Assembly (NCBI RefSeq): GCF_010015585.1
Contig: NW_022985074.1
Coordinates: 930,026-994,025, forward strand
Direction: 5' to 3'
From: Eremomyces bilateralis CBS 781.70
Lineage: Eukaryota > Ascomycota > Dothideomycetes > Eremomycetales > Eremomycetaceae
DNA length: 64,000 bases
Notes under the pieces: model-generated
The model's database searches: none
What the model was told of the DNA's origin: nothing
Seen by the model: only the letters and a program-made list of their open reading frames with translations
Shown here: positions 1 through 64,000 of the stretch, piece by piece
Position numbering within the stretch: position 1 is the first letter of the stretch
Layout of the letters: every line of letters starts with the position of its first letter
Position numbers and translations under genes: made by a program

Positions 1-2626
1 TTGCAAGAGACTGATGGTGACCTCAACAACACCATCGAGAGGATCACAGAGGGTGAGTTCGCTGGACACGCCATTGAAGTCGTTGCTAATTATTGTAGGA
101 ACTATGTCACAGTTCAACGACGTCAAAAAGAAAACCAAAGATCGATCTCGATCGAAGGTCAACGACGCAACGCCCGCTTCAATCGAATCGAGCAATACAT
201 CACGTCCTTCGCGAGGGAAATCTTCCCATGATGCACCCCATCGTGCTCGATCTTCGGCTCCGCGTAGCCGCGGTGCCCCTCGTGGTCGCGGCGGGCATTC
301 TTCGACCACCGGCACCCGACCACCGCCAGAACCTGTCTCCGTTCCAACAAACGAATCTTCCGCCTGGGGAGACCCGATTCCAGTTGCCGACACGGATGAT
401 ACTACGTGGGAGAAGACTAGCGAAACCGCGGAGCCTACTGTGGCTCCTAAGACGTATGAGCCGCCCAAGACGTGGGCAAGCATGTTCGCCAAACCCAAAC
501 CCACTCCTACATCAACAAAGAAGACTGCTCCCGAGCAAGTGCCTGTCAAACCCACAGGCTCTGCCGCGGAAGAAGTAGCTGAGCAGAATGGCCTGATTGA
601 CGCGGGTACTGCGGCTGATGTGACCTTATCAAAGGACACTGTTGATGCGCCCGCCCCGTCCATACCTACTATCGAGACGACCAAACCTAGTGATGTGCCA
701 GTCGCAACCGCACCGGATCTCTTCCCTTCACAGGACAAACTGACTGAGAATAACGTGGAGCATCTCCCCGACACTTCGCATCCTGCGCCGACCGGGACTG
801 CTGCAAGCACTGTGGCTAGCTCCGTGGCGCCCTCGGTTAATCAAGCCGTTGGTCGAACCCCGGTGACAGGCTATTCTGCGGTTGCGATGAAAGCGGCTGG
901 AATTGCAGGAAGAAGCGCGAGCTTTACACGTCGTGTCCAGGAACAACAGGAGGCCGTCGTCATGCCGGGCAACCATCCTATCGACCGGGCAACGGTCCAG
1001 TTTGGCAGTCTAGGGTTGAACGGTGATTCGGAAGCCTTGGATGTCGATGACGAACGTGAGGAATTAGAGACGCGTGCTCAACCGCCTCAACATTCTCCCG
1101 TAACTCAACCTCGAACGGCCTTACCACCTTCCCGGCAATTCCCTGCGCAGAACGAGCCATCCATTCAACCTGGCTTGCCCACACCAAAGCAAACGTCGAG
1201 TCTTCCACAGCCTAACCAGATTCCACCCCAATCGATTGCCGCCCAGCAGGGTGTTCCGCAGCCGGGTCCGAGCCAACAGTACAGCCAATTCGGTCGATAC
1301 GGACAGGCGACTACCCAGCCTGAACTGCCTTCACAGCAGAAAGCGTACGATCCGTTCGGACCGCCTCAAAGCCAGCAAAGCGCCTTTGAGCAATTCCAGA
1401 ACCAAACAACTCAGGCCCAACAAAGCCAGGCTCACGCCGGGCCCCAGGTGTCTGCCTCATCCGATTATCCCAACTACTACGCCTCTGAACAATCGCGCGG
1501 TTCGCAACAGAACTACTATGGAGCTCCCTATGGCCAGCAGCCATCTTCACAGCAAGATTCGGGAGCCACCCAACAACGTACCGGAAGCGCTTTCGGTGTT
1601 GCTCCCTCAGACTCGTCGTTTGGGACTAGCCAAGCGCCACAGGTAAGCATTGACTCTTCACTTTCTCCGTAACCCGATTTACCCATTCCAAACCCTTTGC
1701 GCACCAGCGGTCATTATTGCAGGCACTGACGGCAGTTCATTTAGGCACCGAGCCGTTATGGCGAACCTCAGACCAGCGGACAAAATACCCCGAATCCGAC
1801 CATCTCTGGTCAGCAGAACATGGGTTCTCAATCCCACCAATCCCAACATGCGCCTCAACCCCATCAACAGAATCAATATGGAAGTGGCGCACCTTTCGGC
1901 AACCCATACTACAACAGTCATTACTACAACGCCTACATGAACCAGTTTGGCGGTTTCCAAGGTGGATATGGGCCGTACGGCAAGAGCGGAATGTACGGGC
2001 AACCGCACCACAATTATGGCATGTCTCCGCAGACGTCATACGACCAACATTCCTCATCTCCCGGTACCATGGCTGGATTTGGACAGTCAAGCATGCATGG
2101 TCGTGAGGGCATGTCCGGAGGTTTGAGTGAATACTCGCGAACCGGGTCATCCCAACCTCCCAACCAACAGCACTCGAATAGCGGATTTGGAGCGGCTCCA
2201 GATGTCTTTAGCCGATCCCAGGTGGGATTCCCAAGCCAAGCACAGTACGGGCAGCAAGGAAGTGGACCGAGTGGTAGTGATGATGCTCTGAAGGCCTATA
2301 CGGAAAGCAAAGGAACGTCTGGTCCTAGTCAGGCTGCCCTTGGACAACCGGGACGTCCGAATTCGGCCACCAACACCGCTCCCGGCCAAACCAATCCTTC
2401 GGGACTCCCTCCCACCCAATCCAATCAACAAGGATTTGGAGGTTATCCGAACCATGTGAACATGCAGGGTGGCCAGGGTGGACAGGCTCAGTACGGCGGA
2501 CTTTCCGGTCTCGGTGGCCACCAGGGGGCCCAGAATAACCAGAGTGGATACGGCGGCTACGGATCTGGCTTTGGGTCTTATGGGGGATACCGTGGAGGAT
2601 GGGGCAGCAATTACTCCGGTCATTGA
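1..2626 (+). CDS. Def1-like RNA polymerase II degradation factor, 5' partial
   Basis: The first visible residues (LQETDGDLNNTIERITEG followed after splicing by TMSQFNDVKKK) match the end of the CUE ubiquitin-binding domain of fungal Def1, which helps ubiquitylate stalled RNA polymerase II. Exons are 1-52, 99-1642 and 1745-2626; the introns have GTGAGT/GTAAGC donors, and the first a TGCTAAT branch point. Both junctions keep frame, giving 825 residues from the window edge. After the CUE remnant come a basic RGG-like stretch (RGAPRGRGG), a conserved KTWASMFAKPKP segment, and a very long Gln/Ser/Pro/Gly/Tyr-rich low-complexity tail ending in GGYGSGFGSYGGYRGG. This prion-like composition is typical of Def1. 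The start codon and most of the CUE domain lie outside the window. Family assignment rests on the CUE end plus architecture. Confidence 0.8.
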
Positions 2627-3221
2627 AGGAGTGAACCAGTGGGAAGCGGCATTTCGCTCGGGGTTCGTTCTCGATGAAGGATTCATAGGTTATTCGCGTC
2701 AGGTTCGGGTTATATCATCTCTCCCGGCCAGACTGAGTGGAAGTTCTCTGGTCGACGCAGGCTTTTTCGGTTGACTTCATGGCAGTCAGGTATAAAGGTA
2801 GTCTCAGCTCAGCTCTAATTCAATTGAGTTGTTACCTTCGGGCTGGAAATCCGGTACTCGATGGGACTCCTTGATATCGCAGTCACTGCACCCGGTATGC
2901 TATATGTGATTGCAACTCTAAGCCAATCCATACCGTATTCGTATTGAGCAGCTCGATTTGACTGAACCGATGATAACTATTCCGCCTAATTTCCTTGCGA
3001 CGACAATAGATCCATTCCTTCACGACCAGCCCTCGGAGACTGTCATGACCATAGGAGACCCAAATGCTAGAGGATTAATCCGCAGTCCAATTCACGTTTC
3101 TACCAGTTGAATTCCCAAACGCCATGATCGCCATGCACGTAAAAACAGGCCGACGACACGGCACTTGTGCTGCGCCAAAATCCCACACCATTGTTATACA
3201 AGTTCGACGGCTGCTTGAGCA
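2627..3221. other. Intergenic region between convergent Def1-like and ARL1 genes
   Basis: This 595-bp stretch holds the 3' flanks of two convergent genes. I see no coding signal, repeat or RNA gene in it. Confidence 0.6.
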
Positions 3222-3939
3222 TCATGAGTCCGCTGTGACAGTTTGCTAGCAGGTATTAGCCGAGTTGTTCAAGAAAGTAAGATGCCCAGTTGCTAAGCAA
3301 AGAGAGCTCACCGCCAGCCAATCCATCCCTTCATCCACCCCTCTTCCATCGATGGCACTGCATGCAACGATACTCCAATTTCGATCCTTCAAGTCACCGA
3401 GCCTTAACGCCTCTGATATCTCCCCTGCACCTTTCGCACCCGGTTGGTCCTGTTTGTTTGCGAACACCAATAATGCCGCATCTCGCAGTTCCTCTTCGGC
3501 CAACATGGCTGCCAGCTCTTCTTGTGCGGTAGAAAGGCGATCGAGATCGGTGCTATCGATGACGAAGATGACGGCAGCAGTGTTCGCGTAATAACAGCGC
3601 CAATACGGCCGTATCGACGTTTGGCCTCCGAGGTCCTGGTAGATTGTTGGGTCAGAACTTGAAGGGTGACGAATGCAACGTGTGCAAAACTTACCCAGAC
3701 GTTGAAGTTGAGCTTTCCATAGGTCACACTCTCCACGTTGAAGCCGATAGTAGGAATTGTAGAGACCACTTCCCCAATCTTTAATCGGTAAAGCAGAGTC
3801 GTTTTCCCGGCGTTGTCCTGTCTGGATCAGCATCCAATGCTACTCACGGAGAGAATAGGCCTACCAGTCCGAGTATTAAGATGCGGATCTCCTTCTTAGC
3901 CCATATAACGGACATTATCCTTGACCAGCTGCCCCCCAT
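3222..3939 (-). CDS. ARL1: ADP-ribosylation factor-like GTPase ARL1
   Basis: Small Arf-family GTPase of the trans-Golgi, expected to recruit GRIP-domain golgins. Reading the minus strand, exons are 3939-3865, 3817-3695, 3635-3312 and 3245-3222, all with GT-AG introns of 47, 59 and 66 nt; the last exon encodes only QTVTADS and the stop. The product is 181 aa, the usual ARL1 length. It begins MGGSWSR, so Gly2 is a likely N-myristoylation site. Visible motifs: P-loop GLDNAGKT (residues 24-31), switch I Thr48 in IPTIGFN, WDLGGQ (66-71), NKQD and CSA for guanine recognition. ARL1 rather than ARF1 is favoured by the N-terminus and by [15 protein letters not shown]. It converges on the Def1-like gene. 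Confidence 0.93.
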
Positions 3940-4688
3940 TGTGTCTCGTCTGGGTTCGGTCCGAAGAAGATGTGGTATCGAGTCGTCGAGAGTGAGATGT
4001 GTTAAATGGTGACGACAGAGTTAATGTGTGCTGTCGGATTGGTAATGGACCGAGCGAAGCCAACGATTCAAGTTGTAAGCAATCTTAGGGCAAAGATATG
4101 GGAGGTATATATTGATTATTGAATAGGCTGCAGTTTGTTTTGAACTGGAAATATTGGTTGAGGATGAGGACGTATTATTACTTCTAGAGTTACGACATTT
4201 TGTTAGAATCCGAATCCCGGATGTTGTCCGAACCTCCCACCAATTTGGTGAACTGCACGTGCCTCTCCACAGCGTCAATAACTCAATATCGGACCAGTGG
4301 TGTACTAAAGGGGAGGTAAGCAAGTCCTCCATCAAACACCAATGATTACTTCATGTTCTGAGATTACGTATCCGAAGTTGAATCATAGCAAGGTGATATT
4401 TTATATTTCGATTCTAGGAAGTGTGATAAAGCTGGGTACTTGGACATCATCGGAGTATCTGTTCAGATAGATATCCTTGAACAATCAATCATCTTCACTA
4501 CTCTCAGAACTGGCAATGAAATGTCGATTCATTGTGCAAGAAACTAACCATCATATATGACCAGCGAGCTCGCGTTTTAGGATAATAGAACTGCCCGATT
4601 GGGTATGGTGAGCAGCGCAGTGTAAGTTCCCAAACTCTCCTCCATAGTATATAAAAGCATTGCCATTTCGCATTTGATTCGTCAATAC
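3940..4688. other. Intergenic region upstream of ARL1
   Basis: About 750 bp between the ARL1 start and the 3' end of the DUF3433 gene, both on the minus strand. Short open frames exist on both strands but none has domain, splice or family support. Presumed to contain the ARL1 promoter and the downstream gene's 3' UTR. Confidence 0.5.
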
Positions 4689-7307
4689 TCAGTAAACCTC
4701 CCAATTGAAGTCATCCTCACGACCGGTAAACCTTGTCCCACTTCTATCCTTTCCGTGAAAATAGTTGGAGTCCAACACTTCCTCATCCACTCCACAGTGA
4801 TCCTGTTTATCCCTTCCTCGAAACCACCCTAGTCCATATGTCTTCCCAATCCGCTCCAACCATTCCGTCATTTCCTTGGAGTTGAGTTCCTCGGTGTTCG
4901 TGAAGTCCGGATCCAACATCTTACTTTGATGCACAAACGCAAGGACGGATGCGATCGTCCCCGGTTGCCGGGGAAGGAAGGGGTGGCGCCGGTACACGTA
5001 CACCAAGGTTGCGATCACACTGAGCGAGAGAAGGATGAACTCCGCTAGGGCAAAGGATCCCCAAAAGCTGCGGAAAGTCTCCCCGCTATTGAACTGATCG
5101 CTATCTGGCGGGACGCCGGTTTTGCCAGCGCTCGCTTGGTTTTGACCCACGAAGAAATTTTTCCCATCCACGTTGAATGACGAGACAACCACCGTAAGGA
5201 CCTCGCACATGATCGCTCCTAGACCGACAACGGAAACGAGAATGTGACCGTTAAGGGCGGCTTTGATAATAATCCAGCCAGGGATCGTGCCGGTGTAGTC
5301 CAGCGTCAGCGTCCGGCCGGGTGCCTGCCGTCGGGAGAGGATGTAATACGGTTCGATCACGCGGACGTCGCAGTCGAATGTAGTCCACACCAGTTTGATG
5401 AGAGTCGCGAGAAGGGTGAGAAACCAAGGCAGTTTTTCCGTGACCACGTTTGCGCCAGGTACAAACATCAGGGCTGGAATGAGACCGCCGAATAGGAGGA
5501 GACACACGATATACAGGATCCCCGCGGCTAAGCGAAGCATCCTCGGATGAGGGTTTTCCAATCGGGATGGCGGTGCCGTTTCCGTTTTGACTCTCTCGCC
5601 TTGCCAGAGACAGCTGCGATAGAGTTTGTAGCGCCGATGTTGCAGTCGCTTATGGATGACATGATTCGGAGCGGTATCGAGTTCATGAAAGTCGTTCAAG
5701 ACATGGCTTTTGGTAGCCATGGAGGCCACTCCGGCGATTCCTTTGGGGTCGGATTGGAGTCCTGACTTCCGCCGCAGTTGAAAGATCAAAGCAGTCCCGC
5801 ACAAGGCCACGACGATAAGGAATGCGGTAACAGCGCGAGACCAAGGCGCATCGATCCGAACGAATTTCGGCTCTCCTTCTTTACGGTCTTCTTTTCGAGG
5901 TTCGAGATTAAATGATGCTGATTGCAAAACAGGAACCAGAGAACTAGCCAAAAGATATCCGATCGATGACAGAAGTACGGCCCATTGACGGTGTCGAATG
6001 GCTTTGACTGGTGTTAAGTAGGAAAAGAACGTAAGGTAATCCATATTCAGCGACTCAGCAGCCGTGGCTCCGCCTTCTTTGCTCAACTGGTAGTAGGGTT
6101 CTAAACGTTTGACTTCATAGTCGGTTATCTGCCACCCCACACCGTACGTCACAAGGACTAAGGTTGGCACATATTTCCAGGTGAAAAATAACCATGTAGG
6201 AATCTCGTCGGGGGTTATAAATGTGATAATCCCCTTATTGGTCTTCTCTCTTTGCATGCTCAGTTGGCACAGATATTCTTGAAGACCCGCGAAACCGAGA
6301 GCGATCATTGTCAATACCGCAATGTATTGCCATCGCATACTTACCGGTTTCCAGTTGGGTTTCTCACTTTCCGCGGTTGGAAAGAAGTAACTCGCACTGC
6401 TTTCATCCCGATCTCTCAAGCTCTCCGATTCCTGATTGGGTCCGCTGTAATCCCCACCATGGAAACCGATGTCCATGACCGCAACCACGGCTCCAGTCTC
6501 ATTCGCCTTTTCTTGGGCAGCGTTTCGTGTCTCAACGTTGGTCGCCGAGGTACCCCGACGGCGAATGACCTGCTGATCAACGAACGGTTGGTCGAGAATA
6601 GATGTCATCGCCTCACCAATTGCGCCTCCACCCGTGCGCTCATTATTTTCAAGCCGGTAATACTCTTCTGCAAGTGCCGTCTCCGCAGTTGGTTCGCCCG
6701 CCGGATCCCGCGCTTGCCCGAGTCCATGTTCTCCCCTTGCTTCTGTAGGACTCAAAGGACGAAGGCTAATCGGACCCTCGAACCCTGAAACATCAAAACC
6801 GATATCGTCCACCTCCCTTTCTTCCTCCACGTCCCGCAATCTGATATGATCGTCATCACCATGGTTCGTTATGACCCCATATCTCGACTGCCTTGCCGTT
6901 CGAAGCGAAGTAATCCTTTTCAGGAGACTGGGTCTCCTTGACGTGGCTGGGGGATTATTCTGGTAACTGGTGGGCTGGTAGGACGTATTCTCGGAGAAGG
7001 AGGGCGGAGGAGGGGCGTCGGGGACACGGTATGCTGGTTGAGAAGCTGGCAGCAAGGGGCTTGGTATGGATGTTCTGCGAGGTGAGTTGCGATCCAAATA
7101 GGAGGATTCAAGCGGTGACGCGATTGAAGGTGGCCGGGAGGGGAAATGGGTGGACCCAGGTGACCCAGGTTGTCGGTGGATTGTGTCGTAGGGATTGCTC
7201 GTGGATGAGGCAGATGGAGGGCTGATACGGCCACTTGATGAGTCTCGATTATTGCGGTGAGTATGCTGAGGGGTTCCTACCCGCAGCACGGGAGGAACAT
7301 TGTCCAT
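4689..7307 (-). CDS. DUF3433 multi-pass membrane protein
   Basis: Single-exon gene of 872 codons starting MDNVPPVLRVGTPQ; the frame stays open further upstream, but this is the first methionine preceding typical family sequence, so I use it. The first ~370 residues are Ser/Pro-rich and probably cytosolic and disordered. They are followed by about eight to ten hydrophobic segments arranged in two similar halves, for example WQYIAVLTMIALGFAGL, WAVLLSSIGYLLASSLVPVL, ILYIVCLLLFGGLIPALMFV and FALAEFILLSLSVIATLVYVY. This two-block layout with a conserved soluble stretch between is the fungal DUF3433 family, whose biochemical role is unknown; some members are linked to the cell surface or spore surface. 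No enzymatic motif is visible. It is transcribed in the same direction as ARL1, with a 750-bp gap. Confidence 0.8.
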   Translation of the reverse strand: MDNVPPVLRVGTPQHTHRNNRDSSSGRISPPSASSTSNPYDTIHRQPGSPGSTHFPSRPPSIASPLESSYLDRNSPRRTSIPSPLLPASQPAYRVPDAPPPPSFSENTSYQPTSYQNNPPATSRRPSLLKRITSLRTARQSRYGVITNHGDDDHIRLRDVEEEREVDDIGFDVSGFEGPISLRPLSPTEARGEHGLGQARDPAGEPTAETALAEEYYRLENNERTGGGAIGEAMTSILDQPFVDQQVIRRRGTSATNVETRNAAQEKANETGAVVAVMDIGFHGGDYSGPNQESESLRDRDESSASYFFPTAESEKPNWKPVSMRWQYIAVLTMIALGFAGLQEYLCQLSMQREKTNKGIITFITPDEIPTWLFFTWKYVPTLVLVTYGVGWQITDYEVKRLEPYYQLSKEGGATAAESLNMDYLTFFSYLTPVKAIRHRQWAVLLSSIGYLLASSLVPVLQSASFNLEPRKEDRKEGEPKFVRIDAPWSRAVTAFLIVVALCGTALIFQLRRKSGLQSDPKGIAGVASMATKSHVLNDFHELDTAPNHVIHKRLQHRRYKLYRSCLWQGERVKTETAPPSRLENPHPRMLRLAAGILYIVCLLLFGGLIPALMFVPGANVVTEKLPWFLTLLATLIKLVWTTFDCDVRVIEPYYILSRRQAPGRTLTLDYTGTIPGWIIIKAALNGHILVSVVGLGAIMCEVLTVVVSSFNVDGKNFFVGQNQASAGKTGVPPDSDQFNSGETFRSFWGSFALAEFILLSLSVIATLVYVYRRHPFLPRQPGTIASVLAFVHQSKMLDPDFTNTEELNSKEMTEWLERIGKTYGLGWFRGRDKQDHCGVDEEVLDSNYFHGKDRSGTRFTGREDDFNWEVY

Positions 7308-9871
7308 TTTCGTGTCCCCGGGTGAAACCTTCCAAGGCTTGTGTCGTAACGACAAGATGGATTCAAGGCATATCCAAAACGTGTGGCCAGGAAAGTATCT
7401 CTGAAATGCGATAAACTGTTCGAGGAACGAGCGACGTTTTGTTGGTAGCACCCGGTGACTAGATACTGTAATGATTGAACATCGGGAGATATGTCGCACC
7501 CTGAAGGGAGATCAGAAGCACATCGTGGTCGGATAGAAATCGGCCTCAAGTTATAGACAAGACATTAACGATTAGCGCGTGAAGGCGACAACTATGCGAA
7601 CCAGAAATATAGATATAGATTGTCATTCCAAGAGATAATGAATCGGCGACTTTTGGCGGAAGGTGAAGTTATTGGGAGACAGAACAGTCGACAGCGCATG
7701 GACAGCTAGAAACAGTCGCAGTTCAGCCTCATTGGCGAAACCGAGATGGGCGAGATCCGGTCAGCCTTACAGAGTATTATTGACTGGGGTATTGAATTCG
7801 GTAACTAGTAACTTTGAAAGCAATAAACCGGGGGAAGAATCCATATTGCGTGATGCGTCCGATATGGATCAGATTCCTTCGCGCCCATGACACGTACATA
7901 TCAGTCGCGTCGCTCCACATATGGAGAACCTCACCATTTCTTTCCTCTCTTTTTCTGCTGCCATGTACGGAATATTATTATCGGATTGTATCTGCATCGA
8001 CTTCGCTGCTTTCTTTGGCGAGGTTCAGGGTCTTTGATGATTGGAGTCTATAAATAGTAGCGGTAAAGCTCCTGGATAGGAGGGTAATTCCTCGGGTCAT
8101 CGATTCTCCCGCGCGTACTTGTTAACTTGTAGGGTGGCTGCTTTCCCCTGACAGCAGGACTTGACATTTCATCCAACCATGCCGTTCCGATTCGGTTCGA
8201 TGTCGTTCGATGTGGTTGCATTGTTGATTTCCAAATGCACGCCCGTTCTTCCGAGCCCCTGAGATGGCTGAGCTGAACAGTAGGCGTTGATGAGTGGGTC
8301 TAGAGATTCAAAATGTAGTGCCTTGATTGGTACCTCGGAGGCTCGGACATCCATCTTTTAACTTTATTGCCTACCGTGCCTACCCAACTCTCTAGTTACA
8401 TGTACCAATCTGTCGCGCCAGGCAATGCTTCACGGTTTAACTTCGTCCTGTATTCTTGGCGTGTGGGGTTTCCGTATCGTGGATGAAATTGATCGAACTG
8501 TGCCTTTGACATCCTCATCCAGGCCCTAGAACCAGAGACATATCAGCCCCCATTCAAACCAAGCATACCCACGAAGCTTCCAAGGGATACCCATTTGACG
8601 GCCTTCCCTAGTTGAGTCCGACAGTTATCTCTTTTAGGTCCGATCGCTTTACTCATGCTGGTAGCGAATGAAACAAACCAGCTTCTTTCGATAAGCGAAC
8701 GACCGTATACAGTTTCTCCACATGAGGTTTCATTTCTTCCAGGAGAGCACTTACCTGAGCGTTCAATGACAGTCCTGTTTCCTAACTGCCCGGCGCCATC
8801 GGTGAATTCGGTGCTCTCGGCAACCGCACGACTACGATGTTGTACTAGATAGACTAATCCAGAGGACGGTCTGAAGCCAACATCTCCGCGCATTATCAAC
8901 TATCTTGGACCGACACTACCGCAGCTGTGTCATGTTGGCTGCTGTGACCACAGCAGGCCTCTTCTATGATTTCAGCCTGGGACTCAAAGCCGGGAACGAA
9001 ATTACCAAGCTCGGCATGGGACACATTTAAGTTGAGTTTGGAATACTAGATTGAAGTATCCAGGATATCAGATGGTCCTTCACCTTTGGCGTCCGCCCCT
9101 AGGCTCCTGAAATGGAGAATCGAATCGTAAATAGGATCTAGGATCTGGTGGGATGGCTTTACGTTGTGAGATTTCGAACAGTACGAAATATTATCAGGAG
9201 ATATTGTATGAACTGATGAACTTGATGATCTCGTAACTAACTTGATTCAAGTTGCGTACGCATCGTGGTTGATGTTTGAGATATCTCGTGTTTTGTCGTC
9301 TCGAGATAGGGAATGCGGTTGGATGAGCTGCATTCCGTCCTACCAGATTCGCAAGAGTGTTTAGTTTGAATTAGATTGGGCGAGGTCCAAGCAGAAGAAT
9401 CCGAGGCAAGAGAATGTTGAATTCTCGCTCCATGACTCTCATCGATGCTCCTATACCTTCCCGCTATATACTACTCGTTTCCCACCTTCATGAATGGCAT
9501 GATGCCATGATCCAGCTCCGGCGGGGCGTTTCCCGGAGTAGAAAGGTAGAGAGTCCTAACCACATCCTTCCCCTTTTCATAACATTCAAGCTTTAGATCG
9601 CGAAAAGAAGTCGGTCTGTTGTAGACGAAAGCAGAACGATTAGACCGTTGAGGAGATGAAGGAGTGGAAGACTAACTACTTACATGACTATGGAATTAGT
9701 TTCCTTATCGCGTTACCTCACAGATTTGACTCAATTCTATTACTGTCCTTTTGAATCTCCCATCATGGTTTCTGCGGTTCTATTCCAAGGAAATCTATCC
9801 ATGACATCCTATATGTTCAACATACCTAGAGGCACCTTTTACGGACAGTAATTCAATCAATCTTTCCGTCG
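7308..9871. other. Long intergenic region upstream of Zn2Cys6 regulator
   Basis: About 2.5 kb without a supportable gene. Several short frames occur (for example 8543-8899 on the minus strand) but they lack recognisable domains. The region separates the divergent DUF3433 and Zn2Cys6 genes and presumably holds both promoters. No repeat was recognised. Confidence 0.5.
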
Positions 9872-11769
9872 ATGCGTACAACCATGGCATCACGAGTCGA
9901 ACGCGACAATTCAGGTCTTTTGGTGACAACCGCGTCCCGAAATGCTCTTTCAAGTCGTCCTCGGCGCCCCTGTGACGCGTGTCGAAAACGGAAGAGTCGA
10001 TGCGAGCTTCATGAGGGAGAACCAGAATGTGTATTGTGCCAATTCCATCATCAGCCTTGCACTTTTTTAGAAGATCCGCAGCCGCGAAAAAAGCGAAGAG
10101 TTAGCAAGAGTCCCATATCGGAAAATGGTGTCAAATCACCAAATGACCCTCTTTCGGGCCATGGTCAAGAATCGCGGTCAATCGGATCGCAACCTGGTCC
10201 CGTATCAAATGCTATTCGCCAACAGCACCTCGTTGAGGATTATGCCACTTTGAAAGGACCATCACTTCTAAAACAAACGTTGGGTTTACAGAATCACCGT
10301 CACAGTGCCCTAGTTACCGCCTCTTCCGTTTTTGATCCTAAGCTCTTGGAACTCGGAGGGTTTCAAAGTATAGAGGACATTGCCATTGGCAGCTCCGTTC
10401 TGCGAAAAGTTGCGGATAGAGTCGGTTTTCTGCTGACACCCGATCATGGGACAAGAAATTGCGATCAAGAGGTGGATGATCTTGACTCTATTGGAACCAT
10501 CGTCTCTCCTCATGGGCAGGCATTAATAAACATATACTTCCGAATCGTTCACCCCAGCTTCCCTGTACTTCACAAGAAAGTCTTCCTCGAGAAATATTCT
10601 CGTACCCATCGAGAGTTCTCTCCACCACTTCTCGCAGCTGTCTGCATCCTGGCCCTGAACTGGTGGACGTATAGCTCAGAACTCGCCCTACTTCCGAAAC
10701 CAGACCTTCCTCGCCTGGAAGAGATTGCTCTAAAAGCTATGGGTGATGTTGTCCACCGCCCAAAGCTATCCATGATCCAGGCAGGCCTTCTTTTGCTTCA
10801 GCGACCAAATGGGGAATCGTGGTTACTCGTCTCAAATCTGGTAGCATTGGGCCAAGAGTTGGGTTTACATTTGGACTGCTCCCATTGGCAGATCCCTCCG
10901 TGGGAGAAAGGCTTGCGGAAACGTTTAGCTTGGGCATTATATATGCAAGATAAATGGGGTTGTCTGGTCCATGGGCGGCCATCACATATTACAGACGAAG
11001 ACTGGGATGTGACTGAGTTGACTGAAGTCGACTTCCCGGAGCGGGCTGCAGACGAAGACAATGAAGAAGGAAGTACGGAAATGGAAAAGGGTAGGGTTTT
11101 GTTTTGGAAGATGATCGACCTCGCTCGAATATTGGCCGATATCCTCTCCTCCTTCTACTCACTCAAAGCCGATGCGGAACTGCGGCGCAACCTCAAAATT
11201 GACTGGCTACTTGAACATGCTAAACCAATCCAGCTTCAACTGAAAGCATGGTTTACCACCTTACCAGAGGACCTAAAGTTGGCAAACGTTGCAATTCGGA
11301 AGTTGTCTTCTACAGGTACCTCTTCGCCCAAATATCCTTTAGTTTCACGGGTCGACTCACTTCCCTAGGGTACCTCCATCTTGCCTACTACGCAACGGAA
11401 ATAGCACTTCACCGACGCCTGATCTTTTACCTCTCGACTGAACATGACCCGGCCCTGATACAAATATGTCGAGCTGCAGCGCACACTAGGCTAGTCAACG
11501 CGCTCAGGTTTGTCAACAGTCTCCGCCCTGAGCATCTTCAATCATTTTGGTATTCAGCCTCCGCGTACAATTTCGCTCTGATTGCCACCTTCATTGGTCT
11601 TTTATGGGCAACCAGTGAGACAAATGAAGCAGCTGCAATCTACCGTGAAAAACTAGACGAATACCGTTGGGACATTACGGCTTTCAAGCAAGAGCGCGGA
11701 AATCTTCGAGCGGGCCATCAATTTGGCGACGATGAGTACCTTCGTTTTGGTCAGGGCGATTCCGGATAA
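9872..11769 (+). CDS. Zn2Cys6 transcription factor with fungal-specific regulatory domain; C-terminus probably frameshifted
   Basis: Nuclear DNA-binding regulator. The cluster CDACRKRKSRCELHEGEPECVLC... supplies the six cysteines near residues 35-65, followed by a basic segment (RKKRR). The middle homology region includes YFRIVHPSFPVLHKKVF and RKRLAWALYMQDKWG, typical of Fungal_trans (PF04082). Exons are 9872-11315 and 11369-11769 (53-nt intron, GTACCT donor), giving 614 aa. The in-frame C-terminus after DEYRWDITAF is unlike the family; shifting by one base near 11686 restores SKSAEIFERAINLATMSTF and an open frame to 11872, the usual ending. Either the gene has a one-base insertion in an A-run or this is a sequence error. 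Target genes are unknown; the NAD- or lipid-type neighbours give no clue. Confidence 0.82.
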
Positions 11770-11872
11770 ACCTGGCGCATTTTCGAGATCCAGCGCGGAT
11801 CATAGGATTGACACCGTTGAAGATTTTTCGGGTACAGCAACAATGACGGACCTCCTCGTGGGAGACAACTAG

Positions 11873-13606
11873 AAAGAGGTGGAAGAATTGCACCATCTAG
11901 CGGCAGTGTCTCATGATCGGCGCTCATTTGAAGCTGGTGTTATAAAGGGTATTCCGAACCTGTTTGATGGCATGAACATGTCGGGTGATGGTGATGTGGG
12001 TATGGTGTGGCCTTCGTAACCACACTCCACCCCGTCTGAGTCTGTAGTCCTCAAAAAGAGTGGAATGGAGGAATGTGGGCTTTCATCGACTCCGCTAGCC
12101 ACTAACTGAAGTTGCGGTCTTCTACACGATGGTATGTCCCACGGGTGACGGAATCCAGGTCGGATAGATCGACGAACTGCGATATACAAGGCGGCGCAGT
12201 ATGGGCTTATTAGAACTCGAAGAACCGGACTTCGCGGAAATCAGCGAGACTAATCAGCTTGTCGAATCCATTACTTTCTAGTCACTTGAGTCAGAATATC
12301 ACAGGTTAACTGCGCATCTTAAAGTCGATGATGCGGTATTGATTTATCACTAAGGCATAAAACCATGAAGTCTCGTGCATGGTGCCGCGGCCAGTCTCTT
12401 CAAACCACCTAGTCAGTGGAAATGACCTTGTCTGAGAAGTATCGATTGATTGCAACATGCACGTCGCCCTCTAAACTTCCACTGCCCAGGTATTTGTCGA
12501 TGACATCCTCAGAAGCTAAAGTGGCTTCAAAGAAGATCTCTCGAAGTAGCTTTGTTGACGGCGGCTTCGGACGTGAACTAAGACTTCGGTACTGGCATTT
12601 TTACGCCTGGGGGTGTGGAGTCCATTCCCTCTGTACTGCTTGAAATACGGTGCAAATGTCCTTTTTCCAACTGCCATTCTCTTCAGCAAAATCCTGGAGA
12701 ACCCAACCATCTGGGTTCATGTTTGATAAGCGTCTTGTGCTGCCATGGAGAATCGACCTGGACTCTCGGGCGTCTTCCCAGGAAAACCTCCAAGTCCCAG
12801 ACTCGGCGTGGTCCTTTTTCTTACCGAACCCCTAATAGCAAACAAACTTTTCCCATTTTCGCATCCGAAACAACGGCGCAAAATAGCCGTGCATCACCTT
12901 CAAAGATGTCTCATGGACTCTCCAGCTCCGCTCCCAAGAGTGACACAGTCGACGATAGCGACGTTGGCTTCACCTCCTTGCGATTCGCGAGGTCCCATCA
13001 TTCTCGTGTGCTCAGTCATCTTCAGCGGGGAACACAGGGACTTGAGGATCTGGATTTGATCCTCAGAGAAGGACATCACGATGACGCCTTTCGCCCATGA
13101 TTTGGTTTTGCTCAGTCTGGCGAGGTTCACCACTAGCTTTAAGATAACAAGTGCCGTCTGAAAATTGTGCCTTGACGGTTGTCGACAGTCGTGATTGGGA
13201 CCCCCAGAGGAAGTCCTTTGATGGCTCGAGTTGTAGGTAGCTGGGAGGGATATGGATCTTGTAGACTGCGATGCTGTCGAATGCATTATCGTATGCAACT
13301 GACCTAGGTGATGACTAGGAATTACTTTACTCGTTAACTAGTTAGCGAAACTTGAAGTAAATTAACTATATCAAAGCACATTAAAATGCAAAATACATCG
13401 CACTTTCCAAAGACTAAAATATAGCGGACTTTGATCCTTTGTCTAAGCAGGCCTTGACAAGAACCATCAGCAGTAGTAGGTGCCCTAACTAGATAGCACA
13501 TTCGTATTAGACCATCCGTTCTCTCATGCAGCTCTCAAAAAAAACATCACACCTGTCTTCCCAAGTTTAGGTGTATCAAAATCCAGACGACGGGCAAAAA
13601 AAAGGT
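11873..13606. other. Intergenic region with possible decayed minus-strand coding sequence
   Basis: About 1.7 kb. On the minus strand, between roughly 13300 and 12410, two stretches read like protein in broken frames (around YLQLEPSKDFLWGSQSRL and EATLASEDVIDKYLGSG), but I can assign no family and cannot build a gene. It may be a dead gene or chance. No repeats recognised. Confidence 0.3.
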
Positions 13607-13685
13607 CGACCAACTTGGGACTCGAACCCAAAACCTCCACCAAACTCTACCGGAAAGTGGCGATCTACCATTGATCTAGCTGGCC
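13607..13685 (-). tRNA. tRNA-Arg (anticodon CCG) with 7-nt intron
   Basis: Read on the minus strand it folds as a complete cloverleaf: acceptor GGCCAGC with GTTGGTC, D-stem GATC/GATC around AATGGTA, anticodon stem CCACT with GGTGG, five-base variable loop, and T-arm TTGGG-TTCGAGT-CCCAA. The anticodon loop is 14 nt (TTCCGGTAGAGTTT); the normal seven plus a 7-nt intron after position 37 gives anticodon CCG. Discriminator base is G. Eight T residues follow a few bases after the 3' end, a strong RNA polymerase III terminator. Size is 72 nt after intron removal, as expected. Identity rests on this anticodon placement. Confidence 0.78.
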
Positions 13686-14190
13686 CGTATCTGCATTGAA
13701 TTTATTAAACTGAATGACAACATAGCGGGGTGATGGATCCAAAGGTCCCACATTGCTCGGCTGTGTTTTGATATGGGACTCCTCGGTTGTGGCGTCAGGG
13801 GTAAGTCTATACTATTGGGACTAATGGTACGCCAGAGCACCACCCCACCAAATATTTAGACATTCAACACCACCTCTGGGCACTTGTAGACTACTACATT
13901 TCATAACACCACAGTTGGAAGCAAGGATTCGAATGAAGTATTTCTCTTGATGATTCTGCTTCGCGATAGTCTTATAGTCGAGTTTGCTCCAATTTGTTGT
14001 GGGCCATTGAATATCCATTTCTAGCGGTGTGTCCTGTTGTGCTGCGTTCTCGATTCTCGCACGAAATATGTCTCGATCTGTTGGTGCCCCAAATCAATGA
14101 CAAGTCAGATTGTTTTATCAATAACGTTTCATTTCAAGGTGATAGCTTGTAGTCTTCAAATCGGTCGCCGCCCTATCAGTTTCATACAAC
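13686..14190. other. Intergenic region between tRNA and trimethyllysine dioxygenase gene
   Basis: About 500 bp. Probably contains the dioxygenase promoter and possibly a first coding exon that I could not resolve. No other signal seen. Confidence 0.4.
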
Positions 14191-15992
14191 ATGTCAGACA
14201 TCCCGCGCTGTCTTCAGGCCGGCCTTCTCCACCTTGGAGGTATACGTTTGTATGGTGATGTCTGACTCGCTGTAATCGGTGGGAGAATACCTAACATATC
14301 CTAGGCAAGCTTTGGACTCTCCCAATCTAAGACCCGCAAACCAGTGCGGGCTCAAGATGGTGCTCTCTTCGCATTCTCCGATACAAAGGATGGTTACGTC
14401 CAAGTGTAAGTCCTTGACCTTGACCTAATATCCATGCTGCTAACAAGTCAGGCCGCCATTGTGGTTGAGGTAATACAGCCAGCCATTACTTAGGGAAGAT
14501 GGTCTGACCGATCAGGGACCACTGCCGCTGCCCAACATGTTTCCACCCAGAGACAAAGCAGCGACTCATCGAGACATTCCTTGAAGTAAGTGCACAGATG
14601 TGGCTCTCCCACTAGACTGACGGCATACAAGCTGCCAGAGGATATACATATTTTAGACGTACGGGAGGAAGGGGATTTGGTGCAAGTTTCCTGTCAGTCC
14701 AAAACACCCGCCTACTTTGCATACTATCGCTGATGAGATAGTCTCCGATGGCCATACCTCGCAATATCCCAGAGATTGGCTTGCAGCGAGTGCATTGAAA
14801 GGAAAGACGAGGGCGGTTGGACGACAGGGCACGACTGAGTAAGTCGTTGCACTGTTGCATCTTCCACAACTTATATCGTCAGTGTCGTCCTCTGGTCGAG
14901 TGAAACCGACTTCAAGCAAACGCCGGTCGAGGTTGAATATGCGAAGGTTATGGAATCCGACGAAGGCGTGGGGGAGTGGCTTCTGCTCATTGTAAGTGGT
15001 GGTCCATTCTTGAATGAGTCGACTAATATGATTCAGCGCAAATACGGGTTCGCATATGTCAACGGCTGTCCGGCCACGCCTGAAGCGACGGAGAAACTTT
15101 TGGAAAGAATTTCCTACATTCGAAACACGCATTACGGTCTATAGTACCCATACTTTGATACCCCGACAATGCTAATATTTATAAAGGGGCGTTTTGGGAC
15201 TTCACCGCCAACATGGCAGCTAAAGACACGGCGTATACAACGCTAGCGATCGGCTCTCATACGGACACAACATACTTCTCCGATCCATGTGGCCTGCAGA
15301 TGTTCCATCTTCTTTCCCATACTGGCGGCCAAGGAGGAAAATCTCTGCTTTCCGACGGCTTCGCCACTGCGAAAGCCCTTCGGGATGAAGATCCACAAGC
15401 ATACAAGATTTTGAGCGAAGTGCCAGTTCATTCTCATGCAAGCGGCAATGAGGGTCTCAGCATCCAACCGTTCCAGACATACCCTGTTTTGAACCACGAC
15501 ACTCAATCGGGGGAGCTCATCCAAGTGCGATGGAATACCACGGATCGGGCTGCGATTGACTTGCCACTTGAAGATATGGATCTCTGGTACAAGGCAGCAA
15601 GGTACGCAGTCCGCTGGGACAGTTGAGCTCTACTAACAGGACCAGGAAATGGGCACGGCAACTTGAGCATCACCATTACTGGGAACAATTGCGGCCAGAA
15701 CGTCCACTGAGTATGTATTTCATCCGCACTCACCTTGAAATAATCCTCTCAAGTCAACCCAGCGATCAGCAAGGATTTCATTGCTCTTTGTTCTTCGAAT
15801 CCATCAGTGTCCGAATTATATGCTTACATTCTGATAGTATTCGACAACTGGCGGGTCCTCCATGGTCGGTCGAACTTCACTGGGAAACGACGCCTCTGTG
15901 GTGGATATATTAATCACGACGACTTCATTTCCAGGTTCAAAATGACAAATTTTGGAGAAACAAAGGTCTTGGAACAGGTATCACTAGGGTAA
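14191..15992 (+). CDS. Trimethyllysine dioxygenase (carnitine biosynthesis), eleven exons with an 18-bp microexon
   Basis: Fe(II)/2-oxoglutarate dioxygenase that hydroxylates N6-trimethyllysine, first step of carnitine synthesis. Exons: 14191-14259 (uncertain), 14305-14405, 14452-14469, 14516-14585, 14632-14685, 14738-14838, 14883-14991, 15037-15136, 15187-15601, 15646-15710, 15838-15992; phases close throughout, giving 418 aa, close to human TMLHE. The 18-bp microexon supplies PPLWLR and joins VQV to DHCRCP exactly as in the family. The N-terminal zinc-site motif is CRCPTCFHPETKQR; metal ligands are HTD in AIGSHTDTTYF and His in WRVLHGR; the distal Arg lies in GKRRLCGGY. Two introns have weak GTCTAT/GTCTGA donors and one GTTTCC. 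An alternative 5' end reading SRAVFRPAFSTLE before 14240 looks more like a mitochondrial presequence, so the first exon is provisional. Confidence 0.88.
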
Positions 15993-18652
15993 AGCCTAGC
16001 GAAGTTCAAAGCATGACGGACCAGACAACGCGCCAAATTATCATACAAAAAAAGTCCTTCAACAGGGCTAGTATTCACTCTTCCATATCCAGGTTTTCAC
16101 AGCATCCAAAATGGAACGGTTTGAATCTCTTCATACACTAATCTATTTCGTCTATTCAAGTGGGTCTTCACCGTTGGATGCCCTCCTCCGGCTTACGGAA
16201 AAGAGGATTCTATTTCGTTTATTTCAGCGAGTTTTTGGCCGTTGGATGCCCTCCAGCCCACGGCAAATCAGGGTTGTATCAACTTACTAGCCTAATAAGG
16301 GAAAATCCTATATCTTTCGATAAGTAGGAAGCAACGGTATAGGCCTTTCGGCACCCCGAGGATAGGATTCCATGTCCTCAGTTTCTTCCAATTCGAATGT
16401 AACAAACTATAATTTCCTACCTTACTGTGTGTTGTTCTTAAGTTGACATTTTACCAGTATGCTGGTGACTGTGGGTATCTGCTAGTTTCTATCGACTCAT
16501 CCACTTGATGTAGTTATCATGATTGTCCACATGCATTATTACTGATTCATTATCACAAACAATCTTCATCATCATGGATGTTGAATATTTAATGTACTCT
16601 AACTTCAGAACTTCCCCACTTTCTTTTCTTCTGCCAAAACATGTTCTGCTTCTCCGACATTCTGCAGACTTGCTTTTTCCAACCTCACTTCTGTAGAACT
16701 TGTCCAATATCACAAGGCGTTCCCTCTCCAGCTTTCCCTCTCTAGCTTTCCCTCTCCAGCTTTTCCTTTCCAGCTTTTCCTCTCCAGATTTCCGTTGTTT
16801 CTGACTAGGCTTTGCTTCCCAAAGCGTACAATCAGCACGATGAGTACCCCACCTCGGAGACCATCCCAGACTGGGCAACCCCCCTTCATCGTCTCAATGC
16901 GATCGTCACAGAGTCCTCGTCCTCCTCAAAGTCCCGGTCATGGCAATTCTTCGCCCTCACCATGTCCCGGTTCTTCCTCATCGACTCCAAGACCATCCTC
17001 ACAGAGTCCTCAGGCTGGTGCGTCGATCTCGCCACCATCAGTGACAAATTGCGAAGTCGGCCGTGAGATGATCATCGTAATTCCTTCTGTCAACAGGACT
17101 GAACCCGGGTAGTTTCGGTCGAAGCCGGTTTTAACTACTCGCAGATTCATCGCCGCGCCAAATTGTCCTTGTCGAGTCGAGAAAGTGACTCCAAGTCCTC
17201 GAGAATGGGATGAAGCTTGCGTAAAAGCGTTTGGGCTTCTATTGTATAGAAGCTTAGCACCATATGCTCATGTTTGGCGGTCGACACGGCGTGATGGAAG
17301 GCCCTCGAGAATCTGATCTTGATTTTTCGCTTCGTCGCAAAACCACCAGGGCATGGAATGTTCCGCAACGATCGTGACCATTTTTTAGAAACTGGCCCGG
17401 AATTATTGCGCATCTGGGCTGGTCACGTCGATAGCGAAAGCCTTGCTCCCAAGTCGGATCCTTTTTGGAACTCGGGTGCATTGTGTGAAACCCACTCCAT
17501 GTGAGCGAGGCAGATTTTTCTTCGAATCTGCTTCGCGGCCTACCATCTCCGTTTTAGGCGCTCGAGCGCTATGAACTAGAGGGTCAATATTTTCTCTATC
17601 TCGAGAAGCAAACCTTTTTTTTAGGAGTGGACAACAAAACTGAACACAAGGACAGGTCTTCTAAAGAAAGATGGAATCCTGGATGCACCCACTTCCGAAC
17701 AAAAACGCAAAGCATGGAATACTGGGTATTCTGTATAGTTTGAGATTTGAGCATCCAGAACTTGCGTATACGACTGAAACCCACTGCGTGAGGACGTAAC
17801 ATCAAATACAGCTAAGTCTCACCGAATCTCATAGTTGGGACACTATTCCGAAGCATGAATTTGATGTGCCAAAAGAAGAAGATTCATGGTACGGCTGGGA
17901 AAGGCTGTCCTTTTGAGGAGGGGAGGGCGAGAAGAAATTACTGAAAATAGGCACTGAAATTGTTTGATGGAGCTGAATTGCAAACGATACTCAAGCAAAT
18001 CGATTCGTGACTCAGGTTATGAATGAACAACAGTTCGGTTGGAACCTGAGAGGATGACGTACCAGTCCAGCCTATGTCACGGAACGCTACACCGATCCGC
18101 CTTGAGATGCAAGTTATATAAAATCAGTTGTAGATTTGAAGATTTGGAAACCCTGGTAGACTTCAGGGCCGTCAATTCCCTCTCCCATCTCTCTTGCGGG
18201 TTGAAAAGGTGGCATCGCCGACCGACTCGGCGGAGAGGATTTCTCAGCTGAGCAGCGGAAGAGCGGGATGAGAGCTGTTGTAGACCGCAAAGGGTTGGAT
18301 GCTGACCAGGTAAAATGAAAGGCTGCTAGACATCGCTGCGACATAGGTCAGGAAAGGAACGTGGGACAAGTGGAATGACTTCGAAGCTCTTTCAAGAGGT
18401 GATTGGTATGACACTATGCTGTGAAGCCACGCCTCCGACAAAAGGGCGTCTCAGCACTATTGAGGCCGGTGGCCAATATTTGACTGCTTTCCGCTCTCTG
18501 TCCGCCGCTTTGCGGTCGGGTTCTGAGCCGTTTGCTCAGTGTTTGTTGTATGCGCATGAATCGCTGACCCCAACCGCCCACCAAAATAGAATGACCATGA
18601 ACACCAGGGAACGCCATTGATGCGTCCTTGAAGGCATTGCAGAGCATCCACT
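15993..18652. other. Long intergenic region with unassigned protein-like fragments
   Basis: About 2.7 kb. Near 16810-17066 (plus) and 17413-17147 (minus) open frames read somewhat like protein (for example LSFYTIEAQTLLRKLHPIL on the minus strand), but neither can be extended into a gene or matched to a family. A C/T-rich tract with repeated CTTTCCCTCTCCAG units lies around 16720-16790. Otherwise nothing is seen. Confidence 0.4.
16722..16795. repeat. Pyrimidine-rich imperfect tandem repeat
   Basis: Repeats of the unit CTCTCCAGCTTTCC/CTTTTC on the plus strand, about five imperfect copies. It reads as a lysine/glutamate/arginine-rich peptide on the minus strand, which is a composition effect. 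Confidence 0.6.
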
Positions 18653-19491
<839 letters not shown>

Positions 19492-19756
19492 TCAATGAGA
19501 GAAGCTGTACTTCTGACATATTCGAAGACGTGACGGACGTCAGGACGTGACCGACGTGTCGTTGACAAACGCACAGACCATATGAAGCTTGAGATGCCAT
19601 TTGGGACATCAAGGTGCCAGTCTGCCAGATAGCCAGTCACATCACTTCTACAATCCTTCTGCTCAGATTCAATCTCAATCTGTTTAGCAGTATGCCCATG
19701 CTCATCTTCATTTAGAGGGTTAATATCACCTGTTCACAACCTCGACGTTAACCAAT

Positions 19757-22147
19757 ATGAGTGAGAAACCGATCAAGCAGTTCCCTTCCCTTGCGACCAA
19801 ACTCAGCGCACCGAGCAAGAAATCCGTCTTTGAACGCCAAAAGGAAGAGGCGGAGGCCAAGCGAACACGAGAAGATGCAGAGACAAAGGCTGCATATGAG
19901 GAATTTGTGAAGAGCTTTGCCGGGGATGAAGACGAGCATGACCGACATGATGCTGGACCCCGAAGGCGGGTTGGAAATGCCGGGTTCGGTGCGACCAAAA
20001 GACACTTCACACCAGTCCAGAGAAAGTCGATGATAGGCAGTGGCCCGGGCAGCTTGGGACCTCCGAGCTCGATTTCAAAGAAGCGAACCGCAGACGGATC
20101 CTCGATACCACGGAATGAAAGAGATCGACCGATATTCGCATACAATGAGGAACATCCACGGCAAACGGCTGTATCCCGATTTGCACTTGACGATGATGAA
20201 GCGGACATCGTGGAAGATCATACCGAAGCGTCGGAGAAAGCAGCAGCCAGGCCAACCCTTCGGATGAGCAACCTACCACCAGGAATGACCGGCATCCTAG
20301 TCAAGTCGCTTCTACCTGGTTTACTGCGAGTCGAGAATGTCCGTATACAATCGAACCGTACAACTCAGTCATTGGACACGGATAGGAGATCCGGAGTAGC
20401 AATCGTGACATTGGCCAAGGACACACCAGCCAGTGACATTGATTCCGCCGTCTCCACACTGCAAGGGCGATATCTGGGTTGGGGATATTATTTGAGCCTA
20501 GGAAGGCATCTCTCCTCCGCAGCACTAGCACCGGGTCTCCCAGATTTGAGCAAGATTTCTGCAAGTCTTCCTTTCGGTGCTAAAGCGATTATGCAACCAT
20601 CCTTTAACCGAGTTCCTCCCGGGGGTTTGAAGGGTTCATTCGCACCACCAGAATCCCTTGGTGGAAGGCAAAATATAGTCAAACAAGCTCCATCACAAAT
20701 CATGGTTGGTCCGCCTTCGGACCTCCAGCAAATCAAAATGATCCACAAAACCGTGGAGGCCATCATCAAACATGGGCCGGAGTTTGAAGCTCTTCTCATG
20801 TCAAGACCCGATGTTCAGAGGCAAGAGAAATGGGCTTGGATTTGGGATGCTCGAAGTACTGGAGGTGTTTGGTATCGTTGGAGATTGTGGAGCATCATGA
20901 CTGGAACCGATCATGAGAACCGTGGAGGGCATGGCCACTCCGGACTCAACGCCGTTTTTGATGGAGGAGCGCCATGGATGGCACCTGATGCTTCATTGCG
21001 TTTCGAATTCTCCACCAACTTCGAACAATTCGTAAGCGATTCCCTCGACTATGACTCGTCGGAAGAGGACCATTCGGATGAAGAGGAAGTTGCAAAGCAG
21101 CGATCAAAACGCGAGGGTCAGGATGTAGACAGCTACGAGGAATCCTATCTAAATCCCCTGCAAAAAGCGAAACTCACATACCTATTGGCACGGCTTCCTA
21201 CATCGACTGGTCGACTTCGAAAGGGAGATGTCGCCCGGGTGACGGCTTTTGCCATTTCGAATGCATCGGCAGGGAAGGAAGTTGCGGATTTGATCGCAGC
21301 CAATGTCGAACGACCATTTGCATATTCCAAGGCGAATCAAGAACCCGACATTGAAGGCGGTCCTGAAGATGACGAACGATTGAAGTTCGATCATATCTCC
21401 ATGGAAGACTCTGAAAATCGAGGGACGAAAGATCAATCGGCATCAAAACTCATTGCATTATATGTTGTTTCAGACACCCTTCAATCTTCCAGCGTGTCGG
21501 GTGTTCGGCATGCTTGGAAATATCGTCAATTATTCGAGGCGGCACTGACTCAAAGGAAGATCTTTGAGCGTTTGGGTGAGATGGAGAAGGTTCTCGGATG
21601 GGGAAGATTGAAAGCCGAAAAATGGAAGAGAAGTGTGATGAATCTTCTCAATCTTTGGGAGGGTTGGAGCGTCTTCTCTACTGAAGGACAGGAGAAGTTC
21701 GTACAAGCGTTCAATCAAGCGGCAAATGCGGAGAAACCCTCGGAGTATCCTGAAGAGAAGCCATTAGTGAAGACGGATCGCTCAAGATGGAAAGCAGTTG
21801 ATGCCGACGAGCCAAGGCAGAATGATGCTTCTCCGAATGCAGAAGCCAAGCCTGGAGAGGGTAGTTCGGGGGACATAGATGCAATGGATCTGGACGGCGA
21901 AGCCATGGAAGACAATCTTGATGGCGAGGCCATGGACGATCTAGATGGTGAAGTAATGGACGAAGAGTTGGACGGTGAAGAAATGGATGAAGACGTCGAT
22001 GGGGTGCCGGTAGGGACCGAGCCGGACGCTGGAGTATCTGAACCGCCAGAACTCAGTAAAACCTCACAACAGGTGAACGAGACAAAGGCACGACCAGTGC
22101 GTCCACGAGCAGTCGACATGTTCGCTGACTCGGACTCGGATAAGTAA
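19757..22147 (+). CDS. SR140/U2SURP-like U2 snRNP-associated splicing factor (RRM-SURP-CID)
   Basis: Single-exon gene of 796 aa starting MSEKPIKQFPSLATK, a conserved N-terminus. Domains in order: a charged coiled region around residues 20-60; an RRM at about 165-255 (PTLRMSNLPPGM...); a SURP motif at about 315-365 (KMIHKTVEAIIKHGPEFEALL...EKWAWIW); and a CTD-interacting (CID, ENTH/VHS-like) domain at about 465-660 (AKLTYLLARLPTSTGRL... through LLNLWEGWSVF). Human U2SURP has the same order and sits in the U2 snRNP. The C-terminus carries a short acidic array of units like DLDGEAMD (about residues 710-755), then a basic end. No cwf21 motif could be recognised. Probable role is pre-mRNA splicing in the nucleus. 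Confidence 0.85.
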   Translation: MSEKPIKQFPSLATKLSAPSKKSVFERQKEEAEAKRTREDAETKAAYEEFVKSFAGDEDEHDRHDAGPRRRVGNAGFGATKRHFTPVQRKSMIGSGPGSLGPPSSISKKRTADGSSIPRNERDRPIFAYNEEHPRQTAVSRFALDDDEADIVEDHTEASEKAAARPTLRMSNLPPGMTGILVKSLLPGLLRVENVRIQSNRTTQSLDTDRRSGVAIVTLAKDTPASDIDSAVSTLQGRYLGWGYYLSLGRHLSSAALAPGLPDLSKISASLPFGAKAIMQPSFNRVPPGGLKGSFAPPESLGGRQNIVKQAPSQIMVGPPSDLQQIKMIHKTVEAIIKHGPEFEALLMSRPDVQRQEKWAWIWDARSTGGVWYRWRLWSIMTGTDHENRGGHGHSGLNAVFDGGAPWMAPDASLRFEFSTNFEQFVSDSLDYDSSEEDHSDEEEVAKQRSKREGQDVDSYEESYLNPLQKAKLTYLLARLPTSTGRLRKGDVARVTAFAISNASAGKEVADLIAANVERPFAYSKANQEPDIEGGPEDDERLKFDHISMEDSENRGTKDQSASKLIALYVVSDTLQSSSVSGVRHAWKYRQLFEAALTQRKIFERLGEMEKVLGWGRLKAEKWKRSVMNLLNLWEGWSVFSTEGQEKFVQAFNQAANAEKPSEYPEEKPLVKTDRSRWKAVDADEPRQNDASPNAEAKPGEGSSGDIDAMDLDGEAMEDNLDGEAMDDLDGEVMDEELDGEEMDEDVDGVPVGTEPDAGVSEPPELSKTSQQVNETKARPVRPRAVDMFADSDSDK
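21877..22005 (+). repeat. Coding acidic microrepeat in the SR140-like gene
   Basis: Roughly five to six imperfect copies of a unit encoding DLDGEAMD/DELDGEEMD. Copy boundaries keep the reading frame. Confidence 0.7.
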
Positions 22148-22221
22148 CGTAGGATACGAAGATGAAATGCTATCAGTTGATTTTGTCAACAGTCCTTCGA
22201 CATTTTCAACCCTCGGAGGTA

Positions 22222-24526
22222 TCACAGCCCTGCAAGTGCAGCACAATATGCCAAATACCAAGTCCTTGAAGCTCCACCATCGATCCAACTCATGTCAAAA
22301 TTTGGTTGAGAAAAGAATTCGAATGCCTTTTTTGGATTCACAAGAGCCAAGTTCGCGTATAAGATCCCTCTCCAGCCTCCATCAACTTGGTTACATCGAC
22401 CATTGCTGAAGTATGTATTCCACTCTTCTTCCACGAATTGAACACTTCGAATAAGGGCTGATGTTGGATTCAAAGGGATCATGTGGATGCCTTGAATATA
22501 TTCGAGGTTGGACCCAAAGTATGTCGCATGATCTCCCTTGTTTTCGAACAAGATGCCTGTCACTTTGTTCCCAATGAATTGAGGAGGATGAATGTTGTTT
22601 TTTGACTCCATGAGAAAATACGTCGGGAATGACCTGGCTTGAATTGCAAGCATGAGATTTCCACGAGCCTCCAAATTTCGATCGCCAGTGACTTTTCCCC
22701 ACATCTTGAGTGCGTAGGAAGCAAAGGCATCTTCACTTGTACTCTCTTGATCTTTGCCATCGGCACTCTCAAAAAGACCCTTCGCCCAACTATGGCCATG
22801 ATACCAGTCAAAGGATCGAGAAAATGGGAAATATTCATCACACACGGGAGAGGCGAAGTCCCGAACGAGCATGTTCACCCAGGACGTATGCCGCAGATCT
22901 TGTAACCAGCTTGGATCAAGATACCCGATCATTGCAGCAGCGTAGACGTGATAGCCGTAGTGGAAGTGATGGTCGTTGTACCATGAATTGCCGAAGTCTG
23001 CACCTGGTCCATCTTTCATTCCTGCGATCGAGATGACCCCTTTCCAGACCTGGTCATAGGCGAGAGGGTTGGGCTGTTTGTTGGAGATGAACACAGCAAA
23101 AACTTGTTTCAATTTCTCCAGTCCGGATTGAACAAGGTCCGGACACTCGACAAGATCGCGGAGGACAAAAAGCATCATTGCAACTATCACAATTAGGTAA
23201 CGGAGCAGCATATTGAGGTTGGCACATACATTTCGCTAATCCTTTGCCGCTAAAATACATGCTATCCAAGCAGCATTGTGAGAGGAAGTCCTGTGCTATT
23301 TCTTTCTCGCCCACAGCTCTTATCGTTCGAGTCGCAGCAGGAGAAACATTTGTTATAGAGCCCTTTGCCGGATGCCATGGTGCGAACCCGATATCAATGG
23401 GAAGCCTCTCCCTCATTGTCCAGCAATCCGACATGACTGCAACCGCCAGTCCTTTCGTGGTTGTCTGCAAATGAAGATTTCGAACCGCCATGACGGTGTT
23501 CCTGTCAAAAGAACTGGCGTGATGCGGAAGCGCAAACCTAGAGTGTGTCAATATGCCAAAAATGAAGTTGGAAATCTCCCCGACGTCAACTCCGGGGATA
23601 TACTTCGTTCTTCCCGGATGCTCTACTTACATCAGAAGCGGGTTTTGTAAGCCAGACTTCGTCCATTTCAAATGATACTGGCAATTATCGTCTGACACCT
23701 CTGCAGATAAATCGCAGGATATGGCATATGTTCCAGCGCAGGTATCGTAAATTTCCTCCGAGGCACCTTTGGGAAGTTTTGCAACTTGAATCATTCCGCC
23801 AAACCCATCACGTCCCTGTAATGTCGTGTTATTGACCATCGAAAGACTTTCTCTGTGGCCTCCATATGGAGTTAGATAGATCATCCAAATCGAGCCATCT
23901 TCGAGAAAAGCGCGAAACTTTGAAGTGATATTCCGGAGCGATCCTGCCGGCTCCATCCCCCTGAATAAGACTGAACTTTGAATAAGGGGCCTGCATGATT
24001 TGTAAAGAGCAGTCACAAAGCCCATGCCTTGAAGCAGCGGAAATGTTATGAGGGGTGGAAATCCAGCCTGTGACAGGTTGACATTCACACTGAATGCTGT
24101 CAATGAATCGGTTGTCAATACGCTTGAAGGATCTAGTTCGGTAGCCGAGAGAATCATAGACTGGATCCCAACAGGGTTGATGAAATATTGTACGGCACCG
24201 CTTGGTTTCAAGGGCCCTAACGCAAGCTGATGACGTTCAATATGAGAGATGCTGATTCCCCAACTCTTTGCATTTCCTCTGCCCTTGGCCCATGAGACTG
24301 AGTACGGATGTGTCCATACCGAGTTTGACCGATCACCCAAGAGCATATTCGCATAAAACTTGTTGGTTTGAAGAGGATACTCGGCGGGAGAACCTAAGGG
24401 AATCTGTCTTGGATCATCCATGGGGGCTGACCTTGTGAAGACACCATCTCTTCGCACTGGATGATCTGAGCGGGATGGGATTGGAGGTGACTCTGAGGAG
24501 ACGGGGGTGAAAATATTGCCAGCCAT
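22222..24526 (-). CDS. GH81 endo-1,3-beta-glucanase
   Basis: Beta-1,3-glucanase acting on fungal wall glucan, likely in cell separation or wall remodelling. Minus-strand exons 24526-23631, 23537-23230 and 23183-22222 join in frame (721 aa from MAGNIFTPVSSESPP), reconstituting LLMFALPHHASSFD across the first junction. Family motifs: NKFYANMLLGDRSNSVWTHP, DFGNSWYNDHHFHYGYHVYA, and FDWYHGHSWAKGLFESADGK followed by DQESTSEDAFASYA, which contains the expected catalytic glutamates. The 5' end is uncertain: a frame just upstream (24752-24600) encodes a hydrophobic segment STFVIAVTSVIGGIGMFSVQ that would make a signal anchor if spliced on, but I could not find a convincing junction. Its 5' end lies about 250 bp from a divergent gene at 24777, so they may share a promoter. 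Confidence 0.93.
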
Positions 24527-24776
24527 TTTCCCCCATAACAAGAGGATGCGGGTTATTGATTGGAACTGCAGGTCGAGGATTGTGAAGGTTATTCTTGACC
24601 TGCACGGAAAACATCCCGATCCCACCGATGACCGATGTCACAGCGATGACGAAGGTACTACAGCGAACCATAAGATCCACAACGTCAAATGATTCAACTT
24701 CAAACCCCGACTCCAACTGTTCCATCCGCATATCCCTCACACAGCCAGCCACGGATTAAGTCCGAATCTATGAAGT

Positions 24777-25462
24777 ATGTTTGCTCCATATCAAGATGCT
24801 CCACCGGAACAAGCCCGGGCGATGTCCCCCCCTCTTCAAGGCACATCTCCTCGCCGAGTTGCTTCCCCTCCAATCTCCCGTCCACTCTCTCCTCCGGTTC
24901 CAACAAGAAGTCCAGTGTCGTATCCCAGGGCCGATGAACAGTCCGGTGGTATAGACCGAGGAAGGGATGCTGTGGATTTGTTCGCCACGAAGCTTGGATT
25001 ACGGATGGACATCGAGGCATGTTTGGCATATCTGTTGCTTCCACCCGCTGGACCCGTCATGCTCCTTGTCTTTGAGAGTTGGAGTGACTATGTGAGGTAT
25101 GTTCTTTCAGGCGTTCATATCCATCTGATAGTTTCACTGACTGTATGACAGGTTCCACGCATGGCAATCAAGTCTCTTATTCGCCTTTCTCTTCGTACGT
25201 CAGCGCTCCATTCTAGAGGATCGCCTTCTCACGATATTAGATCATACACATCATCTTCTCATGGACGAGCATCATATCATATCTCCTTCTCGTTGTGGAT
25301 ATCCTCCTAATAGCGTGGTTGACATATCGCGCATATAGTGATGGTATGTCACCTTATCGCCTGTGTTTGGATCATCTGCTAACCTATTTAGCGGAGACGT
25401 TGGATCGATATCAGATCCCATTCTTTGGACCATTGGCGAGCTCTATCGTTGACGATGAATAG
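24777..25462 (+). CDS. Small UPF0132/DUF4870-like membrane protein
   Basis: Exons 24777-25096, 25152-25194, 25241-25343 and 25392-25462 join in frame with GTATGT/GTACGT donors to give 178 aa. A Pro/Ser-rich cytosolic N-terminus of about 70 residues precedes the domain: GLRMDIEACLAYLLLPPAGPVMLLVFE, SDYVRFHAWQSSLLFAFLF, IIHIIFSWTSIISYLLLVV and LLIAWLTYRAYSD. The motif order (lacking charges in the helices, with VRFHAWQS between the first two) is that of the UPF0132/DUF4870 membrane family of unknown function. The protein ends PFFGPLASSIVDDE. It is divergent from the GH81 gene. Confidence 0.8.
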
Positions 25463-25887
25463 AGTACACATCAAGATACCAAAGAGAGGATTGGTGCCAT
25501 GTCATGCACTTCGAATTGATGATACCCATTTGTATAGTAACGGGATGTGAAGGTTGTTTCACTACCTAAGACCTAAGTAATGAGGCGGAATTATGTAAAT
25601 CTGACAATGCAGTGTCATTTCTCATGGAACGATGTCCTTGGCTGTCAGACCCGGTTGCATGAATAATTCCTGTCTCTTTAGAATTTGTATCGCTTCCCTT
25701 GCACCAAGCTAATCGCACAATCGTTAGCAATTACTCCAAGGATACCAGAACAAAGGTCCCCTATGTTCATGGAATGCCCATGTTACGGGATGCCCATGAG
25801 ACCAACAAGCATAGTCTAGTCAATTTCCGGAGAAGAATCACCCCTCTGTGAGGTCCCTATCAACTTGACGAATCGGAAGCCCCTAGG
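25463..25887. other. Intergenic region between two convergent genes
   Basis: 425 bp of 3' flank between the small membrane protein gene and the DUF7918 gene. Nothing else seen. Confidence 0.5.
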
Positions 25888-27814
25888 TCATAGCTCTTCG
25901 TCCACCGGCTCAATATCCGTGCCTGTCTGAGTCAATGGCTTGGTAGGTTCTTTGGGGAGAATCTTCTCAAACGTCAAAGGAGTTGTGGTTTCGATATCGT
26001 CCACAATTCCCGCAGCACCCGCATCAGAAATACTGGCCCTTTGTCGTTTGAATGGACTGCCGGCGACATCCGTCGACTCTTCCGCCAGCTTGGTTGCCGC
26101 AGTTGTAGGACCCAGAGTCCCATTTCCAACGGTTGGGGAGCCAGCTACCTTCTCTTTGTCTGCCGATTGAGCCCCTGATATAGGTTCAATGTTGACGGTG
26201 GTGCTTGTTGCATCAAGAGATGTGGCGACAGGCTCAGCTGAGTGTTGTCGTTTGAGCTAGGAATGTTAGCGGACACTCGACAGCGCTGTTGGAAGAAGAC
26301 ATACTTTGATTTTTCGCACGCCTTCACTGACACCTTCAAGACGCGCTGCATCCTCAGGACTCAATAGATCTGGTTGTGGATCCTTCTCGTCATCCTCATC
26401 TTCATCCTGGTCATCCTCATCTTCATCGCTCTCCATATCGTCATCTTTTGCGCCATTCTTTCCGGGAATGGACGGTTTAGCATGGGAATCCCGATATCCA
26501 GCGAAGTTTTTGGTTCCGGTTTTCTTGTTGAGCGGCTTCAGATCCCCAAAATCCACCTGTGACCGCCGTTTGGAAGAAGGAGCGGTCGCCTTGGATGGGG
26601 TCGATGTCGGTAGAATGCCCATTTTCTGCAGTTGACCTAAACCATGTATCAGCAACTGATCAAGTAGAGGGTGTGTGATTCTTACGCTGTCCCCTGTATA
26701 GGAACGTGAAGACGGCATATGGTCGATCAGAAGGATCGATGCCGGTCACAGTTTGAGTTGAAATACTCTTGGGATCCAAAGCTTTTGGTTTCGCGAAACT
26801 CGTCGTGTGATCGACATCTGCTTCACTATTCTCTCCACCTTGACTTTGCCCTTCCTCATCATCGTGAACATCGAATTGCGGGCTATATTCGCCTCTCTTG
26901 ATCTCACCTGAAGCAAGGACGCGGAATAATGCGACCTTGATCTGTCCCGCAGCTTCTGGCACGGGCGGATCATCGTCCGAATCGGAGTTGGACGTAAATA
27001 TCGCGTCATCATCCGACAGGGCTTCGACCGGAGCGGAAGTATCTTCACCATATCGCAATACTCCATTCCGTTCCTTGAGCTTTTTTCTCCTAGACTCGAT
27101 GAAGGATTCCAATCCCAAACCCAAGTCCATGCTGTCCATTCCATCTCCATCTCCTTGCTCTTCTTGTTTGATCTTCTCTCTCCGTTCTTGCTTTTCGCGT
27201 CGCTTCCTTTCCAAACGCTGCCTTCGTCGCTCGATTTTCGCGGCTCGATCTTTGTCCTTCCCCTCTAAATCCAATCCGTTGAGCCATCGTTCAAGACCGA
27301 CTTCGCGGAAGATGAAATCGCGCTCGGCAAGCCCTCCACCTTCGGATTCCGGAATTGATACCCATCGGCTGTTCACCCACGTCTCTTCACCACGTCGAAG
27401 AAGGGTCGCAACTTCTTCCTTTGGGCGACCATCGAAATAGATGTATGCCGCGATGGTTTCGTTCGGATTGGAGGTGATTGGAACATAAGGTCCAACAGCG
27501 GGACCCGAGCTGGGAGTAGACTTCTCGCCGTAGCCAGGTAATCCGCTCACAAGCTTCGGTCGAGGATATGGGTTATCTGCGGTTGGTTTCGGAGTGCTGT
27601 ATGGTACCGTTTGACCTGGTGTCAGTAATGTGATACTGATCATGAACTTCGACTGCTCGGGTCGATTGGTTGTGGAGTCTTTGGGTATCGTTGGTGGAGG
27701 AACCGGAATGTAGGCGGTAATTCTCCTATGCTTCGTTTGACGTTGAATGGAATACTCTGGCAAAGGTCCATCCGGAGTATGAACCGACACGGCGAGTCCA
27801 AGAAAGCAGGGCAT
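25888..27814 (-). CDS. DUF7918 fungal protein with acidic and basic low-complexity tail
   Basis: Minus-strand exons 27814-26686, 26636-26305 and 26256-25888 (introns of 49 and 48 nt) give 609 aa. The N-terminal ~190 residues (MPCFLGLAVSVHTPDGPLPE, then RITAYIPVPPP, YIYFDGRPKEEVATLLRRG) are the fungal DUF7918 domain, which has no known activity. A conserved block YAVFTFLYRGQ then spans the first splice junction. Between them is a very basic helix (ERRRQRLERKRREKQERREK) followed by acidic stretches; a second acidic run (DMESDEDEDDQDEDEDD) lies in exon 2. A short KRQ-rich segment near the end could be a nuclear localisation signal. Function unknown; a nuclear location is inferred from composition only. 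Confidence 0.78.
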
Positions 27815-28373
27815 GGTGATGTGTGATCAACTGAGCTATGCGGCAAAGAAAGTTGCAGATAAGATCCGCGGATGTTTCGGAGGCGTGGATTCAATCGCAT
27901 GTAGTCCACTGGCTCTATTGGGATAACCAACGTGCTTCTAAGTCTTCTGGAGTCTCGTAGGCTTCAACCCCGCCTTGTGACGCGGTCACTCAACCGCGTC
28001 TTGGTATCGGGAGCAAGGATTTTGGAATAATATCTTCAGAAGGAAGGGCAGAAGGAAGAGCTGCGTGCAAAAAACGTGAAGAAGGGCGCCTATCCGGGTA
28101 AAGTCGAGCGATATAGATTCTGTGAGAAGCTGATTCTGTGATTTTGACATGAGAATCCAAAGGAGCTCTGAATCGACAGTCGGTGCCAAGACGCGCTAAA
28201 CCTATTTAGGTCATCGTGACCTGGACGCTGGAGCCAACACGCTCAATATCACAATGGATGTTCAACCTCACCAATGTCTTTTGAATCTTCTATCGGTATT
28301 ATGGTATCGGTTATGCCAAATTCAGGAGATTATTGACATTTTTGCACTTCATGGTCTTATAAAAGCTACCATA
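27815..28373. other. Intergenic region between divergent genes
   Basis: About 560 bp between the divergent DUF7918 and HAD genes, presumably holding both promoters. No other feature recognised. Confidence 0.5.
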
Positions 28374-29481
28374 ATGGCTCGAACACGCCGAAATCTTCTC
28401 CTGGGTTTGGACGCCTTTGGAACCCTCTTCACACCGAAAAAGTCCATAGCAGTTCAGTATGCGGATGTTGCCCGGTCATATGGGTTGGGGGGAATTGTCG
28501 AAAATGACCTCGACCGTTGTTTTCGAAAAGGTTGATCTTCTGTATGTCGAACAAGTCGGACGTCGCTGAAGCTTGGAAGCCTTTCAGAAACATTCCAATA
28601 GATTCCCAAATTACGGGAAACGTAGCGGCATGAATGCTACGAAATGGTGGGCGAATGTAATCTATCCTACCTTTGAGCTGCCCACCTTGAATCTGAGTAC
28701 CATTTCTCAGAGTCACTGTTTTGCCGTTAAGTCTACACTTTTCCTCTGCCAGACTGACAGTCGCCCACAGGTTATCACCTCGACTTTCCAATGTTTGCCA
28801 AGTTGGAATGAAAAATCGCCTCCGCCGGAGCTGGTTGAAGCTATTTTACATCGTTTCTCATCTTCAGAGGGTTACCAGCTTTTCCCGGATGTCCTACCCT
28901 TCTTCAAAATGTTACGGAACCGGGCATCCGAGGACACATCCACAGTGTGGCCGTGGAATCAGACCGTCGTTGGTATCATCTCGAACTCAGATGATCGGAT
29001 CATTGGTGTGTTGAAAAGTTTCGGTTTAACAGTTGCTTCTCTCCGTGGCACACCCAATCTTGAGAAGAGCCGGACAAACAGTGAAGGGTCCTCTGACATT
29101 TCCTTCATGGCGTTATCGTATGATGTGGGGGCAGAAAAGCCATCGAGATCGATCTTCAACACTGCCGAGAGACTCGCCTTTGAGACAATACACGATCTCG
29201 AAGCCGGGGCAGGTGCTGATAGTTCGCTATCCGATTGGGACAAAGTTTATGTCGGAGACGACATCAACAAGGACGTGGTTGGTGCTTTAAATTCAGGATG
29301 GAAGGCCGCCCTGATCCAAAGAGATTTGACTGATGAAGGAACAACGAATGATCGAAAGGCGATGCGATTGATGGATTGGTCCGACCTAGGAATCCAACCG
29401 GATGGGCCAATCGCATCTCGCAAAGTTCCGCTACTAAACGATCTCAGGGGCATATCTCGGATGCAAATTCTCCGCGATTGA
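28374..29481 (+). CDS. HAD-superfamily hydrolase
   Basis: Exons 28374-28530 and 28580-29481 join as ...DRCFRK-AFQKHSNRF..., giving 352 aa from MARTRRNLLL. HAD motifs are visible: motif I LLGLDAFGTLF (nucleophile Asp13; the usual second Asp is replaced by Phe as in the HDHD3-like group), motif II GIISNSDDR, motif III Lys in GAEKPSRSIF, and motif IV YVGDDINKDVVGA. A cap-like helical region sits between motifs I and II (NYGKRSGMNATKWWANVIYP). About 40 residues after VIYPTF lack counterparts in the relatives I remember; an in-frame intron may exist there (a GTTAAG...CACAG stretch of 45 nt ending at about 28770 is the best candidate). Substrate unknown. Probably cytosolic. Confidence 0.82.
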
Positions 29482-30129
29482 TCATTGTTAAGCGTACGGC
29501 ATACCTCATTAGGACACAGACGCCCACCTTCACTACCTCAACGATGGTATTTCGTTAGCCAAACAACCAGGAATCACGTTCTTGACTTCTAGTTGTAAAG
29601 CAACATATCGGCTCGTGGCTCTGCTGTCTAGTCTGTTCGTATATCATGTCCTCGGCCGCAATGCAAGAATTAGTGCCTCAGTGGTAGAGCAGGAGTTCAG
29701 ATTTGATCCTGCTCTATGGCTTGACGTAGGATATCCCTTCATCCGAGCGTTGGAACAGTAGCCTGCAATGGATTAATCTTGGGGTTTCAATTGGACGTTT
29801 CCCACCAACTTCCTGTATCCCCACTATCGCTGAGAGGCCCTTGGGAATGTGCATCAACGCGAGATTGTATTGACAGTAAGTTATGTCGAATCAGAATTGG
29901 GAAACACAGACTGATGATATTATATAGTGACAATCAGCAATACTATACAGCGACTCAACGATAGAGGGCGGATATGAACAGATTAAAGCATCCTCGTCAT
30001 GTTCAGGAGTCCCACGAATTCCACTCCCCGAAATCCCCAGCGACGATCCAATTCGATCCGCGATGAACGATTGCGTCTTGCATGGAAGACTCGCAATCAC
30101 ATCTTTTGGAGACGATAAGATACCCCATT
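29482..30129. other. Intergenic region between convergent genes with a tRNA-like hairpin
   Basis: About 650 bp. Near 29676-29720 lies a hairpin with arms GAGCAGG/CCTGCTC inside a sequence resembling a tRNA D-arm (CTCAGTGGTAGAGC) but lacking the remainder of a cloverleaf. No gene recognised. Confidence 0.45.
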
Positions 30130-31448
30130 CTACGATCTAGCCAGGCGACCACTCCGTCGAGGTCGGCCGGATTCCGTCGCGGCCGGTTTCTTCGGCTTCT
30201 CTTTCTTCTGCCCACTCTTCTCCTGAGCCGGCCTTCCTCTTTTCTTCTTTGAGCTTTCATCGTTAGTTCCGGATGAATCCGTCCTCTGCTTCTTTGCTGC
30301 GGGTTTTTCTTCCTTTTCACCCTGGGCTTCCGAGCGTGTCCCATTGACATCCTCCACATCTCGCTTCTCGCCGGTCTTTGGGGTTTTCCCAGTTTCAATG
30401 CTCGGGCCGGCTCCAATTTGGTGTGGAAGCCCGCCAGACATGCTCACATCCTCTTTATCCGTCTCCTCCGCAGGCTTGGCCTCTGAAATGTCTACTACTC
30501 TTTCTACGAAAGTTGCCTCAGGGACTGTCTTAACCCTTTCCTCGAAAGTTTCCTTGACCACCTCGGACCATTCTTCATCATTATCGGTCGTCTCAATCAC
30601 AGATCTCTCTGCAGGCTTGGGGGGCAAGTTTCCCACCGGCTTTTCCATGATAGGTTGCTCGGGCATTGTCTCAGTCCTTTCCTCGAACGTTTCCTCGAGC
30701 CTTTCCTCGGACCATTCTTCATCTTTATCGGCCGTTTCATCCACAGGTCTCTCCGCAGGTTTGGCCGGTAAAATTCCCACTGGATTTTCCACGAGAGGTT
30801 CAGGCATTGTTCCCAGCCTTTCTTCGAATTTTTCCTCAAGTTTCTCCTCGGACAATTCCTCTAGGGGCTGGCCGGGCCTTTCCTGGGACATTTCCATGGT
30901 TTGCTCGAGAATTTTCTCCAGTATTTCCTCCGACTTCCCCTGCTCCTTGTCATCCAACTCATCGGAGGTGTGACCATTTGCTTTTTGCTCAATTTCAAGT
31001 TCATGAGCTCGCTTGAAAACGTCGCTGCCGGGTCGGGCAATGCGAATTGCAGGATCATCCAGATCGACATCCCGGCTGATAGTGTCGCCTTGGTTTGATT
31101 GAAGGGCAAGTTCGGCTTCTCTAAGGACATCTGCGCCTTGCCCGGAGGGCTCTCCCCCACCCCATTTCCAGGAGGCTGTACCATTGCCATGTCAGTCTTT
31201 GTGCGAGAAACCACGCAGGATTGTGAATAGAGAACATTGCAGCTTGCGGGGGGTAGGGAGGAGATGGTACGATGAACAGACACGCCCCAGAAGTTGCGCT
31301 ACTCTTGAGCATGTTTGCGCGACCATAGAAGTCTAGGCGATGGTTTTCGCAAAGTCTCAAAGTCATCGACCCAATTGGGAAGTATCACTGTGTGATAACA
31401 TGCAAAAGACTCACCTTGGTTACCCGTTTCAATAGTATAGTCCGACAT
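30130..31448 (-). CDS. Acidic repeat protein with AT-hook and basic C-terminus
   Basis: Minus-strand exons 31448-31415 and 31175-30130 are joined across a 239-nt intron (GTGAGT donor, GTACAG acceptor), giving 359 aa starting MSDYTIETGNQASWKWGGGE. The N-terminal ~90 residues (GADVLREAELALQSNQGDTI, DVDLDDPAIRIARPGSDVFK) look conserved and folded; I do not recognise the family. The middle consists of about three degenerate repeats of roughly 45 residues with cores EEWSEERLEETFEER and EKPVGNLPPKPAERS. The tail is Lys/Arg-rich with KKKRGRPAQEK, an AT-hook core, and ends GRPRRSGRLARS. A nuclear, chromatin-associated role is inferred from the AT-hook. The first intron is unusually long for this window. 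Transcribed away from the UTP21 gene. Confidence 0.75.
30478..30880 (-). repeat. In-frame degenerate protein repeat inside the AT-hook gene
   Basis: Three imperfect units of about 135 bp encode EE-rich/PxxPAER segments, with the two central units (about 30570-30840) the most alike. Confidence 0.65.
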
Positions 31449-32364
31449 GGTTCCTTGATGTTGTATGAAGAGGTTGATGGATGTGAGAAGAAGATTGTCG
31501 CACCGAGGGAGGTTGCGGTCGCTTTGCGACTCGTTACGTCAGCGAGTCACCACGAACCGGATGGACAACGGATATGTAGAAGCTCCGGTGGGGATGAATG
31601 GGTTCCCTGTAGTGGTCGTCACTCAACTTTGAGACGGCTTGATGGCTCTGATGTCATTCTTAAACGGGAAGATTTGAAGGCATATTTGGGACGAGATTTG
31701 TATAAATATCTTGACTCGTACTGCGTATGGATAAACTGAAGCAAAAGCTTGTGATTGATGTCCTGCTTCCTTGCCACACATCTGATACATCCACAAAACA
31801 GCTTGAAGCTTCCAGTTAGTTCAGTTGGCAGCCGATCAGATGCTTTGGCATCAAAATGTGGCTTAAACCGGCATTCTTGCGTCATGATTGGCTGTTGATC
31901 GTGATGATTTGCGGAGAACCCTGCCTGGAGCTTCCATTTGGTTTAATTCTCGACACTGGAAATGGTAGAACTCAGGTACCTGCGTCCTGCAGCATTCCAA
32001 ATTGAAAAATTCCCGCTCATCAACGGAACATTGTAATTTGTAGCCATATCACATTGGAGTTGAGCCACTGTTCATACAAAACGGAAGTTTCATTTTCACG
32101 TTGTTAGGCAGTTTGTTGATGTTAGATGAAGCATCCAAACGTCATTGTAGAGAATGATGTCGGAGGGTCGAGTGGAACAAGGCGTCAAGGTGTCAAGGCC
32201 ATAAGAACAGGCATCGAGGCAGCAAATTGAAGATTTCGCGGTAAATCTTCGGTGAAATGTACCAACTTCGTCGCATCCCAAAATAATTTCCAAGTGCCAA
32301 AGTCTCTGAAGGACGTTATTTCAAACCGCCGATTTATAACAATCGGCTACCTAAAGCTGACTTT
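31449..32364. other. Intergenic region between divergent AT-hook gene and UTP21
   Basis: About 900 bp between divergent genes, presumed bidirectional promoter region. No repeat or RNA gene seen. Confidence 0.5.
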
Positions 32365-35300
32365 ATGGTCTCAATGTCTATGACTTCCAGCTCACAGGTT
32401 ATAAATGGGCATGGTTCCCTTGAGCGCCCTGCCAAAAGGACCAAAATCCATGTCAATGACAGCGATGGACCGAAGAGCTCTTATCCTGCCACTGGAAGAA
32501 TATTTGCGCCATTTCGAGTTCGTACTTGTTCCTTTATAAAATAATTTTACGATACTAACTGCCGCAGACAATAGGTCTAGTATCTCCTACATCGGTCCCG
32601 TTCACCTCCATTCCGCTCGGGAAAACGACGTTTCAAATCACCACTTCAACCGGAAACAGTCTCCAGACCTACGACTTGAGGAAAGGGCTCGCACTCCAAT
32701 TCATTACTCGACCTCGGACGCCTCAGCATATCACAACTTCGTTGGCATGGAAGGATCGAATATTCGCTGCATGGGGAGGAGACTCACCTGGGACCAGTCG
32801 AGGAATCTGGGTCTTCAAACGAGGGAAAAGAATACAAGAAGTGGATATCCCTGTCAAGTTCCAGGAAAACATCCGTCAGCTATGCATATTCGGTGACTGG
32901 ATGGTTGGATGCTGTGACACCACTATCGAAATCTGGACAATTGCAACTCTGGAACATTATACCTCCCTGACGTCCCCATATTCGGTTCAGGGTGGAGTAA
33001 GCTATACTGGCGGTATCTGCAATATGCCCACGTATGTGAACAAGATTTTTGCCGGGAAAACGGATGGGAGTGTGGAAATATGGAATGTCAAAAGCGGAAA
33101 ATTGCTGTACACCATACTGCCGGAAACCTCTGAACTCGGAGCGGTTACCATGATGGAGCCAACACCAACTCTGGGACTGATTGCCATTGGATATCAATCA
33201 GGGGCTATCGCCATCCACGATATCCACACCGACACTGGCCTAATGCTTTTAAGCACGGGTTCAAACACGGCACCGATTACGACCATTTCCTTCCGAAGTG
33301 ATGGGATCGGAGCTGGAGATGATGGGACGCTACCCGGAGTGATGGCAACGGCATCTAGTCAAAGCGGTGATGTCACACTCTGGGACCTGAACCAGGGTGG
33401 TCGGAGGAAGGGCGTTCTACGAGCGGCACATGGTTCACCAGATGCAGGGCGTGGCGTTCCTGGAGGCATCAGCAAACTCGAGTTTCTACAAGGTCAAGCA
33501 GTTATGGTGACAACCGGCCTGGACAATTCTCTCAAAACTTGGATCTTCGATGAAACGCCGTTCTCACCGATTCCTCGACCTCTCCATGCACGAAGCGGAC
33601 ACGCAGGTCCAGTCGCATGTCTCAACTTCCTTCCAACCCCAGCCGATGGCGCCGATGTTGAAGGAAAGTGGTTGATGAGTGCTGGAAAAGATCGTAGTTT
33701 GTGGGGATGGAGTCTCCGAAAAGATTCCCAGAGTGTGGAGCTAAGCCAAGGCAGCATCATCAAGAAGGCAAAAAAGCTTGGTGTCTCGGGAGGCCCATCC
33801 AACTCAAATTTACGCTTCGAAGATCTCAAGGCTCCACCGATCAGCTGTATGGCTTGTTCGCTGAACAGAGACGGAGGCATTGGTGCGATGCCTGGAACGA
33901 AGAATATATGGAACCTTCCAGGACAATCGAAAGGCAAGTCCAGCACAGCCGATAGCAGTTCGACGGGCTGGGAAAGTATTGTCACTGGACATGAGGGTGA
34001 CCGATTCGCAAGGACATGGTTTTGGGGGAGAAAGCGAGCCGGCCGATGGAAGTTTGAGACTGGTGACAAGTCTCCGGTTACTGCCGTGACGGTCTCGCCA
34101 TGTGGCACTTTTGCCTTGATTGGTTCTTCCAGTGGAGGCATTGACATGTTCAACCTCCAATCCGGCAGCCATAGAAGACGGTTTCCACCAAAATTGACAT
34201 CCACTCAAGCACAAAGGCTTGCTGCTCAAAGATCGTCGAACATAGCGAACGGTCGAAACCAGTATGAAAGAGGAGAAGGAAAGCATACCCAGGCGGTATC
34301 GGGAATCATTGTTGATCCTTTGAACCAAAAGGTCATCAGCTGCGGCTTGGATGGGAAGTTGAAATTCTGGGAATTCAGTACCGGCATTCTCCTTCATCAG
34401 ATGGAATGGGCATCTTCGATTCTGGCGATACGACACCAACCTGCCACCGACCTGATTGCCGTGAGCTGCAATGAGGCATGCATCAGAATCGTTGATTTTG
34501 AGACGAAGAAGACGATCCGAGAACTCCGGACTGCTGGGAATACAGTCCAAGATTTTTGTTTCTCCAACGATGCTCGCTGGCTGGTTGCTGCATGCTCGGA
34601 TTCAACGATTCGAATCTGGGATCTACCAACGGGTCATCTCATTGATGCTCTTAGAACACCCAGTCTGTGTCTTGCTCTTGCGTTCTCACCTACTGGGGAG
34701 TATCTCGCAACCGCGTTTGCAGACACTGTTGGGGTTGACGTTTGGACGAATCGGACATTGTTCACTCAAGTTCCAACACACCAGATTTCCGAGGATGAGA
34801 TCGCACGCATAGACGTGCCCAGTAGGTCTGGAGGTGTGGGTCTTCTTGAGTCTGCCTATCAACCACAGGAATCTGGCGAGGTGCCGTCCGGCGCTCAAGT
34901 CAACCTGGAGCAACTCAGTTCCGACTTGATGACATTGTCATTAGTGCCGAAACCCCGATGGCAGACATTGCTCAATCTTGATGTCATTCGAGAACGCAAT
35001 CGACCGAAGGAAGCACCAAAGCGTCCAGAGAAGGCTCCATTCTTCCTGCCTTCAATCACAGACACGAAAGCAGATGCCATGGCCATTGAACCTGTCCGTG
35101 ATTCTCGTATTGCTGGTGCGAACTTATCGGTCAAAGTTCGAGGAGCGGATCCGATTGCGAACATGCATGGCGTGCTTCTTTCAGCGCAGACTCAACAATT
35201 CGAAGATGCGTACATCGATGTGGTCTCGTGTCTTTCACAACTACCACCATCTGCAGCAGACGTGGCAATTCGGTCACTTTCTCCGTCGCCTCCGTACTCG

Positions 35301-35543
35301 GAGCTGACCACATTCGTGACTGTTCTTGATTGGAGACTCAAGCAACGAAAAGATTTTGAGCTGTGTCTTGTATGGATGCGAGTCTTCTTGCGGTGTCATG
35401 GAGCGGTGATTGCCGAAGAAGGTCCAGACACGGTACGCGAGACACTCAGGGAATGGATCGATACATTGGAAAAGGAGGACAATCGTGTCAGGGATTTGGT
35501 GTCATTTTGCAACGGGATCGGCAATTGGGTACGGGGTCCGTAG
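32365..35543 (+). CDS. UTP21: U3 snoRNA-associated protein UTP21 (WDR36 homolog)
   Basis: SSU processome subunit required for early 18S pre-rRNA processing in the nucleolus. Exons 32365-32517 and 32568-35543 join in frame at FAPFR-TIGLVSPTSV, giving 1042 aa. Multiple WD40 repeats form two beta-propellers through about residue 750, with family signatures such as LGLIAIGYQSGAIAIHDI, SAGKDRSLWGWSLR and WLVAACSDSTIRIWDLPTG. The C-terminal Utp21 domain begins around LSLVPKPRWQTLLNLDVIR and contains APFFLPS; this is what distinguishes UTP21 from other WD40 proteins. The start MVSMSMTSS was chosen because the frame gives the conserved N-terminal PAKRTKI and GRIFAPFR. Length fits fungal UTP21. Convergent with the RNPS1-like gene, 215 bp apart. 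Confidence 0.93.
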
Positions 35544-35758
35544 TGGATCTCACACTTGTAGCATCAACGGATTAATACTGCTTGTTCATAGGAGCAGTCT
35601 CTTGCGAGCCCGTCGGCTGATAATACTAGTACAGATCCAGCCAACCATACGTGAGTACAATGTAGTGCCACGCTTTTCTGATCCTTCCTCTGCACCCACA
35701 ACTGTTTTCACAAGTTACGCCATTGTCAACTGCCATCTGTACGCCATCAAGCCCAAGG

Positions 35759-36859
35759 TCATCTCCTACGACCGAAATCCCGCTCTCGGCTTCGGCTAGG
35801 ACTGCGACTGCGACTACCGTAGCTACTATAGCTAGGACTTCGCCTTCTCCTTGGTCCACCTCCACCTCTTGGAGGACTATCTCTGCGCCCAAAACCTCCC
35901 CGTCTACGAGGCGGGGATCTCGATGGAGATCGTGAACTGTATGAACGGCTTCGGCTTCGACGAGGACTACGACGTGGGCTTCGTGGTCGAGACAATGATC
36001 TTCTTCCCCCTCGCACCCAAGTATCTGCGCCTGGTCCGGGTCCCGGTCTTCCATAGCGTCCCGGTGGAGGTCCGAAAGGAGATCGACGACGGGGAGGCGG
36101 TGACCTGAAGCGTCCAGGACCAGAAGGTGGGGGACGAAAGGGCGGACCAGGTCGAGAATCGTAACGATCGAAAGGTGGAGGTACGCGTCGCGGGGGTGGA
36201 GATGGAGAGAATCGTCGACGAGGGAGAACGATGGAAACCGATATCACTGCTCCATCTAGTTGAGCCTCATGCATGTTTGCAATCGCTGTGTCCGCGGAAC
36301 CCGTCGAATTGAATGTAATGTATGCCGTTCCACGGTTCGTCATGACTAGGAACGTTAGTGGAGTGCAAGGGCTCCAGATTGTGACGTACATTGTCGGTTG
36401 ATTGGAAGGTCAAGCTCCTGAATGCTGCCATAGGCGCCAAAGATTTCTCGCAAGTGTTCTGCGTTGACGTTTTTAGTGAGCTTCTCAACCACAATCTTAT
36501 GAGTGTTAGCATTATTGAAGCTATGAGATAGTCGCTTGAAGACGCACCTTGGCACTTCTTGGTGGAGATATATGACCCCTTGGGCTCCTTGAATATGATC
36601 GTCTTCGTTCATGATCTCCGCTGTAACTCCGACCTCGTGAAACACTACGCGTGTTGCTGCGTCTTGTGCCATTTCCCCGACCCAATCGTTCGCTACGCGG
36701 TGTATATGAGCGGGATCGCGATCGGGATCGCGGTGAGAGGGAGCGACGCGGTAGGGGCGCGTGATTTGACGCTGAGCGGGAACGCGACCTGTCTCGCGAC
36801 ATTGACCGTCCTCGTGATGGGGTCCTGGAAGGACTTCTGGATCGAGACGCTGAAGGCAT
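35759..36859 (-). CDS. RNPS1-like SR protein (RRM with RS domains)
   Basis: Minus-strand exons 36859-36548, 36495-36390 and 36345-35759 give 334 aa starting MPSASRSRSPSRTPSRGRS. An RS-rich N-terminus (~95 residues) precedes a single RRM: KIVVEKLTKNVNAEHLREIF, IQELDLPINRQFMTNRGTAY and FNSTGSADTAIANMHEAQL. The DLPINRQFMTNRGTAY stretch, built only after splicing, is diagnostic of RNPS1, a splicing activator and exon-junction-complex peripheral factor. The C-terminal half is rich in Pro, Gly, Arg and Ser (RRRSPFGPPPGRYGRPGPGP and RS dipeptides), ending RERDFGRRR. Introns are 52 and 44 nt. Probable role is nuclear mRNA processing. Confidence 0.9.
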
Positions 36860-37422
36860 TTCGAGCTTCGTTTTAATTGGAAATGGATAGAAGGACTCGG
36901 AGCGTGCGTCGCGTAATATCAATGTGAATGAATGGAAATGTTCCTTCCTCAAAGACACAAGTATGAGGATGTCCAGAGGTTGGCGGAGGAAACAGTTGAA
37001 CAGTTGAAGCTCAGTTCCGAAAGAATGTTTAGCGCGAGCTGGAGCAAGAATGCGCAAGGTGTCAATAAGCGCGCGGAACACCCACCAATCATTTGGCTCT
37101 AAACATGGAGCAAGCGGCAGGTCTCACAATTCATCGATTTGAGGAACGATTCCAAATTTTTTGTTCAGATAGGAGTCACCAGTAGAAGACCATCACCAGC
37201 ATTTGAATCCTGTTCTTAGATCAATCTCCCGCTCAAACTAAAATCGTCCCGATTTCTATACCATCAACCCATCTTCAGAGTATCTCGTTTCGTCACTCTA
37301 GTAGAGGTCTAGCTCATCCATCTTTAACAGCTCCAAGGGCTACCCATTGGACAATTAGCCATTTCGAACATTGGACGGCGTGAATATCCACCCGTACTTT
37401 ACCGTCCAATCCCTCAGAAAAA
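36860..37422. other. Intergenic region between divergent RNPS1-like and ASL genes
   Basis: About 560 bp, presumed promoters of two divergent genes. No other feature recognised. Confidence 0.5.
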
Positions 37423-38970
37423 ATGGCAGAGCAGAAGGCTCCAGATGCATCGACTCGGCTATGGGGAGGTCGTTTCACCGGCAAGTTTCAAAAATCCACA
37501 GAGGGACTTCTCTGACGGATGTAGGCCAATTGGACCCGCTCATGATTGCATACAATGAATCAATTTGGTTTGATCGTGCATTCTGGGCTCAAGATATCAA
37601 TGGATCCATCGCTTTTGCAAGAGCGAATGTTGCAACAGGAATCCTGACCCAATCCGAATTTGCAACCATTGAGAAAGGGTTCAATGCAATCCGAAAAGAG
37701 TGGGAGTCCGATAAATTCGAAATCAAGCCCGGTGTTGATGAGGACATTCACACCGCCAATGAAAGAAGGTTGGGCGAAATCATCGGCAAAGACATTGCGG
37801 GAAAATTGCATACTGGACGAAGCCGCAATGATCAAGTCGCCACCGATCTTCGATTGTGGTTGAGAGATCAACTTCGTGAAATTGAGGCATGTTTAGTTGA
37901 CTTCCTCAATGTCATTGCGGAGCGTTCCGAGAAGGAAATGGATCTGATCCTTCCCGGTTATACTCATTTGCAACGAGGACAACCGGTTCGATGGAGCCAC
38001 TGGCTTATGAGCTATGGCTCTTTCTTCTCGACTGATCTGGAACGGTTACGAGAAGTGCTGAAGCGGGTCAATCGATCTCCTCTTGGATGTGGAGCTCTTG
38101 CTGGAAATGCGTTCAACATCGACCGGGACGCCATGGCCAAAGAACTTGGATTTGACGAGTTGATGCCAAATTCCATGGCTGCTGTGGCTGATCGGGACTT
38201 CATCATCGAGGCTATGCAATGGGGCTCGATGTTAATGCTTCATATTTCGAGATGGAGTGAGGATTTGATCAACTACAGCACAGCGGAATTTGGGTTTGTT
38301 CGACTCGCCGATGCATATACCACGGGCAGCTCCTTGATGCCTCAGAAGAAGAACAGTGAGTTAATGGCAAGAACTCCTAGGACAAGGCTAAACCATTTAG
38401 GTGACTCACTCGAGCTTCTACGAGGCAAATGTGGCCGGTGTTTCGGCCAAATGGCTGGTCTGATGATGACGGTAAAAGGTATCCCATCGACGTACAACAA
38501 GGATCTTCAGGAGAGCGTGGAACCGATGATTGAACATGTCAAGACTGTCAAAGATAGCACATTGATTGCTACTCGAGTCCTTGCTACCCTTACCACTTTC
38601 CCCGATAAAATGCTTGCTGCATTAACTCCGGACATGTTGGCAACGGACCTTGCCGAATATCTTGTCCGCAAAGGTCAGTTGATCATCATCTAATCCAAAT
38701 CCTCTGTAACTGACATCGTTAGGCGTTCCCTTCCGAGAAACACATCATATTTCCGGAAGAGTCGTTGCTCTTGCCGAGGACATGTCGATTCGGATGGACA
38801 AGTTGAGTTTGGAACAATTGCAATCGGTCGATCAACGGTTTGGAAAGGATGTGCTCGAAGTGTTTAATTACGAAAAGGCCGTTGAGTTGAAGTCCGCTAT
38901 AGGTGGAACTAGCCGATCTGCGGTACTGGAGCAGATTAGAGTGCTGCAGAGCAAGGTGCAAGGAAACTAA
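37423..38970 (+). CDS. Argininosuccinate lyase, with a GC-AG first intron
   Basis: Last enzyme of arginine biosynthesis: cleaves argininosuccinate to arginine and fumarate; homotetramer. Exons 37423-37480, 37525-38355, 38401-38673 and 38723-38970 give 469 aa, the usual fungal length. Intron 1 (44 nt) begins GCAAGT and ends GATGTAG; only this GC donor yields the conserved [14 protein letters not shown]. Intron 2 (45 nt, GTGAGT...TTTAG) is a multiple of three with no stop, so a naive open frame retains it; removing it restores the signature [18 protein letters not shown]. Other motifs: [27 protein letters not shown] (active-site histidine region) and [20 protein letters not shown]. Cytosolic in fungi. 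Named ARG4 in yeast; naming in this lineage varies. Confidence 0.95.
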
Positions 38971-41366
38971 CGTCGAAGTTGGTTGAACATCATGTTTGCC
39001 TCTACCGTCTCCAAGATGAATGACAAGAAAAGGGATAGAGATCTGGCAAAAGAATTGGGAAATTCGCATTCGGATCTCCGTCTTCAGTGGTCTTAAAAGG
39101 TGTTGTATTCAGGGATGCTTTTCAATGCCTGTCGAGTAGAAGATATATGTATAAGTTCAATCTAAGTTCTTCGCTCTCTTCTCAAGACAAACACTCATCA
39201 CTCACCCATATTTACCCTTGGAGGTTTCGGTCAACCCAATCAAGGGACGATACACGTACTCAGACCCCAAGGATTGAACCGTGAGGCTTGCTATGCACAA
39301 AGCGAAACGAAACGATTTCAAGGATAGAGAGAACCCACAACGATTCTCCTCAAACAGTCATGAAACCGAGAACGGAACGAATAACAACTAGCTGAAACTG
39401 GTCCATGTCACCATAGAAGAGCTTGGCATTGTTGAGCTATCCGTTGCCGGGCTTCCAAAGATGGCGAGATGTTGTTCATGCATAGAATCGCCCTCCTGAA
39501 GATTTGACCTAGAATCCCAGTAGAAGATAGCCCGAGGGCGTCCGTCAAGCAGTCGCGGCATCAATATCGACTAGTCCAGATAGCTCGTTTATTAGAGAGT
39601 CGAATGCGAAAATCCCATGCTCATGAAGAGAGGGGGATAGTCAATGTTCCCGATCAGGATGCGTCCGGTCCATGCTCTTATATGTCCAACAGCCAAAGGT
39701 GGAACCCCCAAGTCCTCGGGAAGAACGTCCGATCCGTACAACCGGAGGCCAGTTATACGCTTCGTCCTGGATTCTGTGAATGCTTCCTCACCTTGACAGC
39801 ATCGGATTGTCATCGCCCGTCCGTTGTTGCTGTGTCCGGGATTGAGCCATTACTCAGGAGAGAGCAGCTGGACAGGTTCAAATTCTGGCCCCTCTTGCGT
39901 CCCTCTTCGCAGTGAATCATCGTCAGCCCTTCGTGGCAACCACTTCTGCAATGCTCTTCTGGTCATACTACATTTCTCTGACGTAGCGTCAGGCTTCTAT
40001 ATCCATTCTCTCAACATATATCTCGCCGGACATTTTCAACTAAAGCATTGTACCCCTATGACACCACTGTTGCCTTTGGACAGGCCAGAAAAATCGGCCA
40101 AGTCCGCGCTAATTCAGGAGAACATTTTCATAGTGTCCAAGTACAACACGACCTGTGGTATGTCCCGTTGCGTTGTCTTAGAATATGCACTGTGATAACT
40201 GTTCGATGAGGCACTGACATCATGCAGTTGAAAACACCACCACCCAAGAGGAACGTATCCAGTAGCCATGGCTTAGTTCCCTATGGACTCTAGGAAAGCT
40301 GACCATTCGCTGGATGCCAGCTCTTCCGTATATTACCCCCGAGTTTGTTACCTTGGCAACATTCCAGCATTGTGCACCGCTGGGCAAGCTAAGAGAGACG
40401 GTGACGGTCATTCGGTGCTGTGGGACTCTTGAAATGTGCAAGTCGTGGAGTTGATTCCAGCTGTCATCAATCGACCCCCCATAAGTGTAATATTTGGGAA
40501 AGCGGGATTCAGCTGTCTCAGTCAAAGCCGGCTGCGAAAGTATAGTTCTTCGTCATCTCGGAGATTTGTTGCGACGTAGTGGTTGGTACCATGAAGAACA
40601 AAAATGAGAAAGAAAATTTCCATTGAAATGAAACCTTGCGTGAGAGATGCTTCCGCGATAATCTCTGGATCTGAAATTGAATATTATACACTTCGAGAAT
40701 CGCGCAGTTACAGTCCTGATCTCGGGCGACGGCGAAACTGCTGCGTGAAGAAGAGACTAAAAATTGAACAGACATCAGTTGCTGCATCAACCATGTTCAC
40801 TCGCGAGACCTATTTGGAATGCTCACGAGAACTTCCTTTCGGCCTTTGAACACCCTAGAGCGCCGACCCCCGAAGGAATGCCCCAGTGGCTATAACGAAG
40901 TGATCTTTAAAGAATGTATGCCTCGACCCGCACAGTAGCTTTGCTCCCTCAAGGCAGCCCCTCGATTCTTCCGTCCGTTGAGTTTGAAGATTGTGTGTTC
41001 GTTTTAATTTGATAGATCTTTAGGCGATAGTGACGATGTAAAGCATTAGAGCCTGGTTGCGCGCAAAGCACCCCGACGATTGTTTGATGGATTATGCCCC
41101 CCAGGAGAAGAGCTATTCTTCCGAGTGTGGTCGTACCGGACGCCTTTTGGTATCAGATCATGTTCAAGATTGAAAAGCACGACTCCATCGTTCGGGATTT
41201 CAATCAGCGTCGATTAGAGGATGATCCTGGACGATACCGGGTACTCCGCGATCATGGTTTAAAACGACCATGTTTGAGCCATCATCGTGCCCTATTTTGA
41301 GACGATTTGCGAGGAGCGAGCAGATCATCTTTGATAGGCTTTCAGAACCCAGTCTGGTCTTAGCCG
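38971..41366. other. Long intergenic region
   Basis: About 2.4 kb between ASL and the minus-strand membrane protein gene. Several short frames are present but none has domain or splice support, and no transposon ends were recognised. Confidence 0.5.
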
Positions 41367-42038
41367 CTACAATGATCGCAAGTCGTGGGCCTCCCATGCA
41401 CCGGTTTTGTCAGCCACCAACAGGATGAGAGTATTCGCATCGATCTTCGGTTTAGACCTCGCACTTTGAATCATTGCGGAATAGTCCAGGTCCCAGTCCT
41501 TCCCTTGCATCAAATAACCAGTCTTTTCCCTCAAATACTGGTCAGATGTGTATGGGAGTACACGCGTCTTGAAGAAAGGGCTCTTGTCATAGCCATCGCC
41601 GAGGTCCTTGGCTCCCCAATTCCGAGATTTTCGAACAACAACCTCAAGCTCTTTGAACCCCGAAACCAGACGCCATGAGGCTGGATTATCCCATTGTCCA
41701 TGTTCACGCTCAAGGAAGAACGTATAAGGCCATCGCCAGATGTATTGCACGAGGAGCGAGTCAATCAGAAGCGATATAGCTCTCCAGAAAATAACCAACA
41801 TGAACGAGGAATCGGATTCGGTGGGCCATCCGCGTCCAAGGAAAATGGGCTGATAGAAAGGAAAAATATAGACAACACGCGCTATGAGCAAGGAAAGGAC
41901 TGCCGTATTGAGCAGAAGTGCCGCGCCAAAAATCAACTTCTTTTGAGGCACCGGGTGATGGTCGACGTGTAGCAGGTAGACTAGGCTCTTGTCTAATCTA
42001 TTCAGGATCGCATCTAGCTTGGATATTTCGCCCTCCAT
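41367..42038 (-). CDS. Fungal membrane protein of unknown function
   Basis: Single-exon gene of 223 aa starting MEGEISKLDAILNRLDKSL. Two clear hydrophobic segments (LIFGAALLLNTAVLSLLIARVV at about residues 34-56 and FMLVIFWRAISLLIDSLLV at about 80-100) suggest a double-pass membrane protein. The soluble C-terminal half has a pattern seen in conserved fungal hypothetical proteins: WPYTFFLEREHGQWDNPASWR, REKTGYLMQGKDWDLDYSAM and a final VADKTGAWEAHDLR. I cannot name the family or function. No signal peptide seen. Confidence 0.7.
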   Translation of the reverse strand: MEGEISKLDAILNRLDKSLVYLLHVDHHPVPQKKLIFGAALLLNTAVLSLLIARVVYIFPFYQPIFLGRGWPTESDSSFMLVIFWRAISLLIDSLLVQYIWRWPYTFFLEREHGQWDNPASWRLVSGFKELEVVVRKSRNWGAKDLGDGYDKSPFFKTRVLPYTSDQYLREKTGYLMQGKDWDLDYSAMIQSARSKPKIDANTLILLVADKTGAWEAHDLRSL

Positions 42039-42487
42039 ATTCTTCGGACGGCGTTGGGGGGATATCTGGTACTTTCAATGGCAATGACAGTTTCTGAATC
42101 ATGTACATCAGTCCAAAGCTGTGGAAAGGTCATTTGTTATGGTTTCGTATGAACTGTGTCAAGATGAAGAAAATTGATGTCCTAATTAGTTGTCTAGAAT
42201 GGTACTGTGAGAAAACAGCGGTTCCTGATGTCAGGTGATCTGTAGTACAGTTTCAACAACAACAACAACAACAACAACGACAACAACGAATGCTTCTCAC
42301 GGAACCAGATGGATGAAGGGGCAGCTTCTGTCCAATAAGTATGGGGGTATCCCAAGTGCCATTATTTATACACAGCTGAAGTGCCTAAACTCTCGGTACC
42401 TAATCCAAATGATAGAAAATATGGAGTACCTTGCCAGCCATCGGCATCATGTCGGCACGGGCCTTGGTTAGATTCCGAGTCAGGATT
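42039..42487. other. Intergenic region bordering the accessory block
   Basis: About 450 bp; contains a CAA-type microsatellite at 42253-42289. Nothing else recognised before the LTR-like repeat. Confidence 0.5.
42253..42289. repeat. CAA trinucleotide microsatellite
   Basis: About twelve units of CAA/CGA at the edge of the accessory block. Confidence 0.9.
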
Positions 42488-42671
42488 TGTCGGAAATCCA
42501 CGGCTATTACTTAGTCATTGCACCTTGTAGATTACATAAGATTACATAAGCTTGGGTATATATACCCGTCAAGGTAAACTATCTACTTCTGACCGAATAC
42601 AAGCATCTCACTGCCTCTGAACAGGTATCCTATTGTTTCTGTGATTGATTGACACGCCAAAACGATCAACA
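42488..42671 (+). mobile_element. LTR-like repeat, family A, copy 1 (fossil)
   Basis: A 184-bp unit beginning TGTCGGAA and ending ATCAACA (TG...CA ends), matching a second copy at 48442-48624 at about 95% identity in the same orientation. Short TG...CA units of this size are typical of fungal Copia-type LTRs; family is inferred. No matching target-site duplication flanks it. It contains a perfect palindromic TATA element at 42554-42567. Confidence 0.75.
42554..42567. promoter_or_regulatory. Palindromic TATA element in LTR-like repeat
   Basis: The sequence GGGTATATATACCC is a perfect palindrome with a TATATA core, placed about 220 bp before the start codon of the glutaminase gene and conserved in the second repeat copy. 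It could act as a core promoter; direction cannot be read from sequence. Confidence 0.5.
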
Positions 42672-42776
42672 CGTTGCCTTTATGCACCACCGGCCTATTT
42701 TCAAGGCAAACCTGAAGACCGCATCCTGACATTCAGTTCCTACAAATCACTCACAGTAGAAGCGGGAGCCCGCACT

Positions 42777-44168
42777 ATGAAGTCTCCAATCCCCGACTAT
42801 CTTCGGCAGGTGGTAGAAAATGCGCGCCCAGCCGACTCCGGCGAGGTTGCCGGCTACATCGAAGTTCTGGCCAAAGCGGATGCCTCCAAAATGGCTGTGG
42901 CACTCGCGACGGTAGATGGGAAGATGTACTCGGCTGGAGACGACGAAGTGGAATTTTCTATCCAATCCATTTCCAAAGCCTTTGTTTATGCACTGGCAAT
43001 TCAAGATACGGGGTTGCCACAGGTCTTGGAAAAAGTTGGCGTTGAACCATCTGGCGATGCGTTCAACAAACTGTCGCTGCAACGCAGCACCAATCGGCCT
43101 ATGAACCCCATGATCAATGCTGGTGCTATCGCCACGCACTCGCTGATCGTGGGACCGAATGCTACGGCGGAGCAAAGAGTTGATCGTATATTAAAGGCAT
43201 TGTCCCGACTGGCAGGCCGGCAGTTGCGAGTGGACGAAGCCGTCTACGAGGCCGAGCTCAAGGACGCCAACCGCAATATGGGTCTAGGTTACATGCTCAA
43301 AGCAGCAGGTATCATAGATGGTGATCCACAGGAAGCCGTGCGCGGCTATATCCGCCAATGCTCCATCAACGTCAACGTACGCGACCTGGCCATGATGGCA
43401 TCAACCCTGTGCAATGCCGGTGTACACCCGGTCTCCGGAGAGGGGATCATCCCGCACCAGAGCGTCCGCCAAGTCCTGTCCGTCATGACCACCTGTGGCA
43501 TGTACGATGCCGCTGGGGACTGGGTCTCCAACATTGGCATACCCGCAAAGAGTGGTGTAGCTGGCGGTATCATCGGCGCCCTTCCTGGCCAAGTTGGCAT
43601 TGCTGTCTTTTCACCCAAACTGGACGAACGCGGCAACAGTGTACGAGGCGTCATCATGTGCGAGAAGCTCTCATCCGACATGGGCCTGCACATGATGGAT
43701 ATCAGTCAGGTTGCTAGAGCCACCGTGCGTACTTCGGCCATGACCATTACGGGCTGTGCCGATCAACCCCACGAATACGTACAGGAGGTGCCTATCTTTG
43801 ATCTACGCGGCGCAGTCCGTTTCGCGGGCGCAGAACGTCTTACCCGTGCTATTGTGCATGAGTTCTCCTCCTCGGATACTGAGGACCCCGGCTCGGGACG
43901 CTATACGAACGCTCGCGCGGTTATTTTATCGTTCAGAGACGCCTATTCTCTCAGCGATGTTGCCCAGCGAATCATACTTGAGAACATTCGTCGCCTACGG
44001 GCGGCAGGTAGAAATCTGGTGGTGGTCGATCCTACCAGGGTCCTCAAGCTGCATGGGGATCATGTACCCGAAGACAATGCCCTGCGTGTGGTCAGAGACC
44101 TAGCTGAGGCACGTCGCTACATTGGGGGTACGGGCTGCCGGGCTGTATCTTATAGTGATAGTTGGTGA
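42777..44168 (+). CDS. Bacterial-type glutaminase (GlsA family) with C-terminal STAS domain
   Basis: Hydrolyses glutamine to glutamate and ammonia. Intronless, 463 aa from MKSPIPDYLRQVVENARPAD; this is the only ATG start in frame. The beta-lactamase-like serine hydrolase domain (about residues 1-310) has the SxxK catalytic motif in FSIQSISKAF, NPMINAGAI, KDANRNMGLGYML, RDLAMMASTLCNAGVHPVSG and KSGVAGGIIGALPG. A STAS (sulphate transporter/anti-sigma antagonist) domain follows at about 340-445 (VPIFDLRGAVRFAGAERL...LVVVDPTRVL). This glutaminase-STAS fusion is known to me from bacteria, notably Actinobacteria. It is visibly more GC-rich than neighbours and lacks introns, consistent with horizontal transfer. 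The frame looks whole with no disruption. Its start is 105 bp beyond an LTR-like repeat. Confidence 0.88.
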   Translation: MKSPIPDYLRQVVENARPADSGEVAGYIEVLAKADASKMAVALATVDGKMYSAGDDEVEFSIQSISKAFVYALAIQDTGLPQVLEKVGVEPSGDAFNKLSLQRSTNRPMNPMINAGAIATHSLIVGPNATAEQRVDRILKALSRLAGRQLRVDEAVYEAELKDANRNMGLGYMLKAAGIIDGDPQEAVRGYIRQCSINVNVRDLAMMASTLCNAGVHPVSGEGIIPHQSVRQVLSVMTTCGMYDAAGDWVSNIGIPAKSGVAGGIIGALPGQVGIAVFSPKLDERGNSVRGVIMCEKLSSDMGLHMMDISQVARATVRTSAMTITGCADQPHEYVQEVPIFDLRGAVRFAGAERLTRAIVHEFSSSDTEDPGSGRYTNARAVILSFRDAYSLSDVAQRIILENIRRLRAAGRNLVVVDPTRVLKLHGDHVPEDNALRVVRDLAEARRYIGGTGCRAVSYSDSW

Positions 44169-44215
44169 CCTAGTTTCAATCGGCTCTACACGAGTATCCC
44201 GGCGTAGATGCAAGG

Positions 44216-44360
44216 CTTGTTGGATATCAACCATCCTCTAGTTACCTCAGCAAGCTCAGGCTATTTGTGGTCGTGCCTGAGGCGACTAACCACACTATAC
44301 CTAATCGATAAATGCAGTTCACGAACAAATAGCCTGAGGATCGGGCAGGATCCTGTCAAT
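44216..44360. repeat. Left arm of a 130-145-bp inverted repeat
   Basis: Starts CTTGTTGGATATCAACC and matches, inverted, the arm at 46366-46495; it has about 10 extra bases near its inner end. It contains an 80-bp palindrome-ended unit (44257-44336) with termini CAGGCTATTTG/CAAATAGCCTG. The shared flanks show that the arms are copies of one another, not two separate insertions. Confidence 0.8.
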
Positions 44361-44364
44361 GGTA

Positions 44365-45911
44365 CGGAAGTTCCCTTCAAAAGTTTTTGCCCACGCTAAA
44401 TACGCCACTTTCTTGGCAGTCCCACAATACCAGCCGAGGAATCCTAAGTACATCGAATCTGTCCTTCATCGCTCCTATTTTGAATCTTATCAAGTCTCTC
44501 TCACGTTACGAAATGCCTTCAAATACTGACACCGCAACACAGGCGCTCATTGTTACTCTTAAGTCACCTATTGGGGGAAAAACAACAGCTGAAATCGCTG
44601 AAAAAACGGGTCTTCCAAAGCGTACAATTAATGCTATTTATGCCCGTGCAATTGAGCGGGGATTTGACCCTAATCATCTGCCTCTGCATATTAGAGACGA
44701 ATGGCTAGAAGATGCACCCCGTCCCGGCCGGCCCAAAAAACAGACGGAGGAGCTATCGAATACCGTTCTTACCAAAGTGCGTCAGGATCGATATGGAAGG
44801 GAGAAGACTTGCGCTGATATCGCGGGCGAGCTTTGTAGAGGCGGTTGGATTGTCTCCGAGTCTACCATCTGGAGAGTGCTCAAGAAAGCCGGCTTCAACA
44901 AGACGAAGCCGACGAGGAAGCCTGGATTGACGAAGAAGATGAAAGCTGAACGGTTGAAGTTTGCGAAAGAGCACGAGCATTGGACACTGGAAGATTGGAA
45001 AAACGTTATTTGGAGTGACGAGACAGCTATCGTATTACTCCACCGGAGAGGTAGTTATCGAGTATGGAGGACGAAAGACGAAGCGCTTGCAAAGACCTGT
45101 ATCCGGGAGCGTTGGAAAGGATATACAGAATTAATGTTCTGGGCCTGCTTTACGTATGATAAGAAAGGCCCTTGCCATTGCTGGATGCCAGAAACGAAAC
45201 AGGAGAAAATCGATGCGGAAAAGGTATTAGAAGAGATGAACGACTTGCTTGAACCTATTCGTCGAGACCAGTGGGAACTTGAGACCGGTATGAGGAGGAT
45301 GGGACTCCGGAATCCCTCTAGAAAGCCAATCTGGAAATGGACGCAGAAGACAGGGAAACTAGTTCGACAGAAAGGAGAAGGAATCGACTGGTATCGATAT
45401 CAGACAAAGATATTAATTCCGAAGCTATTTCCTTTCGTAGAGGAATGTCTGAAGGATCGGCCAGACACGATTGTTCAAGAGGATAAAGCTCCGTCGCACG
45501 CCCATCATGCACAGCAACGAGTATACGATTTGTACGGAGTACAGCGACTTCTTTGGTGCGGGAATTCCCCAGATCTAAATGCTATCGAGCCATGTTGGCC
45601 ATACATGAAGAGAGCGACGACAAGAAAAGGTGCTCCAAAGAATAGGCATGAAGCCATTAAAGCCTGGGAAGCTTGCTGGGAAGGACTCCCGCAGGAGAAG
45701 GTACAGGCTTGGATTGAGCGGATTCCACGACATATTCAACAGATAATTGAGCTAGAAGGAGGAAACGAGTATAAGGAAGGGAGAGACCATACGAGAAAGG
45801 ACTGAGATAACGCGAATGGGGAGGACTTAGCCATTAGTACATGTATCCTAATTAGGAATGGTTTTATTACGGGGTCTTGGCGTGGGCAAGAACTTTTGAA
45901 GGGGTCCTCCG
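44365..45911 (+). mobile_element. Tc1/mariner DNA transposon, apparently complete
   Basis: 1547-bp element bounded by TA target duplications (44363-44364 and 45912-45913) and terminal inverted repeats of about 35 bp (left CGGAAGTTCCCTTCAAAAG, right end reads inverted CGGAGGACCCCTTCAAAAG). It carries one open transposase frame on the plus strand. It is nested between inverted repeat arms, so it landed in an older element. Confidence 0.93.
44513..45805 (+). CDS. Tc1/mariner transposase (DD34E)
   Basis: Cut-and-paste transposase of 430 aa from MPSNTDTATQALIVTLKSP; an upstream in-frame methionine at 44387 lies almost within the terminal repeat, so the inner start is preferred. The N-terminal part has paired helix-turn-helix regions (GGKTTAEIAEKTGLPKRTIN and CADIAGELCRGGWIVSESTI), separated by the AT-hook-like GRPKK linker. 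Catalytic residues: Asp in VIWSDET, Asp in VQEDKAPSHAH and Glu in NAIEPCW; 34 residues separate the last two, hence DD34E. No stops or frameshifts disrupt it, so the element may be active or recently active. Confidence 0.93.
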   Translation: MPSNTDTATQALIVTLKSPIGGKTTAEIAEKTGLPKRTINAIYARAIERGFDPNHLPLHIRDEWLEDAPRPGRPKKQTEELSNTVLTKVRQDRYGREKTCADIAGELCRGGWIVSESTIWRVLKKAGFNKTKPTRKPGLTKKMKAERLKFAKEHEHWTLEDWKNVIWSDETAIVLLHRRGSYRVWRTKDEALAKTCIRERWKGYTELMFWACFTYDKKGPCHCWMPETKQEKIDAEKVLEEMNDLLEPIRRDQWELETGMRRMGLRNPSRKPIWKWTQKTGKLVRQKGEGIDWYRYQTKILIPKLFPFVEECLKDRPDTIVQEDKAPSHAHHAQQRVYDLYGVQRLLWCGNSPDLNAIEPCWPYMKRATTRKGAPKNRHEAIKAWEACWEGLPQEKVQAWIERIPRHIQQIIELEGGNEYKEGRDHTRKD

Positions 45912-45913
45912 TA

Positions 45914-46365
45914 CACACTGACTGTTCGATATTTTCATGTGTTTTTCACGATTTTGGAAACCTCACTTTTGCATATTCTTCAATAACAACATGAAGACTT
46001 ATTATAATTGCACTTAAATCCACTGGGCTGTGCAGCAAGGTATACTTTATCTAGAATTTGAATCTTTTCTACTCCCCATGCTTGTGTCTCGCAAAAAACG
46101 CTGATATGTAAGAAGCCAGACTGCGTCAGAATCGTTAACCAACCACCGCAGTTCAAGCACCTCTGGAGACGTTGGGTTCAGTTGTACGCTGCGCCGAGAG
46201 GAGGTTCGATCTGACATCGTCCAAATTCCACTGGGTTGTCAAGAAACGATAGAGGATTCGATTGAACATGTCAATTTTACTGTGTGATAGCTCGTTGTGG
46301 AGGAAAACGAGGTTGAAGTGATTAAATTGCTCTCATACAAACGATCTTAACTCAGGCCAAAAATC
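45914..46365. other. Non-coding stretch between transposon and right inverted repeat
   Basis: About 450 bp with no coding frame of note; with the inverted arms it probably formed a roughly 0.73-kb non-autonomous element before the Tc1 insertion. Confidence 0.5.
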
Positions 46366-46495
46366 AATGACAGGATCCTCAGGCTATTTGGTAGAGAACC
46401 ATACCAATTAGGTATAGCGCGGTTCGTTGCCTCAGGCACTACCACAATGGCCTGAGCTTGCTGAGGTAACTAGAGGATGGTTGATATCCAACAAG
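46366..46495. repeat. Right arm of inverted repeat
   Basis: Inverted copy of 44216-44360, ending GATATCCAACAAG. Includes a 75-bp palindrome-ended unit at 46380-46454. It ends 12 bp before the stop codon of the minus-strand gene. Confidence 0.8.
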
Positions 46496-46507
46496 AATTC
46501 GACAACG

Positions 46508-47878
46508 TCAAATGACCCGCTGAAGAACTCCTGCCTCCACAAGCCTCTGCTGAACTTCCAAGCTCATCAAACTCCGTACCCTCTCCAACGTCTGTCTAAG
46601 TCTCCAATACCTCCTATCCTCATCTTCCCCAGCACTCCCCCACTTAGCATGCAACAGTTCCTTGATAGCCTTTCCCTCGACATCGTTCGCTAGTTCCGTC
46701 AAGCAGGGTGTGCAGCACGAAAGATATTCCCCGTCCCAGAAGTAGAACTTTCCGCCCCATAAAGGGTAGAGATTATCCAGTGTGAGGAACTTGCGGCATT
46801 TGTAGCAAGGAAAGCAGGCGCCTGGGAAGCCCTCCGGAGCAAGTGCGGCGATGATGAGACGCTGGCGGTGACGCCTCTTGACAGTAGGAAGTAGAGAATG
46901 GCGGTCAAAGAAGTCGGATGGGGCAATGAGCTCTGGCAGGTGCCAGAAGTGCTTGCAGGCGCGCTTCAATGCCCACTGAGCTTCGACGCTGGCTTTGGCA
47001 TCATCATACAGAGCCGGCAAGTCCTCGATTGAGTCGGTGTTAAGATGCCGGATGATCTGGTGGTGAAGCTCTATGGGCAAAGACATAAGACAGGCTGATG
47101 CACAAGGGTATGTAACCCTCCTGATCTCGATCTCTGGGCTAGGTTGTTTAGAATCTAGTCCAGCTGTCTCCGCTTCATCCTTGATTATTTCCCGTCCCTT
47201 CTTGACCTCGACGTTCCGGAGCTGCAGGTCATCATCCTCTAGTTCATAATCCGATCCAAAATTGCCGATCGCAAACGCTTTCTTCAGAAACACATTGAAG
47301 AACCTGTAACGCTCGGTGCTGGTTTCATACTTGCGGTAGGCCTCGACAAGGCCGTCGAACGAGACGAGCGCAAACCCCTGACGGTAAGCCCAGATCTCCA
47401 CTTGCCGAAGCTCCTGTCCAACAGTTAGATATCAAACTCGAAAAGGTCGCACAGACGTATATGTTCGAGTTACAAAATCAATGAAGTAGGCCCACTCGCA
47501 TCCAAAACGGTCGAGAAAGCCGGTTTGGTCAGTCAGGTGCTTCAACTTCCCATCCAAGATTTCGAACAGCGCTGCGGTGCCCTGTGTTGTGTACAGTACG
47601 TCGCCCCAGCTGCTGTGACCGCGGGTTCTGCCGCCGAAGTTCTCGTAGTTGTACCCGTATCGCTCGTAGATTTCGACTAGCTCTGTTGCCACTGGAGATT
47701 GATGTACATCGACCCAGGTAAGCTTGTCAACAAGTTTGGCAAGGTGAGCAAGCTCTGCCAGGCTAGTTTGGGCGAGAAATTTGGCGACATCGAAGGCGAG
47801 GTCGTAAGAGTCATAGTGGTTATAAGAACCTTTGCGTTGGTCTTTCTTGCGAAAGCCGAGGATGCCGCTAGTTCCCAT
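46508..47878 (-). CDS. Fungal protein of unknown function with F-box-like segment
   Basis: Minus-strand exons 47878-47453 and 47413-46508 give 443 aa starting MGTSGILGFRKKDQRKGSYN. The intron is only 39 nt (GTGCGA donor, CTAAC branch, GACAG acceptor), so the junction is tentative, though both parts clearly belong to one protein. The N-terminal ~140 residues resemble a fungal family whose start reads GxxGFRKxxxxKGxYNHxDSY, and include CEWAYFIDFVTRT. The second part has an F-box-like helix run LMSLPIELHHQIIRHL and a cysteine-rich CFPCYKCRKFLTL...SCCTPC segment that may bind zinc. Function unknown. It lies between the paired LTR-like repeats. Confidence 0.65.
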
Positions 47879-48441
47879 AGTTGATGAATCGTTGCTAGAA
47901 ATGAAAGCCGTCTCTAGTATTTCACTTGTCCTAATCCTACGGACTGGACTCCTGGAGCAATTCCGGTCAGTCCCATCCACAGTACTCAAATACACATAGC
48001 GAAGAGGAGTGATTAACGGTATATAGAAGCAGAGGAGGGCCAGGAAAGGCCTGACAAGTATATAGATGTAGAGCAGCTAACCGAGCTATTAGTAAGGTGC
48101 AGCGGTTCAGAGCAGAGGAAGCGGAAGCAGCTCTGACGGGAGCGGCTTGATTTCTGAAAGCGAAGGGCGGGAGCACCCTATTTATAGCTGTACACTGCCT
48201 GCCACTAGAGTAAGGCGGCTGGGACTGTCCATGAATTAACCAATCAGTCAACCAATTAATCAATCAATCACCTGAAGCACCGGGACACCTGAGAGACCGG
48301 AACACTTTTTATACTGACACCCGACGTACTATGACGTCCCCTGCACCCTATCCTCGCCAGACAGGACCCGTTCGTGGCGGTGCTCGTATATTCAACATGG
48401 ACGCTCGAATTCAAAAAGGGTCAGTTTCCTGGTGTCCCAAT
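47879..48441. other. Intergenic region before second LTR-like repeat
   Basis: About 560 bp. A TATTTATAG box at about 48179 on the plus strand reads as TATA on the minus strand and may serve the F-box-like gene. AATCAATC tandem units occur at 48235-48270. Nothing else seen. Confidence 0.45.
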
Positions 48442-48624
48442 TGTCGGAATCCGCGGCTATTACTTAGTCACCGCATCTTGTAGATTACATAAGATTACAT
48501 AAGCCTGGGTATATATACCCGTCAAGGTAAAATATGTACTTCTGACCGAATACAAGCATCTCACTGCCTCTGAATAGGTATCCTATTGTTTCCGTGATTG
48601 ATTGACACGCCAAAACGATCAACA
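48442..48624 (+). mobile_element. LTR-like repeat, family A, copy 2 (fossil)
   Basis: 183-bp partner of 42488-42671, same orientation, about 95% identical, with TG...CA ends and the same palindromic TATA. No target duplication matches its flanks or those of copy 1. The DNA between the copies has no retroelement coding sequence. Confidence 0.75.
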
Positions 48625-49316
48625 TATATACCCTCCAAGGTAAACTATGTACTTCTGTCGCAGACCAAGGTTTCATCTAACGGAGCCCGAGGCTACAAAC
48701 TGCATTATAAACTTGCCACGAATCTCATATATCTGGAGGGCCAGGGGACCAGGCATTGGCATAAGAACACGCAACTTGAACGCAACTTTCAGATACCTAA
48801 CTAGTTAGAACAACTTAGTTACACAACTTTAATGTCACACGGAGGTCACCTGACTTCAGTGTGTGTTGGGTCACGTGGTTTAGTGTTTGCTCGGAGATGT
48901 CTATCTCTATCTCTTCACGCTGTATTTTAGACAGGAGATGCGAACCCGCAAGCGGGTTTCGCTCAAAGAGAGCCTGGAGGAACGAAGCTAGAGTTCGCAG
49001 TCTTCGAATCTCCCTTAAAAGAGTACTCGAATTATATTCACAGAAGCATCATAAAAGGCTTATTTTCCATTGTTCTAGGTTGGTTTTAAGACATGATGCT
49101 ACGGCAGTCATATGATAGGCCAAAGAGTCAACATATTGTATACCATAAAGCAACAAAGCAAGGAATGAATTCGCTATTTTGGATGCGATGATCCTACATA
49201 GAATGATATAGTTTATATTCCCAATTCAATTGTTTTTAGAATAATAGCGACTTGCCTAGTCCGGTTCGAATTTCACTACGACGACGAATCCCTCGAATTT
49301 ATTCATAATACCTCTA
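48625..49316. other. Non-coding region between LTR-like repeat and pogo remnant
   Basis: About 690 bp. A segment from about 48833 to 48933 begins TGTCACACGGAGG and ends TTTTAGACA and could be another very short solo LTR, but I see no second copy. No gene recognised. Confidence 0.4.
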
Positions 49317-51032
49317 AGTCAAAGCACCCAGTTTCCGGTCATCCCAGTTTCCGGCCACCACAAACAATCCATTTGATCCACGTATTGCCCTAGAGTTACA
49401 CAAATAGAACAGCCACCATATATATTTCTATACATCTAGTTCAAATACAGAGCATAAGTGCTCGAATCTAGATTTGCGTGCTCTGAAATCCTCTCCGCCT
49501 TTTCCGCAGCTTTCCGCTCCGCTTCTTTGGCCGCCTCCTGCAACGCAACGATTTGCTCAATTGTAGCAAATCTTTCGTTCAAATCAGGCTAGACTCGTTT
49601 CCTTTTCCTCGTAGTCGAACCACCTAGATCTTGAATAGTTTTTTCAAGTTGTAGAACGTGTGCTTTAAGTGCAGCGATTTCGGTATTCTTCTCCGCCAGG
49701 GACTTGGCCAACTTCCCCTAGAATCCCCCGAAGTCTCGCGATGATATTCCCTCAAACTTTTGCTTATATATGTCCTGTAGCCCCTTTAGTATGCTATAGG
49801 TATACGGAATTAGTTTAGGGGTCACACGACTGGGCATTACGGTGTGAATTTCGTTCAATTACGAAACTATTTAATACTTTGGCTGGGTTAAAGGGCACCA
49901 TTCCTGTTCCACGAAACCCTGCACGTATGTTATGCGAATTTAGAGCCGTATTTCGAGATTTATAATATATTTCTATAAAATTATGCTTCTTAACTGGTGC
50001 AGAGTCATCAAGCGAAGATAGGCGGCTCAGTTCTTTATGATATCTTGATTTCAGGGGCGAAAAGCATGCAATATCTAAAGGCTGGAGGACATGGGAAGAA
50101 TGGGCTGGCAAACATAAAATAAATACCTTACTATCTTTCGCCGACTTCATGAGCTGGATCTTAGCATGCGTACCGTGCCCGGCGCATACCAAAAAGCGCT
50201 ATTCTCGGGAGTCTTCTCCTCCATTTTGGTTCAGGGGTTTGGCCTCCCGTAAGAACTTTTTCTCGAGCCATTATAAGCCAATTTCGTTGGATGTCTAGGC
50301 AATTTCTGAGGACGTATAATGCCAGTTCGGGATATCGCGAGAAGGGAACTACGTCGACTGCAGAGATTTGCCTTTAAGGATAATCAGGGGCGTAATTGAT
50401 CGGCCATCTGCATATATGTATTCTAGGATAGAGACCCATTCTCTATCTTTAGGAATCTTCACGTATATCGTGTTCTTCTTCCTCTTTTGCTTCTCCTAGA
50501 CTGGTGTAATTACGCGGCCATTAATTCCGCACCCTAGGGCGATGCTATGCTCATTAAAATTCCACTGGTTATTGGTTTTAATGTTATACCTTTCGATAAT
50601 GCGTGTATAAGCCGAAAAGAACTCCGAAATAACATCTTTTGTGGCAGAATTTATTCTAGAAGCCTCGATCGTCCGTCCGATAATCGTTTCTTACCTCAGG
50701 ATTCCGGAGTAGAAACCCGTCGGTCTAATTTGTGCCGCAGGGAGTGTTATCTCTATTTTCTTTCGCAATCAGTTCTGCCATTTAGCGAACCTGGGCATGC
50801 GAAGGGGCCCTCCCGCAAAGGTCTTCTTCCGTAATCCACTAGACCAGCCATTTTTCTTGATCTTTTGACAACTTTTGCAACTTCTCGGCCCCTTTTTGAT
50901 AGGATTCGGTGCCCTTTTAGATATGTTCTTAGAGAGTAGAGTACTTAACGCCATAAGCCTCCGCAAATTTGTGAATCGATGGGAATTCTCGATCTCAAAA
51001 AGCTTATATAGCTTCAGCAATTGCACTTTCAT
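49317..51032 (-). mobile_element. Decayed pogo/Fot1-type DNA transposon
   Basis: The low end starts after a TA dinucleotide with AGTCAAAGCACCCAGTTTCC, a Fot1/pogo-like terminal sequence. The minus strand encodes remnants of a DDE_1 transposase: FFSAYTRIIERYN...QWNFNEHSIALG, YVKIPKDREWVSILEYIYAD, LVCAGHGTHAKIQL, ILCLPAHSSHVLQPLD and IRAGFRGTGMVPFNPAKVL, followed by a coiled-coil tail. These parts sit in a frame interrupted by several stops (for example TAG at about 50500), and the N-terminal DNA-binding region and the other terminal repeat could not be found, so it is inactive. The best surviving open stretch is 50192-49815. Confidence 0.82.
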
Positions 51033-53526
51033 TTATAGGAGGCATATTGAAAAAGAATCCATCGTTGTTGGATTTATTTGCGTTATCAAATTAGTCAGTC
51101 TCGATAATCAGAGGGAAGTCTCGACCATTAGAGTCCGTCTTAACCATCCGAGCCAGACTCAACGATCGGACTCAGTCAGGCGCAAGGTCAGAATCCGGCA
51201 GTGTCTGCGGACGCGAAGTGGACGCCGCGGAGCGTGTAGTTTTATAGTTCGTTCCAATCATATCACAGGGGCTAAAGCGGGGGGGCCGATCGCGATGTCG
51301 ACGAAGGCGTGTCAACGACGGCTGTGGTTGAGGGGGACAAATCACGTGAAACTCACGTGAAAATCATGTGATTTAAGGTTGGGTTGTGATTTTGTGTCTG
51401 TCCCTCGTGCGTCCACAAGGACCTTACGGAACTACGTTCCTCCAGGCATACATCCAATACATCGCTCTTCTCTCTTATACGTGATCTTTGCTCGATTGGA
51501 GTATTCTCCACAGATAAGGTTTGGGGGAAATCTACTTTAAAGTGACCCGTTAAGGATGTCTACGAAGTCATATAACTTGATGAAGCCGGTAGCTCCATTA
51601 GAAATAATTCGAAGATGATTCCCAGCTAATCAGAGATAGCTCGCCATAATTCACAAAATAATGTTGTACTGCTGCGCTATTGTGCTAAGTTACTGTAAGG
51701 AAATCGTGGCGTGGATGAGAGGGTGGTGACGTTATCCCCGTTCGTGCTGTTGATGGAAACTGTTCCAGACATCACAGTCACCCTATCCTGTAATCACGGC
51801 TCCTGTAGTGCTTCTCCTATGAGGATGTTTTTGACACGAACTAAACATAATGGAACCGCATTCGCACTAAACACATTAAGATGTCTTTATCAACCACCAC
51901 GCCCATCACAAGTATGTCCTAACCGAAAATAGATGCGCTGATATCGGGTGAGACCAGAAATGGATTCGGGCGGCAGTTCGCCGGGACTCTGAGGTGTCCG
52001 GAAACGGATACGCTGATATCGGGTGGGCCTAGAAATGGACTACTCGAGGGAATTGCAAGGGCCTATTGCTGGAACTTTTTAGATCCACTTCTGGCTCCCA
52101 AAAATGGGGAAGCTTGTTGGACGATGTTTTGGGACAAAATCTGTACCCGACAGCAAGCAAGGAAACACAGTCTTGTTACATGACTGATATTGGCCTGATC
52201 CGTGTTATTATGCGCCGCCTCTCTAAAGGTTACCACTTGCGCTTCGTCTTGGTCTCGTTGCCGCAGTCCTCCTCATTACCGTATAGCTATTGTCGCCGGT
52301 GCCATTACCATCAGAGGCGTCCGAACTCTCGCCTCTCTCTGAATCGAAGGGTTGCTGATGAAACCGTCGGCACAAGCGATTGCGCAGTACTGTTGCAACT
52401 CCAAGCAGGGCCAAGGTAATATCCTTTGCTGCTCCCCGGCAACGCAAGAAATTCGCCAACCAGACTCCCGCAAATACAGCTTCAACCTCGTCTGCTTCGA
52501 GCGGAACGAGAAGCTCTGTGTTCTTTCCAGTTTTAGCACCCGAATTTGGCAGGCAGCTCATTCACCATCGCCGCGTTTGCGAGCGATTTGAAAGAGACGG
52601 ACACTTGCTGCGTCATGCGCCATGATGGTGCCTACTACCGCTGTCAGCTCTACTATGAAGCAAGAAAATAAGATATGGCCATAGAGTGCCCCTAGCGGAG
52701 CCCTCGAAGTTGAAACCCCCGACAACCTCAATGATCACTCCAGTGCAGTGGACGGGATTCAGTCTGTTAGCTTGTCGTCCTCTGATCTAAAAGAGAAGAG
52801 CCGGGACGCTTTCATACCAAATCCATCAATCTCCAAACCCCGGCTGTTGCTCCGTTTGATTGCGTTGGTTGACAGCTCTGCTCGGCCAGCCTCTGGCCGT
52901 TGGTCCTCTACAACACGGTTCGTCGCTTCAAACGTATTTACCTAATTACAAGCCTGACTGATCGGCATTTCTATCTAGAAAGAGCCTAGTACCGGTCATG
53001 CTTCTATAGAATGCTTATCAAATCTCTAAACTCCGACAATTTCAGCGGTAAGTTGCCGGCTTCGTTTCAATGCCTCAGCGATGACGGGTACGGTCTCGGA
53101 AGTGACCATAGAAAAGGGCAGCAAGATGGTTTTCTAATAAATCTATGCCAGTTCCCGCCGCTCGCCGAAAGTGCATTTCCTATTTCGGAGTTACCAGCCT
53201 CTGTGTGTAAACGGATCACCTCACCGCTACTGCGCTCTCCCTTTCGCTAGGCGACGGAATTAGTTATTCCAGAGATTTGGGCCGATAATTCAAATCAATA
53301 GAACAAACGGAGCAACGTGCAATCCCGTTTTTCACTCTGCTTCCGTTCAACACTTTGGGAGGCTAATCATGAATCTAGCTTGTAACCCTATGATATAAAG
53401 GTCACCTGCTGGAAGGAAGACCAATTCTCATGGCGTAAATGGGAGCTTTCATGATTCTTAGCCGTTGACCTAATCGGCCTCGTTTTCCCTGATCAGTTTC
53501 CACATTTGGTTTTCAATCACCCCAAC
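51033..53526. other. Long repeat-poor non-coding region
   Basis: About 2.5 kb. It contains a 75-bp-period direct duplication at 51933-52041 and a cluster of CACGTGA motifs at 51340-51372. Open frames in 52060-52950 have no recognisable domain. Some of this may be further transposon debris. Confidence 0.4.
51933..52041. repeat. Short direct duplication
   Basis: Two 34-bp copies of GATGCGCTGATATCGGGTG-type sequence at 51933 and 52008, 75 bp apart, about 85% identical. Confidence 0.7.
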
Positions 53527-55805
53527 ATGACGGGCCCAGGGTCAAAAATCAGCGGTATAGCCGATCCGGCGCTCCTGAACAAAGTTGACAAACTGTTTGC
53601 GAGCGGAGTTGGAGAATACGTATCTCTTCCGCAGATTGTAGCCGTCGGAGACCAGTCCAGCGGTAAAAGTTCTGTTCTTGAAGCATTAACCGGCCTGCCT
53701 TTCCCAAGGGACAGTGATCTCTGCACCCGGTTCGCGACGCAGATCAGGTTCTGCCGGGCACCAAAACCGGAGATTTCGATCTCCATCATTCCGGCCAGTG
53801 GTAGTAGCGGGGAGCACGTCGAAGCATGCACCGCCTGGTCAAAGTCCGGCCTCGAGGACCTGGACCCAGAAACATTCTCTAGCATCATGAGAGAGGTTCG
53901 CATATCCATCTGGGTTCTATCCACGGCTAACGTCTTTAGGCACATACAATTATGGGAATCGATGGCGGAATCACCTTCTCCGACGACGTGCTCCGCATTG
54001 AAATATACGGGCCGGATCAAGAGCACTTTTCGGTTGTTGATGTCCCCGGAATCTTCAGAAAGACCACCGAAGGGGTCACGACCAAAGCGGACAAGAAAAA
54101 GGTCGAAGCGATGGTCCGGCGATATATGGAGAATCCCCGGTCTATCATTCTGGCGGTCGTTCCTGCCAATGTGGACATTGCAACACAAGAGATCCTGACA
54201 ATGGCCGAGGAGGTGGATCCAGATGGACACAGGACACTTGGGGTCCTGACCAAGCCAGACTTGGTCGACAGAGGGGCTGAATCGGCGTTGATTTCCCTTG
54301 TTGAGGGCAAAAGGCACAAACTGACCTTAGGATGGTGCATTGTTCGCAATCCTGGACAAAGTCAGCTCGAGAATTCATCTGTCAACCGAGAAGCAATTGA
54401 GACGGCCTTCTTCCAGGACAACCTTCCTTGGAACACTCTTGAGAAGGACAGAGTTGGCATCAGTTCTTTGCGGCTTCGACTGCAGGAGATCCTCGCCAGT
54501 AACATCCGTCGCGAGTTTCCAAAGGTGCGTCGAGCCCCCGGCGTTCTGAAGCGATGCTAATCCTGCCGCAGGTCAAATATGAGATCCATAAGAAGCTCAA
54601 TGCCCGCAGAAAGCTTCTCGACAACCTGGGCGCAAAAAGAGAAACGGCGGACGAACAGCGTCAATACCTTTTGGGTATAAGTGAACGGTTCCAAAAATTC
54701 GTGATGTCCGCACTCTCCGCAGATTACGTGGGCGATGATTGGTTTGATAAGTTCCCAAACCTTCGTTTCGCTACTGCGGTTGTGAACCGCAATGAGGCTC
54801 TCGCGAAAATGCTGGCACAATACGGTCACTCGTATATTTTCGACAGAGAACGACGCGTCAGCGCAGAGGACGGAGATCAATGCGACAGCTCAGAGGACGG
54901 AGATGAAAATGACGAAGAAATCGAACGGCAAATTTCAGTCCGAGCCCAGGAGGACCCCGAGGGCTTGGACGAGCTGCCGCCCGGAGAGAACACGATAGTC
55001 AGCCAAACTCCTCGGGGTATTTTTAAGTGGCTATCAAGAGTCTACGAGACGTCGCGTGGTTTTGAGCTCGGTACCTTTGATGGTTCACTTCTTGCTATGA
55101 CGATGAAGACTCAGTCGTCTAAATGGGAGCCAATCGCCGTCGGTTACATCAATGATATCATCAGTATGGCGCATACGTTCGTCCGAGACTTATTGCATCT
55201 GGTCTGCCCGAATCTCCGCGTGTGGGAAGGTCTCATGTCGGTCCTCATGGATGAGCTCTTGGCGAAGTATAAAGCTGCGCTCGGCTATGTCCGTTTCCTC
55301 CTCCATGTCGAGAGGACCGGAACGCCAGCGACTCTGAATCACTACTTCGCCGATAACCTGGAAAAGTGGTAAGTCTATACATCCCGTTTTTGCATCAGCC
55401 GCTTATGATTTTACCAGCCGCCAAAAGCGCATTCGCGCCGATCTGCAAGAGAAAACCTTCGCCGATTGCAGCCACGGCGAAGTTGTCCGCCTCGAAGACA
55501 TTGTGCAGAACCATCACACGTCTAATGTCGAGCATGTCGTCCAAGAGATCCATGACATCCTCGAATCCTACTATAAAGTCGCTCGTAAGCGCTTCGCGGA
55601 TAATCTGTGCATGCAAGCAGCGGACTACCACCTCGTGACAGGGCCTTGCTCCCCGCTGAGATTCTTTGGCACGGCTTTCGTGAGCAACCTGTCCGAAGAA
55701 CAATTGATGGATATCGCCGGGGAAGATGCCGCCTCACGAACGAAGCGTGCTGCTCTGACCAAGGAGATTGCAGATCTTGAAGCCGGAAAGAAAATCGTAT
55801 CCTAA
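53527..55805 (+). CDS. Mx-like dynamin-family GTPase
   Basis: Large GTPase of the fungal Mx/dynamin-like group. Exons 53527-53895, 53940-54524, 54572-55368 and 55418-55805 join in frame (introns 44, 47 and 49 nt), giving 712 aa from MTGPGSKISGIADPALL. GTPase motifs: G1 VAVGDQSSGKSSVLEALTG, G3 VVDVPGIF and G4 VLTKPDLVD; switch I region around LCTRFATQIRF. A helical stalk follows (residues ~310-600), interrupted by an acidic run SEDGDENDEEIE, and a GED-like C-terminus (HHTSNVEHVVQEIHDILESY, KRFADNLCMQAADYHLV). There is no PH or transmembrane segment. Such genes are common in variable regions of filamentous fungal genomes; cellular role here unknown. The stretch looks intact. The first ATG in frame was chosen; upstream frame lacks ATG. 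Confidence 0.88.
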
Positions 55806-56225
55806 TTTTGGACTGCATGTACTGTAGCAAGGCAGTTCGGTGTTTGAGTACTCCGTAAGTTAGCATTAGTTATCCCTTCTTTTGGTAGTTTTTGCTTGGA
55901 TGGACCGCCTGTTGTGAATGGCGCATATTTAGCCAATCATTTGTAGCAGACTATCTTCCCCGCTCTCCGCCAACCGGTCACGACTTCCTTGCTCCTGCAC
56001 AGTTTGTATTGACATGTTCCGGTGCAATGTCAGTTCTAGTTGAACCAAACCTACCACGCTCTGGTTTAGTACACCATAACGGGCGCCTTGCAGATTAAAG
56101 ATAAAGGAGTGGCATCCAATGGCAGCTATCCACGTTACTCATTACCCTTATATTTCCAATTTATACAAGACATTTAGCTGGCAATCCTTTCGCAGTGCTT
56201 CTCACGACCATTTCCTTCATTTGCC
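55806..56225. other. Intergenic region between dynamin and coiled-coil genes
   Basis: 420 bp separating two same-strand genes. No feature recognised beyond presumed promoter sequence. Confidence 0.5.
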
Positions 56226-57558
56226 ATGTCTAGTCAACCCGCAATATCACCAAAGTTTCTAGAACGCTGGAAAGATGTTCATAATGCTGTCACCACATTC
56301 TCCCAAGTTGCAAAGTCGTTAAATGAGGTCGAAGAGGTTATGATCGAGAGGAGAACACTGGGTGATCAAGTAAAGCGGCTGGAGACGGAAAGGTCCGAGA
56401 GTGCTGGGGAGGTCGCCTCTCTTAAAACAACACATACCGTCCTGATCCAGCAATTTGAGTTAAGGTACAATAGCTGGGAGCTTGAACGCAAGGAATTACG
56501 AGAGCAATACGAAGACGGGAAGCGAAAAGGCCAGCAAGAGCTTGATGATATTAAAAGAGAATTAGCTGCAAGGGAAGGCCAGCTTCGAACCGCGCAGTCT
56601 AGTATAGTAGAGAAGGATGTAAAAATTCTAGGTTTGGAGAGGAGCCTACATGAGGCACTGAACGAACTACGAGATATTAGAGGCGCTATCGGGTTAATAG
56701 ATCTGGACGAGAGTTTGTCAGTATCGGACTCCCACGATATGCGCATTTACTAACGTTAGGGGTTGGCAGTTCCGGCCAACTTTCGGAGATATCGAGCACG
56801 CTGCGGGCGATAGCGCAAGATTTTTTCTTTACAACCCTTCCAGAGAAAAATATGGTACGCGAACCCTTTATGTGATATCTTTAACTAACCTCGTCAAGGA
56901 TACACTGTATCGCCAGCTTCGACAATCTCGTTTCATTGCTCGTCCATTCGTGATACCAATATCTAACAGCATTCCTTCTCAGCACCTCAGGATGGTCGCC
57001 GCACAAGCTCTTATTGCCCGGCAACTTTCAAACAAGATCTTTCGCACTATCCACGTTTCAGAGTCTCCCACACCCCGAGACTTGGACAAGATGTCGACCG
57101 AGTACCCCCTACGTGGCACGGTGTTTCGTGCTATGCACGCGACTGCATTTAATGAACAAGAGAAAGAGCTGATAGACAACGATATTGAAGAAATCACAGA
57201 CAATCTCATTAGAAGTACTCAACCTCTTGTTTCTGACAGCGAAAACCTTAAAATGAGGCTTCGAAAGCTTTTCAAGGATGCGTTATGGCTTTGGCAATAC
57301 GCGAGAAGAAACATAGAGAGAGTCTATTGCTCTATAGACAGTGTAAACTGGAACCATTGCGAAGAGTATCAGAGTCCCACCATTACCAAAGAACGCGACT
57401 TACCAAAGGTGCGGACTTCTGATATAGTTTTGTTCCCTTGCATACATTTGCGGTCAGGTCGCAAGCCTTTCCATCCTGGCTATGTTCTTCGGTCTGACAA
57501 TCCTCTTCTGATGCTAGGTGCGATAGAGGCTACGGAGCAGGATTCTCATGTATCGTGA
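56226..57558 (+). CDS. Coiled-coil protein of unknown function
   Basis: Exons 56226-56716 and 56760-57558 give 429 aa from MSSQPAISPKFLERWKDVHN. The 43-nt intron has a GTCAGT donor, a perfect TACTAAC branch sequence and a GTTAG acceptor; splicing joins DESL to GWQFRPTFGDIEHAAGD, so two apparently separate frames are one gene. Residues ~40-150 form a long heptad coiled coil (VEEVMIERRTLGDQVKRLET, IKRELAAREGQLRTAQSSI). The C-terminal 260 residues look helical and folded, with ARFFLYNPSREKYGTRTLYV and TAFNEQEKELIDNDIEEITD. No catalytic motif recognised. It lies 420 bp downstream of the dynamin gene in the same direction. Confidence 0.72.
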
Positions 57559-57774
57559 TCTCCTTTGGGCACACAGGGTAAGGGAAAGTTAAGACTAGCT
57601 TCGAGGGCATATTCAAGGGACAATGCAGCTTTGGCCAGACATCTATTATGTATTTATCTACTATTCTAGGCTCTCCGTTTCAGGGTAACAGTATGTAAAC
57701 GTCGGCTCCGAGATACACTTTAAGAGCCATGCAGCGCAGGTTCACAATATATCCTTCTGGATATCACTGTCTCA

Positions 57775-57962
57775 TGTCATGGGCCCAAACCACGAAGGAT
57801 TTGGTAAGCTGGTAACGCTGTTGAATTGCTAAAGAGAGAAGGAGAAGATCTCTCTTACTGCGATCTGCTATTTACATCTGTGGGCAAACGGTCTACCCAT
57901 CCCTTCTGCCTTAGGCTGCAAGGCCACAACACACAGACTGGGCGAAGCCCAAGACTGTCACA
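57775..57962 (+). mobile_element. Solo LTR, family B, copy 1 (fossil)
   Basis: A 188-bp TG...CA unit (TGTCATGGGCCCAAACC... ending GACTGTCACA) flanked by a perfect 5-bp target duplication TCTCA. Only this copy shows the duplication, so it marks the true element ends. High identity to copies at 61096 and 63569 suggests fairly recent activity. Size suggests a Copia-type element. Confidence 0.85.
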
Positions 57963-59058
57963 TCTCATCCACATATGTCAAAGAAAATGAGACTTGCACG
58001 TCCGCGTTTAGGTCGCACGACAATCAAGTCTTGCCGCTTCTAGATGATTTATAACTGTTGCATCAACTACTCCAGATCTTAACTTGAAGGGCAGTTGACG
58101 AGGATAAGAATCGGATAATTAAACCTTGGGGGACTGGCCGTCCAGGGGCAGCGGGGTAAAGGATGTGTTCCGAAATCCATTAACCTAACAACCAGTTTCC
58201 TGGATTCTGAAAATGGTAATTTACAGACTCCTATTTATTTCATTTATTTCTTACATCCACCCTAGCCATGCGGTCGCGTCCTACAGTGACGAGCAGAGTC
58301 GGTTTCCAGTTTTACGCTTCAATATGATCTCGACGTACTGTCGCATTACGCGGGGGTGATGATTAAGCAAGTTCGCTGCTTAAGCTCAGTTACCGTACTG
58401 TATAGACACAACGCATGTTGATATTGACGATTCCCATTGTATCCCCGAGTGTGTTTTCGCTAGCTAAACCGTTGAAAATAGGTGTGATGGATCAGAGGTC
58501 CGCAGACCTGGATGCCTTGTGGCCTTGTGGCCCGTTTGCTCTGTAAACACCAGAACAGATAAACGCCTCGCACACCTTAGATAGATTCCTCCTTCATAGC
58601 AACAATTCAATGTTTGCCTCACGATTGGAGATTCCCGACAGTGAGACTCTTACAATAGGCAAATACATAGGAGAAGAGTGAGCAGTCCTAAATAGGCTTA
58701 GCCTAGGGGTAATGGGCAGAGAAAGGAATATTGCGTGGTAGTAGAAACGAACAGGGACATCCTGCGACACATACAGTCCTCCTGGCAAGGGATACGCATC
58801 CTATTTCGTATTAGTGCATTGCAGGGTGAGACTGCGCCATCCGCTGCGCCATGAGCTCTTTTGCACCTTCACACCAGTCCTTGTGTGGACGATGCCAACA
58901 GGTAATAGAACCAATAATGTGGAAGCTGCGTTTTCCCTTTTTCATCACACTATCCCCCCACGTAGTACCAGTAATTATATCCTTTCGCTGAAGATATTCT
59001 TGAGAGAACTCAATCCCCCTAGCGACTTACGTTCGGTTCTTTAAAACCTACCCTCGCT
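57963..59058. other. Intergenic region before HET-NACHT gene
   Basis: About 1.1 kb. No gene, RNA gene or repeat recognised. Confidence 0.5.

Positions 59059-64000: not shown

Follow-up and report, generated by a model that had tools for sequence, protein, structure and literature searches.

Among described fungal enzymes, the closest by kind is the type IV glutaminase (Gls) of koji moulds. According to a koji review (PMC8399179), this enzyme is an intracellular homologue of bacterial glutaminase and the sole salt-tolerant one among four glutaminases important for soy sauce. That review describes a further drop in soy sauce glutamate on disruption of type IV Gls, with a contribution that is thought to be low, and the type IV Gls of Aspergillus sojae is likewise presented there as a fungal homologue of bacterial glutaminase (PMC8399179). 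The likeness drawn here to the koji enzymes is one of kind, as the trees contained no rows named A. oryzae or A. sojae. With respect to solved structures, the nearest by sequence was the Micrococcus glutaminase 3agd (E 1.6e-111). This enzyme, Mglu (PDB 3agd, 3if5), has a domain order identical to that of the protein reported here from Eremomyces bilateralis, matches its sequence across both domains and has the same C-terminal fold. It differs in that Mglu, at 456 residues, is without the C-terminal [IV]GGxxC tail present in the fungal and Luteimonas proteins, because its chain stops 5 residues past the end of the alignment (query residue 426).

The window analyzed was a stretch of 64,000 nucleotides from the genome of E. 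bilateralis, a Dothideomycete (C8:930026-994025); its Utp21 ORF matched the protein of strain CBS 781.70, encoded on a contig of 997,570 bases, with 100% identity. An intact, intronless open reading frame on the forward strand (42777-44168) encodes a Micrococcus-type glutaminase of 463 aa, composed of a GlsA and a STAS domain; the initial annotation had described an undamaged intronless GlsA-STAS frame, and this was borne out. The catalytic domain (PF04960, residues 22-306; 42840-43694, forward strand) was identified by profile match with a score of 382 bits against a cut-off of 27, and the protein also exceeded the cut-off of NF002134 (566.2 versus 557 bits). Seven conserved residues, Ser64, Lys67, Asn114, Glu160, Asn167, Tyr191 and Tyr243, whose catalytic roles we assume from glutaminase structures, were invariant in 236/236 aligned rows (150 fungal, 8 Luteimonas-type and 78 other bacterial). 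The C-terminal STAS-fold domain (residues 310-463; 43704-44165, forward strand) ends with the [IV]GGxxC motif common to Luteimonas. No recency can be read from the lack of introns, because a relative also of 463 aa (P0011) lies on a contig of 1428 bases, which leaves no room for an intron; this contig may be a transcript, which would weaken the argument. A PF04960 profile search of the Eremomyces genome gave a single match, the glutaminase itself, and found no second GlsA gene. GtaA-type glutaminase matches were obtained at two other loci. The Eremomyces protein is a new member of an already known kind of enzyme, and the enzyme itself is ordinary. It is predicted to convert L-glutamine to L-glutamate and ammonia through a Ser64-Lys67 beta-lactamase-like active site and, by analogy with koji Gls, is expected to be a working intracellular enzyme. 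A role of the STAS-fold tail in assembly or stability would be a guess.

A protein search produced 7989 significant matches, the best 120 of which, leaving out the entry of the window itself, had identities of 64-80% over nearly the full length. All rows with a species name among these 120 were ascomycetes, and the best 120 homologues formed a single large fungal clade of proteins with equal length and domain order. In both the best 120 matches and the trees, the nearest relatives of the Eremomyces glutaminase were therefore fungal and not bacterial. Rows lacking a species name were classed as fungal or Luteimonas-type by their position in the tree, and the fungal classes of named rows are those we presume from the names. 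The fungi formed one clade with a branch support of 99 in a 235-row tree, 100/99 in an 87-row tree, 99/100 in a 40-row tree with short-branched outgroups and two further Luteimonas loci, and 100/98 in a 44-row tree of the catalytic part. A truncated Propionibacteriales locus (L052), omitted from the 235-row (of 236), 87-row and 40-row trees, was restored in the catalytic-part tree together with six added gammaproteobacterial rows. Fungal monophyly was recovered in all 200 bootstrap trees of the 87-row, 40-row and 44-row analyses. As the fungal clade as a whole was nested among bacteria, the family seems to be of bacterial ancestry; it would most simply have entered the filamentous ascomycetes once and long ago, and the gene may afterwards have been repeatedly moved or lost among fungi. 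Of the bacterial origin proposed by the initial annotation, the ancestry of the family is thus retained, but a lineage-specific acquisition from bacteria by Eremomyces is not. The annotation had also named a broad, vertically inherited fungal clade sharing the STAS domain as evidence that would speak against transfer; the gene does lie inside such a clade, with shared domain order, but its inheritance there does not look vertical. Among the papers listed in a literature search of limited coverage, none dealt with an origin of the fungal type IV enzyme by transfer or with a connection to Luteimonas.

Within the fungi, the Eremomyces copy belongs to a 17-row clade (support 100/98, 87-row tree) with F. 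nematophilum, Geosmithia morbida, A. arachidicola, A. caelatus, A. bertholletiae and A. pseudonomiae as named members, and this position conflicts with the fungal classes. Phialemonium was just outside the clade, and the exact sister of the Eremomyces copy was weakly supported (81/38, 87-row tree). The remaining 11 Dothideomycete rows were located in main clade B, in two separate places. Forcing the Eremomyces copy into clade B was rejected by the AU test with p 0.0137, a value that is optimistic because clade B was named after the tree was seen. Grouping it with the 11 other Dothideomycete rows was rejected with p 0.00015, a result which partly tests those other rows because they form no single clade. 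With class labels as we take them to be (24 Sordariomycete, 12 Dothideomycete and 6 Eurotiomycete rows), the tree needed 6 label changes, or 5 without Eremomyces, compared with a minimum of 2.

Identity and branch length were also compared. The Eremomyces and F. nematophilum glutaminases were 81.4% identical, and Dothideomycete-Sordariomycete pairs of clade B had a mean identity of 73.1% (range 65.7-86.7, n=348); an identity of 81% would not by itself establish transfer, because such inter-class pairs reach 86.7%. In a control tree of Utp21, built from 40 of the best 120 matches and the sole control gene for the rate argument, Eremomyces was placed among the Dothideomycetes (support 100), with its end branch measuring 1.0, where the median of the 40 fungi is 0.16. 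The branch of the Eremomyces glutaminase was 0.17-0.20 in the 87- and 40-row trees. Eremomyces Utp21 (window 32559-35543) appears to represent an unusually fast lineage or gene. An unstable position of Eremomyces is also reported in a phylogenomic paper (PMC7325674). Taken together, the clade, AU tests, class changes, identity and branch length favor a late arrival from another fungus; transfer between fungi is the most probable immediate origin of the Eremomyces copy, with direction and donors being putative. The single copy would stem from a different ascomycete, one placed close to the F. nematophilum and Aspergillus group of the tree, and would have been kept in surroundings rich in transposons, some 23 kb short of the end of the contig. 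On the combined evidence we consider it probable that the gene encodes a working intracellular glutaminase, that its family is of bacterial derivation and has been moved or lost among fungi, and that Eremomyces obtained its copy from another ascomycete.

The same tree can be read without any inter-fungal transfer, if an early filamentous ascomycete already carried two or more copies corresponding to clades A and B and these were later lost unevenly, with Eremomyces retaining A and the other sampled Dothideomycetes retaining B. Clades A and B are indeed well separated in the 235- and 87-row trees, and Aspergillus, F. nematophilum and Geosmithia are found in A, with other Eurotiomycetes and Hypocreales in B. 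Cephalotrichum gorgonifer has two copies (P0264 and P0268), though both are in one other clade. This history would however require many losses, and F. nematophilum is about equally close to Eremomyces and to A. arachidicola (79.7%) despite the long Utp21 branch of Eremomyces. Old paralogues with losses are thus a possible but doubtful explanation. Elsewhere in clade B of the 87-row tree, Verticillium dahliae was found with Cladosporium and other Dothideomycetes (97/65), and a weakly supported separation of Colletotrichum plurivorum from C. karsti was seen; these placements are signs of further exchange or of hidden paralogy.

To return to the family as a whole, the closest bacterial proteins in a GTDB scan, of which the best 80 loci were kept, were those of Luteimonas kalidii and L. 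abyssi at 61% identity, and the other full-length bacterial loci among these 80 had at most 53%. The donor named in the initial annotation was an actinobacterium, and this was not supported, since Luteimonas, a member of the Gammaproteobacteria (about 61%), is nearer than Actinobacteria (at most 53%, full length). Over the catalytic part, named Luteimonas proteins were 67-70% identical, compared with 60% for the truncated L052, which was placed among other bacteria and outside the fungi in the catalytic-part tree. When the L. kalidii protein was used as query, only 6 of the best 120 matches ranked above the first fungus, two of them named Luteimonas, and these six were followed by Phialemonium (65%) and Lomentospora (64%). 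The C-terminal [IV]GGxxC motif was found in 142/150 fungal and 8/8 Luteimonas-type rows, and in 0/77 of the other bacterial rows in which the C-terminal part is present. The Luteimonas GlsA-STAS proteins (L. kalidii, L. abyssi, L. salinisoli) accordingly resemble the Eremomyces protein in near full length, about 61% identity and a common motif. They differ in being bacterial and patchy within their genus, with a gene GC of 70% (two measured).

In the 235-, 87- and 40-row trees the Luteimonas-type rows formed a grade directly beneath the fungi, with its two nodes supported at 99/91 and 99/91 (87-row) or at 90/89 and 91/86 (40-row). With the catalytic part alone (44 rows), only P0244/P0246 joined the fungi, and weakly (82/74). 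These were the rows nearest the fungi in the 87-, 40- and 44-row trees; like P0242 and P0243, they are classed as Luteimonas-type or fungal by tree position only. Luteimonas as one clade was not rejected by AU tests (p 0.106 and 0.2), nor was a Luteimonas-Microascales grouping (p 0.084 and 0.173) or, in the 40-row analysis, one of Luteimonas with the other fungi (p 0.116). In this sample the link between fungi and Luteimonas is firm. Because of the non-rejections (p 0.08 to 0.20) and the weak grade in the catalytic part, however, a transfer from bacteria to fungi is the favored direction of this step, not a proven one.

The fused glutaminase was present in 8/52 Luteimonas genomes (loci L098, L099, L102, L103, L123-L126 and L134-L137), and seven of the eight copies shared 92% or more identity with the protein of L. 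kalidii. In a sample of the family, 3/198 genomes had the gene, counting the query's own, and 4 further matches were of 38-42%. In a sample of the class, 8/369 genomes had matches, which besides the query's own were at most 52% identical, over the catalytic part. When 1.5-kb flanks of the eight copies were compared, just 2/28 pairs had more than 250 bases in common, and a 19.5-kb Luteimonas region compared with three others gave one 54% match and otherwise no clearly identical neighbor gene. The gene was thus mostly in unlike genomic surroundings across Luteimonas.

This rarity and the unlike flanks would fit a reverse step, with a filamentous ascomycete, perhaps one close to Microascales, as the source of the Luteimonas GlsA-STAS gene and a different, unsampled bacterium as that of the fungal family; the AU tests leave the Luteimonas and Microascales grouping standing. 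The best full-length trees, however, nest the fungi within the Luteimonas-type grade with a bootstrap of 99 or 90-91, and the fungi remained one clade in 200/200 bootstrap trees, and we regard the reverse step as unlikely. A broader trade of GlsA-STAS, in which filamentous ascomycetes and Luteimonas may each have acted as donor and a transfer from fungus to Luteimonas left the gene at different genomic sites in different species, may be imagined and is rather unlikely.

Turning from the family to its setting in Eremomyces, the glutaminase was found to have a solo LTR-like repeat on one side and a nested DNA transposon on the other, which confirms the transposon-rich surroundings noted in the initial annotation. 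The LTR-like repeat (42488-42671, forward strand) is 184 bp long, has TG...CA ends and stops 105 bases short of the ATG of the glutaminase gene, for which it could provide a promoter. At least 31 other whole or partial matches to it were present in the genome. Two copies on contig C43, both in the same orientation, were separated by 5.2 kb and bordered by a GAGGA duplication of 5 bases, an arrangement expected of a complete LTR retrotransposon; no matching duplication was found around the copy near the glutaminase. A further copy was observed inside the window at 48441-48624. On the other side, 47 bases past the stop codon, begins a DNA element (44216-46495) with terminal inverted repeats of 50 nt (98%; 44216-44265 and 46446-46495), the end sequence of which was matched elsewhere in the genome 13 times in whole and 3 times in part. 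Nested within it is a TA-flanked Tc1/mariner-like element (44365-45911, forward strand) that recurs full-length in the genome at 99% and 92% identity. Its transposase ORF (44387-45805) matched HTH_Tnp_Tc3_2 above the cut-off and DDE_3 below the cut-off. The adjoining DNA element does not carry the glutaminase, because its inverted repeats leave the gene outside, and cargo of this transposon was ruled out.

Some 23 kb separate the end of the glutaminase from that of the contig; as a search of the whole assembly gave no exact four-fold TTAGGG array, a subtelomeric position would be speculative. Near the contig end (window 53455-62841), dynamin-like, NACHT-type (NPHP3_N) and phosphorylase-domain ORFs were observed in a run, and such runs are typical of fungal NLR neighborhoods. 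NACHT-type genes are also common cargo of Starship giant transposons. The glutaminase as Starship cargo moving between fungi would be in keeping with the NACHT-type gene about 15 kb away and with DUF3435 captain-type matches on other contigs of the genome. None of the 49 DUF3435 matches of the genome was on the glutaminase contig, whose end may not be fully assembled, and this origin is considered very unlikely.

With respect to composition, the glutaminase ORF had a GC of 55.8% and a GC3 of 59.1%, compared with 46.3-52.6% and 45.8-57.7% for nine conserved comparison ORFs and with a GC of 70% for the Luteimonas glutaminase gene (two measured). Among 15 other in-frame ORFs, 1 exceeded its GC and 2 its GC3 (0.591). 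In synonymous codon use it departed furthest from the typical pattern among these ORFs, with a mean log-probability of -1.265 against -1.249 to -1.117 for the nine conserved ORFs. The composition hints at a different history and provides no argument for a recent bacterial source; the slightly raised GC3 and the atypical codon use are what still speaks for the initial annotation. Direct, recent acquisition by Eremomyces from an actinobacterium is practically untenable: an intronless gene with slightly high GC3 and the least typical codon use would fit it, as would the actinobacterial majority of the best 80 bacterial loci, but full-length Actinobacteria reach at most 53% identity versus 64-80% for fungi (best 120 of 7989 matches), and the 235-, 87-, 40- and 44-row trees put the gene deep inside the fungi and rule this origin out.

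A recent re-inspection called interkingdom transfer in Pezizomycotina extraordinary and warned that added homologues can turn apparent interkingdom transfers into vertical cases (PMC11898892). This warning can usefully be tested on the glutaminase family, whose fungal clade is strongly supported. Luteimonas is an unusual candidate partner lineage for fungal gene exchange, and the glutaminase is moderately interesting as a transfer-prone gene. At this locus, E. bilateralis offers a concrete case in which a metabolic gene that seems to be bacterial-derived became a fungal family and then apparently kept moving among fungi.
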